From: a virus
Length of the DNA: 64,000 nt
Virus record (IMG/VR): IMGVR_UViG_3300033153_015382
Coordinates: 1 to 64,000 of that record
Direction: 5' to 3' (one strand)
Below are positions 1-64,000 of this stretch, one piece after another; within the stretch, counting starts at the first letter, position 1; every line of letters begins with the position of its first letter. Both the position numbers and the translations under genes were made by a program. Under the pieces are notes generated by a model. It did not search any database. It had not been told where the DNA came from and worked only from the letters and a program-made list of their open reading frames with translations.

Positions 1-1923
1 GTAGATGGAGATCTAACCATAACTGGAGATGTAGAAGTCGGTAGTACAGGTACTCTAAAGGCTTTTACCGAAGAGATACATTTTGGTGGAGCTGACGGTT
101 CAAAGTCTAATCGAATTTATTGCGACGAGACAACTGATCAAACTAATATCGGGTTAAACAGTGATCTCGGAAGACAGCTAGTTATTTGTGATAGGGACGT
201 AGTTGAGGATGATTTTGGCCATGCCGTTCCGACTAATCCTACCCTTTTTATTCAAAGTGCTTTAGACCCCGATACGAATAACACAAGGTGGGGTTCGTTT
301 TCTCATACAGGCGATGCGGCTAATGCTGGATATTTTGATTATGTCTTGGGGGCAGGAGTACATCGTTTTGGTGGAGCTGGAGTCCCAGGCGTTGCGACTG
401 CTGTTAACGACGTGTTTGTCAATGGAGCTTTTGAAGTTGACGGAGCGGTCGACTTTGGTTCCACTCTCGATGTAGCGGGGGCGGTAAATATTGTTTCCAT
501 CCTTGATGTAACAGGAGCGGCATCTTTGGCTTCCACTTTTAGCGTTGGAGGTAATGCTGATTTTGAATCTGACGTAACGGTTTCTGGTCAATTAGATGTT
601 GACGGAGCGGTCGACTTTGGGTCTGCCCTTGGCGTTGATGGAGCAGTTACTTTCAATTCTACTCTTGACGTAACTGGCGGCACGTCTACTTTTGGTAGTC
701 CAGCCATTTATTTAAGAAGCGATGGGAAAATAAGTACTGGCGGGGAAACAGCCCCTGATTGCGCAGCAGGCGGAATCACGCTTGACATAAATGCGAATGA
801 TGGGATATTTTTTTCTGCGAAGTCAAGTGACATTGCCCATGCGTTAGCTAGTTATGGTGAGACAGATACGTTTTATTCTTTGAGAAAATATGATGGTGAT
901 GGCGGTGGGACCCGGATAAGAAGTTTTGCAGATGGAGATGAAGCACATCCTGTTGGATATTTTGTCGAAACATTTGTTGAAAATAACGCAGATACAGTTA
1001 CAGGCAAAGCAGGTTACGGGTTACTCAATTTTTACGCTGCGCAACATGATGGAGCCGGTAATCTTGTGGATGTTGCAGATGCCGGGAATGCCTTTTCCAT
1101 TAGATGTCGGAAAAATAATGCTTCGGAAACTAAATTTTTGTTGAAAGGTAATGGCGATTTTTGGCATGCAGGAAGTGGGGTAATTGATGGAGGCTTAAGT
1201 ACTGGCGGGGAAACAGCTCCTGATTGCGAGGATGGTGGGATCACACTTAACATGGGAGCCAATGACGGAATATTTTTGTCGGCAAAATCAAGTGACATTG
1301 CCCATGGACTTACAGCTTATGCGGAGACGGATACGTTTTTTACCATGAACAAGAGAGATGCTGCGGGCGGGGGACTTTCTATGCGAAGCTTCACCGATGG
1401 AGGAGAAGGTGAAGCTATAGGTTGGAGTGTGTCGACTTTTATCAGGGATACGTTAGACACGACGACTTCTGTCGCCGGGTTGGGAGGGATTAATTTTTCT
1501 GTGTGTCAGCATGATGGTTCGAACAACAAGGTCACTTGTGCGGCAAACGGAAATCTTTTTACTGTTCGTAGATGGTATAATAGTGGGGGAGGAGCTGATT
1601 GGGAGGTAGCTTTTATAATTAAGGGTGACGGAGACATTTATTATGACGGAGCAGATCAGGGAGCTTTTGATGCAGAGCAAGATGCACTGGCTTGTCGAGA
1701 CGCCGCATACACAATCGCCGGGGAGTTCGATAAAGTTCTGGCGTATAACCGAGAGGAGCTGGAACGTATCGGTGTAATGCAGAATGGTTTCATTTCTAAT
1801 CGCAAGATGACAAAACTCAATCTTTTTGGTTTAGCCGAGGTATATGCCGTAGTGGAAAAGCTTTGCGAAAAGTTTGGTTTGAGTTACGAAGACATTCGCA
1901 AGGAGATTCGCGGATTAAAATAG
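1..1923 (+). CDS. Tail fibre/spike-like structural protein (5' truncated by window)
   Basis: The frame is open from base 1, so the N-terminus lies outside the window; the internal TTG at 346 is not the real start. The first about 240 codons carry short beta-type repeats built on V-D-G-A-V-D-F-G-S and L-D-V-x-G-A, typical of fibrous phage tail proteins. Codons 245-399 (733-1197) and 400-554 (1198-1662) are a tandem duplication of one domain; both copies begin S-T-G-G-E-T-A-P-D-C. The C-terminus (about 80 residues) is helical and charged, and could act in trimerisation or as a chaperone-like end. Receptor binding is inferred from architecture only. It is followed directly by a small gene and an actin-like gene. 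Confidence 0.7.
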   Translation, partial: VDGDLTITGDVEVGSTGTLKAFTEEIHFGGADGSKSNRIYCDETTDQTNIGLNSDLGRQLVICDRDVVEDDFGHAVPTNPTLFIQSALDPDTNNTRWGSFSHTGDAANAGYFDYVLGAGVHRFGGAGVPGVATAVNDVFVNGAFEVDGAVDFGSTLDVAGAVNIVSILDVTGAASLASTFSVGGNADFESDVTVSGQLDVDGAVDFGSALGVDGAVTFNSTLDVTGGTSTFGSPAIYLRSDGKISTGGETAPDCAAGGITLDINANDGIFFSAKSSDIAHALASYGETDTFYSLRKYDGDGGGTRIRSFADGDEAHPVGYFVETFVENNADTVTGKAGYGLLNFYAAQHDGAGNLVDVADAGNAFSIRCRKNNASETKFLLKGNGDFWHAGSGVIDGGLSTGGETAPDCEDGGITLNMGANDGIFLSAKSSDIAHGLTAYAETDTFFTMNKRDAAGGGLSMRSFTDGGEGEAIGWSVSTFIRDTLDTTTSVAGLGGINFSVCQHDGSNNKVTCAANGNLFTVRRWYNSGGGADWEVAFIIKGDGDIYYDGADQGAFDAEQDALACRDAAYTIAGEFDKVLAYNREELERIGVMQNGFISNRKMTKLNLFGLAEVYAVVEKLCEKFGLSYEDIRKEIRGLK

Positions 1924-2018
1924 GTATGTCCTGTATTTCCATTCTTTTTTTTCTCTTGCCTTGCCTTATTTTATCTGTTATAATCATTTTGGTTCTCAAA
2001 TTTCGAGGGAAATTTTCT

Positions 2019-2450
2019 GTGGCCGATCGACTAAGGTTAAATAAAGACGGTAAAGTAGTCAAAGATCATAATCTTCCTGGCTTTAAAAAGGGAGGGGCGT
2101 TTTCAGTTCCCTCTCTTTCTATTGACGAAAAGCAGTTGAAAAGGTTGGCCATTATTGTTGGGAAAACCATCGCCAGGGAACTACTTAAGCATCCGGAATT
2201 ATTTAAGACTGAAGTGACTCTTAAACCAGCTTTATTGCCCGAAAGCGTTCAATATCCCCAGGTAACTTACGATGACATACGGACACCCGATGATTGGAGT
2301 AAGCTAGAGGACATAGTTGACGTGGGGGTGTCTACGGAGGGAATGGAAGGTTCTTTTGATGAAGCTTTTAAAGAGGAGCTGGTTAAGGATGAAGGCGTCG
2401 AGGGGGCCCGAGAAAAATTATCTAAGTTGAAAAGTAAGCAGGGAGTTTAG
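2019..2450 (+). CDS. Unknown protein sharing an N-terminal motif with the GT9 gene
   Basis: I choose GTG 2019 (143 aa) because GAGGGA sits 8 nt upstream. The resulting N-terminus (L-x-L-N-K-D-G-x-V-x-K-x-x-N-L-P) matches that of the glycosyltransferase at 3456. The frame is open upstream; ATG 1926 would add a strongly hydrophobic segment (31 residues) and make it a 174-aa membrane-anchored protein. That alternative has no good ribosome binding site. The rest is charged and helical with an acidic C-terminal half. No family recognised. It ends one base before the actin-like gene. Confidence 0.6.
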   Translation: MADRLRLNKDGKVVKDHNLPGFKKGGAFSVPSLSIDEKQLKRLAIIVGKTIARELLKHPELFKTEVTLKPALLPESVQYPQVTYDDIRTPDDWSKLEDIVDVGVSTEGMEGSFDEAFKEELVKDEGVEGAREKLSKLKSKQGV

Positions 2451-2451
2451 A

Positions 2452-3447
2452 ATGTTAGGTTTAGATGTAGGGACGTCTTATGTTATTGGGGCCAGGGAAA
2501 CTGACAAGGGGATAACTTATCGAGAGTTTCGGGACGCCTTTTTCAGGATTAAGCCCGCTACGCCCATAGCGGCCAAGATGATAGAGAAGGGTTTGAAAGG
2601 CACCAAATATTTTAAAGATTCGGATGGAAGTTTCGTTGTTATTGACAAGGAGGCTATTGTCAAGGCAGTTGAGAGGAACTCGTCGGCTCTAAGGCCTCTT
2701 GCTCGAGGGATTTTATCTCCCAAAGAGAGGGATGCTCGCAGGGTATTCAAGTTCCTTTTGGGCAAATTACTAGGCAAGCCGAAAGAAAAGAAGGAAAAGC
2801 TTGTTTATTCGATTCCTGCGGCTCCGGCAGACGTATCCTCAGACGATTTCGATGTTGGATATCACTGCGATGCCATTGGGAACGATCTTAAGGAACTCGG
2901 TTTTGATCCCAGCCCCTTAAATGAGGCAGAGGCAATTTGTTATGCAGAATTAGAAGAGGATGATTATACGGGCGTTTCTATTTCGGCAGGCGCGGGAATG
3001 CAAAATGTTTGTGTCATGTCTTCTGGTGAGCCAGTATTAATATTTAGTCTAGCCAGGTCTGGAGATTATGTTGATCGTATGGCTGCGGCTTCTACAGCGG
3101 AACCGGATTCTGTTGTTCAAATGGAGAAGGAGGCTGGAGATTGGGAAGTGGGGAAGGAAAATGAGAATCGTATTTTGAGCGCTGTTTCCATATATTACGT
3201 CAGACTTATTAAATACGTAGTAGAAATGCTTTCGAAAAAGCTTAATTCAGCAGATGAACTTCCCAGGTTTCCTTCAGCGATACCAGTTGTTTTGTCTGGG
3301 GGAACTTCGCTAGCGAAGGGGTACGTAGAGGAGTTTAAAAAGCAGTTGGCCCCGGTTGATTTGCCGTTCGAAGTCAAGGAAGTTCGTCACGCTAAGGAGC
3401 CCCTTAGGGCTGTCGCAAAAGGCTGCTTAATCGCCGCGTCTTTATAG
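2452..3447 (+). CDS. Actin-like ATPase (ParM/MreB/Hsp70 fold)
   Basis: A 331-aa protein with the actin-superfamily nucleotide-binding pattern. Phosphate-1 loop is G-L-D-V-G-T-S at residues 3-9. A phosphate-2-like stretch is S-A-G-A-G-M near residue 180, and the adenosine motif L-S-G-G-T-S-L-A-K is near residue 282. Phage actin homologues form filaments that position DNA or replication machinery; plasmid ParM proteins segregate DNA. In phosphate-2 the usual D-x-G-x-G-T is S-x-G-A-G-M, so the catalytic Asp may be lost. Function is inferred from fold only. No DNA-binding adaptor partner is obvious next to it. Confidence 0.65.
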   Translation: MLGLDVGTSYVIGARETDKGITYREFRDAFFRIKPATPIAAKMIEKGLKGTKYFKDSDGSFVVIDKEAIVKAVERNSSALRPLARGILSPKERDARRVFKFLLGKLLGKPKEKKEKLVYSIPAAPADVSSDDFDVGYHCDAIGNDLKELGFDPSPLNEAEAICYAELEEDDYTGVSISAGAGMQNVCVMSSGEPVLIFSLARSGDYVDRMAAASTAEPDSVVQMEKEAGDWEVGKENENRILSAVSIYYVRLIKYVVEMLSKKLNSADELPRFPSAIPVVLSGGTSLAKGYVEEFKKQLAPVDLPFEVKEVRHAKEPLRAVAKGCLIAASL

Positions 3448-3455
3448 GACCCCAG

Positions 3456-4562
3456 ATGGCTAAAAAACTTGCTTTAAATAAGAACGGGGTTGTTACTAAA
3501 AGAATTAATATGCCAGACCTTAAGGTTGTTCCAACGACTAAAGCTGGGCGCAGATTGGTTCGGTTGCATAAGTTGATAGTCGGAGAGTCTCCTAAGATAT
3601 GTATTGTTCGAGGTGGAGGAATAGGCGACCTTTTGATGACTACTCCTGCTGCTAAATTTATCAAGAAGCAGTATCCTCATGTCCATCTGACTTATGCCGT
3701 TGACTTTCATTATTTAGACGGGGCTCTTCCTTCAGTTTTAGAGGGTAATCCTTATGTTGACAAGGTAGTCCACTGGAAGTCATATGACGAAGATGATTTT
3801 GATGCTGTTTTAAATCTTCAGTGTCCTTGTGTTGCTCACGAAAGACCAGGCGCGAAACCGATTAGCAGAATAGACCTTTTTGCTCGTCACCTGGGTATTT
3901 ATGAGATGGAAGATAAGCGGCCCGTTTACGTCGGATCAGCGGAAGAGGACGCAGAAGTTGACGCTTGGTTAAATAGTCGGCTTCATTATGATAGTTCTCG
4001 TCATAAATTACTTGTTGTGAGTCCTTTTTCTTCTGCTGGTGGACGTAGTTTTCCGATTGAGAGGATGAAAGAGACTCTTAGGTATGTTAAACAGGTTCTT
4101 CCTGAGGTAAAGGTGGTTGTTTGCACTCATGACTCAGATTTTCTCAAGGACACGTACTGGGATTCTGTTGCAGATGCTGTAGCTCATGAATTTAAAGTTC
4201 GAAAATTTGCTTCTCTTTTGAGTTTTTCTCGATTAGTTCTTTGTCAGGATTCAGCTGCTCTTCATCTTTGCGGGGCACTTGACATTTCTGTTTTGGCCCT
4301 TTTTGGTTCCACCGATCCTCGCGCCAGAGTAAATCATTACCCTAAGGCGGTCGGGTACTGTCCAGGTCTTAAGCTGCAGTGTTTTCCATGTTGGTATAAT
4401 TACGGAAATTGTTCTCACAGTACTTGTTGGCGTTTGATAGAGCCGAAAGACGTGGCCGGTATTATGGTAAATATGTTGACTCAAAAACCAGTTGTGTCCG
4501 AGTTTCTATCCCTCGGAGAGAAAAAACCTCCGAGAAATCGCATTCGAACTGAAACCCTTTAG
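3456..4562 (+). CDS. Glycosyltransferase family 9 (heptosyltransferase-like)
   Basis: A 368-aa GT-B protein. After about 50 residues the Rossmann start reads R-G-G-G-I-G-D-L-L-M-T-T-P-A, the hallmark of ADP-heptose:LPS heptosyltransferases. The C-terminal sugar-nucleotide region reads C-Q-D-S-A-A-L-H-L-C-G-A-L and then L-F-G-S-T-D-P-R. A Cys-rich stretch follows (C-F-P-C and C-S-H-S-T-C). The N-terminal about 25 residues repeat the L-x-L-N-K-x-G-x-V motif of the gene at 2019. The acceptor is unknown: host LPS-like glycan or a phage component. First gene of the carbohydrate cluster. Confidence 0.8.
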   Translation: MAKKLALNKNGVVTKRINMPDLKVVPTTKAGRRLVRLHKLIVGESPKICIVRGGGIGDLLMTTPAAKFIKKQYPHVHLTYAVDFHYLDGALPSVLEGNPYVDKVVHWKSYDEDDFDAVLNLQCPCVAHERPGAKPISRIDLFARHLGIYEMEDKRPVYVGSAEEDAEVDAWLNSRLHYDSSRHKLLVVSPFSSAGGRSFPIERMKETLRYVKQVLPEVKVVVCTHDSDFLKDTYWDSVADAVAHEFKVRKFASLLSFSRLVLCQDSAALHLCGALDISVLALFGSTDPRARVNHYPKAVGYCPGLKLQCFPCWYNYGNCSHSTCWRLIEPKDVAGIMVNMLTQKPVVSEFLSLGEKKPPRNRIRTETL

Positions 4563-4575
4563 CCCGAGTCCCCAG

Positions 4576-5850
4576 ATGTCTAAAAAAATTAAGCTACTTG
4601 CTTGGTGCGATTTGGTTGCGCATACAGGTTTTTCAAATGTAGCAGAGCATGTCTTGAAGGCACTTTATTCTACCGGGTTATATGATATAGATGTTTTAGC
4701 CATCAATTATCACGGAGACTTTCTCGATAAAGAAAGATATCCTTATCAAATAGTTCCGGCTAAACTGAAGGACCCCAAGGATCCCTATGGAAAGGGCATG
4801 TTCGTTAGGTCTCTAGAGAATAAGGCCTATGATGCTGTTTGGATAATAAATGACGTGTATGTGGTTGAACCTGTTTCTAGGGCCGTGACGCAGATGAAAG
4901 AGGCTTTTCAGAATAGAGGGAAGACGCCTCCCTGTATTTTCTATTACTTTCCAATAGATAGCAAGCTTTTGCCTGGATATTCGGGGATGATCAAGGTAGC
5001 TGATGTTCCTGTTGCTTATACTCAGTTTGCTTTGGATGAAACTCTGAAGACAGTCCCCTCTCTAAAGTCCAAGAATATCCCGATTATTTATCATGGAGTC
5101 GACACTTCTGTTTTCCGCCCCCTTTCGCTCGAGGAGCGCTCTAGATGGCGAAGAGATTATTTGAAAGTCGAAGATGACACTTTTGTTATTATTAACGTCA
5201 ATAGAAACAGTGAGAGAAAACAGTTAACTAGAACTCTATTGGCTTTTGAGGAGTTTAGAAAACATGTTCCGAAGTCTAAGCTTTATGTGCATGCAGCCCC
5301 CAGAGATTCTGGCATTGATCTTTTTTCTGCTTGCAATGATCTAGGATTTGACATAAGGAGGGATGTCATATTTCCTGACCCAAGAAATTTTTCGCCATCT
5401 AAGGGGTATCCGGCTGAGGTGTTAAATCGGTTTTATAATGCAGCTGATTGCTTTCTGACGACTACCCTAGGCGAGGGATACGGGTTGTGCGCCCAAGAAT
5501 CTCTCGCTGCTGAGATTCCCGTAGTTGTTCCCGATAATACCGTTCATCCTGAAATTTTTGGAGAAGATGGAGAACGAGCTCTAATATATGATTGCAAAGA
5601 ACTTATTTGGGTAGACAACACTGCCTATCGCCCCCTGGGTCGAGTGGAAGACATAGTCGAGAAATTGCTCCAGGTTTATAACGAGCCCCTAGATGCCAAG
5701 CGATCTCGAGCTAAAAGAGGACGTGAATGGTGTGTTAAAAATGACTGGAAAGAGATAGGGGAGCAATGGATAAGTCTCTTTAATAGAGAGCTTTCTTCTA
5801 GAAAAGTTAAGGGGGAAGATACTTCTCGCATTAAGGCTAGTTTGGTATGA
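4576..5850 (+). CDS. Glycosyltransferase family 4 (GT-B)
   Basis: A 424-aa retaining-type GT-B enzyme. The N-terminal loop is H-T-G-F-S-N-V-A-E-H; a mid-protein segment I-I-Y-H-G-V-D-T-S-V-F-R-P is typical of GT4. The C-terminal donor site reads T-T-L-G-E-G-Y-G-L-C-A-Q-E-S-L-A-A. Start at ATG 4576 is preferred because the protein then begins with the catalytic domain; the frame is open further upstream and overlaps the previous gene. It likely transfers an activated sugar to an unknown acceptor and is paired with the intein-containing GT4 paralogue immediately downstream. Confidence 0.8.
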   Translation: MSKKIKLLAWCDLVAHTGFSNVAEHVLKALYSTGLYDIDVLAINYHGDFLDKERYPYQIVPAKLKDPKDPYGKGMFVRSLENKAYDAVWIINDVYVVEPVSRAVTQMKEAFQNRGKTPPCIFYYFPIDSKLLPGYSGMIKVADVPVAYTQFALDETLKTVPSLKSKNIPIIYHGVDTSVFRPLSLEERSRWRRDYLKVEDDTFVIINVNRNSERKQLTRTLLAFEEFRKHVPKSKLYVHAAPRDSGIDLFSACNDLGFDIRRDVIFPDPRNFSPSKGYPAEVLNRFYNAADCFLTTTLGEGYGLCAQESLAAEIPVVVPDNTVHPEIFGEDGERALIYDCKELIWVDNTAYRPLGRVEDIVEKLLQVYNEPLDAKRSRAKRGREWCVKNDWKEIGEQWISLFNRELSSRKVKGEDTSRIKASLV

Positions 5851-5857
5851 GGAAAAA

Positions 5858-8122
5858 ATGTCTCTAAAGATTAGATGGGTAGGTCCTTACTCGGATCCTT
5901 GTTATGATGATCAGACTGAGGTGTTAACTTCTAGCGGTTGGAAATTTTTCAAAGATATTTCTTTCGAAGATGGTCTTGCCACTCTGAATGAATGGCATAT
6001 CATAGAATACCAAAAGCCTTCTCATATAATAAACAGAGAGTATGAGGGCGAAATGTATTACCTGGACGCTCCAAGGGCTAAAATAAATATTTGTGTGACT
6101 CCTAATCATTCTATGTACGTGACTACGGAAAGCGGTAGGCGTTCAGGGCGAGCGAATGCGTGGCGTCTCGAAGAGGCGAGGGATATATATGGGAAAACGC
6201 GAGCTTTTAAAAGAGATGGTCGGTGGCGAAAAAAGGGGAAGGAGCATTTTCGGATATGTGGAAGAAAGATAAAGGCGGAGCATTGGCTGGAGTTTTTGGG
6301 ATATTATCTTAGCGAAGGATCTGCAACTATTTACAAAAGGCCTGCTGGTGTTACAAAAGGGGGCAGGCATCCGGTATATAGGGATCGTTACGTGAATAGG
6401 ACTTACGAGCGTTCTGAGTCAACAGAGTACATATTGCAAATCAGGCAGGTTAAAGGCGAGGAGAATCGGGTTCGAATGGCAGAGGCGGTTCGGCGAGTGA
6501 CGAATAATTCGGTAAATACTCGAAACAAAGACGGGCGAATACTGGTGCACGACAAAGATCTGGTGCTTTATTTGAAGCGATTTGGAAATTGCTGTACCAA
6601 GTATATACCGAGAGACGTGTTAAACAAATGCTCTAAGGAACAGCTGGAGGTACTTTTCGAAGCTCTTGTTTTGGGAGGCGGAACAGACAACAGAAAGAAA
6701 GGTGGCGGGGTTATTTACAAGACCTTTTCCAAACGCCTTCGGGACGATTTTCTGGAGCTATTGCTTAAAGTCGGATTTTCTGGGCACTATAAGCGTGAGA
6801 TCGTGAAGGGCGAAGAGATAAGAATAAACGGCAGAGTTTGCCATGCGAAAGAGGATGGCTGGAAAATAGGGGTACGATTTAAAAACCGCGGTTTTTTGAA
6901 AAAATCATCTCAATGTTCGGTCCCGAGTAAACATGAAGAAAAGATAGTCCCCTATAAGGGGCGAATTTATTGCGCTACGGTCCCTAACCATGTGCTTTTT
7001 GTAAGGCGAAATGGCTGCGTTTTATGGTGTGGGAACTCGGGCTACGGTAGTAACTCGAGAAAGTTCGTGCATGCCCTATATAAGTTGCAAAAAAAATACG
7101 ACTTTCGTCTTGGAACTATGCCGGTTTCTTTCGAAAAACAAAGGGCGGATTATGGAGAGGCCGGAAGAATTTGTAAACGCCTGGAGGAGCATGCACTTCA
7201 AGAGGACATCCGGATAATTAACACTACTCCAGAGTTTTATGATCGTTTGAAAAGGCCCGGAGTGTTAAATGCTGCTTATGTTACATTCGAACTAGATGGT
7301 ATTCCCGATTTATGGGTCAGAGAGCTTAACAAGATGGACGCGGTATTTACTACGGCGGAGTTTTGTGCGGAAGTGTTTAGGAAGAGTGGGGTAAAAACGC
7401 CAGTATTTTCTGTCCCCCCGGGCTTGTTTCCCGAAGATTATCGGAGAGTGGAACCGTTGTCCTCCCTAGATGTCCCCGAAGATGTCTTTTCTTTTTATTC
7501 TATCTTTCAGTGGACTCCTCGCAAAAATCCCCAGGCTTTACTTCATGCGTATTGGTCGGAATTCACTGGACAAGATGATGTTTGTCTGGTTCTGAAGACT
7601 TACAAGAATGATACGTCTCCTCAGCAAGTTGATATGCTCAGGAGAATTATTGCTCAGGAAAAACGGGGTTTTCGGCTTGATCATCACCCCAAGATATTCT
7701 TTATCTCTCAATTGTTGAGTGCTAGTCAATTAGAAGATTTACATTTGTCTTGTGACGCCTTTGTCTCGACTACGGCAGGGGAAGGAAATTTTATCCCCGC
7801 TTTTAACGCCATGGCATATGCTAAGCCAGTAATAGTTACGGGGTGGTCTGGGCATACAGAATATTGTCGACCCGAATATAATTATTTGTCTAAATACCAA
7901 TTGAGGCCAGCTCACTCGATGAGTTGGTGTGCCTGGAATGAGGCTCGATTTAATTGGGCCGATGTTAATATACTTCATTTTCGAAAATTGATGCGAGAGG
8001 TTTATGAAAATCGAGCCCAGGCGAAGAAGAAAGCTGAGAAAGGACAGCGATTTTTATTTAAGGAGTTTTCTTGGGAAAAAATGATTAAAAGACTCGTAGA
8101 TGGTATTGAGGAGGTTTTGTGA
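5858..8122 (+). CDS. Glycosyltransferase family 4 interrupted by an intein
   Basis: The 754-aa precursor has only 14 residues of N-extein (ending Y-S-D-P), a 379-aa intein (residues 15-393) and a C-extein starting S-G-Y-G-S-N-S-R. Joining the exteins gives a normal GT4 start, W-x-G-P-x-x-D-P-S-G-Y-G, and a protein of about 375 aa. The C-terminal donor motif is T-A-G-E-G-N-F-I-P-A-F-N-A-M-A. The insertion lies in the glycine-rich loop of the N-terminal Rossmann domain. Inteins usually sit in nucleic-acid enzymes, so this host gene is unusual. Neighbours are sugar-processing genes. Confidence 0.85.
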   Translation: MSLKIRWVGPYSDPCYDDQTEVLTSSGWKFFKDISFEDGLATLNEWHIIEYQKPSHIINREYEGEMYYLDAPRAKINICVTPNHSMYVTTESGRRSGRANAWRLEEARDIYGKTRAFKRDGRWRKKGKEHFRICGRKIKAEHWLEFLGYYLSEGSATIYKRPAGVTKGGRHPVYRDRYVNRTYERSESTEYILQIRQVKGEENRVRMAEAVRRVTNNSVNTRNKDGRILVHDKDLVLYLKRFGNCCTKYIPRDVLNKCSKEQLEVLFEALVLGGGTDNRKKGGGVIYKTFSKRLRDDFLELLLKVGFSGHYKREIVKGEEIRINGRVCHAKEDGWKIGVRFKNRGFLKKSSQCSVPSKHEEKIVPYKGRIYCATVPNHVLFVRRNGCVLWCGNSGYGSNSRKFVHALYKLQKKYDFRLGTMPVSFEKQRADYGEAGRICKRLEEHALQEDIRIINTTPEFYDRLKRPGVLNAAYVTFELDGIPDLWVRELNKMDAVFTTAEFCAEVFRKSGVKTPVFSVPPGLFPEDYRRVEPLSSLDVPEDVFSFYSIFQWTPRKNPQALLHAYWSEFTGQDDVCLVLKTYKNDTSPQQVDMLRRIIAQEKRGFRLDHHPKIFFISQLLSASQLEDLHLSCDAFVSTTAGEGNFIPAFNAMAYAKPVIVTGWSGHTEYCRPEYNYLSKYQLRPAHSMSWCAWNEARFNWADVNILHFRKLMREVYENRAQAKKKAEKGQRFLFKEFSWEKMIKRLVDGIEEVL
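5900..7036 (+). other. LAGLIDADG-type intein in the GT4 glycosyltransferase
   Basis: Residues C15 to N393 of the precursor. Block A starts at Cys15 (C-Y-D-D-Q-T-E-V-L-T); block B contains V-T-P-N-H near residue 79. A homing-endonuclease region follows: L-G-Y-Y-L-S-E-G (LAGLIDADG motif 1) and a degenerate second motif A-L-V-L-G-G-G-T-D. Block F reads V-P-N-H-V-L-F-V-R-R-N-G, and the end is W-C-G-N followed by Ser. The penultimate residue is Gly rather than the usual His. Splicing should be possible in principle; endonuclease activity is doubtful because motif 2 lacks an acidic residue at the expected place. Confidence 0.88.
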
Positions 8123-8123
8123 A

Positions 8124-9065
8124 GTGGAACATACGGCAGCAGTAATTGGTTGCGGCTATTGGGGTCCCAATATAGCTCGTAATTTAGTTGATTTTGCTAA
8201 CCTAAAATATGTTGTTGACAAAAATCTAGAGCTTGCTTCTGGAGTTGCAGGAAAATATGAAGGGGTCCAGGCCATAGGGGACGTTCAGGTCGCCCTGGAT
8301 GATGAAGAAGTTGATATGATTGCGATAGTGACTCCTCCATCAACTCATGCTGAATTGACAGAAAGAGCCTTGGCAGCGAACAAGCATGTCTTCGTAGAGA
8401 AACCCCTTGCTCATTCAGAAAAAGATGCCATGAGGATGCTAAACGTCGCTTTAGAATATCCTTACGCGGTTTGCTGCGTGGGACATACTTTTTTGTTTGT
8501 CCCCGAGATAATCAAGATGAGAGAGCTTATAAAAAATGGTCTTATCGGAAATATAGACCTTATCAGTGTAAGTCGTTTGAACTTCGGGAAATATCAGGAA
8601 TGTGGTGTGGCAATGGACTTGTTACCCCATGACATTTCTATTATGGAGTTCCTTTTAGACAGAGAAAGTTATCCTTTGGGGATGTCTACTGCTGAATTAG
8701 GTGGAATTAGCGTGGTGGGTTCGGCGACTTTTGGCTTTAAGGGGTCTTCCGCCAGGGGAGCTGCTGCCATGAGCTGGGTACATACCGATAAGACAAGGAA
8801 GCTGATAGTCACTGGTAGCCGAGGCGTACTTGAATTCGACATGAGCATGCCGCATTTTGTTAAGCATTATGTCGGGCGGGATGTTCGGGTGAACCGATCT
8901 GGAGATTTACGATTAATTGAGATCGATGACCACTCAGAGGCTCTCGCGTCTGAAATGAAGTATTGGATAAGCTTGATAAATAATCCGGGTTCTAAAAATA
9001 AGATTAGCTTTACTCGAGGCTACAGTGTGGTTAAGACCATCGAAGGGTTAAGAGATGGCCCATAG
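8124..9065 (+). CDS. Gfo/Idh/MocA-family sugar oxidoreductase
   Basis: A 313-aa NAD(P)-dependent oxidoreductase. GTG 8124 is chosen because GAGGAGG ends 9 nt upstream and the Rossmann motif (V-I-G-C-G-Y-W-G-P-N) then sits at the N-terminus. The signature E-K-P-L-A is near residue 95 (family E-K-P motif, Lys contacts NAD and substrate). Such enzymes oxidise or reduce sugars, often the 3-keto step of nucleotide-sugar amino-sugar synthesis. It overlaps the next gene by 11 nt, so the two are probably translated together. Confidence 0.8.
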   Translation: MEHTAAVIGCGYWGPNIARNLVDFANLKYVVDKNLELASGVAGKYEGVQAIGDVQVALDDEEVDMIAIVTPPSTHAELTERALAANKHVFVEKPLAHSEKDAMRMLNVALEYPYAVCCVGHTFLFVPEIIKMRELIKNGLIGNIDLISVSRLNFGKYQECGVAMDLLPHDISIMEFLLDRESYPLGMSTAELGGISVVGSATFGFKGSSARGAAAMSWVHTDKTRKLIVTGSRGVLEFDMSMPHFVKHYVGRDVRVNRSGDLRLIEIDDHSEALASEMKYWISLINNPGSKNKISFTRGYSVVKTIEGLRDGP

Positions 9066-9822
9066 GGAAAACATCGTCATTGGACAGGGAGAAACAGGAG
9101 CTCCGCTTCTTAAGGTGCTTAAGAGAGGCGACTTGGGGGCAGCTGGAGTAGATATCCAAAAGGGTTTTGATGTTAGGGGGGGGACAACCTGTACTTTTCT
9201 TCATGTATGCATCCCGGGAGGTTTGGATAATTTTGTCGACATAGTGAATGGGTATAAAAAGCGTTTTAGTCCAGATATTATTATTATTCATAGTACCGTT
9301 TTTCCTGGGACGACGAGGAAGATAGGTCATGTTCCGACTCGTACCTTTCATAGTCCCATAAATGGAAAGCATAAAGAAATGTACGAGGCTCTTCTCCGTC
9401 ACCCTAAGTTTTTTAGTGTGGCAGAGGAATGCTTGGGGTCGATCGCTAAGATAGAAAATCTTTATTCTGGCTGTGGGATGCGTCCCGAATATGTAGAGGG
9501 TGGACCTGAAACTACTGAGCTTGGAAAGATATTGGCCACTACGGCATATTACTATAATATCGTTTGGGCCCAACAAGTCCAGGCTATTTGTGAGGAGCTG
9601 GGAGTAAACGAGAAAGAGGCGAAAAAGTGCTATGAGCTTATTGAGTCCTCCGACTATACCATGAAGGGAAAGTTCGCCGGAGCAGTTGGGGGGCATTGTT
9701 GCCGCGAGAACGTCTGGCTTCTTGAGGAGGGTGGCGTATCTTCGGATCTCCTTGACTACCTTTCTAGGTCAGACGAAGATTTTCGAATAAGACATAAAAT
9801 AGACCCTGATTGGCGTCGGTAA
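9055..9822 (+). CDS. UDP-sugar/GDP-mannose dehydrogenase-like protein (short)
   Basis: A 255-aa protein resembling part of the nucleotide-sugar 6-dehydrogenase family: S-T-V-F-P-G-T-T, the segment E-T-T-E-L-G-K-I-L-A-T-T-A-Y-Y-Y-N (helix contacting the substrate), and G-G-H-C-C in place of the usual G-G-H-C-I-P near the active site. It is much shorter than full enzymes (about 430 aa), and its N-terminal Rossmann region is minimal (I-V-I-G-Q-G-E-T-G). It may be a reduced family member or a diverged, non-oxidising relative. It overlaps the upstream oxidoreductase and abuts the downstream sulfotransferase-like gene. Confidence 0.55.
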   Translation: MAHRENIVIGQGETGAPLLKVLKRGDLGAAGVDIQKGFDVRGGTTCTFLHVCIPGGLDNFVDIVNGYKKRFSPDIIIIHSTVFPGTTRKIGHVPTRTFHSPINGKHKEMYEALLRHPKFFSVAEECLGSIAKIENLYSGCGMRPEYVEGGPETTELGKILATTAYYYNIVWAQQVQAICEELGVNEKEAKKCYELIESSDYTMKGKFAGAVGGHCCRENVWLLEEGGVSSDLLDYLSRSDEDFRIRHKIDPDWRR

Positions 9823-10536
9823 ATGCGGAAGTACTTCAAGGTGTACGGTCTTCAGAGAACTGGGACCAATTATATGCATCGTCTTTTGGCTAAGAATTTC
9901 AAGGTCGGTCCACTTTGGGAGAAGACGTACATATCGCACAAAGACATGTACAAGCATGCTCCCCCAGGGGCGATTGTCGATAGGCTCCTAGAAGGCGCCA
10001 TACCTCCGTTCAGCAAGGATAATGTATTTTTTGTTGTTATGGTGAAGCATCCCTATTCTTGGTTGGTAAGTCGCATGCGATTGGCCAAGAAAACTATTGA
10101 GGGAAACGAGGGGGAGGCTCTGGATAGACTGAAGGAATATAATCTCAAGTACAGAGAGTGGCTTCGATTCCTCTTTTGTAAGCCTTCTTGTTCCATTCTG
10201 GTTCGATACGAAGATTTAGTCAAAAATTACAAGGCACCTCTGGGGATTTTGCAGGCAGCCTTTAACCTAGAAATGACTGGAGACTCGCTTGAGAATGTTC
10301 GGGGGGTTATGCGGAAAAATAATACGGAAGACAAGGGTCAGTTATTTGATGTCAATTATTATCTTAAGAAGTTTTACCTGGAAGAATATCCGGAGCAATT
10401 TAAACGCCCTGTTTATCGAGCGATAGATTGGGGTGTAGTGCGTGAGCTGGGATATCGAGATGCATTACGTAAAGATATTTGGGGCTCGTCGGACGGCGAC
10501 GAACTATTTGACGGTTTTGCTCCCCCTCAATTTTGA
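9823..10536 (+). CDS. Sulfotransferase-like P-loop protein 1
   Basis: A 237-aa protein starting with a P-loop-like motif, Y-G-L-Q-R-T-G-T-N-Y-M (equivalent to the 5'-phosphosulfate loop of PAPS sulfotransferases). V-M-V-K-H-P-Y-S-W comes near residue 73 and V-R-Y-E-D-L near residue 127, also family features. Related proteins follow at 10460 and 14366, sharing the R-T-x-T-N, V-K-H/D-P-Y-x-W and R-Y-E-D-x-L pattern. The C-terminal about 25 residues overlap the next gene and look like run-on sequence. The likely role is sulfation of a glycan; PAPS use is inferred. Confidence 0.65.
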   Translation: MRKYFKVYGLQRTGTNYMHRLLAKNFKVGPLWEKTYISHKDMYKHAPPGAIVDRLLEGAIPPFSKDNVFFVVMVKHPYSWLVSRMRLAKKTIEGNEGEALDRLKEYNLKYREWLRFLFCKPSCSILVRYEDLVKNYKAPLGILQAAFNLEMTGDSLENVRGVMRKNNTEDKGQLFDVNYYLKKFYLEEYPEQFKRPVYRAIDWGVVRELGYRDALRKDIWGSSDGDELFDGFAPPQF

Positions 10537-11089
10537 TATTGAAATCGTCAAGGGTCTTTCTTTTAAGCACAACCCTCCCACAGGTCGTTTCGTGGGGGCG
10601 ATGAAGTCTGATTCTGGGAGACTCAATAAAACTTCTCTGTGTGCTATTGTTATGGTTAAACATCCATATCCCTGGGTACTTAGTCGAGCTAGATTTGCCA
10701 ACATAAAAAAAATGAGAATGGGACGACACGAGTCTTTTCTCGAGAAATTTATCGCAGATTATAATTTGAAATATAAGGCTTGGCTGGATTTCATTAGTAA
10801 GTTTCCCGAAAATACCTCCTTGGTTCGTTATGAGGATTTGCTCGATCATCCCAAGAAAGCCACCCTTAAACTCATGCGAAAATTCGGGTGGAAACTTAAA
10901 AAGAGTTGGTTTCGAGATATAAAGCAGGTTGTGGCGCCGGGAGAGATAATTAGGGAGGGCAGAAAATTTAATAAATTTTATTATACTCAAAAAAGGTATC
11001 TAGAAGAGTTGTCCCCCGATATCAGGAAGTTTCTGAACAAAAAATTTGACTGGAAGATGGCTGGAAAAATGGGGTATAAACCTGAATGA
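10460..11089 (+). CDS. Sulfotransferase-like P-loop protein 2
   Basis: A 209-aa paralogue of the preceding gene: F-G-A-R-R-T-A-T-N-Y-L at the N-terminus, V-M-V-K-H-P-Y-P-W in the middle and V-R-Y-E-D-L-L towards the end. ATG 10460 lies 77 nt inside the previous gene, a long overlap. The alignable N-terminal P-loop begins right after it, so no later start would keep the motif. Acceptor unknown. It ends in an ATGA overlap with the next sulfotransferase gene. Confidence 0.6.
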   Translation: MHYVKIFGARRTATNYLTVLLPLNFDIEIVKGLSFKHNPPTGRFVGAMKSDSGRLNKTSLCAIVMVKHPYPWVLSRARFANIKKMRMGRHESFLEKFIADYNLKYKAWLDFISKFPENTSLVRYEDLLDHPKKATLKLMRKFGWKLKKSWFRDIKQVVAPGEIIREGRKFNKFYYTQKRYLEELSPDIRKFLNKKFDWKMAGKMGYKPE

Positions 11090-11862
11090 TACTTCTAGTG
11101 ACTGGTCCCCCCAGAACGGGTTCTTCTGCTTTATGTAGAGCCTTGAGCATGCACGACAAGATACTTCTTACCGACGAAATGGGCATTTTTCACGACTACA
11201 ACTGGAAGCCAAATAAAAAGTATCCCGGAAAGCTCTTGAATTTTCTTAAAAAGCCTGCCAGGCCATTTTTGTACCCCGTCTTTAAGAAGAAGGGCATCTC
11301 CAGGAGCGCCCTAGAGGCCTTTGTCGAGAATCAAAAACCTTGTTCGGCTGACGTCCTTAAGTATATGATAAGAAAGAGTAGTCCAAGACCTCTCATAGCT
11401 GGAGACAAGTGTCCCTCTAGTTACTTACTTAGATTCGATGATGTTTCTAGACGAGCCGATAAATTTATTTTTACGATGCGAGACGGCCGGGCAGTTATTG
11501 CGTCTCAAGTCAGAAACTGGAGAAGAAATTTTCGTCTGAATCGGCCTACTGATCATTGGATGAAGCCGTCCATTGAGGGGTCAGTGAAGCTCTGGCTTCG
11601 GGACGCCAAGTTGGTTCTGAAATGTTTCAGAAGGGTCCGAGATCGTGCGATTATTTGCCGATACGAGGATTTTTTTGACGGGAAAACCGATTTGTTCGAT
11701 TCCATAGGAAGTTTTCTGGAGATTGACGGCGTGGCCCGGGAGGCTAGGAGGTGGTTTAAGCCCGTTCATTTATCCTCTTGGCAGGATGAAATCCCTGAGA
11801 TTGATGATAAAATAACAACGGAGTTTAAATCTGTGCTCCGTGACTTTGGCTATGAGGTTTAA
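11086..11862 (+). CDS. Sulfotransferase family protein 3
   Basis: A 258-aa protein closer to classical sulfotransferases: T-G-P-P-R-T-G-S-S-A-L-C-R-A-L at residues 6-20 (phosphosulfate loop), G-D-K-C-P-S-S-Y near residue 106, F-T-M-R-D-G-R-A-V-I-A-S (3'-phosphate-binding region), and C-R-Y-E-D-F near residue 193. Predicted to move sulfate from PAPS to an acceptor. The start overlaps the previous stop (ATGA). No TM segment seen. Confidence 0.7.
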   Translation: MILLVTGPPRTGSSALCRALSMHDKILLTDEMGIFHDYNWKPNKKYPGKLLNFLKKPARPFLYPVFKKKGISRSALEAFVENQKPCSADVLKYMIRKSSPRPLIAGDKCPSSYLLRFDDVSRRADKFIFTMRDGRAVIASQVRNWRRNFRLNRPTDHWMKPSIEGSVKLWLRDAKLVLKCFRRVRDRAIICRYEDFFDGKTDLFDSIGSFLEIDGVAREARRWFKPVHLSSWQDEIPEIDDKITTEFKSVLRDFGYEV

Positions 11863-11864
11863 TT

Positions 11865-12710
11865 ATGTCTATCGCCGCCCTCTATCGTGTCCATAATGTC
11901 GAAAGAATGGACTATCCCTTTGAACAGTCAGTCCGTCAAACCCTGCTTTTGTGCGATGAGATTTGCGTTGCGGCTGGTTATTCAGAAGATAATACTCTTG
12001 AGATTATTCTGAATTTGCAAAAAGAATTCGGGAAGGATAGGGTTAAGTATGTACAGTACGAGTTTGTGTATAACAGAGAATGGCAAGTGCTTGCCTGGAA
12101 TAAGGCCCGGAAGCTCACTAAAGCCGACTGGCTCTTGCTCATAGACGCCGACGAGGCTTTTCACGAGCAAGACATTCCTCGACTTAAGAAAATGCTCAAG
12201 AAGACAGATAGGCAATTGGTTAATTTTCCTATGTACCACTTCTATGGAACGCCAAATTTTTTAGTCACCGGAGGTCATTTTTACAAGAGGCATACGAGGA
12301 TGGGTTGTAAGGGAATAAAATTCGGGATGAAGAACTTCCGTCGCGATGGCAATTTAGCGCCCGTGTGCGATGTTGTGGCGACTCTCGGGGGGCGTGAAAA
12401 GAAAGTTCATAGGTATGGTGGACCTGAGATGCTTCAAGTCGATATTCCTATTTATCATTACGGATGGGTTCGTTCTGCCGAAGCTATGGGTATGAGACGG
12501 GTAAAGGGGCGTGCTTGGTATACAAATGACAAGAAGTTTTTCGATGGGCATCTACCTGAATTAAAAAAGCGGTTTAATTATCAAATGAAAAAAAATCGTT
12601 CTGTTTATAAAAACTTTAAGGGGACTCATCCAAGATTTATGAGGAGCTGGTTTGAGAAAGACCCCCACCCCAAAGAATGGGATACCCTTAGGAGGCAGGC
12701 CGATGAGTAA
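11865..12710 (+). CDS. Glycosyltransferase family 2 (GT-A)
   Basis: A 281-aa protein. The N-terminal region has R-V-H-N-V-E (typical GT2 start). L-L-L-I-D-A-D-E near residue 90 carries the D-x-D metal and nucleotide-sugar-binding motif. The rest is basic and rich in aromatic residues, as in many phage GT2-like proteins. The acceptor cannot be told. It overlaps the next GT2 gene by 8 nt, and the two are paralogues in order and spacing. Confidence 0.7.
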   Translation: MSIAALYRVHNVERMDYPFEQSVRQTLLLCDEICVAAGYSEDNTLEIILNLQKEFGKDRVKYVQYEFVYNREWQVLAWNKARKLTKADWLLLIDADEAFHEQDIPRLKKMLKKTDRQLVNFPMYHFYGTPNFLVTGGHFYKRHTRMGCKGIKFGMKNFRRDGNLAPVCDVVATLGGREKKVHRYGGPEMLQVDIPIYHYGWVRSAEAMGMRRVKGRAWYTNDKKFFDGHLPELKKRFNYQMKKNRSVYKNFKGTHPRFMRSWFEKDPHPKEWDTLRRQADE

Positions 12711-13455
12711 GCCTCGCGTATCTGCGATCATGTTGGTGTTAAACGAGCGCTTTTACATAAAGGCCTCGATGTATAATGCTCTTCAGTTTTTTGACGAGAT
12801 ATTAGTCCTTGACGGAGGTTCTCAAGATGGAACATTTGAGTTTTTAGAGGAATTTGCCTCTAAATTTTCTAGGGTCAAGATCGAGCAATGGCCTCAAGCT
12901 GACGCAAGACATTATCACCCTAGTTGGAATCAACCCGCTCGATGGAACAAGCTTATCGAGAAGGCTCGGTTTGATTGGATAGCGGTGCTTGGCGCAGATG
13001 AATGTTGGTGTGACCATGCTCGACCTAGACGTTTGATAATGAAGTATCAGGATACTCCGGCTTTTGCTTTTCCCAGATATGCCGTTACCGGAAGGCATGA
13101 ATATACTCCCAATTGGTTTCCAGATTATCAACTTCGGCTATTTGACAGGGCTGCCCTCGGGGGAGTTCGTTTCAAAAATATGCCTCGACATTGCACTCCA
13201 AAAACCCACATGGGGGCCGGAAGTACTCCTCCGAAGAAAAATTTTAAGAAATATTATTTAGTTCATTACCATCATGGATTTGGACCCAAAAGACACTCTC
13301 TCGGCAAGGGTATGAGAGTTGAAAAACTTCCTGGCTCTTTCGATCATCCTCGACATGCCCGCAAATATATAATCAACCACCCAGAAAGGGTAGATTTTAA
13401 ATATGATTTTCGGCTATATGGAAGGGCTGGGTTTGTCCCCAAGGAGACTCGATAG
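12703..13455 (+). CDS. Glycosyltransferase family 2 (GT-A), second copy
   Basis: A 250-aa GT2 protein: V-S-A-I-M-L-V-L-N-E-R-F at the N-terminus, then L-D-G-G-S-Q-D-G-T (donor-binding). The D-x-D position reads L-G-A-D-E-C-W. Start at ATG 12703 is supported by GGAGG 7 nt upstream inside the previous gene. It has a His-rich stretch (H-Y-H-H-G-F) near residue 195. Together with the upstream GT2 gene it probably builds consecutive linkages of one glycan. Confidence 0.7.
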   Translation: MSKPRVSAIMLVLNERFYIKASMYNALQFFDEILVLDGGSQDGTFEFLEEFASKFSRVKIEQWPQADARHYHPSWNQPARWNKLIEKARFDWIAVLGADECWCDHARPRRLIMKYQDTPAFAFPRYAVTGRHEYTPNWFPDYQLRLFDRAALGGVRFKNMPRHCTPKTHMGAGSTPPKKNFKKYYLVHYHHGFGPKRHSLGKGMRVEKLPGSFDHPRHARKYIINHPERVDFKYDFRLYGRAGFVPKETR

Positions 13456-14391
13456 ATGGCGAAACCAAAAATCTTAATGATAGTCGGTTTTGATTGGGCC
13501 AATGCGGCTTACAAAATGTACGAGGCTATTAACGAATTTGGAGATGTAGCTTCCATCCGTCTTTGGACTCGGTGGCCCTTTAAGGCACAAGGAAAGCGTA
13601 AGGGCTACAAGTATGACATGAAGGGGAATGAGCAACTTGCCGAGGCAAAGAATCTTGTCAAGGAGGCCGATGTCATACATTTTATAGATAGGGCTCATCC
13701 AGCGTTATCAAAGTCTCCCCTGCCAGCATTGGCTCCTCCCGACAAGAAGGCAATAGTGAGTCTGAATACATCGGCGTGGTATTCGGTGGGACCAGGAAGA
13801 GTCAAAAAGCTGTACGGCAAAATTAAAAATCGAAACCAAAATTGCTTAATTACCACCCTTACCGCTTCTATGCCTCTTCAGGCTATTCCCTTTAAGTATA
13901 CTCCGCAACCAATAGACACCAGAAAGATAGGGTTCAGGGAAAAAGTTTTTTCTCGAGAGAAGCTTGTTGTTGGTCACATGCCATTTTCTGGAAGGTTTGG
14001 GAAAAAGGGAACCAGGGAGATACAGGAGGCATTAAAAAGATACGAGAAGGCTGAGCTTCGTATTACAACTGGAGCTTCCCAAGAAGAGGCCATCGCTCGG
14101 AAAAGAAAGCTTGATGTTCTGATAGATCAGCTGGTGCTAGGGGCTTATGGCTACAACGCCCTAGAAGCCGCTTGTATCGGCATCCCGGTTATGTGCCATT
14201 TAAAAGAGGATTGCTGGCCATTAATTAATTGTCGGCGAGATGGGACGGATATACCTCAGAAGTTGGATTGGCTACAAGATCGTGCGAAACGGAAAACCGT
14301 GGGTAAGAAAACTCGGCGTTGGGTTGAAGAGACTCATGGTTATCCAGTTATAGGCAAAATGTGGAGTGAAATATACCGTGATTTTTGTTAA
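13456..14391 (+). CDS. GT-B glycosyltransferase-like protein
   Basis: A 311-aa protein: the N-terminus I-L-M-I-V-G-F-D-W-A-N-A-A-Y fits the first Rossmann strand and loop of a GT-B enzyme. Near residue 232, Y-G-Y-N-A-L-E-A-A-C-I-G-I-P-V matches the GT4 donor motif (usually E-x-F-G-x-x-x-L-E-A). The E-x7-E pattern is incomplete (Gly replaces the first Glu), so activity is uncertain. It starts right after the previous stop and overlaps the next gene by 26 nt. Confidence 0.6.
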   Translation: MAKPKILMIVGFDWANAAYKMYEAINEFGDVASIRLWTRWPFKAQGKRKGYKYDMKGNEQLAEAKNLVKEADVIHFIDRAHPALSKSPLPALAPPDKKAIVSLNTSAWYSVGPGRVKKLYGKIKNRNQNCLITTLTASMPLQAIPFKYTPQPIDTRKIGFREKVFSREKLVVGHMPFSGRFGKKGTREIQEALKRYEKAELRITTGASQEEAIARKRKLDVLIDQLVLGAYGYNALEAACIGIPVMCHLKEDCWPLINCRRDGTDIPQKLDWLQDRAKRKTVGKKTRRWVEETHGYPVIGKMWSEIYRDFC

Positions 14392-15085
14392 ACAATATGG
14401 TGAACGAAGAACTTGCACTAATCTTGCAAAATATTTTGTGGAGCAGAATACTGTCGGAGTCGAAGTCTTGGCTTCGGTTTTGGGGTGGAAACACGGGTTT
14501 CATTCTGGGAAAATAGACTGGAGTGGAGAAACATGGGGCGAGGAATATGGTAGGCCGCTTAAAGATCAAGTTAAAAATCTTTTGGAGATAAAAGAGGCTT
14601 ATACGGCAGGGGAATTGAGATACTTAGTTTGTGTGAAAGATCCGTATTCTTGGTGTTTATCCTTTGCTCGCTATCAAAGAAAAATAAACCCTGTTGGGTA
14701 CGTAAGACCTGCTTATTTAAAAAATATCATTGGTGTTTGGAACAAAAAGTATTTGAACTGGGAAAAGCTTTTAAATTCTGTTGAATTGAGTTTTTTATTT
14801 CGTTACGAGGATTTTCTTCGTGAGCCGAGGAGCGTGAGAGAGAGGCTGCTTAAGTCTTTATGTCTTCCTGGTAGTCAGAAAAGTTCTCTATCTTTTCCTC
14901 AGAAATTTTCCAGGGGAGGGCAGAGGCTTAACAAAAAAAACGCTTTTTCTTCTACTGCTTTTGATAGGGATTACTACCTGAATAGGCGGTATATGAAATT
15001 CTATAATTCTGATCACAAGGGCATATTCAGGAAGTGTCTGGATATCGCTCTGGCGAAAAGACTAGGATACACATTGTGCGAGTAG
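14366..15085 (+). CDS. Sulfotransferase-like P-loop protein 4
   Basis: A 239-aa paralogue of 9823 and 10460: Y-G-E-R-R-T-C-T-N-L near residue 12, then G-W-K-H-G-F, a conserved K-H seen in this P-loop group. V-C-V-K-D-P-Y-S-W and F-R-Y-E-D-F-L follow. The listed start is GTG 14366; GTG 14378 (four codons later) is also plausible, with GGAG about 11 nt upstream. Overlaps the glycosyltransferase before it and the gene after it. Sulfate-transfer function is inferred. Confidence 0.6.
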   Translation: MKYTVIFVKQYGERRTCTNLAKYFVEQNTVGVEVLASVLGWKHGFHSGKIDWSGETWGEEYGRPLKDQVKNLLEIKEAYTAGELRYLVCVKDPYSWCLSFARYQRKINPVGYVRPAYLKNIIGVWNKKYLNWEKLLNSVELSFLFRYEDFLREPRSVRERLLKSLCLPGSQKSSLSFPQKFSRGGQRLNKKNAFSSTAFDRDYYLNRRYMKFYNSDHKGIFRKCLDIALAKRLGYTLCE

Positions 15086-15894
15086 GTTTTTCAAAAAGAA
15101 AGCCCGTAGAGTCTGCGGTGGCTCGAGCTTTTTCGACTTTAGGACATGAGGTCATTTTTAAAAGAAGCAAGGCTGATTTTGAGAGTTTTGTTCGGAACAA
15201 TAACCTAGACATTCTTTTTCTGTCTTCTAGCGCCCCCGTTCCTTCCCCCAAGATTGTCCAAAAATTACAGAATAATTGTCGAGTTATCTACTGGGAGAGA
15301 AGGGCTCCTCCAAAAGGAATAGACAATAATCGCTATCGATTTAGGAACTATTTTACCATTTATAATGACGGGAGTGGGCGGTATCTTCCTTGCGCAGCGG
15401 AAGATCACCTATTTCTTAAGGAGGACGAAAGGTACGGGGTTTCGCTGGTGGCAAAAGATGTTTTCAAAAAGCCACGGAAGAGACAGCATGAGAAAAGAGT
15501 CCGATTGCAGAAGATGATATTCAAAGACGCATCGAATAGGTTTACGATGTACGGGGATATTCCCGAGAAAAGATACGATGATCGTTTTGAAATAATGGCG
15601 AATTCTGTTTGTTCTATCGGGATTTGGAATGCTGACAAAGCGGTTCCTCTTCGATATTTTGAGATAATTTCAACTTCTACGCCATTGATAACCTACCCCT
15701 ATGAGACATTCAGGAGTCTGTTTGTTCCGGGGGAGCATTACGTGGAGACAGAGTCTCTTTCCCTGACCCTAGATGCCTTATCTGGAGATAAAGAACGTTT
15801 TGAGGCGATAGGTCGAGCGGGTTATGAACATTTTTTGCAATATCATACTTATAAGCATCGAGTCAAATTTATGCTGAATCACCTGAAGGGATAG
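15076..15894 (+). CDS. CgeB-like glycosyltransferase (Glyco_trans_1_2-like)
   Basis: A 272-aa protein from GTG 15076, which overlaps the previous stop. The N-terminus is R-V-G-F-S-K-R-K, a GT-B first strand. The C-terminal half has N-S-V-C-S-I-G-I-W, then P-L-R-Y-F-E-I-I-S-T-S-T-P-L-I-T-Y (typical of CgeB-like domains, where R-x-F-E-x-x-A-x-G binds donor). Substrate unknown. Part of the continuous plus-strand carbohydrate operon. Confidence 0.6.
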   Translation: MRVGFSKRKPVESAVARAFSTLGHEVIFKRSKADFESFVRNNNLDILFLSSSAPVPSPKIVQKLQNNCRVIYWERRAPPKGIDNNRYRFRNYFTIYNDGSGRYLPCAAEDHLFLKEDERYGVSLVAKDVFKKPRKRQHEKRVRLQKMIFKDASNRFTMYGDIPEKRYDDRFEIMANSVCSIGIWNADKAVPLRYFEIISTSTPLITYPYETFRSLFVPGEHYVETESLSLTLDALSGDKERFEAIGRAGYEHFLQYHTYKHRVKFMLNHLKG

Positions 15895-15901
15895 TGGCGC
15901 A

Positions 15902-16351
15902 TTGAAAGGGGAAGTTATTTTAAAAGCTGATGATTTTGTCCGATTAGATGACAAGTGGAAGAGGTTCTTTTTTATTTTAGAGCAGTCGGACGTTTTGGCT
16001 TCTGTTGGAGTTTCTGGGAAACATTTTCTTCCTAAGTCAAGGAAAAGGGGCAGTTACTCAGATGTCCAAAAGATTTATCAAATTGGAAAGTCAGCCAAGA
16101 TAGCAGAAAAATTTGAAGAACCGATTGAACTTCTTTGGATTGATGGAGACCACTCTCATAAGGGGGCAAAGGAGGATATATCGAATTGGCGGAAGTTTGT
16201 CATTGTTGGAGGGATAATGGCTTTTCATGATTATGGAAGAAGTGGCGTAACACAGGCGGTTGATGAGTTTCTAGAAAAGGAATCGGATTGCTGGGAGGTT
16301 GTCTCGAACAGAGAGGTGGGCAGCATTTTTGTGCTGAGGAGACTGAAGTAG
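15902..16351 (+). CDS. Methyltransferase-like protein lacking its SAM-binding half
   Basis: A 149-aa ORF starting at TTG. The C-terminal half matches the Methyltransf_24 pattern: L-L-W-I-D-G-D-H-S-H-K-G, then G-G-I-M-A-F-H-D-Y-G and G-V-T-Q-A-V-D-E-F. The glycine-rich SAM motif expected about 60-80 residues before I-D-G-D-H is missing, and the N-terminal 80 residues show no Rossmann start. There is a stop just upstream in frame. Most likely a degenerate or truncated O-methyltransferase of sugar-tailoring type. Confidence 0.45.
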   Translation: MKGEVILKADDFVRLDDKWKRFFFILEQSDVLASVGVSGKHFLPKSRKRGSYSDVQKIYQIGKSAKIAEKFEEPIELLWIDGDHSHKGAKEDISNWRKFVIVGGIMAFHDYGRSGVTQAVDEFLEKESDCWEVVSNREVGSIFVLRRLK

Positions 16352-16404
16352 TTGAAAAGAGCACACCCATAGACATCGAGCGAAACAGATACTGAGTGTT
16401 TTAA

Positions 16405-17163
16405 ATGTTTAATTGGCCATTAAATCAGCGTTGTGCAGTGTCTTTGACCTATGACGATGGGAGAAAAACTCATTGTAAAGCAGCTGTTCCGCTGTTAAAT
16501 AAATACGGACTAAAGGGCACTTTTTATGTGGATTCTAGTTCAAAGTTTTTTAGAAGGCGACCCTATTTGTGGAAGAAAGTTGCCGAGGCAGGACACGAGC
16601 TGGGGAATCATGGCCTTTTTCATTCTTGTCGAAGAATTGAATCTCGGAAGGAGTGGCTGAAGCCTTATTTGGATTTGTGCGAATATACTCCAGACAGATT
16701 CGAAGAAGAACTTCAGATGGCGAATTTTATTTTATATTTAATAGACGGCAAAAAGAAAAGAACTTACGGAAATACCTGTTGGGACATCACTATTGGACGA
16801 GGAAAAGGAGAGGTGTCCATGGATGCTATTTTAAGGAAGAATTTTATTGCCGCCAGAGGTCCTCTCCGCCAGAAACCAGCCAGGATTGATTCGGAATTTA
16901 ATTTGATGCAGGTAGGGACTTTGCAGGCTGACGGGAAAACTTTCTCAGATCTGCAGCGTTTTATCGTCAAGGCGACCTTTCCCGGGAGTTGGGTAGTTTT
17001 GACCATTCATGGAGTTCAAGAAGATGGGCCGGGCCTGTTTTTAGAAAGCAAGGAACATCGGCGTTTAATTGAGTGGCTTTCGGCCCAAAGAAACAACATA
17101 TGGACTGCTCCGTTCATAGAAGTCGCTCGATACGTCAGAGACCGGCGGGAAAAGAAATCTTAG
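16405..17163 (+). CDS. Polysaccharide deacetylase (NodB homology, CE4)
   Basis: A 252-aa CE4-type protein. Motif 1 is L-T-Y-D-D-G (catalytic base D17, metal ligand D18). Motif 2 is G-N-H-G-L-F-H with metal ligands H69 and H73. Towards the C-terminus V-V-L-T-I-H-G gives the expected late His. Family members remove N-acetyl groups from GlcNAc-type polymers with a divalent metal. No signal peptide is seen, so it probably acts in the cytoplasm on a glycan precursor. A 53-nt gap separates it from the methyltransferase-like remnant. Confidence 0.75.
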   Translation: MFNWPLNQRCAVSLTYDDGRKTHCKAAVPLLNKYGLKGTFYVDSSSKFFRRRPYLWKKVAEAGHELGNHGLFHSCRRIESRKEWLKPYLDLCEYTPDRFEEELQMANFILYLIDGKKKRTYGNTCWDITIGRGKGEVSMDAILRKNFIAARGPLRQKPARIDSEFNLMQVGTLQADGKTFSDLQRFIVKATFPGSWVVLTIHGVQEDGPGLFLESKEHRRLIEWLSAQRNNIWTAPFIEVARYVRDRREKKS

Positions 17164-17433
17164 ATGCTTAAGTTGGAGAAAAAATTTCGGAATCGTGTTA
17201 CTGGAGAAGTATTTTCCGACTTCTTGGATGTGATTGGCGATAGGGTTACCTTAAACTATTCTTTTAGATATTGTAGTGGTGGATATCGAGGGGAATGCGG
17301 AAAAATTGCCAAGAAAAATGCGCTTTCAACACCGACTCTTTGGTTCGAGAAATTCCTCGCAAGCAACGACGCTATCGCCTCGGGGGAGATATATCACGAG
17401 GCAGAAGTCGAGAGGGTGGGCGGCAATGGTTAA
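17164..17433 (+). pseudogene. Small gene with a probable frameshift
   Basis: The first frame gives 89 aa; its first half (V-T-G-E-V-F-S-D-F-L-D-V-I-G-D-R-V-T-L) looks like real protein. The second half turns into low-quality sequence. In the -1 frame, open from 17277 to 17495, the end reads W-L-S-W-T-S-V-S-L-I-E-H-L-V-N-Q-G, again protein-like. The two pieces together would make a small protein of about 105-110 aa, so one or two frameshifts (real, programmed or sequencing) are likely between about 17270 and 17420. Function unknown. Confidence 0.35.
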
Positions 17434-17515
17434 GTTGGACTTCTGTTTCCCTTATTGAGCATTTAGTTAATCAGGGAGTTAAAATAAAATTTTAGAATAG
17501 AAGGGAAGGTAAGGG

Positions 17516-18016
17516 ATGGGAGAAAGAGGCAATTTTATACATCCTTCTGCGGCAAAATTCGTCAAAAGAAATAAGGTTCGGTTAGGCGTGGGGGTTGTGG
17601 TATGCAAAGGAGTCCGAATTGGAAAAAATGTTTACATAAACAACAATGTCGTTATTCAAAAGGGGGCTCATATAGGAAATCATGTCGGGATACAAGCTTT
17701 GGCTCATATATGTGTAAACGCCATTATTGAAGATGACGTTTTTATTGGGCCTAGTGTGTCTTTGGCGGGCGTAAGAGATATCAGGCATGGGCGAGGACCT
17801 TATGTCAGAGAGGCCCCGGTAATCAAGAGGGGGGCTCGGATCGGCGTGGGTGCTATCATTTTACCAGGGGTTGTCGTTGGAGAGGAGTGTTTAATAGGGG
17901 CTGGAGCTGTTGTCACGAAAAGTACAGAGCCATTTGGTATTTATATGGGTTGTCCAGCTCGAAAAGTTGGAGTTGTGGAAGAAAAAGATCGCCTGAAAAA
18001 GGAGATGAAATCATGA
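17516..18016 (+). CDS. Hexapeptide-repeat acyl/acetyltransferase
   Basis: A 166-aa left-handed beta-helix protein. Hexapeptide turns such as V-R-I-G-K-N-V, A-H-I-G-N-H and I-E-D-D-V-F-I-G-P run from residue about 25 to 145. The end I-G-A-G-A-V-V-T-K-S-T followed by G-C-P-A-R-K-V is the usual finish of sugar O/N-acetyltransferases (WbbJ/DapD-like). The donor is probably acetyl-CoA. It ends in an ATGA overlap with the truncated sulfotransferase gene. Confidence 0.75.
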   Translation: MGERGNFIHPSAAKFVKRNKVRLGVGVVVCKGVRIGKNVYINNNVVIQKGAHIGNHVGIQALAHICVNAIIEDDVFIGPSVSLAGVRDIRHGRGPYVREAPVIKRGARIGVGAIILPGVVVGEECLIGAGAVVTKSTEPFGIYMGCPARKVGVVEEKDRLKKEMKS

Positions 18017-18309
18017 GAACATGTATGGTCGGGGGGTCTAGAAGCGGGACAACAGTGGTGAGTTGTTTGTTGAGGCTATTTCCTCGCTTATTCGCCGTCA
18101 ATGAAGCTCGACGGAAGCCGAGAGAGCTCGGCCTAGAGGTCAATATAATTTTTATTCATCTCGAGAATTTTCTGCTATCAATAAGAAGAAAAATCGTGTG
18201 GGCTATTTCAAACATTTTATTCCCGATTAGCAAAAACAGTTTTCTAATGAAGCAAAGAAATATCTTAAAAAATATAAGTACATCTGATTTTTTCAAACTT
18301 TCTTCTTGA
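18013..18309 (+). pseudogene. Truncated sulfotransferase-like gene
   Basis: A 98-aa ORF beginning M-R-T-C-M-V-G-G-S-R-S-G-T-T-V-V-S-C-L-L-R, a clear sulfotransferase P-loop start. After residue about 35 the sequence becomes hydrophobic and AT-rich, and the later motifs (R-x-x-R, R-Y-E-D) are absent. It is the last gene of the plus-strand carbohydrate cluster; the 3' part appears to have been lost or replaced. Confidence 0.5.
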
Positions 18310-18335
18310 CCCCGCTCCTCTTTCTGTGGTATTCT
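18306..18335 (+). promoter_or_regulatory. Sigma70-type promoter for the nuclease/primase genes
   Basis: -35 TTGACC at 18306-18311, 18-nt spacer, -10 TATTCT at 18330-18335 with a TGG extended -10 (TGn). It lies just before ATG 18364, which has AAAGGAGCG at 18352. It separates the carbohydrate cluster from the replication-type genes. Confidence 0.7.
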
Positions 18336-18363
18336 TATTTCGAACTTTACCAAAGGAGCGAGA

Positions 18364-19305
18364 ATGTCTCAAGACTACCTTAACTCTGGTGGCTATGACA
18401 GCTATAGCTTTTGGGGTGACATTGACGAACATGTCACCAGAATCAAGCCAGTTTCAAAACACAGCAAGAACTTTTATCCTTCAGAAGCTTCGGTTGTTTT
18501 AACCGATGAGTACGGAGATCGCAAAGTAGAGGGAGCTTGTTTAAGGAAGGCCTTCTATCGTATCAAGGCTTTTCAGCCTGCCCCCCCGAGAGTATATTCA
18601 GAATACATATTCCAGCAGGGACGTGATTGTGAGAAGGCTATCATCAATTGGGCCAAAGAGCGGGGTCGCTGGGTAGACAATAGCCATAAATTTTCCACTA
18701 GTGAGCTGGGGTTCCCCATTAAGGGAGAGCTTGACGGGATATTCATAGAGCCACATACGGGGAACCTGTACATAATGGAAGCAAAAACTTTTTATGGATA
18801 TTACGCGACTAAAGAGATAATGGGCAACTATAAGCAAAAGGGATTCCCTAAGATGTCTCATTTGCTTCAATTGCTTCTCTATGTCTACCTATTCAGGCCC
18901 AACAGTGGGTTTAATTTCACTGACTATGAGATTCCTTATGGACGTCTTGTTTATTGGGCTCGAGATAACGCTGCCAATCGAAAAACTTTCAAAGTTGAAT
19001 TAAAGCAAGAGGGCGAGATATTTTTTCCTGTGGTCGAAGGCGAAGTTGTTCGTACTTTTACCGTGAATGACATGATTGCTCGATATCGAAAGCTTAAGGA
19101 ACATTTGGATAACGATGAGGTTCCACCTCGCGATTTTGAACATCAGTATTCTCCCGAAAAGATAAGGGATTTTTTTGAAAAAGGAAAAGTTTCCAAGAAA
19201 GCCTTTGGTGATTGGCAGAAGAGGAAGAAAGTGCCGGGAGACCCCCTTTGTTCCCCGACTTATTGTCCCTATTTCCACCATTGTTACGAACGAGCCAACC
19301 TCTAA
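18364..19305 (+). CDS. Cas4/RecB-like PD-(D/E)XK exonuclease with Fe-S cysteines
   Basis: A 313-aa nuclease. The PD-(D/E)XK core is visible: G-E-L-D-G-I (D124), then I-M-E-A-K (E139, K141), then Q-L-L-L-Y-V-Y. One cysteine lies early (C59) and three near the end (C296, C301, C307 in C-x4-C-x5-C), the Cas4/AddB layout for a 4Fe-4S cluster. Such enzymes process DNA ends in recombination or replication. It is the first gene after a promoter and directly precedes the primase-helicase, suggesting a replication or recombination role rather than CRISPR adaptation; there is no CRISPR array in the window. Confidence 0.8.
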   Translation: MSQDYLNSGGYDSYSFWGDIDEHVTRIKPVSKHSKNFYPSEASVVLTDEYGDRKVEGACLRKAFYRIKAFQPAPPRVYSEYIFQQGRDCEKAIINWAKERGRWVDNSHKFSTSELGFPIKGELDGIFIEPHTGNLYIMEAKTFYGYYATKEIMGNYKQKGFPKMSHLLQLLLYVYLFRPNSGFNFTDYEIPYGRLVYWARDNAANRKTFKVELKQEGEIFFPVVEGEVVRTFTVNDMIARYRKLKEHLDNDEVPPRDFEHQYSPEKIRDFFEKGKVSKKAFGDWQKRKKVPGDPLCSPTYCPYFHHCYERANL

Positions 19306-19322
19306 AACTAGCAGGTATCCAG

Positions 19323-22271
19323 ATGCCTAAGATCAAGAATCTTGAAGAACTGATGGACAAGTTGACCCCTAAGCTTGAACATTATCTTCGTTCTTTCGGG
19401 ATAGAAACTGAAAGAAACTTTAGCTGCATTAGCCCCGACCATGAAGACAGAAACCCATCTTGCAGTATTCAAGGAAATGACAAGAGGACCTTTTTTTGTC
19501 ATGGCTGTGGGATCGAAGGCGGGATATTCGCTGCTTGCCACTATCTAGAAGGCAAGCCTTTGCATGGGCAGCATTTTGTCCAGGAAAATGTTCGTTATTT
19601 AGCGGATAAGTTTGGCATAGAATACGAGATGGAAGAGGCCTCTGAGGCGGAGTTGTATCGGTTTGACACTCTGCGGGCTTACCAAGCGGCCGCCGAATAC
19701 ATCCGAAGAGTTCCCAAAAGCAAGAAGGCTCTAAAAGAGATTAAGAGGCGGGGATGGACTGAAGAATTGTGTTTTCGCGAGGGAGTAGGCGCTGTTGAAG
19801 ATTTTAAAAGCTTTAGGGAGTATCTAAAGGACAAGGGGTTTGCCGCAGGGTTTCTAGATGACATAGACCTTGGTCGCAAGGACATGTTTAACGAAGAAAA
19901 CCTCATTTTTACTATTCGAGATGAAACGGGTCACCCCGTAGGCTTTGCCTGTAAAATTTTATCTGACTACAACAAGGGCGCCAAGTACGTAAATCAAAAA
20001 ACCACTGGCCAGAAGTGCAATATCTACAAAAAGGGAGAGCGTCTTTACGGGTTTGATTATGTCATGCAGGTTTTTCGGGATGACCCCCCATTTATCTATG
20101 TGTTTGAAGGTTACAGTGACGTTCTGACAGCTCGTCAGAATGGTATCGAAAATTGTTGTGCCGTTGGGGGTGTAAATTTTACCTATGAGCATCTTAGGCT
20201 CTTAAAGACCAATAACTTTTACAAGATATGCCTGTGTTTGGACGGAGATGCGAGAGGACAGGGAGCCACATCTCGTTTATTAGATAATATATTCTCTGAT
20301 CATAAAGATGTAGACTTATATGTCATAGATATTCCCGAAGAAGAGGATCCTGACGGTTACATCAGGAAACATGGAATAGAAAAATTTAAAAGGCTCCAGC
20401 AAAAAACGGCCTTTGAGTGGCGGCTCAACCAGTTCGAAGACTTAGGAGATGATGAGGCTATTTGCGCGGCCATGATACCTCTTGTGGTAAATGAGCCCAG
20501 CTATATTAAGCAAGAAAAGATGGTCAGTCTTCTTTCTAATCACACAGGAATTTCCCTTCAAGCTATCCAAAGCGAAGTCCAACGTCAGCAGAGTGACTTT
20601 GAGAACAAAAAATCCCTGGAGAGGCGAGATATCATTAAGAGAATGATAAAGCGCCTAGAATTTGATCCCGGACAAGCCGAAGGGGTAATAGCAGAGACCG
20701 AGTCAGAGTTGCATAATTTGATGCGTAAGTATAACGAGGACTCACTCTCTCCCGATTCTTTTCTCAGCCTCCTAGAAGCCCAGAAACGAGAGCAAGAAGA
20801 GAAGGGAGACGAGTTTAGTGGATTCATACTTGGAGAAGATCTAGAGGAGTTTCAGAACGTTTTAAATGGAGAGTGGAAGGAAGATGTTTTTTGTGTGCTT
20901 GGGGGCAGAAGTAACGCCGGGAAGTGCCTTCCGGAAAGTGCAATGGTACTAACTGGTTCAGGAGAATACAAAAGCATCAAGGATATGGTTGAAGGAAAAG
21001 ACGATAGCGTGATAGCGATGGATAAGTTTCATAAAATGGTCCCAGCTAAGGTCATCGGTTGGCAAAATGTTGGAGAGAAACAATGCGCTAATATCAAAAC
21101 GATTGACGGGATAAGTATCGAGGCCGCTTATACTCATCCGTTTTATACGCTGAACGGGTGGAAAAAAGTGTCGGAATTGCAAAAAGGAGATAGGGTCGCC
21201 ATTGCTTCAGATTTGACCTGTTTGAACAAGGGGTATGAACGAGGCATTTCTGGAGATGACACTGAACTTCTGGGGCACCATATAGGAGACGGAGCTATTA
21301 CTGAAGGAGATATATGCTTTGCGGAAATCACAGAAATAGAAAACGTTGGGAGAAAGGAGTGCTATGACCTGGAAGTCGAAAAGCATCATACTTTCTTGGC
21401 TAATGATTTTGTAGTGCACAATAGCAGCTTGTGCGTAAAACTCGGAGTGGCTATTGCGTCTCATTTGGAGAATGATGCTTGTGTTATTTACCATTCGATA
21501 GATGATTCGGCCAGGCAAATACTTCCCAAGTTTGTTTGTGTTTCCGAAGGCAGTCGTTTATTAGAGATTAACCAGGTGGTGAATCCTGGATACCATATGG
21601 CCCAAGGACGAAAAGATATTGTGCAGCGAAGGAATGCTGGGTATGAGACTCTTCGCCAATTAGGGGCTGAGGGACGATTGATTCTTAAGGATTCGGGGAA
21701 TGGAAATTCTCTGGCTTTTTCGGAGTCTCTTGTTAAGTACTATAGAAGCAAATACCCCTCTAGGCGCCTTGTTTATATATTAGATAACTTTCACAAACTC
21801 AGCGACCTTGCCAGTTCTGATGTAGATCAAGGGACCTATAAGGCTATGTCTCAGCGGATAAAAGAGATGGCATGTAAGTATAGGGCTGCTGTGATTGCTA
21901 CTGTTGAATACACTAAGCTTGTGCCGGGAACTCGTCCAACCAACTATAATATATCCAATAGCGTACAAATAGACTATGACGCCAATTTAGCCCTACACCT
22001 TTATAATGAGCTTCACGAGATTAGAGGCCGGGCTGAAAATTATCATGTTGTCACTGTTAATTCTGAAGTAATGAAGCTCCCCCGTATTGAAATGGATTTT
22101 GGAAAGAACAAGATCACAGATTTTAAGGGAAGTCTTTGCTTTAATTTCTATCCATATTGCTCAGATATAGAGGGGGTTCGGTGGGACGAAGTAGAGAGGG
22201 AGAAAGAAGAGAGAAAGCCGGAGCCTTCGAGTAGCTCGAGTTCTGGGAGGTATGAGAATATTTTTAAATAG
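19323..22271 (+). CDS. Bifunctional DNA primase-helicase with an intein
   Basis: The 982-aa precursor has a zinc-binding primase module (C35, H40, C59-x-x-C62), a TOPRIM domain (F-E-G-Y-S-D near residue 261; L-D-G-D near 307) and a DnaB/gp4-type helicase domain. The Walker A sequence G-R-S-N-A-G-K at residues 528-534 is cut by an intein (535-700) and resumes with S-S-L. Walker B is V-Y-I-L-D-N-F-H. This is the T7 gp4-like arrangement: primer synthesis and unwinding in one protein. I prefer ATG 19323 to upstream in-frame starts, which overlap the nuclease gene. The C-terminus is Ser-rich. Confidence 0.88.
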   Translation: MPKIKNLEELMDKLTPKLEHYLRSFGIETERNFSCISPDHEDRNPSCSIQGNDKRTFFCHGCGIEGGIFAACHYLEGKPLHGQHFVQENVRYLADKFGIEYEMEEASEAELYRFDTLRAYQAAAEYIRRVPKSKKALKEIKRRGWTEELCFREGVGAVEDFKSFREYLKDKGFAAGFLDDIDLGRKDMFNEENLIFTIRDETGHPVGFACKILSDYNKGAKYVNQKTTGQKCNIYKKGERLYGFDYVMQVFRDDPPFIYVFEGYSDVLTARQNGIENCCAVGGVNFTYEHLRLLKTNNFYKICLCLDGDARGQGATSRLLDNIFSDHKDVDLYVIDIPEEEDPDGYIRKHGIEKFKRLQQKTAFEWRLNQFEDLGDDEAICAAMIPLVVNEPSYIKQEKMVSLLSNHTGISLQAIQSEVQRQQSDFENKKSLERRDIIKRMIKRLEFDPGQAEGVIAETESELHNLMRKYNEDSLSPDSFLSLLEAQKREQEEKGDEFSGFILGEDLEEFQNVLNGEWKEDVFCVLGGRSNAGKCLPESAMVLTGSGEYKSIKDMVEGKDDSVIAMDKFHKMVPAKVIGWQNVGEKQCANIKTIDGISIEAAYTHPFYTLNGWKKVSELQKGDRVAIASDLTCLNKGYERGISGDDTELLGHHIGDGAITEGDICFAEITEIENVGRKECYDLEVEKHHTFLANDFVVHNSSLCVKLGVAIASHLENDACVIYHSIDDSARQILPKFVCVSEGSRLLEINQVVNPGYHMAQGRKDIVQRRNAGYETLRQLGAEGRLILKDSGNGNSLAFSESLVKYYRSKYPSRRLVYILDNFHKLSDLASSDVDQGTYKAMSQRIKEMACKYRAAVIATVEYTKLVPGTRPTNYNISNSVQIDYDANLALHLYNELHEIRGRAENYHVVTVNSEVMKLPRIEMDFGKNKITDFKGSLCFNFYPYCSDIEGVRWDEVEREKEERKPEPSSSSSSGRYENIFK
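20925..21422 (+). other. Mini-intein in the helicase P-loop
   Basis: Residues C535-N700 (166 aa). It begins C-L-P-E-S-A-M-V-L-T and ends F-V-V-H-N followed by Ser, with the canonical His-Asn end. A short remnant L-L-G-H-H-I-G-D-G resembles a LAGLIDADG motif, but there is no room for a homing endonuclease, so this is a mini-intein with the endonuclease deleted. It sits between Lys and Ser of the Walker A motif, so ATPase activity depends on splicing. Confidence 0.88.
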
Positions 22272-22279
22272 GAATTTTC

Positions 22280-23044
22280 GTGGGAACTATTGAAGTCTTT
22301 TTTTTGATTTTAGGACTGGCTATAGTTTGTGAGGCAATCGATGCTTCTATTGGGATGGGTTATGGTACCATTTTGAGCCCTTTGCTGATAATATTAGGGT
22401 TTTCGCCTCTTGTTGTCGCCCCAAGTATCTTGCTGTCTCAAGCCTTGGGGGGAGGTATCGCTGCGTTTAAGCACCATCATTATGGCAATGTGTCATTTCT
22501 TCCGAAGTCTATAAACTTAAAGTCGGGGCTATTGATTGGGGGGCTGGGTTTGGTGGCGGTGACTGGCTCGGCCTTTTTGGCTGTTTCAGTCCCAAAGTAT
22601 ATACTGAAAACCTATATCGGGGTTGTTGTTTTAGCCATGGGGGGGCTTCTTTTAGCGAATCTAAGGTTCTCTTTTTCTTGGCTAAAGATGTTAACGTTGA
22701 GTATCGTTGGCGCGTTTAATAAAGGCTGGTTCGGTGGTGGTTTTGGACCGATTACTACTTCTGGGCAAATTATTGTAGGGCAAGACCACAAGAATGCTAT
22801 CGGGGTAACCACTTTCGCAGAGGTTCCGATTTGTTTAGCTGGATTTTTAACCTTCTTGCTAATCAACGGAACGGGCCTTTTTTCTTTTCCTCTTATTTAT
22901 GCCATGTGCCTTGGGGCTATGATAGGAGCCCCCCTGGGTGCCAGAGTAACTAAATGGATTAAGCTCGCCCATATGAGATACTTTGTCGGAGCAACAGTTC
23001 TTGTATTGGGAGCCTGGACTCTCTTAAAAACTTGGGTATTTTAA
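22280..23044 (+). CDS. TauE/SafE (TSUP) family membrane transporter
   Basis: A 254-aa integral membrane protein with about eight hydrophobic segments. The N-terminal half has G-M-G-Y-G-T-I-L-S-P and the second half G-W-F-G-G-G-F-G-P-I, the two inverted repeats of the TSUP family. Known members export sulfite, sulfoacetate or related sulfur compounds. Start is GTG 22280, 8 nt after the primase-helicase stop. Given the sulfotransferase genes upstream, a role in sulfur supply or removal is possible; substrate specificity cannot be told from sequence. Confidence 0.8.
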   Translation: MGTIEVFFLILGLAIVCEAIDASIGMGYGTILSPLLIILGFSPLVVAPSILLSQALGGGIAAFKHHHYGNVSFLPKSINLKSGLLIGGLGLVAVTGSAFLAVSVPKYILKTYIGVVVLAMGGLLLANLRFSFSWLKMLTLSIVGAFNKGWFGGGFGPITTSGQIIVGQDHKNAIGVTTFAEVPICLAGFLTFLLINGTGLFSFPLIYAMCLGAMIGAPLGARVTKWIKLAHMRYFVGATVLVLGAWTLLKTWVF

Positions 23045-23057
23045 AAAGGAGTTTTAG

Positions 23058-24179
23058 ATGACTGTGAATTTTGTTGACATTCCGGGGCAATGGGCCCCCT
23101 TGCAAGACAAAATTTTTGAGGAGATGAAGGAGGCGGCCAACAAGGGGGCTTTCGTCGGGGGAGAAAATCTTAAGCGATTCGAATCAAGTTTGGCTGACTA
23201 TGTTGGTGTTGACCATGCCATTGCGTGTAATTCTGGTACAGCGGCCCTTCAGTTGATTCTGATGGGACTCGGGGTAGGTCCGGGTGACGAAGTAATTCTT
23301 CCCGTTAATACTTTTATTGCTACTTATTTTGCCGTTCAGCATGTTGGTGCAACAGCGGTATTGGTTGACTGCGAAAGCCAAGGATACACTATAGACCCCT
23401 TCTTGGTTAGGATGGCCGTTACGGATAAGACTAAGGCCATAATAGCCGTACATTTGTATGGTCAATGTGCCCTAATGGAGGAACTCGCCGAAATTGCCGA
23501 CGACTACAACCTTTTTCTAATAGAGGATTCCGCCCAAGCCCTAGGAGCCCAAAGAAACGGCAAGATGACTGGCTCTATTGGCTTTGCGGCAGGAATAAGT
23601 TTTTATCCAGCTAAAAACTTGGGTGCTTGGGGAGAGGGTGGAGCTGTTACCACGAACGATGACTTACTTGCCAAGCGTATTAGACGGATACTTGATCAGG
23701 GACAAAAAGAAAAGTATGTACACACAGAGTTAGGACATAATTTTCGTCTTCCTCCTCTGCAATCTATCCCACTTTATTATGGCCTGAAGGAGCTCGATGA
23801 TTGGAACAATAATCGGCGTTCTGCGGCAGACATGTATCGGGCCGGGATAGAGAGAGAAGGAAGTTGCCCCGTTGAATTAGAGGGAAATAGGCACGTTTAT
23901 CATTTGTTTGAGTTCAATGCGGGTGGTTATCGGGATGAGCTTAAGGAATATTTGGCGGAGAAAAATATACCCGTTGGGCTACATTATCCTCGCCTAATTT
24001 GTGATCAACCTATTTTTTGCAAACGGAGTCGAACAAGTTACTGCATGGGAGACAAGATGTTTTTTAAGGCTCGCCATGTAGTCCGCAAACTTTTGTCCCT
24101 CCCCATGCACCCTCTGATGTCCAAGGGGGACGTAAATGAAATTTGTGGTGCGATAAAGGATTTTTACGACAGCTTGTGA
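23058..24179 (+). CDS. DegT/DnrJ/EryC1/StrS sugar aminotransferase
   Basis: A 373-aa PLP-dependent aminotransferase (QdtB/FdtB/WecE-like). Features: N-S-G-T-A-A-L (phosphate-binding), E-D-S-A-Q-A-L-G (PLP pyridine Asp), and Y-P-A-K-N-L-G-A with the Schiff-base lysine at about residue 186. Members convert a keto nucleotide-sugar to an amino-sugar with glutamate. Its 3' end overlaps by 16 nt the convergent hexapeptide N-acetyltransferase, which could acetylate its product. Confidence 0.85.
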   Translation: MTVNFVDIPGQWAPLQDKIFEEMKEAANKGAFVGGENLKRFESSLADYVGVDHAIACNSGTAALQLILMGLGVGPGDEVILPVNTFIATYFAVQHVGATAVLVDCESQGYTIDPFLVRMAVTDKTKAIIAVHLYGQCALMEELAEIADDYNLFLIEDSAQALGAQRNGKMTGSIGFAAGISFYPAKNLGAWGEGGAVTTNDDLLAKRIRRILDQGQKEKYVHTELGHNFRLPPLQSIPLYYGLKELDDWNNNRRSAADMYRAGIEREGSCPVELEGNRHVYHLFEFNAGGYRDELKEYLAEKNIPVGLHYPRLICDQPIFCKRSRTSYCMGDKMFFKARHVVRKLLSLPMHPLMSKGDVNEICGAIKDFYDSL

Positions 24180-24634
24180 GCCGGATTTCCCACCCAGATC
24201 TCTCCTGCCGGTACGTCTTTTGTGACAACAGCTCCAGCCCCTATTAGGGCTCCTTCTCCGATAGTAATCCCACAAAGAATAGTGGCGTTTGACCCTATTG
24301 AGGCACCCTTTTTCACTACTGTTTCTTCGCAAGTCCAATCGTCAGCCCCTTCTAGGGAGCCATTTGGATTACAGGAGCGAGGAAGCCGGTCATTGATAAA
24401 CATTACCCCATGTCCGACAAAGACTTCGTTTTCTATTCTGACGCCAGAACATATGAAGGAGTGAGAGCTTATTTTACAGCGTTCACCGATGACTACGCCC
24501 TCTTGTATTTCTGTAAAAGGCCCGATAAACGTGTCAGAACCTATTTCGCAGTCATATAGATTGACGGGAAAGACGCATCGAACGTTTTCGCCCTCTTTGA
24601 CGTCGTCTCTTACTTGGCAACGATAAGTTTTCAT
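24164..24634 (-). CDS. Hexapeptide sugar N-acetyltransferase (WbbJ/FdtC-like)
   Basis: A 156-aa left-handed beta-helix acetyltransferase. Hexapeptide turns run through most of the protein (I-G-S-D-T-F-I-G-P, V-V-I-G-E-R), and the end is I-G-A-G-A-V-V-T-K-D-V-P-A-G followed by G-N-P-A-H-K. F-I-N-D-R-L-P-R-S is typical of the FdtC/QdtC group that N-acetylates 3-amino-3,6-dideoxy sugars. It is convergent with, and overlaps, the aminotransferase gene, so the pair probably makes a 3-acetamido sugar. The specific sugar is inferred. Confidence 0.8.
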   Translation of the reverse strand: MKTYRCQVRDDVKEGENVRCVFPVNLYDCEIGSDTFIGPFTEIQEGVVIGERCKISSHSFICSGVRIENEVFVGHGVMFINDRLPRSCNPNGSLEGADDWTCEETVVKKGASIGSNATILCGITIGEGALIGAGAVVTKDVPAGEIWVGNPAHKLS

Positions 24635-24834
24635 GCTGAAGTTTGTAGAATGCCGAGTTGACTTTCTATGTCATCAAGGCTACTTTTAATCTCCTCTATC
24701 TCTTGTTGTCTTAGGGCATAAAGTTGTCTCAGCTGCTGTATGGATGCAAGATTTTGCACAGCTGTCTGAAGATCCGTAATTGCTTGCTCTATGGCCAAAA
24801 GTCTTGACTCAAGTTGCTCTGTTGTCATTGCCAT
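24631..24834 (-). CDS. Small coiled-coil protein
   Basis: A 67-aa protein; ATG 24834 has AAGGAG 8 nt upstream. Nearly the whole chain is a heptad-rich coiled coil (Q-L-E-S-R-L-L-A-I-E-Q-A-I onwards). It overlaps by 4 nt the acetyltransferase gene and by 10 nt the holin-like gene. No family recognised; its place between membrane proteins suggests a lysis or envelope accessory. Confidence 0.6.
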   Translation of the reverse strand: MAMTTEQLESRLLAIEQAITDLQTAVQNLASIQQLRQLYALRQQEIEEIKSSLDDIESQLGILQTSA

Positions 24835-25052
24835 TTTGAAACTCCTTGTGGCCTCTGGGGTTTTATACTGTTGTCGCTGGCTTTTTCCTTGACCCATTGT
24901 TCTGCGACACGTCCGCCACAAAGAAGGGCGAATAGTGTCCCAATTGCTCCGCAAATCACGGGCGTCTGGGACAGGTCTAGGGGGGCTATCCCGCAAATAA
25001 CCAGTAGGGCAAGGCAAAATCCTAGGAGTTTTACGCTAATTAGTTTAGTCAT
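24825..25052 (-). CDS. Two-TM holin-like membrane protein
   Basis: A 75-aa protein with two hydrophobic segments (about residues 8-27 and 32-46) joined by a short turn, then a charged C-terminus. This is the class II holin pattern. No signature motif proves the function. It is translationally coupled (4-nt overlap) to the TM/coiled-coil gene upstream. Confidence 0.5.
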   Translation of the reverse strand: MTKLISVKLLGFCLALLVICGIAPLDLSQTPVICGAIGTLFALLCGGRVAEQWVKEKASDNSIKPQRPQGVSKWQ

Positions 25053-25384
25053 CTATCTTTTCCAAGTATCAGTTCCAAGATTCTTTGTACGGTTTTCGCG
25101 ATATCGTCGACTTTTTTCTCGGTATTTTCTGTTTTTTCTTTGATAGTCGCTATATCTGAAACGAGTGTGCTGACCTTTTTGGCCGTAGAAGACCGCTCTT
25201 CGTAAGCAATTTTGACGTCCTCTTTGAGGCCGTCTATCTCTGCGCTTTTTCCTCCGTAAGAATACGCAAAGGATCCTAGGGAGGTCAATAGGGCTACTGC
25301 CGATGCTATGGCTGTTATATACGAGAATAGTTTTAATTTTTCTTTTGAAGGAGAGTCAGTGTTTTTCGCGACGGCTTTGGGCAT
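25049..25384 (-). CDS. TM plus coiled-coil protein (lysis-associated candidate)
   Basis: A 111-aa protein: a short charged N-terminus, one TM segment at residues about 20-42, then a long coiled coil to the end. Size and layout resemble phage lysis accessory proteins (XhlA-like or inner-membrane spanin-like), but none of their specific motifs is visible. First gene of a four-gene leftward operon behind the promoter at 25417-25445. Confidence 0.5.
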   Translation of the reverse strand: MPKAVAKNTDSPSKEKLKLFSYITAIASAVALLTSLGSFAYSYGGKSAEIDGLKEDVKIAYEERSSTAKKVSTLVSDIATIKEKTENTEKKVDDIAKTVQRILELILGKDR

Positions 25385-25416
25385 GAGAGGCTCCCGAAAT
25401 CATTATCCTGTAAATA

Positions 25417-25445
25417 AGTATATCATTTTCCTTTGAGCTTGACAA
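25417..25445 (-). promoter_or_regulatory. Leftward promoter for the lysis-like operon
   Basis: On the minus strand: -35 TTGTCA (25445-25440), 17-nt spacer, -10 TATACT (25422-25417) preceded by TGA (extended -10). It drives 25384 and downstream genes. Its -35 box overlaps the -35 of the rightward promoter by five bases. Confidence 0.65.
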
Positions 25446-25468
25446 GCTGGGGGTAAGCGCGATATAAT
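25439..25468 (+). promoter_or_regulatory. Consensus rightward sigma70 promoter
   Basis: -35 TTGACA (25439-25444), 18-nt spacer, -10 TATAAT (25463-25468), both perfect hexamers. It drives the plus-strand block beginning at 25529. Confidence 0.8.
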
Positions 25469-25528
25469 AGACAGGTAACTGCCTAGGAGTTTTCGTGTTT
25501 TCCCGTTCACAGCCAAGAGGAGTAAGAG

Positions 25529-25705
25529 ATGCCGATGTACGACTATGTCTGTACTGAGTGCGGAAGGGTTCAGGAAAAAACTCACAAAATTTCAGAAAAT
25601 AATACCGAGCCCTGTGAAGAATGCGGGGCTCCTCCAGAAAGTCTAGAGAAAAAATTTTCTTCTTTTTCCAAACATGTTAGCTGGACGACCTGGAGAGTGC
25701 GATGA
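25529..25705 (+). CDS. FmdB-like zinc-ribbon protein
   Basis: A 58-aa protein starting M-P-M-Y-D-Y-V-C-T-E-C-G with a second knuckle C-E-E-C-G near residue 33, as in FmdB-family putative regulators (M-P-x-Y-x-Y-x-C). It has AGAGGAG upstream and lies right behind a consensus promoter. It ends in an ATGA overlap with the next gene. DNA or protein binding is not established. Confidence 0.75.
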   Translation: MPMYDYVCTECGRVQEKTHKISENNTEPCEECGAPPESLEKKFSSFSKHVSWTTWRVR

Positions 25706-26673
25706 AATCTTTTTTGAAAAAACATTGGAAGGCTATTTTGCGAATATTTTTTGCACTTCTTGCGGGCTTAGCCATACTGTGGGGGCTTCGAGAAGTGCGA
25801 GATTTGATTACCTCCAATTTTGAAAGGGGAGAGTCCCTCGCATTAGCTCAGACAGACCTCGAAGCGGCTGAAACTTATGGGGTATTTACCCGCAAAAAAC
25901 TCCGAGAGGTTCAGGCTAAGTACAAGGGCCTCTTAGATGACTATAATGACAGAGTTTCTGCATATGCGGAACTTAAGGCCGAATACGACTATCAGCAAAG
26001 CCACCAAGTTTCTGCTACTTCATCTGTTCCAGATGGAAATTCTCTCTCCATTGACGGCTGTTCTGTAGAAAAGTGCTACAAGATGCTGGAAGGAGAGAGC
26101 TTCAGCATAGAATACGCCGACTACCATATTGAAATTACCGGGAAATTTTGGCGCTCCTATGGGTCGAAATGGAACTGTGCGTTGGGATACATACTTCATC
26201 AGCGTTTTGCCCTCGAAATTTTGGAAACAGAAAACCTGGATACTGGCAAAAAGAAAATGCATGCCTCTCTTTATGAGCTAGACGGAGAAGAGAAGGCCAT
26301 CAGGCTTAAAGTAAAAGAGTTTAAGGTGGTCCACAACTATGAAGGCCAAAAAGTCGGGATGGTTTGGTGGGCTCCTAATATAAAGCTTGGGATCCATCAG
26401 CCTCTTTATACCACCACCAGCTGGTTCCCAGCAGGAACGCTGGGAGTTTCCTTTAGCAAATATGTATCCCCCAAAAGGGGCGATATACTTAATTTCTTCC
26501 AGGTGGGAGTCGGGTTCAGCCCCAAGAAGGATTTTAAATTTATGATAACTCCAGTCTCGTATAATTTAGGAGCTTATATACCCTTAATAAGCGACTTATG
26601 GCTTGGAGCAGACCTAGGTGTCAATTTGGAGAGTAAACTGTCTTTCGGTATATCACTTACTACGAACTTGTGA
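25702..26673 (+). CDS. Membrane-anchored coiled-coil protein with beta-rich C-terminus
   Basis: A 323-aa protein with an N-terminal TM (residues about 12-29), a coiled coil to about residue 100, a Ser/Thr linker and a large beta-rich region. The last about 70 residues alternate aromatic and polar residues and end in S-L-T-T-N-L, similar to membrane-barrel strands. The layout suggests an envelope-spanning protein; a spanin-like role is possible given the divergent holin-like genes. No family recognised. Confidence 0.55.
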   Translation: MKSFLKKHWKAILRIFFALLAGLAILWGLREVRDLITSNFERGESLALAQTDLEAAETYGVFTRKKLREVQAKYKGLLDDYNDRVSAYAELKAEYDYQQSHQVSATSSVPDGNSLSIDGCSVEKCYKMLEGESFSIEYADYHIEITGKFWRSYGSKWNCALGYILHQRFALEILETENLDTGKKKMHASLYELDGEEKAIRLKVKEFKVVHNYEGQKVGMVWWAPNIKLGIHQPLYTTTSWFPAGTLGVSFSKYVSPKRGDILNFFQVGVGFSPKKDFKFMITPVSYNLGAYIPLISDLWLGADLGVNLESKLSFGISLTTNL

Positions 26674-26685
26674 AAGGACTTACGA

Positions 26686-27000
26686 ATGCTGGTCAAAGTA
26701 TGTAAGACAGAATATGGAGAATTTGGTGAAATAACAGACATTCCAGAAGAGGCCATAAGGCAAAACTGCACTTATATAGCTGCTCGAAATGGACAGCTTA
26801 CAAGGGCTTTATTGCGGGCGCTTCAGGCGACAGGCTGGTGGGAACTTAAGGCGGCTGGATTTTTAGATCCTAGAGGACGCATAATTTCTGAGAAATTTCT
26901 TTCGTTTGATATTGTTTACTTTGCCCACCCCTCGAGGGTCTATAGGCCCGTGCGAAAAGTTTACGAACAATTGATCGAGGCGGTGAGAAAGCTCGTATGA
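26686..27000 (+). CDS. Hypothetical phage protein
   Basis: A 104-aa soluble protein with a mixed alpha/beta look. No motif recognised. It ends in an ATGA overlap with the second Cas4-like gene, so the two are likely co-translated and perhaps related in function. Confidence 0.6.
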   Translation: MLVKVCKTEYGEFGEITDIPEEAIRQNCTYIAARNGQLTRALLRALQATGWWELKAAGFLDPRGRIISEKFLSFDIVYFAHPSRVYRPVRKVYEQLIEAVRKLV

Positions 27001-27749
27001 GAATTTCTTTAAGAGACATAGAGCTCTACTCGAGATGCCCCCTTCTTTGCCAGCGAGAGCAAGGTGGCGGGACAACTCCTGCAGTATTTTCTCCTGGTAT
27101 TTTTTCTCACCAGGAGAGGGGGTCGCTGTACCACCAGATTATCTATGGAGCGTATTCTCATCGCTTACTTGCCGGGAAGGATTTGGAGTGGCGCTTTATC
27201 CGGAAAAGATTGAGTTCTTTTTATGCAAAACCTATGTCTCGGATGGCTTCCAATTCCGTTGAATACGGCAAGCTAAAAGACTCCCTAGAAGTCGAAATAG
27301 CCCGTTTAATAAATTGGTATAAGAACTATTATAGGCGAGACCTGCGGAGTGGACTTCCTCACTTGGAGGCAAACGTTCAAGTAGGAAATGTAAGTATAGT
27401 TAACATCCTTCCTTTGTACCTAACTAAGGCGGGACGAAAAGAAAGCTGTCTATTTTGGCCCGTAGTATCTCCAGACAGAGTGGACGTAAAGGGACTATAT
27501 AACGATATATACGTAAGGGCCTCTCTTTGGCTGGCTTCTAGATATCTTGGGGCGGAAGTCACCTCTTTCGAGGTCATGTATTTTAACGGGAATGTTTTAA
27601 AAAAGGAGGAGATGAACGTTCATAAAGGAAATGATTCTATTGGTCGGGTAATACAAAATATTGCCAGAGGAATTGGCGAAAGGATATTTTATCCTTCAAG
27701 AGGAGCGCACTGCGGGCAGTGTGTACATAAAGAGGAGTGTGTGCTATGA
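26997..27749 (+). CDS. Cas4-like Fe-S protein, probably lacking nuclease activity
   Basis: A 250-aa protein with the flanks of a RecB/Cas4 domain: an early I-E-L-Y-S-R-C-P-L-L-C-Q and a terminal H-C-G-Q-C-V-H-K-E-E-C. This fits the one-plus-three cysteine layout of 4Fe-4S nucleases. Between them I find no convincing D and E-x-K catalytic motif, so it may be a structural or DNA-binding relative. Overlaps a small acidic ORF. Confidence 0.55.
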   Translation: MRISLRDIELYSRCPLLCQREQGGGTTPAVFSPGIFSHQERGSLYHQIIYGAYSHRLLAGKDLEWRFIRKRLSSFYAKPMSRMASNSVEYGKLKDSLEVEIARLINWYKNYYRRDLRSGLPHLEANVQVGNVSIVNILPLYLTKAGRKESCLFWPVVSPDRVDVKGLYNDIYVRASLWLASRYLGAEVTSFEVMYFNGNVLKKEEMNVHKGNDSIGRVIQNIARGIGERIFYPSRGAHCGQCVHKEECVL

Positions 27750-27901
27750 GTATTGAATTCGTTGATAGTGAAGGAAAAGTTGTCTTTGTGCAACGCGATA
27801 AGGATAGGCAGCCTATCCCTATTGAAAAGCTCAGGGGCATTGAAGGCTCTGAAGACAAGGAATCCCCAGAAGACGAAGAGGAGGAAGAAGATGCCGTTTG
27901 A
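27746..27901 (+). CDS. Small acidic protein
   Basis: A 51-aa ORF starting at the ATGA overlap with the Cas4-like gene. The second half is Glu/Asp-rich (E-D-E-E-E-E-E-D). Its end carries the ribosome binding site for the next zinc-ribbon gene. Function unknown. Confidence 0.55.
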   Translation: MSIEFVDSEGKVVFVQRDKDRQPIPIEKLRGIEGSEDKESPEDEEEEEDAV

Positions 27902-28247
27902 TTGGAGTAAACCGAAACGTCGAGAGAGAGAATTGATAGTTTGCGAGGAGTGTGGAGGAACTTATTTCGAAGCAGTTGATGCTTCTCAGTATTTTGCCGA
28001 TCACTCGGTGGTGCTGGGACAACAGATTCCTCCTCGACCAGATCAAGCTCCTTTTCAATTTTTGAGGTGCATATTATGCGGAAAGCTCCGGGAACCTAAC
28101 GTGTTGCGCGGTGCCAGAGACTGTATGAACGAAAAGTACGATGCTTTTCTGGATCAACTTGAAGAAAAGAAAGAAAAAGAGAAGATAGAGAAGGAGTCTA
28201 AGGAGAAAATTGTCGAAAAGGAAGTAATTCCCGCAGAGGACCTTTGA
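27891..28247 (+). CDS. Zinc-ribbon protein with charged C-terminal helix
   Basis: A 118-aa protein from ATG 27891 (GAGGAGG upstream). Zinc ligands: C-E-E-C near residue 18 and C-I-L-C near residue 60. The last about 40 residues are a Lys/Glu-rich helix. Probably binds nucleic acid or protein; no specific family identified. Confidence 0.6.
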   Translation: MPFDWSKPKRRERELIVCEECGGTYFEAVDASQYFADHSVVLGQQIPPRPDQAPFQFLRCILCGKLREPNVLRGARDCMNEKYDAFLDQLEEKKEKEKIEKESKEKIVEKEVIPAEDL

Positions 28248-28591
28248 TGCGATTCAAAGTCAAAAATACAGATCTTTTTCTAATGCCAGGCAACCCCCAT
28301 ATGCTTCACCTGGCCACCGTTTCCTATGGGCTGAGAGAATTTGTGGCAATGGTATGCCTAAAGGGTCCCAAGCAGGGGTGCTGTTACATAGAAGAGGTTG
28401 TGTTAAATACGGTAGATTTTACTACAGATGTTTTTGCAAATTTAAAATTCATAGAAGATGACGAGCTTGCTTTTGATTTAGCTAAGTTTTTAGAGGATAG
28501 ACAGGTCTTGGATATTCCCAAACGAATTGAGGAAATAATGACCTTCCCCGCCTATGCCTCGATCAGGAGACAGCTTTCGGGAGAAACATGA
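28247..28591 (+). CDS. Hypothetical phage protein
   Basis: A 114-aa soluble protein. ATG 28247 overlaps the previous stop; a TTG one codon earlier is possible. No motif recognised. Its stop overlaps the lipoprotein gene start (ATGA). Confidence 0.55.
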   Translation: MRFKVKNTDLFLMPGNPHMLHLATVSYGLREFVAMVCLKGPKQGCCYIEEVVLNTVDFTTDVFANLKFIEDDELAFDLAKFLEDRQVLDIPKRIEEIMTFPAYASIRRQLSGET

Positions 28592-29244
28592 TGAGAATCA
28601 AGATCGGGTTGTTTGCTTTTTTAGTGTTCTTTCTGGTGGCATGCAGTAATCATTTGTATATAACTCCGTCTCATCAGGCAACTCGTCATTGGTGTTGGGC
28701 TTCTACCCTAGTGATGCTAGCTAAACACTATAAAGGTTTTCAGGTAAATGACTGCGAAATGGTTAGTGCGATTAACGAGGAGACAGGGAGAACCTTCTTT
28801 TGCTGTGACAACCCAGACGGTGATTGCCTAAGGGGGGGGTATCCTTCAGACGTGATGATAGGACTAGAAAACGTTCTTAAAATAAAATATCGCCTTGTTT
28901 ATCGTGCGGCTGAATTCGATGAGATAATATCCTCCATTAATGCCGGAAATCCCATTTTGATACTGAGGTATTATATATGGGGCGGAGGACATGCTCAATT
29001 GATAACAGGATACAATTGGAGAGACAAGACCATTTTGGTGGCAGATCCTACACATGGGAAAGAACTAAGGGTTCCCTTTGATAAGTTTACTTCAAGCGTA
29101 AGGCGGGGTGTGTGGCGAACCACATTTTTTATCACTGACACCCCTCTTCCTTATGACGCAAAGCCTATGTGTGAGTGGCTCTGCGCAGAGGGGGACTGCT
29201 TTAGGATGCGATGTAAATCGCGGGAGGACTATCTGTCCCAGTGA
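28588..29244 (+). CDS. Lipoprotein with papain-like (C39-type) cysteine peptidase domain
   Basis: A 218-aa protein. The N-terminus is a lipoprotein signal: basic start, hydrophobic stretch and lipobox L-V-A-C with C19 as lipidated Cys. The domain has H-W-C-W-A-S (catalytic C36), G-G-G-H-A-Q-L (His near 137) and A-D-P-T-H-G (Asp/Asn region near 153), the order of Peptidase_C39/papain-like folds. Exported and anchored in the envelope, it could cleave a host surface protein or peptide, for instance in superinfection exclusion. The substrate is unknown. Confidence 0.65.
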   Translation: MMRIKIGLFAFLVFFLVACSNHLYITPSHQATRHWCWASTLVMLAKHYKGFQVNDCEMVSAINEETGRTFFCCDNPDGDCLRGGYPSDVMIGLENVLKIKYRLVYRAAEFDEIISSINAGNPILILRYYIWGGGHAQLITGYNWRDKTILVADPTHGKELRVPFDKFTSSVRRGVWRTTFFITDTPLPYDAKPMCEWLCAEGDCFRMRCKSREDYLSQ

Positions 29245-29678
29245 AGTTAAGTCGGTTAAAATATGCCTACAGAGAGTCAGCCAGTCAATTACATATAGCT
29301 GTCGGCGAAGCCCTTCGGAATTCTCCCTATTTCCAGAACTATCGCATATATCAGGAGTATCCCGTGTCCCGAGTAAACTCTGACTATTATTTTAGTCGGG
29401 AACATTTTGATTTTGTTCTTCCAGAACTTCACCTGGTAATAGAGGCCCACGGCATGCAGCATTTTCGTCCCTCCAGTTTTGGGAGAGAGGAAACGGACAC
29501 CCTAGAAAAGTTTTCAGAGCAAAAGAAAAGGGATAGGAGAAAGCGGCAGGCAGCCCTAGAGGCCGGATATCTCTACTTGGTGGTCACCTATAAGGAATTA
29601 AAAAAAATAACCGGTGATTTCCTTTGGGATAGGTATATGTCTCTTTGGGAGTCAGAGGAGGAATTCGATGGGAGTTAA
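29241..29678 (+). CDS. Vsr/EDxHD-like endonuclease-fold protein
   Basis: A 145-aa protein with an endonuclease-like core: H-F-D-F-V-L-P, then L-V-I-E-A-H-G-M-Q-H, followed by a D-x-x-R-x-x-A helix and G-Y-L-Y-L-V-V. This matches the very-short-patch-repair-like fold, in which the I-E-x-x-G-x-Q-H segment holds the active site; phage homing endonucleases of EDxHD type share it. Start is GTG 29241 overlapping the lipoprotein stop. Confidence 0.6.
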   Translation: MKLSRLKYAYRESASQLHIAVGEALRNSPYFQNYRIYQEYPVSRVNSDYYFSREHFDFVLPELHLVIEAHGMQHFRPSSFGREETDTLEKFSEQKKRDRRKRQAALEAGYLYLVVTYKELKKITGDFLWDRYMSLWESEEEFDGS

Positions 29679-30387
29679 AATTAAAAATCTTGTTGACGTT
29701 TTACCTAGGCACCCAGTTAAAAAGTATAAAACGCGAGCTATTTCGGATATTAAGCGCTTAGTTCTCCATTGCACTCCACCATTTGTTGAAAGTCCAGAGC
29801 AAATAGCCAACTATGATATAAGTCCAACCACTGTTTGGCCAGATGGAGTGGTCCGGGAGAATCACATATCGAAAGACGGCTGTCCCGCTTGCACCTATAC
29901 TTATCTCATTAAAAGGCTGGACATATGGCAAACGTTAAATCTCGATGAAATAGGATGGCATGCAGGGGTTTGGAATAAAGGATCTGTCGGAATAGGCTTG
30001 CTCTATAATCCCTGTGACCTTGACGGAGTTGATGACGGTAGTATTGAACCTCCTTCTACTACGTATAACTCTGCTGTTAGACTTTGCGGAGCCCTTGCTC
30101 TTAAATTGGGTCTATCTCCCGATGAAGTTGTTGGACATCGGGAGCTCAGGGGGACTGGCTGGTTTATGTTTAAGGGGTCGAAAAGATTGAGGAAAACTTG
30201 TCCTGGTCTGTCAATTGACATGAAAGAGTTTCGACACAAAGTCGCGAAGAACATGCAGTGGACCCTAGCTCTTCTTAAGGCGTACAGGGGGGAAGTTGAT
30301 GGCATTTGGGGTCCTCAGTCTCGGGCCGCTTTACATTATTTCTGGCTGGCTAACTTTAGAAAGAGGGATCTAGTTTATGAGCAGTAG
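29668..30387 (+). CDS. N-acetylmuramoyl-L-alanine amidase endolysin
   Basis: A 239-aa endolysin. The Amidase_2/PGRP zinc site is H34 (L-V-L-H-C), H157 (V-G-H-R-E) and C178 (T-C-P-G), with H98 in G-W-H-A-G as an expected conserved His. Residues about 197-239 form a PG_binding_1-like cell-wall-binding tail (R-G-E-V-D-G-I-W-G-P-Q-S). It cleaves the amide between MurNAc and L-Ala. ATG 29668 is preceded by GAGGAGG. No signal peptide, so holin-dependent release is likely. Overlaps the resolvase-like gene by 11 nt. Confidence 0.85.
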   Translation: MGVKIKNLVDVLPRHPVKKYKTRAISDIKRLVLHCTPPFVESPEQIANYDISPTTVWPDGVVRENHISKDGCPACTYTYLIKRLDIWQTLNLDEIGWHAGVWNKGSVGIGLLYNPCDLDGVDDGSIEPPSTTYNSAVRLCGALALKLGLSPDEVVGHRELRGTGWFMFKGSKRLRKTCPGLSIDMKEFRHKVAKNMQWTLALLKAYRGEVDGIWGPQSRAALHYFWLANFRKRDLVYEQ

Positions 30388-30964
30388 GAATCGTTTTCAA
30401 AAAGTTATCTGGAGTCAAGTCGAAGAGCGCTTTTTAAAAAGGAATCGGGATAAACTTCCTTTAACTCAGCTTACTCAAGAACTTGCCAAGTCAGTTAGTG
30501 CCATCAAGAGAAAGTTGGACGAATTTGACGGCAAACCAGCTCCAATCAAAAAAAATAAAGTGTCTCGAATAGGACGTCGCAAGGACTTGGGCATTTCGGT
30601 TAGATCGGGCTGGGAGGCGAATTGCCTGAGATACCTTAATCATTTAGAAATTAAATGGGAATACGAGCCTGAAGTTTTTTTCTTTGAGGGGATTAAGCAT
30701 GGGACAGTTTCCTATACCCCCGACATTTATTTGCCCGAGAAAGATATCTGGATTGAGGTAAAAGGACAGTTAATCCCGAAGGCTCGCACAGCCATCCGGA
30801 GATTCAAGAAGCATTATCCTAAAAAATTTAAAAGACTTCAAATGATAGTTGGCAGGCTCAACACAAAAGCCGATAAATTCGCCAAGCAAATGAAGATACC
30901 CATCTTCGCGTACTACAATGAGCTGGACAAAGAATTTAAGGATGTGATCAAGTATTGGGAATAG
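30377..30964 (+). CDS. T7-endonuclease-I-like nuclease with N-terminal HTH
   Basis: A 195-aa protein. The C-terminal half has Y-T-P-D-I-Y-L-P followed by I-W-I-E-V-K-G-Q, the PD-x(n)-E-x-K core of T7 endonuclease I-type Holliday-junction nucleases. The N-terminal 60 residues (W-S-Q-V-E-E-R-F-L to A-I-K-R-K-L) look like a Myb/SANT-type helix-turn-helix. Probably resolves branched replication or recombination DNA. Overlaps both neighbours. Confidence 0.75.
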   Translation: MSSRNRFQKVIWSQVEERFLKRNRDKLPLTQLTQELAKSVSAIKRKLDEFDGKPAPIKKNKVSRIGRRKDLGISVRSGWEANCLRYLNHLEIKWEYEPEVFFFEGIKHGTVSYTPDIYLPEKDIWIEVKGQLIPKARTAIRRFKKHYPKKFKRLQMIVGRLNTKADKFAKQMKIPIFAYYNELDKEFKDVIKYWE

Positions 30965-31590
30965 ACACCACAGACGTTCTTCTCTCCCACAGAAAGACTG
31001 CTCAGAAACTTTTTCGCCTTACCACCGGCACTTACCATAAATTAGATTCTTACCGAAAACATTTCTATAGTTTTCTCGGCAACCCTCCAGAGGGGATTGA
31101 AGCCGCTCTCCAGGACTTACTCGGCACTTCTTGGGAGCCAGAAGACATATACCAGGAAATTTATCTAGAATTCCACAAGACTGTTTTAAGATATTTCTCC
31201 CGAAAAGGCCGAAAAACGCGCAGGAGGCCCTATAGCCTAAAAAAACTACTCTACCTAAGGGGGACCCTCCGTCTCACCACGATCATTCGTCAGAAGCTAA
31301 CCTCGAGACAACGAGAGGCACTTCTGGCCCCGTTACCCCCCCCTGCTCAGCCCGCGCCACTGAGCCCCCTAGGCGCCATTGCCCCGAATCGATTATTTAA
31401 GATATGTTCTCATTTAACACACCTTCCCATTAGAGACAGAGTATTTCTCTACAGATTTTTAGTCGAAGATAAATCTCTTAATGAACTCAAGAGTGAGTTC
31501 GGTGGAGAATATAAGAATTTAAGAGAAATACTTGATCGGGTAGGGGAAGCTTTGTATCCTGAACTTACTCGGAAGTTTCAGTCTCGGTAA
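30955..31590 (+). CDS. Putative sigma-factor-like protein
   Basis: A 211-aa protein beginning TTG 30955, inside the end of the nuclease gene. W-E-P-E-D-I-Y-Q-E-I-Y-L-E-F near residue 61 resembles sigma region 2 (E-D-x-x-Q-E). After a Pro-rich linker (residues about 120-140), R-D-R-V-F-L-Y-R-F-L followed by a helix-turn-helix-like stretch resembles region 4. This could be a phage late-gene sigma factor. The similarity is weak and by eye only. Its 3' end overlaps a convergent gene by 26 nt. Confidence 0.45.
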   Translation: MGIDTTDVLLSHRKTAQKLFRLTTGTYHKLDSYRKHFYSFLGNPPEGIEAALQDLLGTSWEPEDIYQEIYLEFHKTVLRYFSRKGRKTRRRPYSLKKLLYLRGTLRLTTIIRQKLTSRQREALLAPLPPPAQPAPLSPLGAIAPNRLFKICSHLTHLPIRDRVFLYRFLVEDKSLNELKSEFGGEYKNLREILDRVGEALYPELTRKFQSR

Positions 31591-32116
31591 TTTCTTCTCT
31601 GGCAACATCTTCGACGGTTTCTTCTTCGGGAATATCGACCGCGTCAGATTCTTCCCATTCCTGCTTAAGATGTCTCATCTTTTCGTTCCATGCTTTGTCC
31701 ATCTCTTCTCTGTTTATTACCTTTTTGTCTAGCAGGACAGTAAATAGTGTAGCCGTCTGCTGGCGCATAAAGAAATTGTTTGCCTTCTCTTCTTCAAGTC
31801 CCTGAATCAGATTGGCCACGTCATTAAGCAGCATGTTAATTACCGTCTCATGTGCCTTCAGAACAGAAAACAGAGCCCCGATACACTTCTTTACATCCCC
31901 CTTGCTTAGGGGATTTTTGGCGAGTTTCCTCGCGAGAGTATTTATGGCAGCATTTTTTTCCTCTTTCATTTTGGTAAATATCTCTACTTGTTTTTCCTGT
32001 TCAGCCTTGCGAGAATCCTCTGTGCTGGACAAACGCTCCCCATCGGGACCTACGATACTCGAGTCGCCAGGATCGCCGCTTAGAGGACGTCCTGAGAGAT
32101 CTACTACCTTACCCAT
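31565..32116 (-). CDS. Hypothetical helical phage protein
   Basis: A 183-aa protein, mostly helical, with an acidic C-terminal 35 residues (E-E-T-V-E-D-V and similar). No family recognised. It overlaps the uracil-DNA glycosylase gene by 8 nt upstream, and its 3' end runs 26 nt into the convergent sigma-like gene. Confidence 0.6.
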   Translation of the reverse strand: MGKVVDLSGRPLSGDPGDSSIVGPDGERLSSTEDSRKAEQEKQVEIFTKMKEEKNAAINTLARKLAKNPLSKGDVKKCIGALFSVLKAHETVINMLLNDVANLIQGLEEEKANNFFMRQQTATLFTVLLDKKVINREEMDKAWNEKMRHLKQEWEESDAVDIPEEETVEDVAREEITETETSE

Positions 32117-32738
32117 TGATAACCTCCTGGATTAATTGTTTGAACTTAAGGGCGTGAGCCCACATTTTCCTCTTCGTCTGTTCGTGAAAATCTTTCCCCC
32201 TTTTTTTGGAGTGCAAAAGATAACTGGGATGATACATAAAAAACAGCTTTATCTGCTGGCCACTAGGGGCCGTCCAATTTCTGCTGGAGCCTACGTAATC
32301 TCCCACTCTTATTTGAGGTTCTTTCAGAAAGGCCTTAATCGCGGATCCTCCCAGGAGACAAATAACCCTGGGCTTTAGTAGCACTATTTCTCTTTCCAAG
32401 AATCTAGAGCAAGTGTCAATAATCTCTCGAGTAGGGGACAGGTTCTCTCTTCCAGATCCTTTTGGCGCTCGGGGGCGAGCCTTGACTACGTTGGTGACAT
32501 AAAACTCCTTCAGCCCTATCCCTTCCACCATTTGGTCAAATATTTTCCCGGCAGGACCTACGAAAGGGACGCCCTCTCTTTCTTCTATCTTACCCGGGGC
32601 TTCTCCAATAAACCACACCTTTGCATCTGGACTTCCTCGATAGATGACATGTCTTTTAAATTCCGGATCTTGTCCCAGAGGACAATCTCTGCAGAGATGG
32701 ATCTCTTTCACTAGTTGTTGAAAAAGTTTAGTTTTCAT
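32109..32738 (-). CDS. Family 4 uracil-DNA glycosylase
   Basis: A 209-aa Fe-S uracil-DNA glycosylase. Motif A is G-E-A-P-G-K (residues 45-50) followed by G-V-P-F-V-G-P-A-G-K; motif B is M-Y-H-P-S-Y-L-L near residue 168. Cluster cysteines: C16-x-x-C19 near the start and two further Cys (about residues 110 and 126). It removes uracil from DNA, useful for a phage with its own thymidylate and dNTP synthesis. The 111-nt gap upstream shows a weak TTGTGT-N18-TACAAT promoter candidate. Confidence 0.85.
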   Translation of the reverse strand: MKTKLFQQLVKEIHLCRDCPLGQDPEFKRHVIYRGSPDAKVWFIGEAPGKIEEREGVPFVGPAGKIFDQMVEGIGLKEFYVTNVVKARPRAPKGSGRENLSPTREIIDTCSRFLEREIVLLKPRVICLLGGSAIKAFLKEPQIRVGDYVGSSRNWTAPSGQQIKLFFMYHPSYLLHSKKRGKDFHEQTKRKMWAHALKFKQLIQEVING

Positions 32739-32849
32739 TCGGATGTTCCTATTCGATAAATTGTAATTACAAAAGGTATGTTAACACAAAAGGGTATATG
32801 AAGGCAAGAACTATTTAGCCCAAAAGGACGTAAGGCTTTGCATAAAGAA

Positions 32850-33698
32850 TCAGGTTTCAAAAACATCAGCGAATAAGGCAGCCACGGGAGAACGTTCACA
32901 TTTAGAAAGCTCCACGACCGCCACTAATTCGCTGGCCTTGGCGAGAGGGTCATTGATAAAGCGAGCGATACCAGTTTTTTCTATGGTTATCTTTTCATCT
33001 CGCTGAAGCATATCGCCCATGATGACTATTTTGCTTTTTTCACCCACTCGAGTGCCGAGCGTAACTAACTCGTGGAAGTCGAGGCATTGTGCTTCATCCC
33101 CGATAACAAAAGAGTCCCACCAAGAGGCCCCTCGAATGAGCTGTAGAGGAATAAAATCCATACGGGCAGATTCCTCTAGCATTTCTAGGTCTGGAGCTCC
33201 AGTGATTTGTTCGATGTTATTGATATAGTTCTGCAGATAAGGCCCAAATTTTTCTTTTATATCACCTGGAAGTATGCCCAGCTCTCTCTTCCCTACCTGA
33301 CTCATGGGCCGAGTAAGTATCATTCTCTGATACTCTTCTTTCCGAATTTTTTCAAAAGCACATGCCATGGCGCAGATGGTTTTTCCCGTCCCGGCCCTTC
33401 CCGTGAGAACTACAACAGGAACTGAATCGTCCAATAAGACATCCATGGCCATTACTTGTTCTTTATTCCGAGGTCGGATTCCTGCGGCCCGAAGCTTGGG
33501 GTCAACAAGATAAAGTTCGGTGTTTTTGACTCGAGTAATTGCAGATTGGCTTTCGCCATTTTTTAGAACAACGAACATGTTCGGATAGAGGGCGTGTCGT
33601 CTGTCGGGAATTTCGACCTTTCCTTTGGCGTAGATTTCGTCTATTAGTTCAGATTGCACAGAAAGCTCTTTAATGCCAGTGTACAGCTTGGTGCTCAT
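32850..33698 (-). CDS. phoH: PhoH-like ATPase
   Basis: A 282-aa P-loop protein. Walker A is T-G-R-A-G-T-G-K-T (residues 99-107), Walker B I-G-D-E-A-Q near residue 198. The segment I-L-T-R-P-M-S-Q-V-G-K-R-E-L-G is characteristic of the PhoH C-terminal ATPase domain; the first about 90 residues form a small extra domain. PhoH is common in marine and other large phages; its role is not settled (RNA helicase-like or phosphate-stress-related). Confidence 0.85.
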   Translation of the reverse strand: MSTKLYTGIKELSVQSELIDEIYAKGKVEIPDRRHALYPNMFVVLKNGESQSAITRVKNTELYLVDPKLRAAGIRPRNKEQVMAMDVLLDDSVPVVVLTGRAGTGKTICAMACAFEKIRKEEYQRMILTRPMSQVGKRELGILPGDIKEKFGPYLQNYINNIEQITGAPDLEMLEESARMDFIPLQLIRGASWWDSFVIGDEAQCLDFHELVTLGTRVGEKSKIVIMGDMLQRDEKITIEKTGIARFINDPLAKASELVAVVELSKCERSPVAALFADVFET

Positions 33699-33724
33699 TC
33701 AGCATTATCCTTTCAGCAGATTGT

Positions 33725-34807
33725 TTAGAATTCTCCTGTTACGTCAGGAAATATAGAATGGGATTCGGCTTTAAGAGTTAACTTGGCGAGTCCGACAGGA
33801 GTCGGGGTATAGAGCTTTTTGAGGGCATACATAGGAAAGTTAAGAATGCATCCGGTTCGAATGCAAAAAAACTTTTTGATACCCGCTTGGGTGTAGTGTA
33901 CCCCAGGGGAGGCCCTAAGTCTATGGTCGTGCCCAAGGCAGTACACATCTGCTCCGGGGAGGGTATTTCTCAGGCTTTCGAACTCTCTGTCATTAGAGAG
34001 GGCAGCACTTTGTCCATGATTCGTTACGAAGAGATAGCCTTGTGCTCCAGACGAAGATTTAACTGTAACCTTTAGATAGTTAGGGGCAGCATGGAAGTGG
34101 GCCCCGAACATATCGGCCATCAATCTAGTGAGAGAAATACTGGTAGACTTGACTATGCGTTCTTCGTGATTTCCCTCTATTAACCAGAGGGCTTTATGAC
34201 TGACTGGCTTGAGAATAGCAAGCAAGCCTCGGAATTGATCTTCTGGGGTAAGTTTTTGACCCCATGTAGGGATCTTATAGTTGGCGGGAATAGACTCAAG
34301 AAGGTCTCCCATGCCGAACCAATAGCAGTTCTTTTTGTTTTTAATATAGTCAACTACGCCGAGAAGATACTCCTCATTGCATTGATGGTTTCCAAAATGA
34401 ACGTCACCTATCGGAATAAGCTCTACGGCTTTAGATTTTCCGACATCGAGAGTGAACTCCTTGACTTGTCCGGTATACTGTAAAAGATTTTTCTCGGGTT
34501 CTAAGGGAACGACATCCGTCGGTATTTCAGCCCGTCGAAAAACTTGGTTAACCTCGCCTATTGAAGAGGCCAGGTTTTCTTCGGCGAAACCTGACGCTAA
34601 CACCTCATTGATGGCTTCTGTCTCTTCTTCGTTAAGTTTTACAGAAAAGGGAGAGGAACCGGATCTTTGGGACTGTTTTTCTATGGCCGCGTAAGTTCTT
34701 TTATAGCCCAATTCGTCGAAAATGGTTTTTATTTGCTTCAGAGACGCTTTGGGTGGATGCAGATATTGGAGAAGCTCTAATTCTCTGTCTGTCCATTTAA
34801 TGCTCAT
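33725..34807 (-). CDS. Metallophosphoesterase with N-terminal Myb/SANT-like HTH
   Basis: A 360-aa protein from ATG 34807. N-terminal residues about 3-50 (W-T-D-R-E-L-E-L-L to A-I-E-K-Q-S) form a SANT/Myb-like helix-turn-helix. A calcineurin-like phosphoesterase follows: I-G-D-V-H-F-G, G-M-G-D-L-L-E, G-N-H-E-E-R, T-N-H-G and G-H-D-H-R, all five metal-binding blocks. DNA-directed phosphodiesterase or nuclease activity is suggested by the fusion. A promoter with an operator-like palindrome lies just upstream. Confidence 0.75.
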   Translation of the reverse strand: MSIKWTDRELELLQYLHPPKASLKQIKTIFDELGYKRTYAAIEKQSQRSGSSPFSVKLNEEETEAINEVLASGFAEENLASSIGEVNQVFRRAEIPTDVVPLEPEKNLLQYTGQVKEFTLDVGKSKAVELIPIGDVHFGNHQCNEEYLLGVVDYIKNKKNCYWFGMGDLLESIPANYKIPTWGQKLTPEDQFRGLLAILKPVSHKALWLIEGNHEERIVKSTSISLTRLMADMFGAHFHAAPNYLKVTVKSSSGAQGYLFVTNHGQSAALSNDREFESLRNTLPGADVYCLGHDHRLRASPGVHYTQAGIKKFFCIRTGCILNFPMYALKKLYTPTPVGLAKLTLKAESHSIFPDVTGEF

Positions 34808-34838
34808 TCTGACCTCCTGGCCTAAATTCTCTTCCCCC

Positions 34839-34868
34839 ATTATAACATGGCCTGTCCGTAACGGACAG
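34839..34868 (-). promoter_or_regulatory. Promoter -10 with overlapping operator-like palindrome
   Basis: Minus-strand -10 TATAAT at 34844-34839. The -35 region is replaced by a perfect inverted repeat CTGTCCG-TAA-CGGACAG at 34852-34868. No consensus -35 is present, which fits an activator- or repressor-controlled promoter for the phosphoesterase gene. It lies between the polymerase stop (34875) and ATG 34807. Confidence 0.5.
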
Positions 34869-34874
34869 ACATTT

Positions 34875-37595
34875 TTAAACACCTATACATCCTAAAAGAC
34901 CCGAGGGCAAAGGGTCCGGAAGATAAATTGGTTTTTTAAAATCAAGTGTTACATCAGACTTAAGGGCTATTTTTAAGTGAAACTTTTTTTTATTTTTCAT
35001 GCCCGAAATGGCCGACAACAGGACGGGAATTTTTTCGATGGGGAGAGAAAGCAAAGGAATGTCGTCTTTTTTGTCTTTCTTTTTTTTATGAATAATTTTT
35101 ACTGGAGCCACATGGCGAACAATAAACTTTGCAATATTTTTTTCTCCGTCTATTTCTATTACTTCTGTTTTACCGCTAAAAAGAAGAGGGGTAAGAGGGG
35201 TCAAAAATTTGTTACACTTTTTGAATACCGAAGGAAATATTACGGCCTCTATACTCCCAGTTGTATCTTCTAGTCGAGCAAAGGCCATTTGTTGTTTTTT
35301 CCTCGAAGTCGTATGCTCTTTCATTACAGAAAGAATTGCCAGAATATTTGCGTCAGAGCCACTAGGCAAATCTGAGAGTAACGATATGTCGTCTATTTCA
35401 TAAGAATTTTCTATCGAAATGCCCTCCAGGGGGTGCCCACTTAGGAAAAAGTTTAAGTGAAAGTGTTCCTCCTCTAGCAGGACTTGTTTTTCTACTTCAG
35501 GTATATCTGGGACTGTAGGGACGCGGGGCGCTAGAGGTCGAACGGGCTTTTTTAGTGGAGTAAGTTTGACTTTTTGTTCTTTCCCGTTTTTATCTACTCG
35601 AGTTCTGTATTCCCCATTGACGACCTTTTCCAACCTTTCCTCATAGGCTTTCATCTTTTTATTATATGTTTTCAGCTTAGACTCAAAGCTTTTTTGCTCT
35701 TTCATCCAGTCCCAGCGTTTTTCTGCGTAGACCAGCAGGGAGGCCCGTGTGTGGCCAAAAGAATCAAAGGCACCCGCTTTGATAAGAGACTCTATCTTAA
35801 GCTTGTTCACCCTGGAAAGATGAACTCTAGCGCAAAAATCTCTTATTCCACTAAAGGGACCCTGTTTGAAACGCTTGTCTAATATTTCCTTGGTGGGGCC
35901 TTCCCCGATATTTCTGATAGGGATTAGCCCAAAGCGAATAGAACCTGACTTCGTTATAACAAAACGGTCCTTGCTTTCATTGATGTCAGGGGGGAGCACT
36001 TTGATACCTAGGCGCTGACATTCTCCCAAATACTTAATCATCTGGTTAACGTCACCGGCATCTTTGGTCATACAGGCGGCCATAAATTCTACTGGATAGT
36101 GTGTTTTTAAGTAGGCTGTTTGAAAGGCTAAAAGGGCATAACCTAAACTATGAGACTTGTTAAAAGAGTAAGAGCTAAAACCGTGAAGTCGTTCCCAAAA
36201 CTCCTCAAAACCCGCAGGAGAGAGTCCCCTTTTTAGCCATCCTTTTTTGAACCTTTCCTTTTGAGCTTGAAGAAGTTTATCGTCTTTTTTCCCGATGGCT
36301 TTTCTGAGCGTATCTGCCTCGGCCATGGAGAAACCACCGAAGGCCCGGGAGAGTTGCATTACCTGTTCTTGGTAAACCACGATTCCGCAAGTGTTTGATA
36401 ATATCGGTTTTGCATCTGGATGAAAGTAAGTGGGCTCTTTTTCTCCACTCTTACAGGCTACGTATTCGTCAACAAGCCCCGATTCGAGAGGGCCTGGCCT
36501 GAATAACGCTATAACATCGGATAGCTCAGAGATGCTAGTAGGCTTAGCCCTTACGGTCAGGTCTCTGAGGCCCTGCGATCCTTCGAGTTGAAAACAGCCA
36601 AGTAAATGTCCTTGCTGTATCATTTTGAATGTTTCTTTATCTTCTGTATCTAAGTTTTCTATGTCAATCGTTTTTTCATGTCTTTCTTTTATCAGATCCA
36701 GACACAGACCGATTTTATCGAGGACTAGAAGCCCAAGAAGATCAAATTTTATTAAACCTATTTCTTCTACTTCATTTTTGTCCCACTGGGTAGCCGCTCC
36801 ACCATCGCCTTTTGTTCTGTAAAGAGGAGTCTTTTCATATATAGGCTCATTAGATATTAAAAGACCTGATGCGTGAACTCCAGCCGAGGCTATTCTTCCT
36901 TCAAATTTTTCTGCCCATTCCAGTATTTCTTTTTGAGGACCTGGGTTGATTCTGTAATTTTTAAGTTCTTTAACTTTTTGGTAGCAGGCATCAAGGGACT
37001 GGGGCTTGCCGTGAACAGGGGCAAGTACCAATTTTCTTAGCTCTTCTCCGGTTTGTATTGAATAGCCTAGGGCGCTACAAACTTTTTGAATGGCCTGTTT
37101 CGCTTTCATGGTTCCTATTGTCCCCACTTGGGCCACACAGTCCTTTCCGTATTTCTGGGTAAGATATTTTACAACAGATTCTCTTTGCCCCTTGGGAAAG
37201 TCTAGGTCGATATCGGGAGGTGATATTCTGTGGGGGTTTTGAAAGCGCTCAAAGAAAAGGTCATACTTGATGGGATCTACGGTGGTTATCTCAAGAACAT
37301 AGGCTATTAAACTTCCGGCCACACTGCCTCTCGCGGGTCCTCGGGGGATGTCATTTCTTTTGGCCCACAAAACAAAGTCTTGAACAACAAGAAAATAGCT
37401 CGAGAATCCCATGGACTTTATGACGTCCATTTCGTATTCAAGCCGTTTTACGTACTCAGGTTCGCTATCCAAACCCCTTTTCTTTAGTCCCCCGCGACAT
37501 TTAAACTCGAAATAAAGGTCTAGATCTTTCTTGTCAAAACCAGATTGTTCAGTCATTCCACGGGTACCGTTTTTTGATTCAAAAAACAAAACCAT
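34875..37595 (-). CDS. dnaE: DNA polymerase III alpha subunit, polymerase part (split gene)
   Basis: A 906-aa protein corresponding to DnaE without its PHP domain. Catalytic acids are in P-P-D-I-D-L-D-F (D128/D130/D132); the third acid lies in I-K-F-D-L-L-G-L. R-G-P-A-R-G-S-V-A-G-S (residues about 85-95) and R-P-G-P-L-E-S-G are conserved fingers/palm motifs. An OB-fold lies near the C-terminus (residues about 780-860). The start may be ATG 37595 or ATG 37556; the latter removes a leader overlapping a conserved 20-nt element. The PHP part is a separate gene at 39395-40348, with four unrelated genes in between. Confidence 0.85.
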   Translation of the reverse strand: MVLFFESKNGTRGMTEQSGFDKKDLDLYFEFKCRGGLKKRGLDSEPEYVKRLEYEMDVIKSMGFSSYFLVVQDFVLWAKRNDIPRGPARGSVAGSLIAYVLEITTVDPIKYDLFFERFQNPHRISPPDIDLDFPKGQRESVVKYLTQKYGKDCVAQVGTIGTMKAKQAIQKVCSALGYSIQTGEELRKLVLAPVHGKPQSLDACYQKVKELKNYRINPGPQKEILEWAEKFEGRIASAGVHASGLLISNEPIYEKTPLYRTKGDGGAATQWDKNEVEEIGLIKFDLLGLLVLDKIGLCLDLIKERHEKTIDIENLDTEDKETFKMIQQGHLLGCFQLEGSQGLRDLTVRAKPTSISELSDVIALFRPGPLESGLVDEYVACKSGEKEPTYFHPDAKPILSNTCGIVVYQEQVMQLSRAFGGFSMAEADTLRKAIGKKDDKLLQAQKERFKKGWLKRGLSPAGFEEFWERLHGFSSYSFNKSHSLGYALLAFQTAYLKTHYPVEFMAACMTKDAGDVNQMIKYLGECQRLGIKVLPPDINESKDRFVITKSGSIRFGLIPIRNIGEGPTKEILDKRFKQGPFSGIRDFCARVHLSRVNKLKIESLIKAGAFDSFGHTRASLLVYAEKRWDWMKEQKSFESKLKTYNKKMKAYEERLEKVVNGEYRTRVDKNGKEQKVKLTPLKKPVRPLAPRVPTVPDIPEVEKQVLLEEEHFHLNFFLSGHPLEGISIENSYEIDDISLLSDLPSGSDANILAILSVMKEHTTSRKKQQMAFARLEDTTGSIEAVIFPSVFKKCNKFLTPLTPLLFSGKTEVIEIDGEKNIAKFIVRHVAPVKIIHKKKKDKKDDIPLLSLPIEKIPVLLSAISGMKNKKKFHLKIALKSDVTLDFKKPIYLPDPLPSGLLGCIGV

Positions 37596-37637
37596 TCCTG
37601 AGGTCGCGTCTTTGAAATCTTACTTAAAAAAGTCATT

Positions 37638-37979
37638 TCACTCGCTTTTAAATGGGTCAATTAAAGATGGGTTATCTTGCAAAACCCCACTGATGCCCGT
37701 GGCCAGTCGATCTATGGCGTCTTCATTGTCCCTTAGTTCTTCGAGCCTTAAGACTTGGCAGATAGCATGCAACATTTCATGCCAAATGGTATGGTAGATA
37801 GACTGTAGAGTGCGTTCTTTCCCGGCGTAAACCCTGATGATACAAGTCCAATAATCTACTTGACCGAAGAGGGCTTCGCGTTTATGAACGTCAACGTCTG
37901 CCGGATTATCAACATATTTTATCGAATAAACTTCATTAAAGATTTTAACTTTTTTGGGAAGCTTATCTTTGTTCGTCAT
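37638..37979 (-). CDS. HExxH metallopeptidase-like protein
   Basis: A 113-aa protein with W-H-E-M-L-H-A-I near residue 65, the zinc HExxH motif, and a following helix with D-N-E-D-A-I-D that could supply a further ligand. Similar small phage proteins belong to the SprT/ImmA-like group. Substrate unknown. A strong promoter (38008-38037) drives it. Confidence 0.55.
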   Translation of the reverse strand: MTNKDKLPKKVKIFNEVYSIKYVDNPADVDVHKREALFGQVDYWTCIIRVYAGKERTLQSIYHTIWHEMLHAICQVLRLEELRDNEDAIDRLATGISGVLQDNPSLIDPFKSE

Positions 37980-38007
37980 TCAGGACTCCCTTTGTTAGTG
38001 CTTTTTA

Positions 38008-38037
38008 ATTATATCCTAAGGCAGAAAAGAAAGTCAA
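38008..38037 (-). promoter_or_regulatory. Phage promoter, TTAGGATATAAT type
   Basis: Minus-strand -35 TTGACT (38037-38032), 18-nt spacer, -10 TATAAT (38013-38008) preceded by TTAGGA. Nearly the same sequence occurs at 42570-42599. It drives the HExxH gene and probably the polymerase part. Confidence 0.7.
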
Positions 38038-38549
38038 CGAATTTCTTCAAAGGTTTCTGGGTGTCTTAGACAGTAGAGATATATGTCATGGGGAGAGATA
38101 TCCTTGGGATTCCAGGAGGAGGTGAAGGGAAGGTTAATTAGGGAGAAAAATCTTGCAATCAATTCGGAGCAAAAATAAGAACTTGACGATTGTCTGGGGC
38201 TTTCTGTTTTAGTTTTGATTATCCTTTTAAAAAGTCTCGTCAACAATATCAAAAATGCACCTCGATAATCGTAGCGATTTCCTATGAGCTTTTTGATAGC
38301 CCTAAGTCCTTCGTCTCCGTTTATCTTGAGACGAAAACGTCCATAGGTCTCGTATTCAATGTTTTCGCAAGGAATGGTTTGAACCCCAAAACAGTTAGCC
38401 TCCAGAAGCCAACGCTCTTCAAAAAGTTTATTGTAGTATTCTACTCCTACATGGGAAACTGGACTTTTTTCTGCCCATCTTAGCATTTTGCTCCTAGAGG
38501 CGGGTCCTGCGGTAAAGATCAAATAAATATCAAATTTATTCAAAACCAA
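38034..38549 (-). CDS. Permuted NlpC/P60-like (YiiX-type) papain-fold protein
   Basis: A 171-aa protein with S-P-V-S-H-V-G-V-E-Y (His near residue 33, start of the permuted domain) and S-Y-F-C-S-E-L-I-A near residue 123 (catalytic Cys). The His-before-Cys order is that of the YiiX/YebB permuted NlpC/P60 group. Possible cysteine peptidase, amidase or acyltransferase; no signal peptide. Overlaps the phosphoesterase gene by 14 nt. Confidence 0.6.
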   Translation of the reverse strand: MVLNKFDIYLIFTAGPASRSKMLRWAEKSPVSHVGVEYYNKLFEERWLLEANCFGVQTIPCENIEYETYGRFRLKINGDEGLRAIKKLIGNRYDYRGAFLILLTRLFKRIIKTKTESPRQSSSSYFCSELIARFFSLINLPFTSSWNPKDISPHDIYLYCLRHPETFEEIR

Positions 38550-39087
38550 CTCCTTTCAACTCGGAGATAATTACGTCTAAATTGACGGGGAAATAGTTCC
38601 AAGCATCTACTCCCACATTAATAGCCTTGTCTTTAGAGTTTATGGCTACTTTTTGGTGACTATGTCCGTAAGCATGATAGTACCCGAAGTGCTTTTTATC
38701 CCAGGTTCTCATTTGATAGTGACAGAGTACTATTCCTGTGTGTTTTTTGCCACCAAGGCCAAGTTCAACTGTTTTTAAATCATGAATACCTTCTATTTTA
38801 CACATCAGGTCTGGTCTTTTTTTCGCAAGTTTACCCCACAATTTAAAATCATGATTGCCCCTAATGATGGTCCATTTTCCGTGCAATTTAGGGAAGATTC
38901 CTTGCAGATAATGCCATTTCATCGAGAAGTCGCCAAGGAATAGGACCTTATCCTTTTCCTTGACCGAAGAATTAAAATTTTGAATGAGCGCCTCGTTCAT
39001 TTCGTAAGCATTAGAGAAGGGGCGATTGGAATACACCAGAATGTTACTGTGCCCGAAATGGAAATCTGAAGTCAGCCAAATGTCCAC
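38536..39087 (-). CDS. Metallophosphoesterase
   Basis: A 183-aa calcineurin-like phosphoesterase with S-D-F-H-F-G-H, G-D-F-S, G-N-H-D, C-H-Y-Q and Y-G-H-S-H-Q in the expected order; compact, like YfcE-type phosphodiesterases. Start is GTG 39087 with GGAG 8 nt upstream. Preceded by its own promoter at 39161-39189. Confidence 0.8.
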   Translation of the reverse strand: MDIWLTSDFHFGHSNILVYSNRPFSNAYEMNEALIQNFNSSVKEKDKVLFLGDFSMKWHYLQGIFPKLHGKWTIIRGNHDFKLWGKLAKKRPDLMCKIEGIHDLKTVELGLGGKKHTGIVLCHYQMRTWDKKHFGYYHAYGHSHQKVAINSKDKAINVGVDAWNYFPVNLDVIISELKGVGFE

Positions 39088-39160
39088 AATTTGCTCCAGC
39101 GCTCGACAGCCACTCAGTTAAGGGGGGGCAAAAATACCCCTCTTACTGTCTCAACGCTAG

Positions 39161-39189
39161 ATTCTATCAAACTCAAGCGTTATTTTCAA
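39161..39189 (-). promoter_or_regulatory. Promoter for the phosphoesterase operon
   Basis: Minus-strand -35 TTGAAA (39189-39184), 17-nt spacer, -10 TAGAAT (39166-39161) with TGA just upstream (extended -10). A GGGG...CCCC hairpin with a T/G-rich loop follows in the leader at about 39120-39141. The -35 overlaps the stop of the zinc-ribbon gene. Confidence 0.55.
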
Positions 39190-39419
39190 GATTTTTCTGA
39201 AGTTTCTTCTGGAGAGTTTTTCGTTATATCATGGAAGGACTCAAGCCTATCTATTATTTTTTGGCATTTGGGGCAGACCCAGCCTAGTTTTTGGGTATAT
39301 ATCCAGCCGAATACTTTCGCACACCTAGAGGCCTCCCGCTTATTGGCACCGTCTAACATTTCCCAATTACCACACCTACATTCAACAAGAAATTCTAAGA
39401 TGAGTTGGCCTCTTTCCAC
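39186..39419 (-). CDS. Small zinc-ribbon protein
   Basis: A 77-aa protein with C-R-C near residue 14 and C-P-K-C near residue 49, possibly one zinc site. It overlaps the end of the PHP-domain gene by 25 nt. Function unknown; it lies between the two polymerase halves. Confidence 0.55.
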   Translation of the reverse strand: MERGQLILEFLVECRCGNWEMLDGANKREASRCAKVFGWIYTQKLGWVCPKCQKIIDRLESFHDITKNSPEETSEKS

Positions 39420-40348
39420 TCAAGAAACTCCTCTAGATCCAGGGCCTTGTTTAGGTCGAAGACAGGTGGGTGTAAAACTCCCAGCTCTATTTCTATTAAA
39501 TCACACATTTCAGAAATTAATAGGGTGTTTTCGGTGGCTTCTGGAATATTGTATTTTTCTAAAGTGAGGACTATTTCTTCGTAATTTTTAATGTAGAAAC
39601 TCGTTCCGTAAATCATCTTGTCGGCTTCTAGGTACTTCTCGACTGTCTGCCTCATTTGCATTGCCATCATAAGAGTGTGCAGTTTATGGTGGGCTTTGGT
39701 GAGATAATGGGCGTCTGTTGTGACGATTATGGGAACGTTCCTCTTTCTTGCCAGACTTATAAGCCATCTATTGTACGGCTCCTGCCTAGGGTCATCGGTA
39801 TCTATAACTTCCGCAAAAAAATTATTTCCAAAAATGGCCCTTAATAGGTCAAATTTCTTTTCTGCGCGGCCATCTGGGTCACGAACTTTGAAGCCATCGT
39901 TTTCGTTGTATTCCAAGAGCTTTGCGCAAACTCCACCAAGACAGGCAGTAGACGCGATGAAGTTCTCTCCACACCCCTTAAGGTTCTCTATCGAAATGCG
40001 AGGTTTGTAATAGAAATTATGCATATTGGAGAGGGACACCAATCTCAGGAGGTCTTTGTACCCCTGTTGGTTCTTGGCTATCAAGACCATATGATGATTA
40101 TCTCTGGTCTTCTTTTCTGTGCCGTCTGGGTCTTCGGTCGTGTAAGCCTCTACGCCCAACAGCCCCTTGATGCCCTTCTTTTTACATTCTTTGTAGAAAT
40201 TGAGAGTGTTATGCAAGCATCCGTGATCGGTAAGTGCTACAGCTGGCATATTCAATTGTTTTACCCGAGAAACTAGTTCATCACAGCGGATAGATCCGTC
40301 AAGTATACTGCCCTCTGAGTGCACATGTAGGTGAACAAAATTATTCAC
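39395..40348 (-). CDS. DNA polymerase III alpha PHP-domain protein (split gene)
   Basis: A 317-aa protein equal to the N-terminal PHP domain of DnaE. The metal site looks intact: H-L-H-V-H-S (H8, H10), T-D-H-G near residue 41, V-E-A near 67, H-H-M, C-L-G-G, and T-D-A-H-Y near 215. An intact PHP site usually means 3'-5' proofreading or pyrophosphatase activity. The C-terminus reaches the linker preceding the polymerase core, so the pair should rebuild a complete alpha subunit. No split-intein sequence is seen at either end. Confidence 0.85.
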   Translation of the reverse strand: MNNFVHLHVHSEGSILDGSIRCDELVSRVKQLNMPAVALTDHGCLHNTLNFYKECKKKGIKGLLGVEAYTTEDPDGTEKKTRDNHHMVLIAKNQQGYKDLLRLVSLSNMHNFYYKPRISIENLKGCGENFIASTACLGGVCAKLLEYNENDGFKVRDPDGRAEKKFDLLRAIFGNNFFAEVIDTDDPRQEPYNRWLISLARKRNVPIIVTTDAHYLTKAHHKLHTLMMAMQMRQTVEKYLEADKMIYGTSFYIKNYEEIVLTLEKYNIPEATENTLLISEMCDLIEIELGVLHPPVFDLNKALDLEEFLEWKEANSS

Positions 40349-40547
40349 TCTCTTCGTCCTCTCCGTCGGTAGAGTAGTTTAGAACCAAAGAGTAGTTTAG
40401 AACCAAAGAAGATGCGCTAAATGTACTCGAACCATAAATGTCGAACAGAAGGAAAGTCCTGGAATCGAGGGTGACACCGAGAGGGGGAGATTCTTCTTCG
40501 AATGGTATCTTCAATTGTTCCCCCTTAAGGGGCATAGATCTCATCAA
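40341..40547 (-). CDS. Small protein with a tandem 6-residue duplication
   Basis: A 68-aa protein overlapping the PHP gene by 8 nt. It contains a perfect 18-bp tandem repeat (40373-40390 and 40391-40408) giving L-V-L-N-Y-S twice. The acidic end D-G-E-D-E-E-S-E follows. Function unknown. Confidence 0.45.
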   Translation of the reverse strand: MMRSMPLKGEQLKIPFEEESPPLGVTLDSRTFLLFDIYGSSTFSASSLVLNYSLVLNYSTDGEDEESE

Positions 40548-40586
40548 GGGCTCCTACTGAAAGAAAACACCGAAACAGTCGACATA

Positions 40587-41618
40587 TTATTTTTTAAGCT
40601 TTTCTTTTAAAGATGTTTCAATGGTTTGGAGTAATTCAGGATTGCCCTCGAGGGTTCTGACTGCTCCAAGTTCTCCCTGTCCGATAGTGGTCCCATCATA
40701 AGAAAACCAGGAGCCTTTCTTTTCTATTATTCCCTCTAAAGCCGCGAGGCCAACGAGAGAGGATACCGGATCGATTCCCTTCCCGAATAGGAGACTTAGT
40801 TCTGCCACTTTATAAGGACGCCAAATTTTATTCTTAACGCAGGTAACCTTGACCTTGTTTCCTATTACCTCTTCTCCTTGCTTGATGTACCCCATTCGCC
40901 GGACTTCCAGGCGTTGAGAGGCATAAAACTTCAAAGAATTTCCCCCCGGAGTGACGTTTTTCGGACCGTATCCAAAAGTGGATATATTACTTCTGGTTTG
41001 ATTGACAAACATGACGTGAGTGTCAGTCCTGTTTATGGCCGCGATTGTTTTCCGGAAGAATTCACTCATTAAGCGAGCTTGTAAGCCAATAGTGGCATCT
41101 CCGATTTCTCCCTCCAGTTCAGCTTTAGGTACCAAGGCGGCAACAGAATCAACTACTATCAAATCAACTCCACCACTTTTGCTAAGGATGTTAACTATGT
41201 TGAGAGCATCGTCTCCAGAGTCAGGCTGAGAAAGTAGCATATCGTCTACGTTTACGTTGGCATCTAGGGCATACGAAGGATTAAAGGCGTGTTCTGCGTC
41301 TATTAGGGCGCATTTTCCTCCGTTTTTTTGTGTCGCCGCGATAGACAGAAGAGAAACAGAAGATTTTCCTGCTGATTCTGGTCCAAATACTTCAGAAACT
41401 CTTCCTCTGGCCAGGCCGCCCCCTAGTATATAATCAAGAGGATGGCAACCTGTTGGATAAAATTCAACGCCAATCCTTGGGGTATTTTTATCAAAGATGC
41501 AACCCTCTCCGTAGGCTTTTCGAATATTTTTTAGGGCCATTTCTACGGCCATGGCCCGTCTATCCTTAGGGCCGCCACCTTTAGGGTTACTATCCGTCTT
41601 TTCTTTCTTTGGTGGCAT
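40587..41618 (-). CDS. recA: RecA-type recombinase
   Basis: A 343-aa RecA homologue: Walker A G-P-E-S-A-G-K-S (residues 79-86), Walker B L-I-V-V-D-S-V-A, the L1/L2 DNA-binding region, and the Q-T-R-S-N motif. It forms filaments on ssDNA and catalyses strand exchange. The C-terminus is basic (K-L-K-K). It overlaps the upstream small gene by 29 nt. Phages with own RecA often use UvsX; this one is closer to bacterial RecA in length and motifs. Confidence 0.9.
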   Translation of the reverse strand: MPPKKEKTDSNPKGGGPKDRRAMAVEMALKNIRKAYGEGCIFDKNTPRIGVEFYPTGCHPLDYILGGGLARGRVSEVFGPESAGKSSVSLLSIAATQKNGGKCALIDAEHAFNPSYALDANVNVDDMLLSQPDSGDDALNIVNILSKSGGVDLIVVDSVAALVPKAELEGEIGDATIGLQARLMSEFFRKTIAAINRTDTHVMFVNQTRSNISTFGYGPKNVTPGGNSLKFYASQRLEVRRMGYIKQGEEVIGNKVKVTCVKNKIWRPYKVAELSLLFGKGIDPVSSLVGLAALEGIIEKKGSWFSYDGTTIGQGELGAVRTLEGNPELLQTIETSLKEKLKK

Positions 41619-41976
41619 TTAGCCTCCTCTTTCTGAATGCTATTCCCTTTGCAATTTCTTTTCGGAGCTTTCTCCTCTCCCAAGAAGGATTAAGGTTCAA
41701 TATAGCTCCGATATCGGCAAAAGAGATGGAAAAATCTCCCCAGTCTATTCTATAATCATCGTCGAACAAAAAATCTTTTGCCTCATCCCACACTTCTTTA
41801 TCAGAAGCGTCATCTGAGTCGGATAAATTGATGATGTCCCTTTTCGCTTGTAAAATAACGCGGAGCAATATTTCTCGGCACTCTTGTTCATTCAAGTCTC
41901 TACCGAGGTCATAATCGTCCAAAAAGAATTCTACATTTTGCTTACCAGCTCTGTATTTTTTGCCATATCTATCCAC
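41590..41976 (-). CDS. Hypothetical phage protein
   Basis: A 128-aa protein with an acidic middle and a basic C-terminus (R-K-R-R-L-N-A-T-K-E-R-K). No family recognised. Between RecA and a coiled-coil gene, so possibly linked to recombination. Confidence 0.55.
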   Translation of the reverse strand: MDRYGKKYRAGKQNVEFFLDDYDLGRDLNEQECREILLRVILQAKRDIINLSDSDDASDKEVWDEAKDFLFDDDYRIDWGDFSISFADIGAILNLNPSWERRKLRKEIAKGIAFRKRRLNATKERKDG

Positions 41977-42549
41977 CTACTCCCACTCGTCCTCCTTTTC
42001 GTCAACTTCTTTGCCAAAGATATCTTCTTCGGTGGTTCCTCCGACACTATGTACGTTTCCTTCGACCTTAAGGGTAAGAGCATTGTTCATTGTCACCCCC
42101 TCGAGTTTCTTTCTCATTCGAGTGAGGTGGTTTATTTTATTTTTCCAGAATTCTCGTTCTATTTTGGCGGCTAGGGCGGCCTCCTCCATATCTTTGACTG
42201 CTGCCTTAGCCATGGTCTTGAAGAAATCGGCTGCTGGGAGTCTTTTTCCCTCCGCCCTGTATTCTGCCACCAGTTCTTCGTATTTGGACTCGTAGGATTG
42301 AATCCTGGCCCACTCAAGGGCAGTGTAACGAGCGTCTGCAGCGTCAAACATACCCGAGGCGAGCTGATTAAGCTTCATTAGTCGCACACCCATTCTATGA
42401 CACTGAATGGGAGTCAAATCTTCATCTATGTCCAGGGAACAAAACTTTCGATTCCACTCCCTCATGGACTTACCCCCTATCAAAAGGGCCTCATTTAGTT
42501 CCTGGCGTAACTGACCGAATCTTTGAATTGCGTCTTTGACCTTTTGCAT
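41977..42549 (-). CDS. Hypothetical coiled-coil protein
   Basis: A 190-aa, strongly helical protein (long Glu/Lys/Ala stretches). No motif recognised. It is first in an operon driven by the strong promoter at 42570-42599, followed by the 128-aa gene and recA, so it may be a recombination or replication accessory. Confidence 0.6.
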   Translation of the reverse strand: MQKVKDAIQRFGQLRQELNEALLIGGKSMREWNRKFCSLDIDEDLTPIQCHRMGVRLMKLNQLASGMFDAADARYTALEWARIQSYESKYEELVAEYRAEGKRLPAADFFKTMAKAAVKDMEEAALAAKIEREFWKNKINHLTRMRKKLEGVTMNNALTLKVEGNVHSVGGTTEEDIFGKEVDEKEDEWE

Positions 42550-42569
42550 TTCCCGCTCCTTGAAGCCTG

Positions 42570-42599
42570 ATTATATCCTAATCAAGACTCAAAAGTCAA
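42570..42599 (-). promoter_or_regulatory. Phage promoter, TTAGGATATAAT type
   Basis: Minus-strand -35 TTGACT (42599-42594), 18-nt spacer, -10 TATAAT (42575-42570) preceded by TTAGGA. It matches the promoter at 38008-38037 in the -35, the -10 and the six bases before the -10. It drives the operon that includes recA. Confidence 0.75.
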
Positions 42600-42607
42600 C
42601 ATATATT

Positions 42608-43543
42608 TTAAGCTTTTACAATTTTTTTGCGAATTTCCGGATAAACGACAGGCAGGGGACAAGCATCGAAGTCGTATCTGTTTCTACAGCGATGTAAAAG
42701 TAATTTCATCTTGTCTACGTTTCGGACCACACCTTTGTAATCCGGATTAGGATGATGGGGACAACCAGTTGCAACTCCGTTGGGCCATACACAGCAAGTA
42801 GAAACATTGGCATCACACCCGTAATCAGATTTAAAGTAGGAAGCAGTAGCTTTAAGACAGGGATCTATTCTTACCTTTTTGACTAAAATTTTAGGAAGTT
42901 TATTTTTTAGTGTCATATATAAAGAGATGGTAGCTCCGATCTCTTTTGCAGATAAAGAAGATTTGGGTGTCAAGATGGTGGCCGACTTGACTAAATATAG
43001 CTGCTCTTTAATATAGTCAAGTCTTTCGTCATCTAGGGGGGTGGGAAAGGCAGTCCAATTCCAATGCAGCTTGTCGCGAATATGTTTTGTTTTTATGAGA
43101 AGATCTTCCTTTTCTATATTTAAATTGTCAACAGAAATCTGGCTTGTTCGTTTCATCAAATCAGAGAAATAGGGTTGCCAATATTTGCTTCTCATTGAAA
43201 GGCGAGAGTAATGTGAATATGTATTTATGTCAGGAAAGCACAGTTCTATTTTAGGAAAGGCATACGTATTGCCAGAACCCTTGAGCAGAGTTTTCCAGTA
43301 TTCCCACGAAAGATTGTGGGTATTTCTGTTGGTGGGACGACCAAAATATAACACTAGGTTTTTTACGATAACGTCTTGGCGACCCAGGACATTCCCGAGA
43401 AACCCCGAATGTCCCCCTAGATGCCTCTTAATACCTCTATAGCCCTTAATGTTTCCGTTTTCTTGGATGAATGGGCGGATGTGTAGTGTTGACAAATATA
43501 GGGTGCTTTCTCTCTCGAATTTCTTTCTGCGATACCTCGGCAT
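42608..43543 (-). CDS. Possible SPASM/radical-SAM-like protein lacking the SAM cluster motif
   Basis: A 311-aa protein. The C-terminal part has the spacing C-D-A-N-V-S-T-C-C-V-W-P-N-G-V-A-T-G-C-P, like SPASM domains that bind extra Fe-S clusters (C...P-x-G-x-V...C-P). The N-terminal region does not show the C-x3-C-x2-C of radical SAM enzymes. It may be a degenerate relative or an unrelated Cys-rich protein. Function unknown. Confidence 0.4.
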   Translation of the reverse strand: MPRYRRKKFERESTLYLSTLHIRPFIQENGNIKGYRGIKRHLGGHSGFLGNVLGRQDVIVKNLVLYFGRPTNRNTHNLSWEYWKTLLKGSGNTYAFPKIELCFPDINTYSHYSRLSMRSKYWQPYFSDLMKRTSQISVDNLNIEKEDLLIKTKHIRDKLHWNWTAFPTPLDDERLDYIKEQLYLVKSATILTPKSSLSAKEIGATISLYMTLKNKLPKILVKKVRIDPCLKATASYFKSDYGCDANVSTCCVWPNGVATGCPHHPNPDYKGVVRNVDKMKLLLHRCRNRYDFDACPLPVVYPEIRKKIVKA

Positions 43544-43549
43544 CTTGAC

Positions 43550-44128
43550 TCAAGATTCTCCCGTAGGCTTCGGAGAGATATTGTCGCTACTGTTCGGGCT
43601 ATCTCTGTCGCTGATAGAATTATTGTCGTTGTCGGCGAGTTCAAGCTGTATCTCCTCTGCATTTATTTTCTGAAGAAGCTCCAGTAAATACTTGAACTCT
43701 TGAATATTTACGTCATCTTTTTTCCTTCCTCCTATTGTTACTCTAATGTCGCCATCTTTGATAGTTATCTTTTTTATTTTATCGATGGCAGACACTTCGC
43801 CTTCAAGAATACTTCTGAAGCCGTCCAAAACTGCTTTGGCCTCCTGAATGGCTCGTCGATTAGAAGATTTATTCTCGAGCAAGGAAGGATGGGGGAACTT
43901 TAATATTTTATCAGCAGGGATATCCCCGAAGTTGGGATAGGTTTTTAGTTGAGAAAAGGCTTTTCTTCCGTATATCAGAATGACATCACTTTCGATTCCC
44001 GATACTTGAAAGAATTTTAAGTCTAGAATATTTATTTTTTCTATTTTACTAGACAGCGACTGGGCCATCTTGGCGATTATCTTCTCGTGTTTGTCTTTTA
44101 TGTTGAACGAGTAGGCAGTTGCTATCAT
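43550..44128 (-). CDS. Possible uracil-DNA-glycosylase-superfamily-like protein
   Basis: A 192-aa protein: the N-terminal half has V-I-L-I-Y-G-R-K-A-F and F-P-H-P-S-L-L, resembling strand 3 and the H-P-S motif of the UDG superfamily, but motif A is missing. The C-terminal 90 residues look like an added domain with a disordered Ser/Asn/Asp-rich end. Function uncertain. Confidence 0.35.
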   Translation of the reverse strand: MIATAYSFNIKDKHEKIIAKMAQSLSSKIEKINILDLKFFQVSGIESDVILIYGRKAFSQLKTYPNFGDIPADKILKFPHPSLLENKSSNRRAIQEAKAVLDGFRSILEGEVSAIDKIKKITIKDGDIRVTIGGRKKDDVNIQEFKYLLELLQKINAEEIQLELADNDNNSISDRDSPNSSDNISPKPTGES

Positions 44129-44292
44129 TAAGAAAACTTTTCTGCTAAATGATCCAGGATTTCCTTGACAATTTCTTCCTTTTCTTTGTTATTCACTAAT
44201 TCAAAATTACCTCCTTCTTTTTTAAGCAGCGCATTGATTAACGATTCGGCTTGTACCAGCGAGGGGTCTCTAGTTTTCGAAATTCTTTCCAC
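44128..44292 (-). CDS. Small helical protein
   Basis: A 54-aa ORF from GTG 44292 with GAGG about 6 nt upstream. It overlaps the 3' end of the OB-fold-like gene and shares one base with the next ATG (TAATG). Charged and helical (N-K-E-K-E-E-I-V-K-E-I-L). Unknown function. Confidence 0.45.
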   Translation of the reverse strand: MERISKTRDPSLVQAESLINALLKKEGGNFELVNNKEKEEIVKEILDHLAEKFS

Positions 44293-44573
44293 TTTAACCT
44301 CAGTTCCGGGAATGGGTACCGGCCTTCGCCCTTATCTTTCATTATCCAGTATCCATGGTCTATATAAAAAATGCTTCTAGGTTTTAATTCTTCTAATGCC
44401 TTTTCTTTCTCTGAGTCGTCGACCCAAAGGGAGACATGATAACGGCTGAATTCTTGTTTGCCGTATGTGCTTTGTCCTGCAACGTCAAAGTACAACATCC
44501 AGCCATTTTTGGCTTTGTATTCTCTTATTTGGATATCCTTCGGGATACCCACTATGCCATTGACATTCAGCAA
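44238..44573 (-). CDS. OB-fold (SSB-like) protein candidate
   Basis: A 111-aa protein: N-V-N-G-I-V-G-I-P-K-D at the start, a central M-L-Y-F-D-V-A-G-Q-S and later H-V-S-L-W-V-D-D. This order (N-x-x-G strand, f-x-v-A, v-x-x-W) is that of single-stranded DNA-binding OB folds. No acidic tail. Placed among replication genes. Alternative: another small OB-fold regulator. Confidence 0.45.
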   Translation of the reverse strand: MLNVNGIVGIPKDIQIREYKAKNGWMLYFDVAGQSTYGKQEFSRYHVSLWVDDSEKEKALEELKPRSIFYIDHGYWIMKDKGEGRYPFPELRLKWKEFRKLETPRWYKPNR

Positions 44574-45121
44574 AGGTTTATCCTCTTTTTTATTCTGTCC
44601 ATTTCCTCAATGTAGATGCCTTCACAAGAAACTAAATCGATGTCTACATTAGAGGCGACAGAGGTTTCTGCGATTATCTCTGCTGCTGGGCTTTTCGATA
44701 GATTAGAAAAGTTAAGCAGAGGATAATCATTATTAAGAACGAAGAGTATCCGTTTTCCTTCGGCAGCGCTAGTGTTAAGCAGCTTCATTAACATCCTGTA
44801 TATCTCGTCCAGATAAGGGTCATGTTTGCTTCGAAAAGTTCGAATGTTTATCGGCCAGCCCTCGGGAGGGGGCAAGGTGTTCGCAAAGGAGACGCTGTGG
44901 CCTGCGATATCTCTACTTTCCAGTCCTCTGGCGACTAAATAAACAGTAAAGTCGTGTCCAGTCACTAGGTCTATTGGATTTCCAAGAACGTCTCGACAGG
45001 GATAAAAGTCCCTGAAGCCAGCCAGGAGCTTGGCCATAGACCCAGTTATTCTGTCTTTCATGTGCCTAAGATAGTATTCGGCGCACCAGATACAACTGAA
45101 GCGAAAGTCTGAATTAATCAT
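44567..45121 (-). CDS. Hypothetical phage protein
   Basis: A 184-aa protein from ATG 45121, with CAGGAG upstream. C-I-W-C near residue 9 could bind metal. I-L-F-V-L-N-N-D near the middle resembles a nucleotide-binding strand, but no family is recognised. A strong terminator precedes it. Confidence 0.5.
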   Translation of the reverse strand: MINSDFRFSCIWCAEYYLRHMKDRITGSMAKLLAGFRDFYPCRDVLGNPIDLVTGHDFTVYLVARGLESRDIAGHSVSFANTLPPPEGWPINIRTFRSKHDPYLDEIYRMLMKLLNTSAAEGKRILFVLNNDYPLLNFSNLSKSPAAEIIAETSVASNVDIDLVSCEGIYIEEMDRIKKRINLC

Positions 45122-45138
45122 TGGGCACTCCTGTAGAC

Positions 45139-45185
45139 AAAAAGGCCCCCCGAGCAGGGCAAAGGGGGAAAGGCACTCGGGGGGC
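45139..45185 (-). terminator. Rho-independent terminator
   Basis: Minus strand: stem GCCCCCCGAG (45185-45176) with CTCGGGGGGC (45154-45145), 21-nt loop, then T5 (45143-45139). It ends the transcript of the Whirly-like gene. A small extra hairpin (CATCGT-loop-ACGATG, about 45191-45207) stands just before it. Confidence 0.75.
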
Positions 45186-45222
45186 GAAGGCATCGTAGCT
45201 AACGATGCAACTCGATTTTAAA

Positions 45223-45744
45223 TTAGGACCAGCAGAGGATTTTGGGTATAGCAGCCTCGAAGATAATCTTAAGGACTCGAATTTCCTCTTTTGATATCGG
45301 GAGACTGTGTTCAATTTTATCATCCCCTATCTTTTTAAAAATCTTCAAGAAGTAGCTGCCGTCTCTTCCCACTGAAAAAGTGAGTTTCTTATCGATTACT
45401 TGGGCGCCCGGCTTGCCCTTATTGGGATCATGGTAGATGCCTATCTTCTCTCCTCTAGAAAAAGCATTCAGTATTTTGGAGATATCTGTGATATTCAGGG
45501 CCAATTTAATGCTGTTCTCCCAGTCGTATCGATTTCTGGCGACTGCGCTAGTAACTTCTACCAGAATGGCACCTGTTATCACTCTCATTTCTCCATCGCA
45601 ATGCTTATTTCGGGTATGATTCGGAGAAATAAAGTTTTCTTCTCGACACTTAGGGCATTTGAATTTGGTTTGTATTAACTTAAATTGAGCAGCCCCATAC
45701 TTACCGGAAATTCCCTTGTAAATTGCAAAGTCTTGAGGTCTCAT
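45223..45744 (-). CDS. Whirly-like ssDNA-binding protein with zinc-ribbon start
   Basis: A 173-aa protein from ATG 45744 (GGAGG 8 nt upstream). A zinc ribbon (C30-x-x-C33 ... H48-C49) is followed by a segment close to plant Whirly proteins. Whirly-like features: I-Y-H-D-P-N-K-G (compare F-H-D-P-x-K-G), a strand with D-G-S-Y-F-L-K-I, then S-L-P-I-S-K-E-E-I-R-V-L-K and finally I-L-C-W-S (compare L-x-G-W). Whirly domains bind ssDNA as tetramers. A role in replication or recombination is likely. Its own promoter and terminator isolate it as a single-gene unit. Confidence 0.6.
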   Translation of the reverse strand: MRPQDFAIYKGISGKYGAAQFKLIQTKFKCPKCREENFISPNHTRNKHCDGEMRVITGAILVEVTSAVARNRYDWENSIKLALNITDISKILNAFSRGEKIGIYHDPNKGKPGAQVIDKKLTFSVGRDGSYFLKIFKKIGDDKIEHSLPISKEEIRVLKIIFEAAIPKILCWS

Positions 45745-45781
45745 GGTTTTTACCTCCCTATCGGGACCATTACTTGCCTCA

Positions 45782-45810
45782 AGTATATCATCTTTTTCAG
45801 GAAAATGCAA
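45782..45810 (-). promoter_or_regulatory. Promoter for the Whirly-like gene
   Basis: Minus-strand -35 TTGCAT (45810-45805), 17-nt spacer, -10 TATACT (45787-45782) preceded by TGA. The -10 region TGATATACTT is identical to that of the leftward promoter at 25417. Confidence 0.65.
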
Positions 45811-45886
45811 TACTTTCAGTCCCTCTAGCCTTAAATTGCGCCTCCCATTACAGTAGAGGGGGTTAACTTGATTCTCCCCGCGAAAA

Positions 45887-46183
45887 CTAATCTTGACCCT
45901 TGCCCCCGCTGTTGTTTTGGCCGCCACCGCTGCCAGAATTAGGTCTCTGTGGCTTGGGTGATTCAGGCCTAGTACTAGACGGAGGAGCTGAATTAACTCC
46001 TCCTTTCCTTATTTTACCCTCACTAAGTGGATCGTTTCTTTCTTTTCCATCTTCCATCAACCTGACCTCTTCTGGGTCCCCTCGGCCATCAGCAATGAGG
46101 TTTCGGGCCACATAAATGGCTCCTGGTTTACTCGCCGCCTTTACTTTTAGACGAAAGACTACTTCGTATTCCACTTTTTCCAT
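45887..46183 (-). CDS. Small protein with disordered Gly/Ser/Pro tail
   Basis: A 98-aa protein: the first 50 residues look folded (V-E-Y-E-V-V-F-R-L-K-V), then a Pro/Ser/Gly-rich disordered tail. It overlaps the previous gene by 56 nt, with AGGAG inside that gene. Function unknown. Confidence 0.5.
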   Translation of the reverse strand: MEKVEYEVVFRLKVKAASKPGAIYVARNLIADGRGDPEEVRLMEDGKERNDPLSEGKIRKGGVNSAPPSSTRPESPKPQRPNSGSGGGQNNSGGKGQD

Positions 46184-46484
46184 CTGTTTTCTCCTCTGAA
46201 ACTTCTTTAAGGTCCTCAGGCCACTTTTGATTCATCAGCAATCCCTGGGCCATCATAGCAAAACCGATACGCCCTGGCTTGGCATAGTACTCTTTCATGA
46301 CTTCGGACGCTGGCGGGGTTTTATCCTTATACCCCTCTATAGAGGCCCCTACGGCATAGATTAAATTACTCAAGACCAATATTAAATCTTCTACAGTGAG
46401 AGGGTTATCATGTAGTGCGTTGATTAGCTTGGCCAGGACTTGATCTCGATTTAGTCTCTTTTTTTTCTTCTTTTTCTTGCCCAT
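46128..46484 (-). CDS. Hypothetical Lys-rich phage protein
   Basis: A 118-aa protein starting with M-G followed by seven Lys and an Arg, then a helical domain (D-Q-V-L-A-K-L-I-N-A-L). Basic N-terminus suggests nucleic-acid contact. No family recognised. Confidence 0.5.
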   Translation of the reverse strand: MGKKKKKKKRLNRDQVLAKLINALHDNPLTVEDLILVLSNLIYAVGASIEGYKDKTPPASEVMKEYYAKPGRIGFAMMAQGLLMNQKWPEDLKEVSEEKTDGKSGIRSSLSSKSKGGE

Positions 46485-46552
46485 TTAATCCTCGCCAGGT
46501 ACCGTTTGACAATCTTTTGCTGTAATTGTGATAAGTTTTTGCTTATTTATCT

Positions 46553-46699
46553 TCATTTTCTTCCTCGGCCCTTACCTCGGCCTCCACCTGTCCCTTTGCC
46601 TGGGCCACTATTCGAGCAGGGACCCTTATTTTTGTTGCGACGTCTACCGCCTGGCTTTCCCTTTCCTCTGCCACTACCATCTTTCTTACCATAAGCCAT
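46553..46699 (-). CDS. Very basic Gly/Arg/Lys-rich small protein
   Basis: A 48-aa ORF: M-A-Y-G-K-K-D-G-S-G-R-G onward, made mostly of Gly, Arg and Lys with R-R-R and R-G-R-G-R-K at the end. It looks like an RGG-type nucleic-acid-binding peptide. Start ATG 46699 lies 3 nt from the gene upstream. No family named. Confidence 0.55.
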   Translation of the reverse strand: MAYGKKDGSGRGKGKPGGRRRNKNKGPCSNSGPGKGTGGGRGKGRGRK

Positions 46700-46701
46700 T
46701 C

Positions 46702-47193
46702 TCATTCTCCTTCTCCGTTAGAAAAACCGTTAATTTTCTCGAACAAATCTGGATAATCCGTCTTGAATGGTGCCCATCTGAGGGCGTTTTCGGCCAACTT
46801 GATAGACGTATCTATCAAGTTGTCCCGATTGTCCCTTAGAACATTCATTATTTTTTCTAGTGTATCTCTGTAAAATTTAAGGTATCGTTTGAACTCTTCT
46901 TTGTTTATCGGGCGCCTGGGGGCCTCCTGAATACCGGCCGAATTCATTGCTTCTTGGGGAGTAGAAAATATCCTTGGTGAACAGTCTTCTTTTGTGTACC
47001 AAGCCCAAGCATGAAGTTGATCTCCCCATTTTCCATAGTAATAAACTACATACTTTCTACTGTCGACAAGGTCTTCGCAGTGAAAGTCTCCGCTTTGATG
47101 ATTTAACTTCCAGATTCGTCCGTATATGTCTTCACAGGCAATCTCTCCCATTTTCCTTTTTATGGGAACCCTTTTTAGGCCAAATTCGCTCAT
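46702..47193 (-). CDS. Hypothetical phage protein
   Basis: A 163-aa protein with several Trp/Tyr in the first 80 residues (Y-Y-Y-G-K-W, A-W-A-W-Y) and a helical C-terminal half. No family recognised. Its ribosome binding site (TAGGAG) follows directly on a possible structured RNA leader (47194-47347). Confidence 0.5.
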   Translation of the reverse strand: MSEFGLKRVPIKRKMGEIACEDIYGRIWKLNHQSGDFHCEDLVDSRKYVVYYYGKWGDQLHAWAWYTKEDCSPRIFSTPQEAMNSAGIQEAPRRPINKEEFKRYLKFYRDTLEKIMNVLRDNRDNLIDTSIKLAENALRWAPFKTDYPDLFEKINGFSNGEGE

Positions 47194-47347
47194 GATTAAC
47201 TCCTACTAAATGTTCTCTGACCAACTAACGCTAGGGTACTCGTCTCCTTCCGATCGTTTCTTACAGAACATCCTCGTTGCCCTGACGGGTCTTCATGGGG
47301 TACGCGTCAGCGATAAAGGCTTCCGCTCCTAAGCAAGCAGTATCCTT
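47194..47347 (-). ncRNA. Candidate structured RNA or leader
   Basis: No protein-like ORF. Read on the minus strand the segment has three possible helices: CTGACG with CGTCAG (local hairpin), GCTGACGC with GCGTTAGT (8 pairs incl. two G-U, about 90 nt apart), and ATGTTCT with AGAACAT (about 50 nt apart). The first two share bases and could be alternatives. GUACCC occurs twice. Its 3' end abuts the ribosome binding site of the 163-aa gene, so it could be a regulatory leader. Not matched to a known RNA. Confidence 0.35.
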
Positions 47348-47974
47348 TTATATGTCCACTCGGGAATCATAGAAGGGCTTACAAACATCCCACCAGTAAT
47401 CTGAGACCGGCAAGATGTGAATCCTGCTTTCTCTGTTTATCTCAGAACCAAGTCTGTCTATCTTTTCAAGATATTTTTTGACAGACTGGATTACATGCGT
47501 ATAGTGCTGCACCGGGCTTCTTCCCCGAGCAAGCTCCCTCCGAACCTTAGTTTCCCCCCTATTGTAGGCTGTTATTGCTAAGGTTTCATCGTAGTCAAAC
47601 ATTTCTAGGTAATTGGCAAAAATACTTGTGCCACAATCGATATTCTGTTTTATATCCCTTAGGTAAAAGCCCCTGCACAGGCCCCTAGAGGTCCAAAAAG
47701 GCATAACCTGCATAAGACCCGTGTCTCCTTGAGCTCCTTTTACCCACCACTTGAAACCGGATTCAATATACATGATAGCTAAAACAGTATTAGGATCAAG
47801 CTCTTTTTCTCTACACTGTTCAGCTATTTCCTGAGCTATTCTTTTAGCAGTATTAGTGGAGGTTTTCTTGCGGAGGATCAATATCTTCATGAAGATTTTA
47901 GATTCATCTTCTATTTCTACTGGAGTACTTCCCAATAAGAAAATACCAAATAAAGCTAAAAGCAGAGTCCTCAC
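47348..47974 (-). CDS. Secreted lytic transglycosylase (SLT)
   Basis: A 208-aa protein from GTG 47974 (GAAGGA upstream). It has a signal-peptide-like N-terminus (R-T-L-L-L-A-L-F-G-I-F-L-L-G) and an SLT domain: I-E-S-G-F with catalytic E71, G-L-M-Q-V-M-P near 86, and A-Y-N-R-G near 147. It cleaves the MurNAc-GlcNAc bond. With a signal peptide it may act from the periplasm, apart from the amidase endolysin. A longer upstream frame exists but has no leader features. Confidence 0.75.
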   Translation of the reverse strand: MRTLLLALFGIFLLGSTPVEIEDESKIFMKILILRKKTSTNTAKRIAQEIAEQCREKELDPNTVLAIMYIESGFKWWVKGAQGDTGLMQVMPFWTSRGLCRGFYLRDIKQNIDCGTSIFANYLEMFDYDETLAITAYNRGETKVRRELARGRSPVQHYTHVIQSVKKYLEKIDRLGSEINRESRIHILPVSDYWWDVCKPFYDSRVDI

Positions 47975-48053
47975 TATCCATTTCCTTCGCCGGATAATAA
48001 TATCACAAAGAAGACTAAAGCCGCAAGTAAAATAATTAACATCATGGGAATTC

Positions 48054-48079
48054 GGCCCCGAGGCAAAAGCCTCGGGGCC
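48054..48079. terminator. Strong GC-rich hairpin, terminator candidate
   Basis: Perfect 11-bp stem GGCCCCGAGGC / GCCTCGGGGCC with AAAA loop (TTTT on minus). No T-tract follows on either strand, so termination is not certain. It follows the 72-aa gene and precedes the transglycosylase gene on the minus strand. Confidence 0.5.
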
Positions 48080-48098
48080 CCTAAATGAGAGTGACAGG

Positions 48099-48317
48099 TT
48101 AGGCTTCGACAGTGGCTTCAACAGGCTCGACCAGGCAATGTCCAGGAAGCTTGCGGATAGTGCCCTTGGAAAGGTTGGCAAGAGGTACGCAATCTGTGGC
48201 CAGATCTTTTACGCGGACCGAGGTTAAGCACATGTACAGCTGACCCTTGTAGAAACAGGCCTTACCAGGTGACAGGTTAATGGCGGGAATCTTACTCCCA
48301 GTTGTGGAAATCTCCAT
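48099..48317 (-). CDS. Small hypothetical protein
   Basis: A 72-aa protein with G-K-A-C-F-Y-K-G-Q-L-Y-M-C-L near residue 18; beta-rich look, slightly acidic end. Unknown function. A terminator-like hairpin follows. Confidence 0.5.
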   Translation of the reverse strand: MEISTTGSKIPAINLSPGKACFYKGQLYMCLTSVRVKDLATDCVPLANLSKGTIRKLPGHCLVEPVEATVEA

Positions 48318-48331
48318 GGAATCCTCCTTGA

Positions 48332-48532
48332 TTAATGGCGGGTTAACTCCGCGAATATAGTTTCAAGTAACTCCTGTGCCCTCTGAGCCTCTCTGCTCGA
48401 GGTACAGGAGAACTTGCCAATGAATTTATTTTTGGCTGTGATATGTAAGGTTTCCCCCTTTCTTTTGATGCATAGCGGTTTAGCTTCTATTTCATCTGCG
48501 TTTGCGGTTGTTTTTACCTTAAAGTCTTCCAT
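48332..48532 (-). CDS. Small hypothetical protein
   Basis: A 66-aa protein, alternating charged and hydrophobic residues, helical C-terminus (A-Q-E-L-L-E-T-I-F-A-E-L). Unknown function. Three nt separate it from the 106-aa gene. Confidence 0.5.
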   Translation of the reverse strand: MEDFKVKTTANADEIEAKPLCIKRKGETLHITAKNKFIGKFSCTSSREAQRAQELLETIFAELTRH

Positions 48533-48535
48533 TTT

Positions 48536-48856
48536 TTACCTCCCTATCGCTCGAAAATATTCAAGTAGATCTATGATATTTTCTGCCGACAAATGACCTC
48601 TCAAACCGTTGTTTTTGCTTGGCATGAGCTCAAAGGAAGCTGCTTCTTCATATCCTTCGAGGTCCTCTAGGGCTTTTCGGGCCCTTCCAAGGGCAATTTT
48701 CCGGCCTATTTCTTTTACGAACATGTCTGTTTTGCTGCAGAGAGATATCCCAAAGTAAACTGTTTCTGACCGTTCGGGTCTAATGGTGCAAAGCGTGCTG
48801 ATACGCCCCATATGCTTCTCGTCCCAGCCGTACCTGAATCTAATTTTTTCTTTCAT
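48536..48856 (-). CDS. Hypothetical protein
   Basis: A 106-aa protein from ATG 48856 with TAGGAG 8 nt upstream. Basic N-terminus (K-E-K-I-R-F-R-Y-G-W) and helical C-terminal third. No family recognised. It is preceded by a 27-aa upstream ORF copied from the hexapeptide-repeat gene start. Confidence 0.5.
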   Translation of the reverse strand: MKEKIRFRYGWDEKHMGRISTLCTIRPERSETVYFGISLCSKTDMFVKEIGRKIALGRARKALEDLEGYEEAASFELMPSKNNGLRGHLSAENIIDLLEYFRAIGR

Positions 48857-48860
48857 GAAA

Positions 48861-48944
48861 CTATCTCCTACAAGTGCCGTTTTTCGAATCTTTTGTTTCA
48901 TCAGTAAATTCATATTTGTCTAAGTTGAATAGTTTCAATTGCAT
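48861..48944 (-). CDS. 27-aa upstream ORF (copied N-terminal cassette)
   Basis: Starts M-Q-L-K-L-F-N-L-D-K-Y-E-F-T-D-E-T, the N-terminus of the hexapeptide-repeat proteins, then stops after ten unrelated residues, 4 nt before ATG 48856. The stop region holds the ribosome binding site of the next gene, as in translational coupling. Either a leader peptide or a remnant of a third repeat gene. Confidence 0.5.
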   Translation of the reverse strand: MQLKLFNLDKYEFTDETKDSKNGTCRR

Positions 48945-49636
48945 ATTTCACCTTCTGTGTACATACCGGTAAACACACAAGCACCGCCATATATCCATGC
49001 ATAACCAGATACTTGAGCGTTACCAAATACTTGAGCGTTACCATATACCCATGCATCACCATGTACATGAACATCATCATGTACCCGAGCATCACCAAAT
49101 ACTTGAGCATAACCATGTACCCATGCACTACCATATATATAAGCACCACCAGATACACGAGCATTATCGCATACGCGAGCATTACCGTATACGTGAGCAT
49201 CACCAAATACTCGAGCATTACCAGACACATGAGCATTATCGCATACGCGAGCATTACCGTATACGTGAGCATCACCAAATACTCGAGCATTACCAGACAC
49301 ATAAGCATTATCGCATACACGGGCATTACCATATACGTGAGCATCACCATATACTTGAGCATTACCAGACACATAAGCATTATCGCCATTACCATATACG
49401 TGAGCATCACCATATACTTGAGCATTACCAGACACATAAGCATTATCGCCGATCCAACAGTCACCCTCCTGGCTCAGATTGGCTCCCGACTTAATGAAAC
49501 CACCAAGATCACCTGCTTTGACGTCATACCTGGAGATGTCTCGCAAGGCACGGATACGGTGAAGTATATGGCCATGACGGTCAATCGTTTCATTAGTAAG
49601 TTCATATTTGTCTAAGTCGAATAGTTTCAATTGCAT
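48935..49636 (-). CDS. Hexapeptide-repeat (left-handed beta-helix) protein 1
   Basis: A 233-aa protein. About 80 N-terminal residues (M-Q-L-K-L-F-D-L-D-K-Y-E-L-T ... G-D-L-G-G) precede about 23 six-residue repeats of the form G-N-A-x-V-x or G-D-A-H-V-Y, each 18 bp at DNA level. Such phage beta-helix proteins resemble sugar acyltransferase coils, but no catalytic His is apparent. A tandem paralogue lies immediately upstream. The C-terminus (G-E-I-C-N) is in a different frame from the paralogue's homologous end. Function unknown. Confidence 0.65.
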   Translation of the reverse strand: MQLKLFDLDKYELTNETIDRHGHILHRIRALRDISRYDVKAGDLGGFIKSGANLSQEGDCWIGDNAYVSGNAQVYGDAHVYGNGDNAYVSGNAQVYGDAHVYGNARVCDNAYVSGNARVFGDAHVYGNARVCDNAHVSGNARVFGDAHVYGNARVCDNARVSGGAYIYGSAWVHGYAQVFGDARVHDDVHVHGDAWVYGNAQVFGNAQVSGYAWIYGGACVFTGMYTEGEICN

Positions 49637-50198
49637 ATTTCACCTTCTGCGTACATACCGCATAACCAGACACTTGAGCGCTACCAGATACTTGAGCATT
49701 ATCAGATACTTGAGCGTTACCAGATACCCATGCATCACCATGTACATGAACATCATCATGTACCCAAGCATCACCAAATACTTGAGCATTACCATGTACC
49801 CATGCATCACCATGTACATGAGCATCACCAGATACACGAGCATTATTGTATACGCGAACATTATCACATACCCAAGCATAACCAAATATCCATGCATCAC
49901 CATATACTTGAGCGTTACCAGATGCACAAGCACCACCAGATACACGAGCATTACCAAATACATGAGCATTACCAAATACATGAGCATTACCATATACTTG
50001 AGCATTATCGCCGATCCAACAGTCACCCTCCTGACTCAGATTGGCTTCTGACTCAATGTAACCACCTAGATCACCCGTTTTGACGTCATGCCCGGAAATG
50101 CTACGCAAGGCACGGATACGGTGAAGTATATGGCCATAATGAACAACTGTTTCATCAGTAAGCTCGTATTTGTTTGAGTTGAATGGCTTTAATTGCAT
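49602..50198 (-). CDS. Hexapeptide-repeat (left-handed beta-helix) protein 2
   Basis: A 198-aa tandem paralogue of the previous gene, starting M-Q-L-K-P-F-N-S-N-K-Y-E-L-T. An in-frame TTG at 50312 would add 38 residues, but the conserved start is ATG 50198. Hexapeptide turns cover most of the protein. The shared 3' DNA is read here as A-V-C-T-Q-K-V-K-Y-A-I-E-T, a frame different from copy 1, showing that the repeat array has shifted frame in one copy. Overlaps copy 1 by 35 nt. Confidence 0.65.
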   Translation of the reverse strand: MQLKPFNSNKYELTDETVVHYGHILHRIRALRSISGHDVKTGDLGGYIESEANLSQEGDCWIGDNAQVYGNAHVFGNAHVFGNARVSGGACASGNAQVYGDAWIFGYAWVCDNVRVYNNARVSGDAHVHGDAWVHGNAQVFGDAWVHDDVHVHGDAWVSGNAQVSDNAQVSGSAQVSGYAVCTQKVKYAIETIRLRQI

Positions 50199-50530
50199 CA
50201 GATGATCCTCGCAGATACTGTTTTTTGAATCATTCTCCACGGTTAACGCCTCTTGATCGTCGCCTTGCTCCTTCTGGCACCGCCAACCAGGAGCGGGAGT
50301 CGTGTTAGTCAAATTATTCGCTGTTGGAAACTCCTATTGACTGTTTTTTGTCTCCCATATTTATTACGGGTTACGACTTTTTGTCAAAAAGATTTTTCAA
50401 GTCGTCTACAGTTTATTCCTCCCTATTTTTCAAAATCGCATAAAAAAATAATCTCAAATTCCACTCTATTAGGAAAAATTTTAAACGCAATTTAAACTTT
50501 TAAGCGCAATTAAAAATTTCTAAACGCAAT
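50199..50530. promoter_or_regulatory. Long AT-rich intergenic region with promoter and iteron-like repeats
   Basis: This 332-bp stretch has no supported gene. It contains a copy of the 20-nt leader element (50211-50231) and a minus-strand promoter candidate TTGACA (50387-50382), 18 nt, TAAATA (50363-50358). An inverted repeat ACGACTT...AAGTCGT surrounds that -35. Three iteron-like repeats of the form TAARCGCAATT-AAA start at 50482, 50501 and 50521. The iterons and AT-richness would suit a replication origin or a multi-site operator. Confidence 0.5.
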
Positions 50531-50535
50531 TTAAA
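50482..50535 (+). repeat. Three iteron-like direct repeats
   Basis: Copies at 50482-50496 and 50521-50535 are identical (TAAACGCAATTTAAA); the middle copy at 50501-50515 is TAAGCGCAATTAAAA. Spacing is 19-20 bp, about two helical turns, so bound proteins would sit on one face of the DNA. The last copy reaches the stop codon of the RNA ligase gene. Confidence 0.55.
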
Positions 50536-51562
50536 TTTGAGAATACAAATATTCCTTAAAGAGACGGGCACCTTGAGCACTAATTTCGCGGTTATAGATT
50601 TTTCGCTCTTTTTTATCCATCGAGTCAAGAAATTCCCGGAATTCTTCAGAAATATCTTTACTCAGTTCTTTTAGAAAATCCGGCATTCTCTTGATGTCAA
50701 TTTCTGGATTGTCTCGCGTTATATGTTCGACTATGGTACTTACTCTCCCTGAAGTTACTATATTTTCCGCAAATTCACCTATTTTCTTCTTTTCGGCAAT
50801 TTCTTCAGGAGTTAATTTTCTAAGTTTTGGCTGTTTTGCGATTTCTTGGAATATTTCGGACTTGTATTTAAAAATAACGCGATTTCCTCGTCCATCGAGT
50901 GCCTCTTGGAGAGGCTTAACCACGATCCCCTCTGCGATGTTCACAGGCTCCTTGACGCCATTTAGCATTGCCTGAGTACTATTTTGATTAAGAAACGAGT
51001 CTAGCTTGTCTAAAGTAATTGGACCACGGTATAGTTCTGGAACTGTATACAGCTTAAAAGCTTCTTGTCCTGGCCATTCTACTGTTAGCTGTTTTGTTCG
51101 GACTTCGACATCATTGCAGGCATCAAGGACCTCGTTCCAGTTCAAAAATGTCCCATTGGGGCCGCGTATATCGAAAATAGCTAAGTCCCTATCCTTTTCT
51201 AATGTGCTGGGAAAGTATTTTACGCCCTTCTGTACGCCGTTTCCGTACCATTCACCATAAAACGTATATTCGGGATAATGTTTTTCAAGGACTTGCCAAA
51301 ATTCTTCTCGAACTATACGAGGTTTTTTTGGCAAAGCAGTTAAATAGGCCACCGAACCATAATGGTCTCCGTATCTAATCTCATCTACTCCGTCCCTTCT
51401 GTAAACAGTTCGGTTTCGACTTCCTATCAGCCTTACCCCTTCTTTGACCCCAAAGGACACATTGGTTCCGTGTATTTTTTCGGTAACCACACAGGGTCGG
51501 GAAAATAATTCATCTGTTACTTTGTAAAGCCTGTCTATTGACGTGTATTTTGAAAGTGACAT
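50531..51562 (-). CDS. RNA ligase (T4 Rnl2-like nucleotidyltransferase)
   Basis: A 343-aa ligase from ATG 51562 (GGAG upstream). Motif I is T-E-K-I-H-G with nucleophile K29; F-Y-G-E-W-Y is motif III-like; A-E-G-I-V-V-K-P near residue 225 is motif IV, and V-I-F-K-Y-K-S matches motif V. These are the covalent nucleotidyltransferase motifs of the Rnl2 group, which seals nicked RNA. The C-terminal helical region differs from T4. Phage RNA ligases often repair host-cleaved tRNA. Confidence 0.8.
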   Translation of the reverse strand: MSLSKYTSIDRLYKVTDELFSRPCVVTEKIHGTNVSFGVKEGVRLIGSRNRTVYRRDGVDEIRYGDHYGSVAYLTALPKKPRIVREEFWQVLEKHYPEYTFYGEWYGNGVQKGVKYFPSTLEKDRDLAIFDIRGPNGTFLNWNEVLDACNDVEVRTKQLTVEWPGQEAFKLYTVPELYRGPITLDKLDSFLNQNSTQAMLNGVKEPVNIAEGIVVKPLQEALDGRGNRVIFKYKSEIFQEIAKQPKLRKLTPEEIAEKKKIGEFAENIVTSGRVSTIVEHITRDNPEIDIKRMPDFLKELSKDISEEFREFLDSMDKKERKIYNREISAQGARLFKEYLYSQI

Positions 51563-51933
51563 TGCCAGCTCCGCATTTCTTCTGCAGTAAATTTTTGAGG
51601 ACACCTTATATACCCATAGGTATTCCAAGTTTTCTTTGAGCGACCTTTTGTGGGCAAAAGTTTGAGATGCCAAACTCCAGCAATTTTTATAAAAGTTTTT
51701 GGTCTTTGGCGTCCCCTTTCGGGAGAGACCAAAGTGCAATAGTGTTGTCTACCAGAATCAGTAAACGGATTACGGCAGAGAATCATTTCTCGAAGATATA
51801 TCTTCGTCGGCCTTTTTTGAGACACTCGATAAAAGAGCCAACTATAGGCAATTGAATGAACAAGGTCTCCGACTTCTACGTCTTCAGGCTCAACGAGTTC
51901 TCCTGGAATCTTGAAAAGCCTCAATTGGCGCAT
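51535..51933 (-). CDS. Hypothetical basic protein
   Basis: A 132-aa protein from ATG 51933 overlapping the ribonucleotide reductase stop. Basic, with G-D-L-V-H-S-I-A near residue 25 and several Arg/Lys-rich stretches. No family recognised. Overlaps the RNA ligase start by 28 nt. Confidence 0.5.
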   Translation of the reverse strand: MRQLRLFKIPGELVEPEDVEVGDLVHSIAYSWLFYRVSQKRPTKIYLREMILCRNPFTDSGRQHYCTLVSPERGRQRPKTFIKIAGVWHLKLLPTKGRSKKTWNTYGYIRCPQKFTAEEMRSWQCHFQNTRQ

Positions 51934-54900
51934 CAAGAGCATCCTTCTGAGAAACCGCAGCCACCACAACACCTGCAAGACCCCGTAGTCACCATCTGTG
52001 AACCGCATTCCGGACAGATTCCAGTTGTCCCCGCATTAAGTATCCCAGGGCCGCCAGGAACCCCAGAAGCATCATTGCTAGAGCCGCTGAGACCATTATT
52101 ATTGTCCAAACTGTCATTTTTACCTTTTTCATTTTTGCCTCCAAAATTCAATAGAAGCCAATTGAAGATATAATCCACTATCGAAGTCGCAGATCTAATA
52201 TCGGGGTCTCCGGTGAATCCAGCAGGCTCGAATCTCATTCCTTTCATTTTTCGAGCCATCTCCTTTAAGGGAACTCCATATTGAAGGGCTATGGATACTA
52301 TAATAGAGAAAGCGTTCATTAAGCCACCTAGAGTTGACCCTTCTTTGCTAATTGAGACAAAAACCTCCCCCAGCCTGCCATCTTCATACATGCCAGCAGT
52401 AATGTAGCCAGCATGATTTCCCACTTTAAACTTATGGGTAAAAGATTTTCTGACCCGAGGTAGCCTTTTTCTTTTGGCCTCTGGGGGGGCAGGGGAGCTG
52501 GCAAGAAAACATTCATCTTGAATTTCTTTGCGTGTCTGATTTGCAACTGCGTCTAGGATATTAAAATTGGCCCTTAGTATTTTCTTGGCCAAATCTCCCG
52601 TTTTTTTACCGGCTTCTTCGCCGACCTCCAAAGGTTGACTGGCCTTTGAGCCATCTCTGTAGACGGTCACAGATTTAAGGCCCATTTTCCAGGCATCCAC
52701 AAATATTCGTCGGATATCTCGGGGGCGAACATTATTGGGCAAGTTTATGGTCTTGCTGATCCCTCCACTTATATATGGCTGGATAGCTTTCATCATTTCT
52801 AGGTGCTTGCTGGGCAGAAGAGGATTTGGACCTATAGCTGTTTGAGATAATTCTCCGTACTGGTCTTGTTCGTGTATTTTCGCCTTTTTGACACAATCCA
52901 GTTCTTTTTCAATTACCGTACCGTCCATTAGAGTCCGCTTGATCGAGGGAGCAAATACAGGCTCAATCCCCGTTGATTCACAGTCCATCAAGAATGAAAC
53001 CGAACCAGTTGGCATGCAGGTGGTTACCTGAGTATTTCGAGGCAAAATACTTCCTCCGTGTATTACTGAGTCCCAGATTGTAACAGCTCTTTCTACTAGC
53101 TTTTCTTGTCTTTTGGTAAAGGAGTCGTTACTTTTAGCTTTAAGCAGCTGCGCCGCGTGCATCTCTAGAACTTCTCGAAGGGCACTATCCGGCTCACACT
53201 CCCTTCCAAGTTTGCCAGCTAATTCAACAGAGACTTCGTAAGCAGCTCCCGTCAGAAAAGACATCAGAACAGACGTTCGGTTTCGGCCGCTTTCATGTCC
53301 ATAAGGCAATCCCTCCTGCATCAGATAGGCGCCGAGATTAGTTATCCCCAGCCCTAGAGGTCGATACTTAATGGAATTAGCAGCAATTTCATCAGTAGGA
53401 TAGTCAGCATTTCCACAAATAATATCCATTGCAGTTATAAGAACGCGGATTATGTGGTAGAAAGTGTTTATAAAATCAAGATCATCGGGAAATAGCTGCT
53501 TTAATTTTAGAATATTAATTGCGGCCAGGTTGCAAGCACTATTCTCACAAAATACGATCTCTCCACAATTTGAAGCGACTACTCCGCCCGTCCAATATCG
53601 GTGTTTTTCGTTTAAAACCGTGATATCAAAGACCTCTTTTTCTCCAAGAAACTCTCGATTTTTAATGAAGTATTCTGCTTTTCTGGGCCATCCGCCTTTT
53701 TCTACGTCACAGACATTCAAGAGTCTTTCCTGTTTGCAAGGGTGAATAAATCCAATAAGATCTCTAAACTTTTCTTTATCTCTGCCTATATTCAGTTCAT
53801 AATTTCTTTCATTGGTATGAGTCCCATTTTTAAATTTAATTTTAGTCAGATTAGGCATCGTCCAGTAGGACCCTATTCCGAGAGAAGAAAGCATCAATTG
53901 AACCTGCTGGACAACGGTAAAACTAGTCACTCTTAGAGAGATTCTTCCATTTTTAAGGACGCTCCCATTTGCGGAAAAGAGACCTCGCAAAAAGGCTCGT
54001 TTGATTTTTGGTGGCGCGAAAAAGTATCTGTCTGGAATACTTCTATTGTAGGCTAGAGGTAATTCAGGCTCGGTCAGGGAGGTTTCTATGAGGTAAAAGG
54101 TTTCCCCGATCCCCGGTTGATGCTTTATAATGAGGGGTCCTACATCCCTATCGTCAAAATAACAACGATCTTTATTCCCTATATGTAGCCCAACTAAATT
54201 ATTCGAGGCCCCGTATGCGCTTCCGCCTCCTTGAACTAGTCCATCCATTATATATTTTCCATGACCATTTTGTACTATATCATTTAGTTCGCCCGGCATG
54301 TCCGGGCCTCGGGCAGTATCCATTGCATTTGCTTTTCCTACAGCTCTCCAATTCCCCTTTTCGACGATTAAATGGTCGTCTGTCCCAAGAAAGTGACCAG
54401 CCGCACTGTCAAATCGATAGACGGGTTTGAGCCCCCTAGATACCTTTCTAACAACCGAAGTAAATTTTTCTCCAGTCCATATTTTGTCTCCAACTTTAAC
54501 GTGTCCCATTGTAGTAAGCACCGGAACATTTTCAACGAGCTTTATTAAACTAGCCTCGGCGGGCTGACAAGCATTACAGCTATTAATTGTCATTGAGCTT
54601 TTACAAGTATTCCATTTGTTAACATTATCCACAAAGAATAGACCTGGATCTCCGCATTTCCAAGCAGCCTTAGCCATCTTATCAAGTAAGTCACTCGCAG
54701 GTCGAACATCAACAGGAAGCGAGTCTTCTTCAGTTGCTCTTTTCATAAAGTCATCTGTCACAGAAACGGAATGATTGGTATTCTGGAAAGCAGCAGTGCC
54801 TACTGCTTCTCCGTTCATCCCACCCGAAAAACCGGCTTTAATTAATGCTTTCACCTTATCTTCTTCCCTAGCCTTGCATTCTATAAATTCCTCTATGTCA

Positions 54901-55514
54901 GGATGATCAACATTTAGCATTGCCAAGCGGGCGGCCCTACGAGTCGAACCTCCTTGTTTAATGGACCCGGCTACGGCATCTAGGGACTTGAGGAACGACA
55001 TAACCCCGCTAGACGTTCCTCCCCCAGACAGAGACTCACCTTTTCCTCTTAGACTGGAGTAGTTGCACCCAGTGCCTGAGCCTTTTTTGAATATCATCCC
55101 CTCTTTTTTGGCATGGTCTAATATTGACTCCATGGAGTCTTTAACGTCTAGTATAAAACATGCCGAGGCTTGCTGGTTTCTCTCAGAACGGCCTAAGTTA
55201 AATAACACCGGGCTATTGAAACTCGCTATTTGACTAGCCATTATCGAAATAAGCTCTTTTTCAAAGATAGCTGAATGACTTTGGTTAGCGAAATAGTCGT
55301 CTTTCTGTCCCCACTCGGTTATTTGTTTTGCTATACGGGTAAATACTTGTAGAGCTGAAGTCTCGTCTGGTGCCATATACTTGGAAATCATTACTCTGGC
55401 TGCTGTATCAGACCATCCTTCAGGTATTTCATATTCCTTATTCTGGAATTTCACTTTCCTGGTCTTGACTCCAGACGAGAATAACCTGAATTGAATCAAC
55501 GAATTAAATATCAT
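51933..55514 (-). CDS. nrdJ: Class II (B12-dependent) ribonucleotide reductase with intein
   Basis: A 1193-aa precursor; exteins total about 859 aa. Features: S-G-T-G-C-N-Y-S-S-L, G-G-S-T-R-R-A-A-R (phosphate binding), C-G-E-I after the intein and C-N-L-A-A-I-N (active-site region). The C-terminal tail is Cys-rich (C-P-E-C-G ... C-R-C-C-G-G-C-G), typical of class II NrdJ. It reduces ribonucleotides using adenosylcobalamin, so no separate small subunit is needed. Ribosome binding site GGAGC lies 6 nt before ATG 55514. Confidence 0.88.
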   Translation of the reverse strand: MIFNSLIQFRLFSSGVKTRKVKFQNKEYEIPEGWSDTAARVMISKYMAPDETSALQVFTRIAKQITEWGQKDDYFANQSHSAIFEKELISIMASQIASFNSPVLFNLGRSERNQQASACFILDVKDSMESILDHAKKEGMIFKKGSGTGCNYSSLRGKGESLSGGGTSSGVMSFLKSLDAVAGSIKQGGSTRRAARLAMLNVDHPDIEEFIECKAREEDKVKALIKAGFSGGMNGEAVGTAAFQNTNHSVSVTDDFMKRATEEDSLPVDVRPASDLLDKMAKAAWKCGDPGLFFVDNVNKWNTCKSSMTINSCNACQPAEASLIKLVENVPVLTTMGHVKVGDKIWTGEKFTSVVRKVSRGLKPVYRFDSAAGHFLGTDDHLIVEKGNWRAVGKANAMDTARGPDMPGELNDIVQNGHGKYIMDGLVQGGGSAYGASNNLVGLHIGNKDRCYFDDRDVGPLIIKHQPGIGETFYLIETSLTEPELPLAYNRSIPDRYFFAPPKIKRAFLRGLFSANGSVLKNGRISLRVTSFTVVQQVQLMLSSLGIGSYWTMPNLTKIKFKNGTHTNERNYELNIGRDKEKFRDLIGFIHPCKQERLLNVCDVEKGGWPRKAEYFIKNREFLGEKEVFDITVLNEKHRYWTGGVVASNCGEIVFCENSACNLAAINILKLKQLFPDDLDFINTFYHIIRVLITAMDIICGNADYPTDEIAANSIKYRPLGLGITNLGAYLMQEGLPYGHESGRNRTSVLMSFLTGAAYEVSVELAGKLGRECEPDSALREVLEMHAAQLLKAKSNDSFTKRQEKLVERAVTIWDSVIHGGSILPRNTQVTTCMPTGSVSFLMDCESTGIEPVFAPSIKRTLMDGTVIEKELDCVKKAKIHEQDQYGELSQTAIGPNPLLPSKHLEMMKAIQPYISGGISKTINLPNNVRPRDIRRIFVDAWKMGLKSVTVYRDGSKASQPLEVGEEAGKKTGDLAKKILRANFNILDAVANQTRKEIQDECFLASSPAPPEAKRKRLPRVRKSFTHKFKVGNHAGYITAGMYEDGRLGEVFVSISKEGSTLGGLMNAFSIIVSIALQYGVPLKEMARKMKGMRFEPAGFTGDPDIRSATSIVDYIFNWLLLNFGGKNEKGKNDSLDNNNGLSGSSNDASGVPGGPGILNAGTTGICPECGSQMVTTGSCRCCGGCGFSEGCS
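53568..54569 (-). other. LAGLIDADG-type intein in the ribonucleotide reductase
   Basis: Residues C316-N649 (334 aa). Start C-Q-P-A-E-A-S-L, then V-G-D-K-I-W; block B G-T-D-D-H; endonuclease motif F-L-R-G-L-F-S-A-N-G-S, with the Asp position replaced by Asn. The end is V-V-A-S-N followed by Cys (C-G-E-I). Penultimate residue is Ser rather than His. The site between C-N-A and C-G-E-I is near the catalytic pocket, so splicing is needed for activity. Confidence 0.88.
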
Positions 55515-55754
55515 TCAATGCTCCAGTAAATTTTTAATTACATGAGATGGTTTAAAAATAATTTTTTTATTTTTTAGCTTGAAAGTTCCTAGACTTCTTA
55601 AAGAAACACGTCCGTTTTCTATGAGGGTTCTTATCAAGGCTTCCAGGACTCCCCTGTAGGCAACTTTAGCATCCTTTCTTTTAAAGCCGAAGTCGTCCCT
55701 AAGAATTTTTGTAGCCTCTCTTAAAAGCGAAGGGGCGTAATCGCGTTTAGACAT
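55515..55754 (-). CDS. HU/IHF-family DNA-binding protein
   Basis: A 79-aa protein. Family features: V-S-L-R-S-L-G-T-F-K near residue 46 and I-I-F-K-P-S-H-V-I-K near the end (arm and C-terminal helix of HU). It bends or compacts DNA. Start is ATG 55754 (or 55757); the ribosome binding site GGGAG lies inside an overlapping 25-aa upstream ORF. Confidence 0.75.
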   Translation of the reverse strand: MSKRDYAPSLLREATKILRDDFGFKRKDAKVAYRGVLEALIRTLIENGRVSLRSLGTFKLKNKKIIFKPSHVIKNLLEH

Positions 55755-55824
55755 CATTGATCTCCCATGCATATGTTTGATCGGTAAGCTCGTATTTGTC
55801 TAAGTTGAATAATTTTAATTGCAT
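55747..55824 (-). CDS. 25-aa upstream ORF (copied N-terminal cassette)
   Basis: Begins M-Q-L-K-L-F-N-L-D-K-Y-E-L-T-D like the hexapeptide-repeat proteins, then ends after eleven other residues, overlapping the HU start by 8 nt. It carries the HU ribosome binding site. Its position 5 to 6 kb from the repeat genes shows that the cassette has moved. Confidence 0.5.
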   Translation of the reverse strand: MQLKLFNLDKYELTDQTYAWEINDV

Positions 55825-55827
55825 GAT

Positions 55828-56472
55828 TTATTCCACTGGACGAATTAAATCATCGAAAAGACACGGCCACCTTTTCATAAACTCGCCAAGGACTTTTTTC
55901 ATTATTTCTCGGATCTCCCAGTGAGCTCGTTTGCCGCATCTAAGCCGGAATATGTGACGCCATTCCCTTACGTTTGCCGTGACAACCTCTTCGGTAACCG
56001 TTCCCAGAGGAAGGATTTGGCGTGCGTCTTCAGGCTTGAATCCCTGGCCAAGCAAATAACCGTAAGCTTGCTCAATAACCAAAAGAACGTCGGCTAAATT
56101 GAATATTTCGTATCTGTTTCTGAGAGCTTCCCCCATTTCTATTTTATCATTCAGGCCGGGCGGAAGAACAAAATGCAGATCATCGCACCTTACATATCTA
56201 GTGCTGCGCTCCGAAATAGCCATGAGACGATGTCTATTTAATTCCCGAGACATTCCGATCGATATATCCAAAAACTTTACGGTTATATTTGCATGTTCTA
56301 GTATTGAATGATGTCCTCTTTTTATGCAAGACCTAATCAGTTTTTCAGCTGAACCAGATTCGATCTTATCCCAAGAATCATAACAGACCCTAGCGGCCTT
56401 TTCTATCACTTCTATGGCGTTGGGGGTATACTGAATTATTTCAAACTTAGCCTCGTTTAAAAAAGTTTTCAT
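55828..56472 (-). CDS. thyX: FAD-dependent thymidylate synthase ThyX
   Basis: A 214-aa ThyX. The signature R-H-R-L-M-A-I-S-E-R-S-T-R (residues 80-92) is complete. Converts dUMP to dTMP using FAD and methylene-tetrahydrofolate. ATG 56472 is chosen because GAGGTG is 6 nt upstream. A terminator and two large hairpins separate it from the gene before. Confidence 0.9.
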   Translation of the reverse strand: MKTFLNEAKFEIIQYTPNAIEVIEKAARVCYDSWDKIESGSAEKLIRSCIKRGHHSILEHANITVKFLDISIGMSRELNRHRLMAISERSTRYVRCDDLHFVLPPGLNDKIEMGEALRNRYEIFNLADVLLVIEQAYGYLLGQGFKPEDARQILPLGTVTEEVVTANVREWRHIFRLRCGKRAHWEIREIMKKVLGEFMKRWPCLFDDLIRPVE

Positions 56473-56495
56473 TTTCTTCACCTCATGACTCAAAC

Positions 56496-56556
56496 CAAAA
56501 GGCCTCGGGGGGGGCACCTTAGGTATTGGAAGGTTCCCGGATACCCCGAAGCCTTT
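56496..56556 (-). terminator. Rho-independent terminator before thyX
   Basis: Minus strand: AAAGGCTTCGGGG (56556-56544) pairs with CCCCGAGGCCTTT (56510-56498), 13 bp with one G-U, followed by T4. The loop itself can fold through GGTAT/ATACC. It ends transcription of the 56648-60984 block. Confidence 0.7.
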
Positions 56557-56563
56557 CGGTTTA

Positions 56564-56629
56564 AGTTCGAGAACGAGGACGTTCTCGAACTATTTCTGAA
56601 ATCGATCTCATTCCATCGATTTCAGAAAT
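56564..56629. repeat. Two adjacent perfect hairpins
   Basis: Hairpin 1: AGTTCGAGAACG (56564-56575), loop AGGA, complement 56580-56591 (12-bp arms). Hairpin 2 starts at the very next base: ATTTCTGAAATCGAT (56592-56606), 8-nt loop, complement 56615-56629 (15-bp arms). With the terminator at 56496-56556 they form three stacked hairpins in 134 nt. Too elaborate for a simple terminator; possibly a small RNA, RNase site or protein-binding site. Confidence 0.7.
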
Positions 56630-56647
56630 TAAAAAACAGGCTCTTTA

Positions 56648-56983
56648 TTACGACGATTCATCGTAAGTGGCAAAAGCATCACTTATTCTATAGGCTTTGA
56701 CCTTGCCTGTTAGTCGCTTGACGTTTAAATCTGACTTTGCTGTAATTTCTGTTCCTTCGCTGGGGATTATTATCTCATCTTCAATACTGATCTCTTGGGT
56801 CTCCTTAAGGCTGGGCACTTCTACATCTACCCAGCCTTCCTCTGTATCAAGGGCCACTATATCTGCTGCGATTCTTTTTTTGTTTACATATACAATCAGG
56901 TTAGAAAATCTGAGTCCATCTGGACTAACATATTCATCTATGCCAGGCGCATTTGGGTTAGAGGGAATTCGTTCAAGTCTCAT
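56648..56983 (-). CDS. Hypothetical phage protein
   Basis: A 111-aa protein, beta-rich first half (L-I-V-Y-V-N-K-K-R-I-A-A-D), acidic middle. Unknown function. Four-nt overlap with the next gene upstream; three strong hairpins follow its stop. Confidence 0.5.
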   Translation of the reverse strand: MRLERIPSNPNAPGIDEYVSPDGLRFSNLIVYVNKKRIAADIVALDTEEGWVDVEVPSLKETQEISIEDEIIIPSEGTEITAKSDLNVKRLTGKVKAYRISDAFATYDESS

Positions 56984-57273
56984 TTGACACTCCTATCTTT
57001 TTTGATATCAAAGTCTTTCATCTTATAGCCATTTTTTTCGAGCCACTCCAGCCATTCAGAGTCTGGATTGCCCAATTTGTAGGCACGAGACTTTGTTTCT
57101 GCTCTCCTTGCTTCTGTATCGAGCCCCAGAAGTCGACTGGTAGACACATAGGTTCCGTTTCTATGGATGGGATGACCGTAGGCTTTTCCCCGCAATGCCG
57201 GACGATTTAGCTCGGGGGCCTGATAGGGGGAACCGAATTCGACTACTACGCACCAATCATCGAGGGTAACCAT
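56980..57273 (-). CDS. Hypothetical phage protein
   Basis: A 97-aa protein with G-K-A-Y-G-H-P-I-H-R-N-G near residue 29, charged C-terminus. No family recognised. Confidence 0.5.
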   Translation of the reverse strand: MVTLDDWCVVVEFGSPYQAPELNRPALRGKAYGHPIHRNGTYVSTSRLLGLDTEARRAETKSRAYKLGNPDSEWLEWLEKNGYKMKDFDIKKDRSVK

Positions 57274-57274
57274 A

Positions 57275-57736
57275 CTAATCCTCCCAAAATACTTGAGTTC
57301 GTAATAAGATGCAGGAGTTTTTCCGCATCTCTATTTCGCTTCGGGACCAAATATGCCCGTTCTTAGACCGTATTTCTGCCACCAGGTGCTGGCCTGGAGA
57401 ATCCATAAGCACATAGACTCGTAGTTGGACAGGAGTTCCTGTGACTATTTGTCTAGTCTTCTTGGTCCAGGGTAACTCAACGGTTTCTTTCTCTATGACC
57501 CGTTTACCGTCGTAGTAACTGACTTCAACTTTCACGCCTTTGGGTCCCTTCAGGACCACCCTCAAGTCAGTCGAGAATAGCTTCTGGCAGATTTTCTTGT
57601 TCTTCTGACATGTATACCTTTGATCAACTTGATTCATTTGTTTGAAAATGACTACAGCACGTCTGGCGAGAAAAGACTCCGCCTGGGCTGACGTCGAGAG
57701 GGCAAGAATAAGCAAACTTGTAATTAGTAAACGCAT
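57275..57736 (-). CDS. Secreted protein with signal peptide
   Basis: A 153-aa protein: a clear Sec signal (M-R-L-L-I-T-S-L-L-I-L-A-L-S-T-S-A-Q-A, cleavage after A-Q-A). Three Cys (near 43, 50, 142) could form a disulfide. Beta-rich body. Function unknown; periplasmic or envelope role inferred. Overlaps the membrane metallopeptidase-like gene by 13 nt. Confidence 0.6.
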   Translation of the reverse strand: MRLLITSLLILALSTSAQAESFLARRAVVIFKQMNQVDQRYTCQKNKKICQKLFSTDLRVVLKGPKGVKVEVSYYDGKRVIEKETVELPWTKKTRQIVTGTPVQLRVYVLMDSPGQHLVAEIRSKNGHIWSRSEIEMRKNSCILLRTQVFWED

Positions 57737-58209
57737 TCAGCGAGCTCCTTGGTGAACCATGCCTCCATTAGTTTCCGTGGCCAGGGGAAAAGATAATACT
57801 TGTGTAGGTTTTCGACTGCTTGGGGGATGGCAATCCTATTCTTATGTATATCATTCAAATATGGACCCCTTTCGATAAACCATCGTCCCGAAAATATAAA
57901 AGGAAGAGGGAGTAACAAGTAGCCAAGAATCATTAAGAAGAGTCCGTATTTAAAAAATTGCTCTACATGCATTAGCTCGTGTTCTCTTACCTCTGCATAA
58001 GCATTTCCCAAAGGCTCAACTATGTCGACGGGGTAATAGATGGTACGTCCGATAGTAGTCCAAAAACGATTTAAAAAATCAATTCCGAAAGGACTTAGTA
58101 TCAGATGTATGACCCTCATCAAATAGGAGTTTTTTTTGTTTTTATATCTTACTGGAATTACCTCGAATCCTTGCCGAGTTTTTATCGTCAAAAAAGTTGT
58201 CTGAATCAT
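57724..58209 (-). CDS. Membrane protein with HExxH motif
   Basis: A 161-aa protein from ATG 58209. R-E-H-E-L-M-H-V-E-Q near residue 79 is a zinc HExxH, followed by a hydrophobic segment (L-F-L-M-I-L-G-Y-L-L-L-P-L). Possibly a small membrane metallopeptidase; the third ligand is not clear. Next to the secreted protein gene, so both may act on the envelope. Confidence 0.5.
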   Translation of the reverse strand: MIQTTFLTIKTRQGFEVIPVRYKNKKNSYLMRVIHLILSPFGIDFLNRFWTTIGRTIYYPVDIVEPLGNAYAEVREHELMHVEQFFKYGLFLMILGYLLLPLPFIFSGRWFIERGPYLNDIHKNRIAIPQAVENLHKYYLFPWPRKLMEAWFTKELAECVY

Positions 58210-58403
58210 AGGCAGCCCTCCCACTCTTTTTCGGTTCGGCTCCTGGGGGCCCCAGGAGCCCTGGGAACAATAAGAGGTCCATTGAGTTTAAGATTTTTCA
58301 AGTTAATGCCCCGCTCTTCTATATTTCTTAAGAATAGGGCGATGGCGTTTTGTGGCGTTTCCGCTTCTACATCTTCTTCGTACGTTAAATAAAAAGTTTT
58401 CAA
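58206..58403 (-). CDS. Small hypothetical protein
   Basis: A 65-aa protein starting M-K-T-F-Y-L-T-Y-E-E-D. The coding DNA contains a perfect 11-bp palindrome GGCTCCTGGGG-G-CCCCAGGAGCC (58238-58260), giving P-R-A-P-G-A-P-R-S-R. Function unknown. Confidence 0.45.
   Translation of the reverse strand: MKTFYLTYEEDVEAETPQNAIALFLRNIEERGINLKNLKLNGPLIVPRAPGAPRSRTEKEWEGCL
58238..58260. repeat. Perfect GC-rich inverted repeat inside a small gene
   Basis: Arms GGCTCCTGGGG and CCCCAGGAGCC with a 1-nt centre. Too tight for a normal RNA loop, so a DNA-binding site or cruciform is as likely as a hairpin. No T-tract. Confidence 0.5.
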
Positions 58404-58405
58404 TT

Positions 58406-58837
58406 CTAGGTCCTAATGATTTTATCAGCTCGAGCCAAGATAGTATAAGTTTTTCCCAAAGAACCACACTCCGTCAATTCTTTTATCAGTCGAGTGGCAG
58501 ATTCTAACTGTTTTTTCTTCATATGTTCTTCTAGTTTTATCTTTGAATTAAGTCTGTTTTTGATGGTCCTTAGGCAGCCTAAATTATCTAGAGACTCCTC
58601 TAATTCTTGGTGGCGCGGAAAATTCCTTTTTATCTCCCAATCGATACCTAAGCAATCGTCCCCCTCTTTGTCGACCAAAAACAAAACTCGCATTAGAATA
58701 GATTTGGTGATAGGAAGAAAATCGGGCCACTTTCTGATCAAAAACAACGTTGTCGCCTTAACAGAGGAATTCGAGGTGACGGTCCGCTCGGGCTTAAAGC
58801 GCCTCTGAGATTTTTCGAGAAGTTCTAGCTGTTTCAT
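58406..58837 (-). CDS. Hypothetical protein downstream of the reverse transcriptase
   Basis: A 143-aa helical, basic protein starting M-K-Q-L-E-L-L-E-K-S-Q. Its start overlaps a 22-aa ORF that directly follows the reverse transcriptase gene, so it is probably in the same operon. No family recognised. Confidence 0.5.
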   Translation of the reverse strand: MKQLELLEKSQRRFKPERTVTSNSSVKATTLFLIRKWPDFLPITKSILMRVLFLVDKEGDDCLGIDWEIKRNFPRHQELEESLDNLGCLRTIKNRLNSKIKLEEHMKKKQLESATRLIKELTECGSLGKTYTILARADKIIRT

Positions 58838-58902
58838 CCGACTGTCCTCCAATCATCATCGAGATACAATGTTTCCTCCAGCTCTTTTTCAAAGGAACTC
58901 AT
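58834..58902 (-). CDS. 22-aa acidic ORF in the reverse transcriptase operon
   Basis: M-S-S-F-E-K-E-L-E-E-T-L-Y-L-D-D-D-W, then an ATGA overlap with the next gene. One nt separates its start from the reverse transcriptase stop. Too short to be sure of; it may serve only for coupling. Confidence 0.3.
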   Translation of the reverse strand: MSSFEKELEETLYLDDDWRTVG

Positions 58903-58903
58903 C

Positions 58904-59668
58904 TCAAAGAGACTTAATTGTCCGCCCATAGGCCGCCAATCCTTTCGCAGATAGATCACCTGGATTGAACTTCAGGTAATGTTCTGCGGCTCTTATTCGC
59001 CTTCTAAGGCCCCTAGAGGCCTGCAGATTCCCGTTCGCGATTTGTAGGCCAAGAATAACAGGTCGATCAGTTTTCATTGCATAGAAACGAGTTTTCTTAC
59101 TATTGATGTTAAAACCATTTCGTCTAACTATTCCTTCGATTTCATCTATGAAGCCCCAATTTCTTGATCCTTTAAAGGAGAATATTAGGTCGTCAACATA
59201 TCGAGAGTATTTAATTTGCCGGTCATGAACCATTCTTCCGCAGGCAAGAAGGCTTCTTATATCCGAATCGGTTTTTCGAAAAGCAATATCGGCCAGAATA
59301 GGTGAGGTCGGTGCTCCAGTAGGAAGGCGATTTTGGTAAAAGCATTGATCTAGATGGTTTTCAAGAAAGCTTTGAAGTTTTGGGGTTATTCCGATCTCTT
59401 GACGAAGATATTCAACGCTCCGTTTAAACTTTTCTCGCGTTACAGACGGGAAAAAGGATTTTACATCCATTTTAAGAATATAGTCGGCCCCCAGATGTCT
59501 TCTTAAGGCTCCGAAAACATCTCTTTCTGGATAAATTCCCCAACTTGAAATACTAATAGAGGTTTGATGCTGAAGTAATTTAACCCATTTCCTCTGTTTT
59601 CTCTTCAGGTCATCATCGGGGACCTGAATTTTCCTTCCAGAACTAAGTCTTTGATTAGAATAGGACAT
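58904..59668 (-). CDS. Retron-like reverse transcriptase
   Basis: A 254-aa reverse transcriptase. R-K-I-x-V-P near residue 12 and L-K-R-K-Q-R match the retron N-terminal motif; I-L-K-M-D-V-K-S-F-F carries catalytic D68; L-P-T-G-A-P-T-S-P lies at 115-123; the catalytic Y-V-D-D is at 157-160. The C-terminal segment I-L-G-L-Q-I-A-N-G then R-R-R-I-R-A matches the retron V-T-G-x-x-V-N region. Diversity-generating RTs have S-Q instead of S-P, so DGR is unlikely. No room for an msr-msd RNA exists directly upstream. Confidence 0.8.
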   Translation of the reverse strand: MSYSNQRLSSGRKIQVPDDDLKRKQRKWVKLLQHQTSISISSWGIYPERDVFGALRRHLGADYILKMDVKSFFPSVTREKFKRSVEYLRQEIGITPKLQSFLENHLDQCFYQNRLPTGAPTSPILADIAFRKTDSDIRSLLACGRMVHDRQIKYSRYVDDLIFSFKGSRNWGFIDEIEGIVRRNGFNINSKKTRFYAMKTDRPVILGLQIANGNLQASRGLRRRIRAAEHYLKFNPGDLSAKGLAAYGRTIKSL

Positions 59669-59670
59669 TT

Positions 59671-59838
59671 TTACTCTTCCACGAATTGTACGGCTTCGTG
59701 ATAAGTGTCGAATTTACAGGAAGAGACATTTTCTGGTACTTTTGCGTACCAGACACGGTTCTTAGCCCAAATTTCTCCCTTGATTTCCATTTTAGAATCT
59801 GCAAAAAAGAATCTTCCGCCTTGTTCAAACCAAAACAT
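59671..59838 (-). CDS. 55-aa protein coupled to the reverse transcriptase
   Basis: M-F-W-F-E-Q-G-G-R-F-F-F-A-D, beta-like with several aromatic residues, then a short helix at the end (Y-H-E-A-V-Q-F-V-E-E). Its stop lies 2 nt before the reverse transcriptase ATG; it starts 9 nt after the nucleotidyltransferase-like stop. Could be an accessory or specificity subunit of the cassette. Confidence 0.5.
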   Translation of the reverse strand: MFWFEQGGRFFFADSKMEIKGEIWAKNRVWYAKVPENVSSCKFDTYHEAVQFVEE

Positions 59839-59847
59839 TTTAAGCTC

Positions 59848-60615
59848 CTAGATCAAGCGTAAGCGCCAGCGCTTGATTATTGTATCGGCTCGTTTGATGA
59901 CATTTCTGGGGGGACCAGGAGGTAATTCGGACTTAAGCCAGGCCTTTTTGACGCGAGATTCAATTCTATTCAAATGCTCAAGAAACATTTCGAACATTAT
60001 CGGATTTGAAAAGTCAAATTCCCCTGTGAAAATTTTTCTATCAATGTCATTTCCAAATTCGGCGACCAGGGCCTTTTCGTCCCACTCGAAGTCTCCTTGC
60101 TTCAGTAGTTTCTCTGCCTGAAAAAGCGCCGTGAGAGCTCGCCGAGCCATCTTGGGGTTGGGCATTGAAAATGCTCTGGCTTTAAGCTGGAGACCAGATT
60201 TGCTTACCATATTAAGTAGCAGAGGGGTAAGCTCGAGCATCACATTTCGGTCTTCGTAGACAGTCGGCATAAAGACCAACTCGTAGCAACTCTGTGTTCC
60301 GCGAATCATCTCGTCTAAGAATCGCCACCATTCATAGGATTCAACAGACAGGTGAGCGTCACTTGCGGAATCTGTTGGCTCGAATGTAATATCGTAGTGT
60401 TTTACTGCGCTATCGGCCCAATCGTCTCGAAAGCGAGGATGAGCTAACAGTTCTTGAGATTCGATTATATGAATCCCTCGGATTTTATAGGGAGCGTCAA
60501 TGGGGAAGGTCTCCTGCGCCCTCTGGCCCACCAATACGTAGGCCAGAGGGATGCAGTGAGATGGTATTACTTCTGAAAGTAAGAACTCAACGATCCGGTC
60601 TTCATATTCGCGCAA
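59848..60615 (-). CDS. Degenerate RlaP-like nucleotidyltransferase
   Basis: A 255-aa protein resembling the RlaP (PF10127-type) nucleotidyltransferase family: V-G-Q-R-A-Q near residue 28, then Y-K-I-R-G-I-H-I where active members have D-Y-D-V-R-G-V, and Y-D-I-T-F near residue 74. The catalytic D-x-D appears replaced (Lys at one Asp), so activity is doubtful. It precedes the 55-aa protein and reverse transcriptase in one operon. Confidence 0.45.
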   Translation of the reverse strand: MREYEDRIVEFLLSEVIPSHCIPLAYVLVGQRAQETFPIDAPYKIRGIHIIESQELLAHPRFRDDWADSAVKHYDITFEPTDSASDAHLSVESYEWWRFLDEMIRGTQSCYELVFMPTVYEDRNVMLELTPLLLNMVSKSGLQLKARAFSMPNPKMARRALTALFQAEKLLKQGDFEWDEKALVAEFGNDIDRKIFTGEFDFSNPIMFEMFLEHLNRIESRVKKAWLKSELPPGPPRNVIKRADTIIKRWRLRLI

Positions 60616-60624
60616 GATTCTCTC

Positions 60625-60984
60625 CTACCAGGGATAATCTGTTTCCTCTTCGCCTTTTCCTTCGTTTGCGTCAGACGAGACAGAAGTTTCTGGAACACCA
60701 CTAGCCTCGCTTGTTAGGGCCGAGAACTTTCCCAGCACTACGTTGGTAACGGTCTGGAACATTTGCTCGTCCTTGATATAGACATCATTGTAGTATCTTT
60801 CTCCGCCTTCTCGACTCTTTCCCTTGTGAGATGGGAGAGATACGAAAAGACCGTTGGTCCCCTTGATGACCGAGCAAGATATTTGAATCTTGTTCGAGAG
60901 TACAAAGTGACCCCGTGCCTTCACATAGTCGTGGTCTATTTTTCGCAACACAACCTCTGTTACAAGCTCTTTCTTTTCTGTCAT
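60625..60984 (-). CDS. spoVG: SpoVG-like protein
   Basis: A 119-aa protein: V-T-E-V-V-L-R-K-I-D, then V-I-K-G-T-N-G-L-F-V-S-L-P-S and Y-Y-N-D-V-Y-I, the SpoVG core (G-x-x-G-L-F-V-x-M-P). SpoVG binds DNA or RNA as a site-specific regulator. The C-terminal 35 residues are an acidic extension. AGGAG lies 8 nt before ATG 60984. Confidence 0.75.
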   Translation of the reverse strand: MTEKKELVTEVVLRKIDHDYVKARGHFVLSNKIQISCSVIKGTNGLFVSLPSHKGKSREGGERYYNDVYIKDEQMFQTVTNVVLGKFSALTSEASGVPETSVSSDANEGKGEEETDYPW

Positions 60985-60996
60985 TTTTTTCTCCTG

Positions 60997-61485
60997 TTAG
61001 TTAAGCTTGTCTTTGTATTTCGCGGGCTCTATTGGCCCGGCTACTATTGGTCTGGCCAAGACGGTATAAATTGAAACACCCTGGTAAACCGTATAGTACA
61101 GTTCACTTCTTTTCGTTACGTCTGAGGCCATCAGCTTTTTGAATTCTGGCGTAAGGGGGGGGTAAATGAATTTCGCCCAGGCCGCAGCGTCTTCAGGGCT
61201 AGCAGTTTTAAGATGGGTTTTAATTATCTGTCCGTTTTGAGCAAAGAATATCTCCGGATCATCTTGAATACCTAAGGCTTCATTTATTGCCTCGTAAATG
61301 TTCTCCATTGCAGATTTATCAGAATCAGAAAAAGTTTCGGAAGAGCTGGACGAAAGCTCTTTTAAGCCCTCAACTGGTTTAGCCGTTTCATCTAGCTCTT
61401 CGGCCAATCTATCAATATCAGTGGCTTTCTTATTCTTTTTGCCGAAGCTTTTGAAGACGCTGCTTATTTTTTTCTTTTTACTCAT
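60997..61485 (-). CDS. Hypothetical phage protein
   Basis: A 162-aa protein from ATG 61485, which overlaps the previous stop. Lys-rich N-terminus, Ser/Asp-rich stretch (S-S-S-S-S-E-T) and a folded C-terminal half. No family recognised. Confidence 0.5.
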   Translation of the reverse strand: MSKKKKISSVFKSFGKKNKKATDIDRLAEELDETAKPVEGLKELSSSSSETFSDSDKSAMENIYEAINEALGIQDDPEIFFAQNGQIIKTHLKTASPEDAAAWAKFIYPPLTPEFKKLMASDVTKRSELYYTVYQGVSIYTVLARPIVAGPIEPAKYKDKLN

Positions 61486-61714
61486 CGATACCCAAGAATT
61501 TTTCACGAGCTTTGTTTTCGACACGAATACATATCGGAGCTCCTAGGACCCCTACGGCTATTGCCACCAGGACTCCCAATAGGCCTAAAAACATTACCGC
61601 TGCGGTAGAGGCAACTCCGATCAGAGCACCAAATAACAGATAAGACAGTCTAACGCCGTCCAGAAGTGCTCCAATATCGAAGGCCGTTATATCCTCTTTA
61701 TTTTTTGGAGACAT
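61478..61714 (-). CDS. Two-TM membrane protein
   Basis: A 78-aa protein with a Gly/Ala/Val-rich hydrophobic stretch (residues about 22-62, two TM segments) and a basic end. Could be holin-like or another envelope factor; nothing specific seen. Confidence 0.5.
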   Translation of the reverse strand: MSPKNKEDITAFDIGALLDGVRLSYLLFGALIGVASTAAVMFLGLLGVLVAIAVGVLGAPICIRVENKAREKFLGIDE

Positions 61715-62240
61715 TTCTTTTCCTTTTTTTGGATTTTACACCCTTCTTCTTTGACTTCTTTTTGTCACCTTTTTCGATTGAGGGAATTATAGCAAAAAAC
61801 GGAGCTCCAGTCAATAATGCAATGGCGTTATTGTTTATTTTTGTTTCGATCTTTTTGGGGTTAATAGAGCTTTCTTGAGTAATCGAAAACACATAAAATA
61901 AAACCGTTTTTAAGTAAGTCGCAACAAGAAAGTTTTTGTACCAATCTCCAAGTCTCCCGAGATCTTCTGGAACAGTCAGCCAACCGTAAGTTGCATTTAT
62001 TTTGTTGGCCAGTTCTCCCAAGTCTTCTTCTGGAATATTTTTTGAAACATTGAAGGTTATTTGGACTACATTCTTCTCTTTGTTGTCCAGTGTCAGGGCA
62101 ATTTCCCCGTCCGAAAAGGCCTCTAGGGGGCCTTGGAGTTCATCATAAGCAGTTACATATTCTGAAGAAAGCTCGTCTAGTTTTTGAGGATTTACATAGA
62201 TGGTTTTTTCTTGTCGATCGGCAGAAATTAACTTTTCCAT
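61698..62240 (-). CDS. Hypothetical protein with basic C-terminal tail
   Basis: A 180-aa protein; the C-terminal 25 residues are almost all Lys/Arg/Ser. One hydrophobic stretch (A-I-A-L-L-T-G-A-P-F-F-A-I-I-P) near residue 140. Unknown function. Confidence 0.5.
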   Translation of the reverse strand: MEKLISADRQEKTIYVNPQKLDELSSEYVTAYDELQGPLEAFSDGEIALTLDNKEKNVVQITFNVSKNIPEEDLGELANKINATYGWLTVPEDLGRLGDWYKNFLVATYLKTVLFYVFSITQESSINPKKIETKINNNAIALLTGAPFFAIIPSIEKGDKKKSKKKGVKSKKRKRNVSKK

Positions 62241-62377
62241 TTACGTAAAATTGCTCCTATTCCCAAAAGGGCCAGATAAAAGGGGGCCGTTATCAAGATC
62301 CCACAAGTACCCTTTACGTTCTTGTAGTAGCGGCATACATCTTCAAAGTGGATTTTTTTAATTTTTCTTTTTTGCAT
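62228..62377 (-). CDS. 49-aa membrane peptide
   Basis: Basic start (M-Q-K-R-K-I-K-K-I) then a TM segment (I-L-I-T-A-P-F-Y-L-A-L-L-G-I-G-A-I-L). It overlaps the start of the 180-aa gene by 13 nt and the end of the zinc-ribbon gene by 20 nt. Unknown function. Confidence 0.45.
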   Translation of the reverse strand: MQKRKIKKIHFEDVCRYYKNVKGTCGILITAPFYLALLGIGAILRKWKS

Positions 62378-62585
62378 TTTTCCGATATCCTATTGAAGGC
62401 ATTTTTAATTTATACTCTTCTATTTTTAAAACCCCCAGGGGGCAAAAGGAATACGTCATCAATAGGGGAACGTCACAATGAGGACAGGCGAACTGACACT
62501 CTACAGAAACGTCTGTGGGGCCGCCGGTGATTACCCTCCTCGACTTACGCCCACAGCGAGGACATGTATACTCAAGTGAGTTCAT
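62358..62585 (-). CDS. Zinc-ribbon protein
   Basis: A 75-aa protein with C-P-R-C near residue 8 and C-P-H-C near residue 34 (a complete zinc ribbon) and a basic C-terminus. Similar to several zinc ribbons elsewhere in the window. Function unknown. Confidence 0.6.
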   Translation of the reverse strand: MNSLEYTCPRCGRKSRRVITGGPTDVSVECQFACPHCDVPLLMTYSFCPLGVLKIEEYKLKMPSIGYRKNAKKKN

Positions 62586-62586
62586 C

Positions 62587-62793
62587 TCAATAAGCGGTAG
62601 CTCCGTTAAGGGCGTCCGAAAAGCGCCGTAAGAGCCTGTAGAAATAGCCCGATTTTCCCGAATTAAGGTATGTTCGGACTATATCTCCCAGAAGGAACAT
62701 CAGAGCCTCTCCGATAGCCCCCAGATGCCTCAGCATTTCTTTCCAGCTCGGACCAACAATGCTGGCAGCTATTTCTTTGACTTTTTCTCGCAT
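62587..62793 (-). CDS. Small hypothetical protein
   Basis: A 68-aa helical protein with a hydrophobic central stretch (G-A-I-G-E-A-L-M-F-L-L-G-D-I-V). Could be membrane-associated. Overlaps the upstream gene by 25 nt. Confidence 0.45.
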   Translation of the reverse strand: MREKVKEIAASIVGPSWKEMLRHLGAIGEALMFLLGDIVRTYLNSGKSGYFYRLLRRFSDALNGATAY

Positions 62794-63230
62794 GACGGAT
62801 CTCCTGTTTTGTCTAGATTAGTTTCCAGCTCCGTAAACATGCCTTGAAGATTTTTCAAATTCTCAGACATACCAGTTAACTGACCCATAAGTTCTGTTAA
62901 ATCTTTGCTTTTGTTTGACAAGGGACCAGTTATATTTTTTAATTTTTCGCGAAGGTCCCCTTCGATTCCAGCATAGACTGAACCATCCTCTATCTTCATT
63001 TGTTGAACGGCTTGGTTCATGGCATCCATTGTTCGTTCTGCCAAGAGTCCTTCGACTATGGCAGCTGCCACAGTTTCATCGTTTCCACCTGTTTTGTCAG
63101 CAACGAGCCGAATCGCTTGGACAAGCATTTTTGGAAGAAAGATAGATCCTACAAATATCGCCTCGGAATTTTCCCTATCTCTTTCTTCGGTTAAATATTT
63201 CCAGACATTCTGATACGGATTTTTAGCCAT
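62769..63230 (-). CDS. Hypothetical helical protein
   Basis: A 153-aa protein. The second half is a coiled coil (L-T-G-M-S-E-N-L-K-N-L-Q-G-M-F). No motif recognised. Confidence 0.5.
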   Translation of the reverse strand: MAKNPYQNVWKYLTEERDRENSEAIFVGSIFLPKMLVQAIRLVADKTGGNDETVAAAIVEGLLAERTMDAMNQAVQQMKIEDGSVYAGIEGDLREKLKNITGPLSNKSKDLTELMGQLTGMSENLKNLQGMFTELETNLDKTGDPSCEKKSKK

Positions 63231-63586
63231 CAGGACAACTCCTTTAGCTCAGCATAGGCCATCAAGAAATTGCGGCCTCCTTGAGCGCCTTTTATTATAA
63301 AGAAAAAATTGTATTCATTTGATCTCGATAGAACCCCTTCGACTCGTTTTTTTTCTATCATTTCTAGGGCAACCAAGTCTTCTAAAGCCTGGGCAAAGCA
63401 AGGGACTGACATGCATTGCTTTGTATGCGTGCTCCATTCTTCTAATTCGTTTTTATAGTCAAAAACGAAAAGTTTTTCTTCTCCTTTTTGAACGAGTTTT
63501 CTTAATCTTTGAATTATGTCTCTCGCCAGATAAGAATTTTCTTTTGGGATAGATATCGGGATGGCCCGATCAATAGGCGGTGGCAT
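63230..63586 (-). CDS. Hypothetical protein
   Basis: A 118-aa soluble protein, with F-V-F-D-Y-K-N-E-L-E near residue 40. No family recognised. Overlaps the gene upstream by 17 nt. Confidence 0.5.
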   Translation of the reverse strand: MPPPIDRAIPISIPKENSYLARDIIQRLRKLVQKGEEKLFVFDYKNELEEWSTHTKQCMSVPCFAQALEDLVALEMIEKKRVEGVLSRSNEYNFFFIIKGAQGGRNFLMAYAELKELS

Positions 63587-64000
63587 ACTCTTCTCCCTTT
63601 TCTAGACAGTTCTCCATCTCTTCTTCTAGCCACTGGATTTTCAAGCATTTCCAACACAAACCGAACTCTTCCTCTGCTTCGTTGATTAGGAATTCTTTTC
63701 CACATAAGGGACAAATATCCAGTTCCTCCACCTCTTCTGATTCCGAGATGTCCGCTACTTTTGTATTCAGTGACTTATTCTTTTTATCCCCTTCCTTTTT
63801 CTTTTCCCAATAATCTTCCCAATCTTTATCCTCGCAATCATATGCGGAGACACCTTTGTGTTTTTCGTTTTTCCAACTAGTTCTCCAGGAGCTTCCATGT
63901 GCACCGCAGGAAGAGCCTGAGTAAAACGGAGCAGAGCTCTTATAGCTGCTGTTGGAATACCAGATTCCCTCGTTCCACTCGCCCAAATTGTCATTAATCA
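63570..64000 (-). CDS. Zinc-ribbon protein, 5' end beyond the window
   Basis: The frame is open to the window edge; the first possible start inside is TTG 63986. C-P-L-C near residue 93 and C-W-K-C near residue 112 (counted from that start) make a zinc ribbon, with a Ser/Lys/Glu-rich region before it. Function unknown; the gene may continue past 64000. Confidence 0.55.
   Translation of the reverse strand, partial: INDNLGEWNEGIWYSNSSYKSSAPFYSGSSCGAHGSSWRTSWKNEKHKGVSAYDCEDKDWEDYWEKKKEGDKKNKSLNTKVADISESEEVEELDICPLCGKEFLINEAEEEFGLCWKCLKIQWLEEEMENCLEKGEEYATAY

Follow-up and report, generated by a model that had tools for sequence, protein, structure and literature searches.

A retron-type reverse transcriptase without an upstream msr-msd in a phage replication operon

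Introduction

Retrons are usually viewed as bacterial defence modules in which the reverse transcriptase (RT) is there to make msDNA, and their template RNA, the msr-msd, normally lies just upstream of the RT gene. What a retron-type RT might do in a phage genome where that RNA is missing from its usual place is the question raised by bases 1-64,000 of the 69,985-bp IMG/VR virus record IMGVR_UViG_3300033153_015382, the whole stretch analysed here, which we call the window. An initial annotation of this DNA described a retron-like RT deep in a dense operon and proposed that its template RNA could lie elsewhere or within a coding region. Here we examine the identity of the RT, the DNA around it, and the related phages that carry an RT at the same locus.

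Results

The RT lies in a block of replication and nucleotide-metabolism genes

Beyond about 31.6 kb, and as far as the record extends, almost every gene is on the minus strand; these genes are densely packed and have good ribosome-binding sites. This block includes genes for DNA polymerase III alpha, class II ribonucleotide reductase, ThyX and Whirly-domain proteins, as well as RecA-like and HU-like genes that were assigned by inspection only. The RT had been placed 11 genes deep in a dense operon; the density stands, but the depth figure merely reflects the window edge, as same-strand genes reach the end of the 69,985-bp record. Of 50,697 phage records, none closely matched the part of the window from 40 to 64 kb, in a search whose tools may have missed near-identical records. 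Two genes of the block serve below as synteny anchors across the RT-bearing phage lineage:

45223-45927, minus strand: Whirly-domain protein (W57)
46128-46484, minus strand: 118-aa gene (W59), adjoining the Whirly gene

Several other features of the genome are recorded here in their own right. The class II ribonucleotide reductase gene (51933-55514, minus strand) contains an intein-like insert that interrupts it and has a LAGLIDADG domain, and the plus-strand sequence at 2452-3447 strongly matches the actin-like family Volactin (PF25216, 3e-58) and has a homologue in L101. Two sets of repeats with an 18-nt period, at 48900-50100 and at record positions 68900-69900, encode YdcK-type beta-solenoid (hexapeptide) proteins; a near-identical record, L106, stops at about the hexapeptide-repeat region. 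Six ORFs begin with MQLKLF, which contains the clamp-binding-like motif QLxLF (48944, 49636 and 55824, minus strand; record positions 68918, 69342 and 69903), mostly followed by LDKYEL(T/S). QLxLF-type motifs occur 8 times, including QLSLF at 58920 and 68481, compared with 1.0 in shuffled sequence.

The RT has retron affinity

58904-59668, minus strand: retron-type RT of 254 aa, with DVKSFFPS (motif A), LPTGAPTSP and YVDD

The RT ORF matches Pfam RVT_1 above the cut-off (2.5e-21), has no internal stop and coding-like codon usage, and keeps all catalytic residues, including an intact YVDD site. In PADLOC, its 25 best models are all retron RTs, led by RT_III-A (2e-40), and the 15 best matches in a PDB sequence search are likewise all retron RTs, with Ec86 first (about 2e-17). 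An AlphaFold2 model built with 27 relatives in the input reached a pLDDT of 92, and its 18 best PDB fold matches in Foldseek were again all retron RTs. For two UG-like control RTs, the top-ranking models were UG and other non-retron ones; a retron call is therefore not something that every RT receives. The RT showed weak profile overlap with Drt3a and group II models, which the retron models outranked by many orders of magnitude. All three kinds of search, by sequence, profile and fold, thus place the RT with retron RTs, as initially annotated. A single-sequence search of viral contigs gave no close relatives, and the nearest genome match, L002, proved to encode a UG-like RT and was set aside.

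The best profile, sequence and fold matches are the RTs of type II-A and III-A retrons (Ec86-like; PADLOC RT_III-A and RT_II-A; NCBIfam St85), which have in common with the window RT the FFPS, LPxGAPTSP and YxDD core and the fingers-palm-thumb fold. Unlike those RTs, the window RT carries ALRRH in place of NAxxH, ILG in place of the VTG triplet and a region Y that runs for about 48 aa past ILG, about half of the retron length; it scores 124.1 bits against the NCBIfam retron St85 model NF038233, under the cut-off of 235. It also lacks the N-terminal region of retron RTs, and its thumb is short. NAxxH and VTG are each present in 14 of 16 validated retron RTs, and region Y, of about 90 aa, directs a retron RT to its msr (PMC6868368). 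The window RT is thus eroded at NAxxH, VTG and region Y. Because the validated retron Ec48 lacks both the asparagine of NAxxH and the threonine of VTG (PMC6868368), we regard the motif loss as suggestive rather than as proof; the halved region Y strengthens the suggestion.

The usual place of the template RNA is occupied by a coding gene

The immediate neighbours of the RT are as follows:

60625-60984, minus strand: SpoVG-like gene (W83), common to the window and related phages L097 and L098
59848-60615, minus strand: degenerate RlaP-like nucleotidyltransferase homologue, 255 aa, with a homologue in related phage L098 (6234-7052)
59671-59838, minus strand: protein-coding gene of 55 aa directly upstream of the RT, with the Shine-Dalgarno sequence AGGAG at its start
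58835-58930, minus strand: putative coding ORF of 31 aa (or 22 aa, 58835-58903), overlapping the 3' end of the RT gene in another frame
58406-58837, minus strand: 143-aa gene downstream of the RT, with no known homologue in profile and viral searches

This arrangement agrees with the initial description, in which the RT starts 2 nt after a 55-aa gene and is followed by a 22-aa and a 143-aa gene. The 55-aa gene has a codon score of 0.18 per codon, matching in-frame controls (0.17; out-of-frame, -0.02), and it is therefore coding rather than a hidden RNA; tblastn in phages gave no match to it. The small downstream ORF contains the clamp-binding-like QLSLF, and its 31-aa reading begins within the RT gene. 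Profile searches found no known effector among the neighbours of the RT.

The description of the upstream gene as degenerate RlaP-like is fair but weak. The window protein has no Pfam RlaP match, and PF10127 was seen only in its homologue from the related phage, below the cut-off (E=0.011, 15.9 bits against 23). A structure model of the window protein was unusable (pLDDT 37), and no close relatives were found in a single-sequence search of viral contigs. In jumbo phages, RlaP and RNA ligases act together (PMC7824862).

The 202 nt that precede the RT gene (59669-59870) are no more stably folded than shuffled sequence (z=-0.78), Rfam has no match upstream of the RT, and no structured RNA bounded by a1/a2 repeats was found near it. 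Together with the coding 55-aa gene at this place, these results bear out the reported lack of an upstream msr-msd. Applied to retron-type RT loci, the same kind of scan gave z<=-5 within 260 nt upstream in 25 of 84, compared with 1 of 168 controls; it thus detects many msr-msd-type RNAs, though not all, and the fold scans used short windows and few shuffles.

Related phages carry an RT at the same locus, with and without upstream RNA

An IMG/VR profile search combined with synteny identified six divergent phages, found in IMG/VR only (L097, L098, L099, L100, L111 and L113), that have an RT upstream of genes shared with the window. The window RT, which is shorter at both ends, has 26-34% identity with these RTs, which are up to 44% identical among themselves; the related RTs are compact, and most have LPTG and Y[VLMI]DD. 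The anchors include one further gene, close downstream of the window RT:

56648-56983, minus strand: 111-aa gene (W74), kept downstream of the RT in the related phages

The order RT, W74, W59, Whirly is found in L098, L099, L111 and L113, and most of it in L097 and L100. W52-W55 are further shared genes, not every gene being present in every phage. The RT is therefore an old resident of this phage lineage, held at one locus in the early-gene block of at least seven phages. Literature searches turned up no description of the related RTs. No RT match was found in L106, whose Whirly gene is 100% identical, but in that record this gene is 3.7 kb away from the end of the contig, which makes the absence uninformative.

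In a tree rooted on a UG-like pair, a 35-member retron clade (94/90) leaves out the window RT and five of the related RTs but includes the sixth, from L111, on a long branch. Constraining the window RT and the five into one clade gave a log-likelihood 5.2 better than that of the free tree (AU p=0.63, not rejected). The window RT would so be basal or sister to the retron clade; its branch is long, and we are unsure of its exact position. The RT thus groups only halfway with a characterised family of known template: the retron RTs are its nearest, but it lies outside their main clade and has lost the diagnostic motifs.

The surroundings of the RT differ among these phages. Structured noncoding RNA lies directly upstream of it in L097 (z -5.7) and L100 (z -7.6), and since these two have it at the very place where the window has none, we consider the lack in the window meaningful. 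In L098, a structured gap (z -7.0) is found one gene further up, before a Zn-ribbon gene that precedes the RT. A Zn-ribbon-like gene, the RT and an HNH nuclease gene (Pfam HNH, 5e-14) form an overlapping trio in L098 (9935-11339), L099 (9911-11375) and L113 (6519-7911), which the window does not have; the Zn-ribbon-like gene is 48% identical between L099 and L113. In L113 it starts 10 nt past the previous gene and its end overlaps the RT, leaving no room for an msr-msd. The template RNA is thus absent from the usual place in the window, as in L113. Upstream of the RT, L099 and L113 encode an RtcB RNA ligase, and L098 and the window the RlaP-like homologue. Some of the related RTs, unlike the window RT, keep the retron motifs, as in L099 (NAEVH and VTG).

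Two observations concern RNA genes in RT-bearing phages. About ten tRNA genes lie upstream of the RT in L100 (1-8037), and tmRNA genes are present in two phages carrying retron-type RTs (L049, 6331-6736; L075, 6336-6789).

Strongly structured hairpin RNA between the 111-aa gene and thyX

56473-56647, minus strand: three-hairpin structured intergenic RNA between the 111-aa gene and thyX; candidate trans template or thyX leader

The hairpins initially proposed as a template, at 56496-56629, are real. The 175-nt gap that holds them folds at -84.1 kcal/mol (z -10.0; none of 200 shuffles as stable) into three successive stems (15, 12 and about 23 bp), the last ending just before thyX, and the most structured 150-nt stretches of the window, scanned on the operon strand only, start at 56501 and 56551 (z to -8.7). 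The element lies 2.3 kb and seven genes downstream of the RT, on the same strand, and occupies one of the operon's few noncoding gaps; an element placed by chance would be 2.7 kb or less from the RT about 8% of the time. The hairpin RNA has no a1/a2 repeats, no Rfam match and no similarity to RNAs of the related phages or of phages generally, and it shares only a chance-like five 12-mers with the rest of the record. Dense three-hairpin arrays had looked common to the window and L100, but across 75 RT loci (728 kb) 3 were seen upstream where 6.9 were expected, and the idea was dropped. The hairpins thus stand out in structure but show no RT-specific signal, and we regard them as a candidate template and, equally plausibly, as a thyX leader.

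Discussion

We tentatively favor the explanation that this phage lineage domesticated a retron-derived RT that, most likely, has no msr-msd dedicated to it. Put more fully, and with the same reserve, a retron-clade RT would have been inherited vertically in a phage replication and RNA-repair block and would have shed its msr-msd and RNA-recognition parts, using other templates or an RNA in trans. An ancestor of a deep tailed-phage lineage would have captured the RT, which would then have been domesticated in the early replication and nucleotide-metabolism operon. The window RT would no longer need a canonical self-priming msr-msd, would be translated together with early genes, and may act alone as a polymerase on the ends of RNA or DNA, in repair, end-joining or the copying of damaged RNA during infection. 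Possible partners are the RNA-repair-like neighbor (RlaP-like here, RtcB in L099 and L113) and the HNH nuclease of the related phages; a repair-type role is one that we infer from neighboring genes alone. An RNA may still be used, given the structured RNA immediately before the RT in L097 and L100 and the one a gene further up in L098. Speaking against domestication is the strongly structured RNA downstream in the same operon.

That RNA is central to the main rival of domestication, a working retron-like element whose template has moved, so that the three hairpins are reverse-transcribed in trans by the upstream RT. We think this unlikely, though worth serious weight. Their rank as the most structured element on the operon strand of the 64-kb window, their place in a scarce noncoding gap on the strand of the RT, and the structured RNAs before the RT in L100 and L097, which could have been relocated, all argue for it, but the hairpins lack a1/a2 repeats, similar RNAs in related and other phages and an Rfam match, abut the start of thyX, lie at a distance that chance would sometimes produce, and belong to a type of array that is not enriched upstream of phage RTs. 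The RT's reduced region Y also argues against it. Less probable again is an unrecognised msr-msd, inside a neighboring gene or very short and weakly structured, in a module that the phage would carry for defence or anti-defence. In some known retron cassettes, ORFs separate the msr-msd from the RT (PMC6868368), the structured gap of L098 is so placed, and a segment around 60451-60600 within the RlaP-like gene scored z -6.2; on refolding of 60400-60624, however, this segment gave only z -2.9 and was rejected, and the lack of an a1/a2-bounded RNA near the RT, the coding scores of the neighboring ORFs and the lack of a recognised effector-type gene beside it all count against such a module.

That the RT is a decaying, functionless retron remnant carried in the operon seems improbable: its shortening at both ends relative to the related RTs, its lost diagnostic motifs and its long branch would fit, but its catalytic residues and reading frame are intact, its fold is confident, its codon usage is coding-like, and an RT has been kept in seven divergent phages. 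Least probable is that it belongs to a diversity-generating retroelement (DGR), a group II intron or a UG/DRT-type system, readings that repeat, Rfam and profile searches do not support. The weak overlap with Drt3a and group II models is what speaks for them; the window shows no pair of template and variable repeats differing at adenines, the sole repeats found being paralogues of the hexapeptide-repeat genes, Rfam finds no group II ribozyme, and retron models rank first where the UG-like controls rank UG first. The LPTGAPTSP of the RT is, we take it, not a DGR motif.

The locus differs from type II-A and III-A retrons in having no upstream msr-msd, a1/a2 repeats or recognised effector, and in sitting among the replication genes of a phage. 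Complete retrons also occur in phage genomes, as in Vibrio phage 10N.261.55.B9_PE001, whose retron is annotated as I-A; these likewise have a retron-clade RT, but with annotated effector genes (there ATPase and PtuB), which the window does not have. That an RT can stand free of its ancestral RNA has a precedent in G2L4 RT, a domesticated RT that acts on DNA ends without its RNA (PMC12337344); it is group II intron-like, and so of a different RT family, and for the window RT a comparable repair role is only presumed. Probably, then, the window RT has taken on a different task or makes use of an RNA encoded elsewhere, and it is possibly a new RT system, as the initial annotation proposed.

In this lineage, RTs are kept at one position in phage replication operons, with upstream RNA in some relatives and without it in others, and they form a natural series from the intact L099 RT to the eroded window RT. 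If the favored reading is true, the lineage would show what a retron-type RT can do without an msr-msd.
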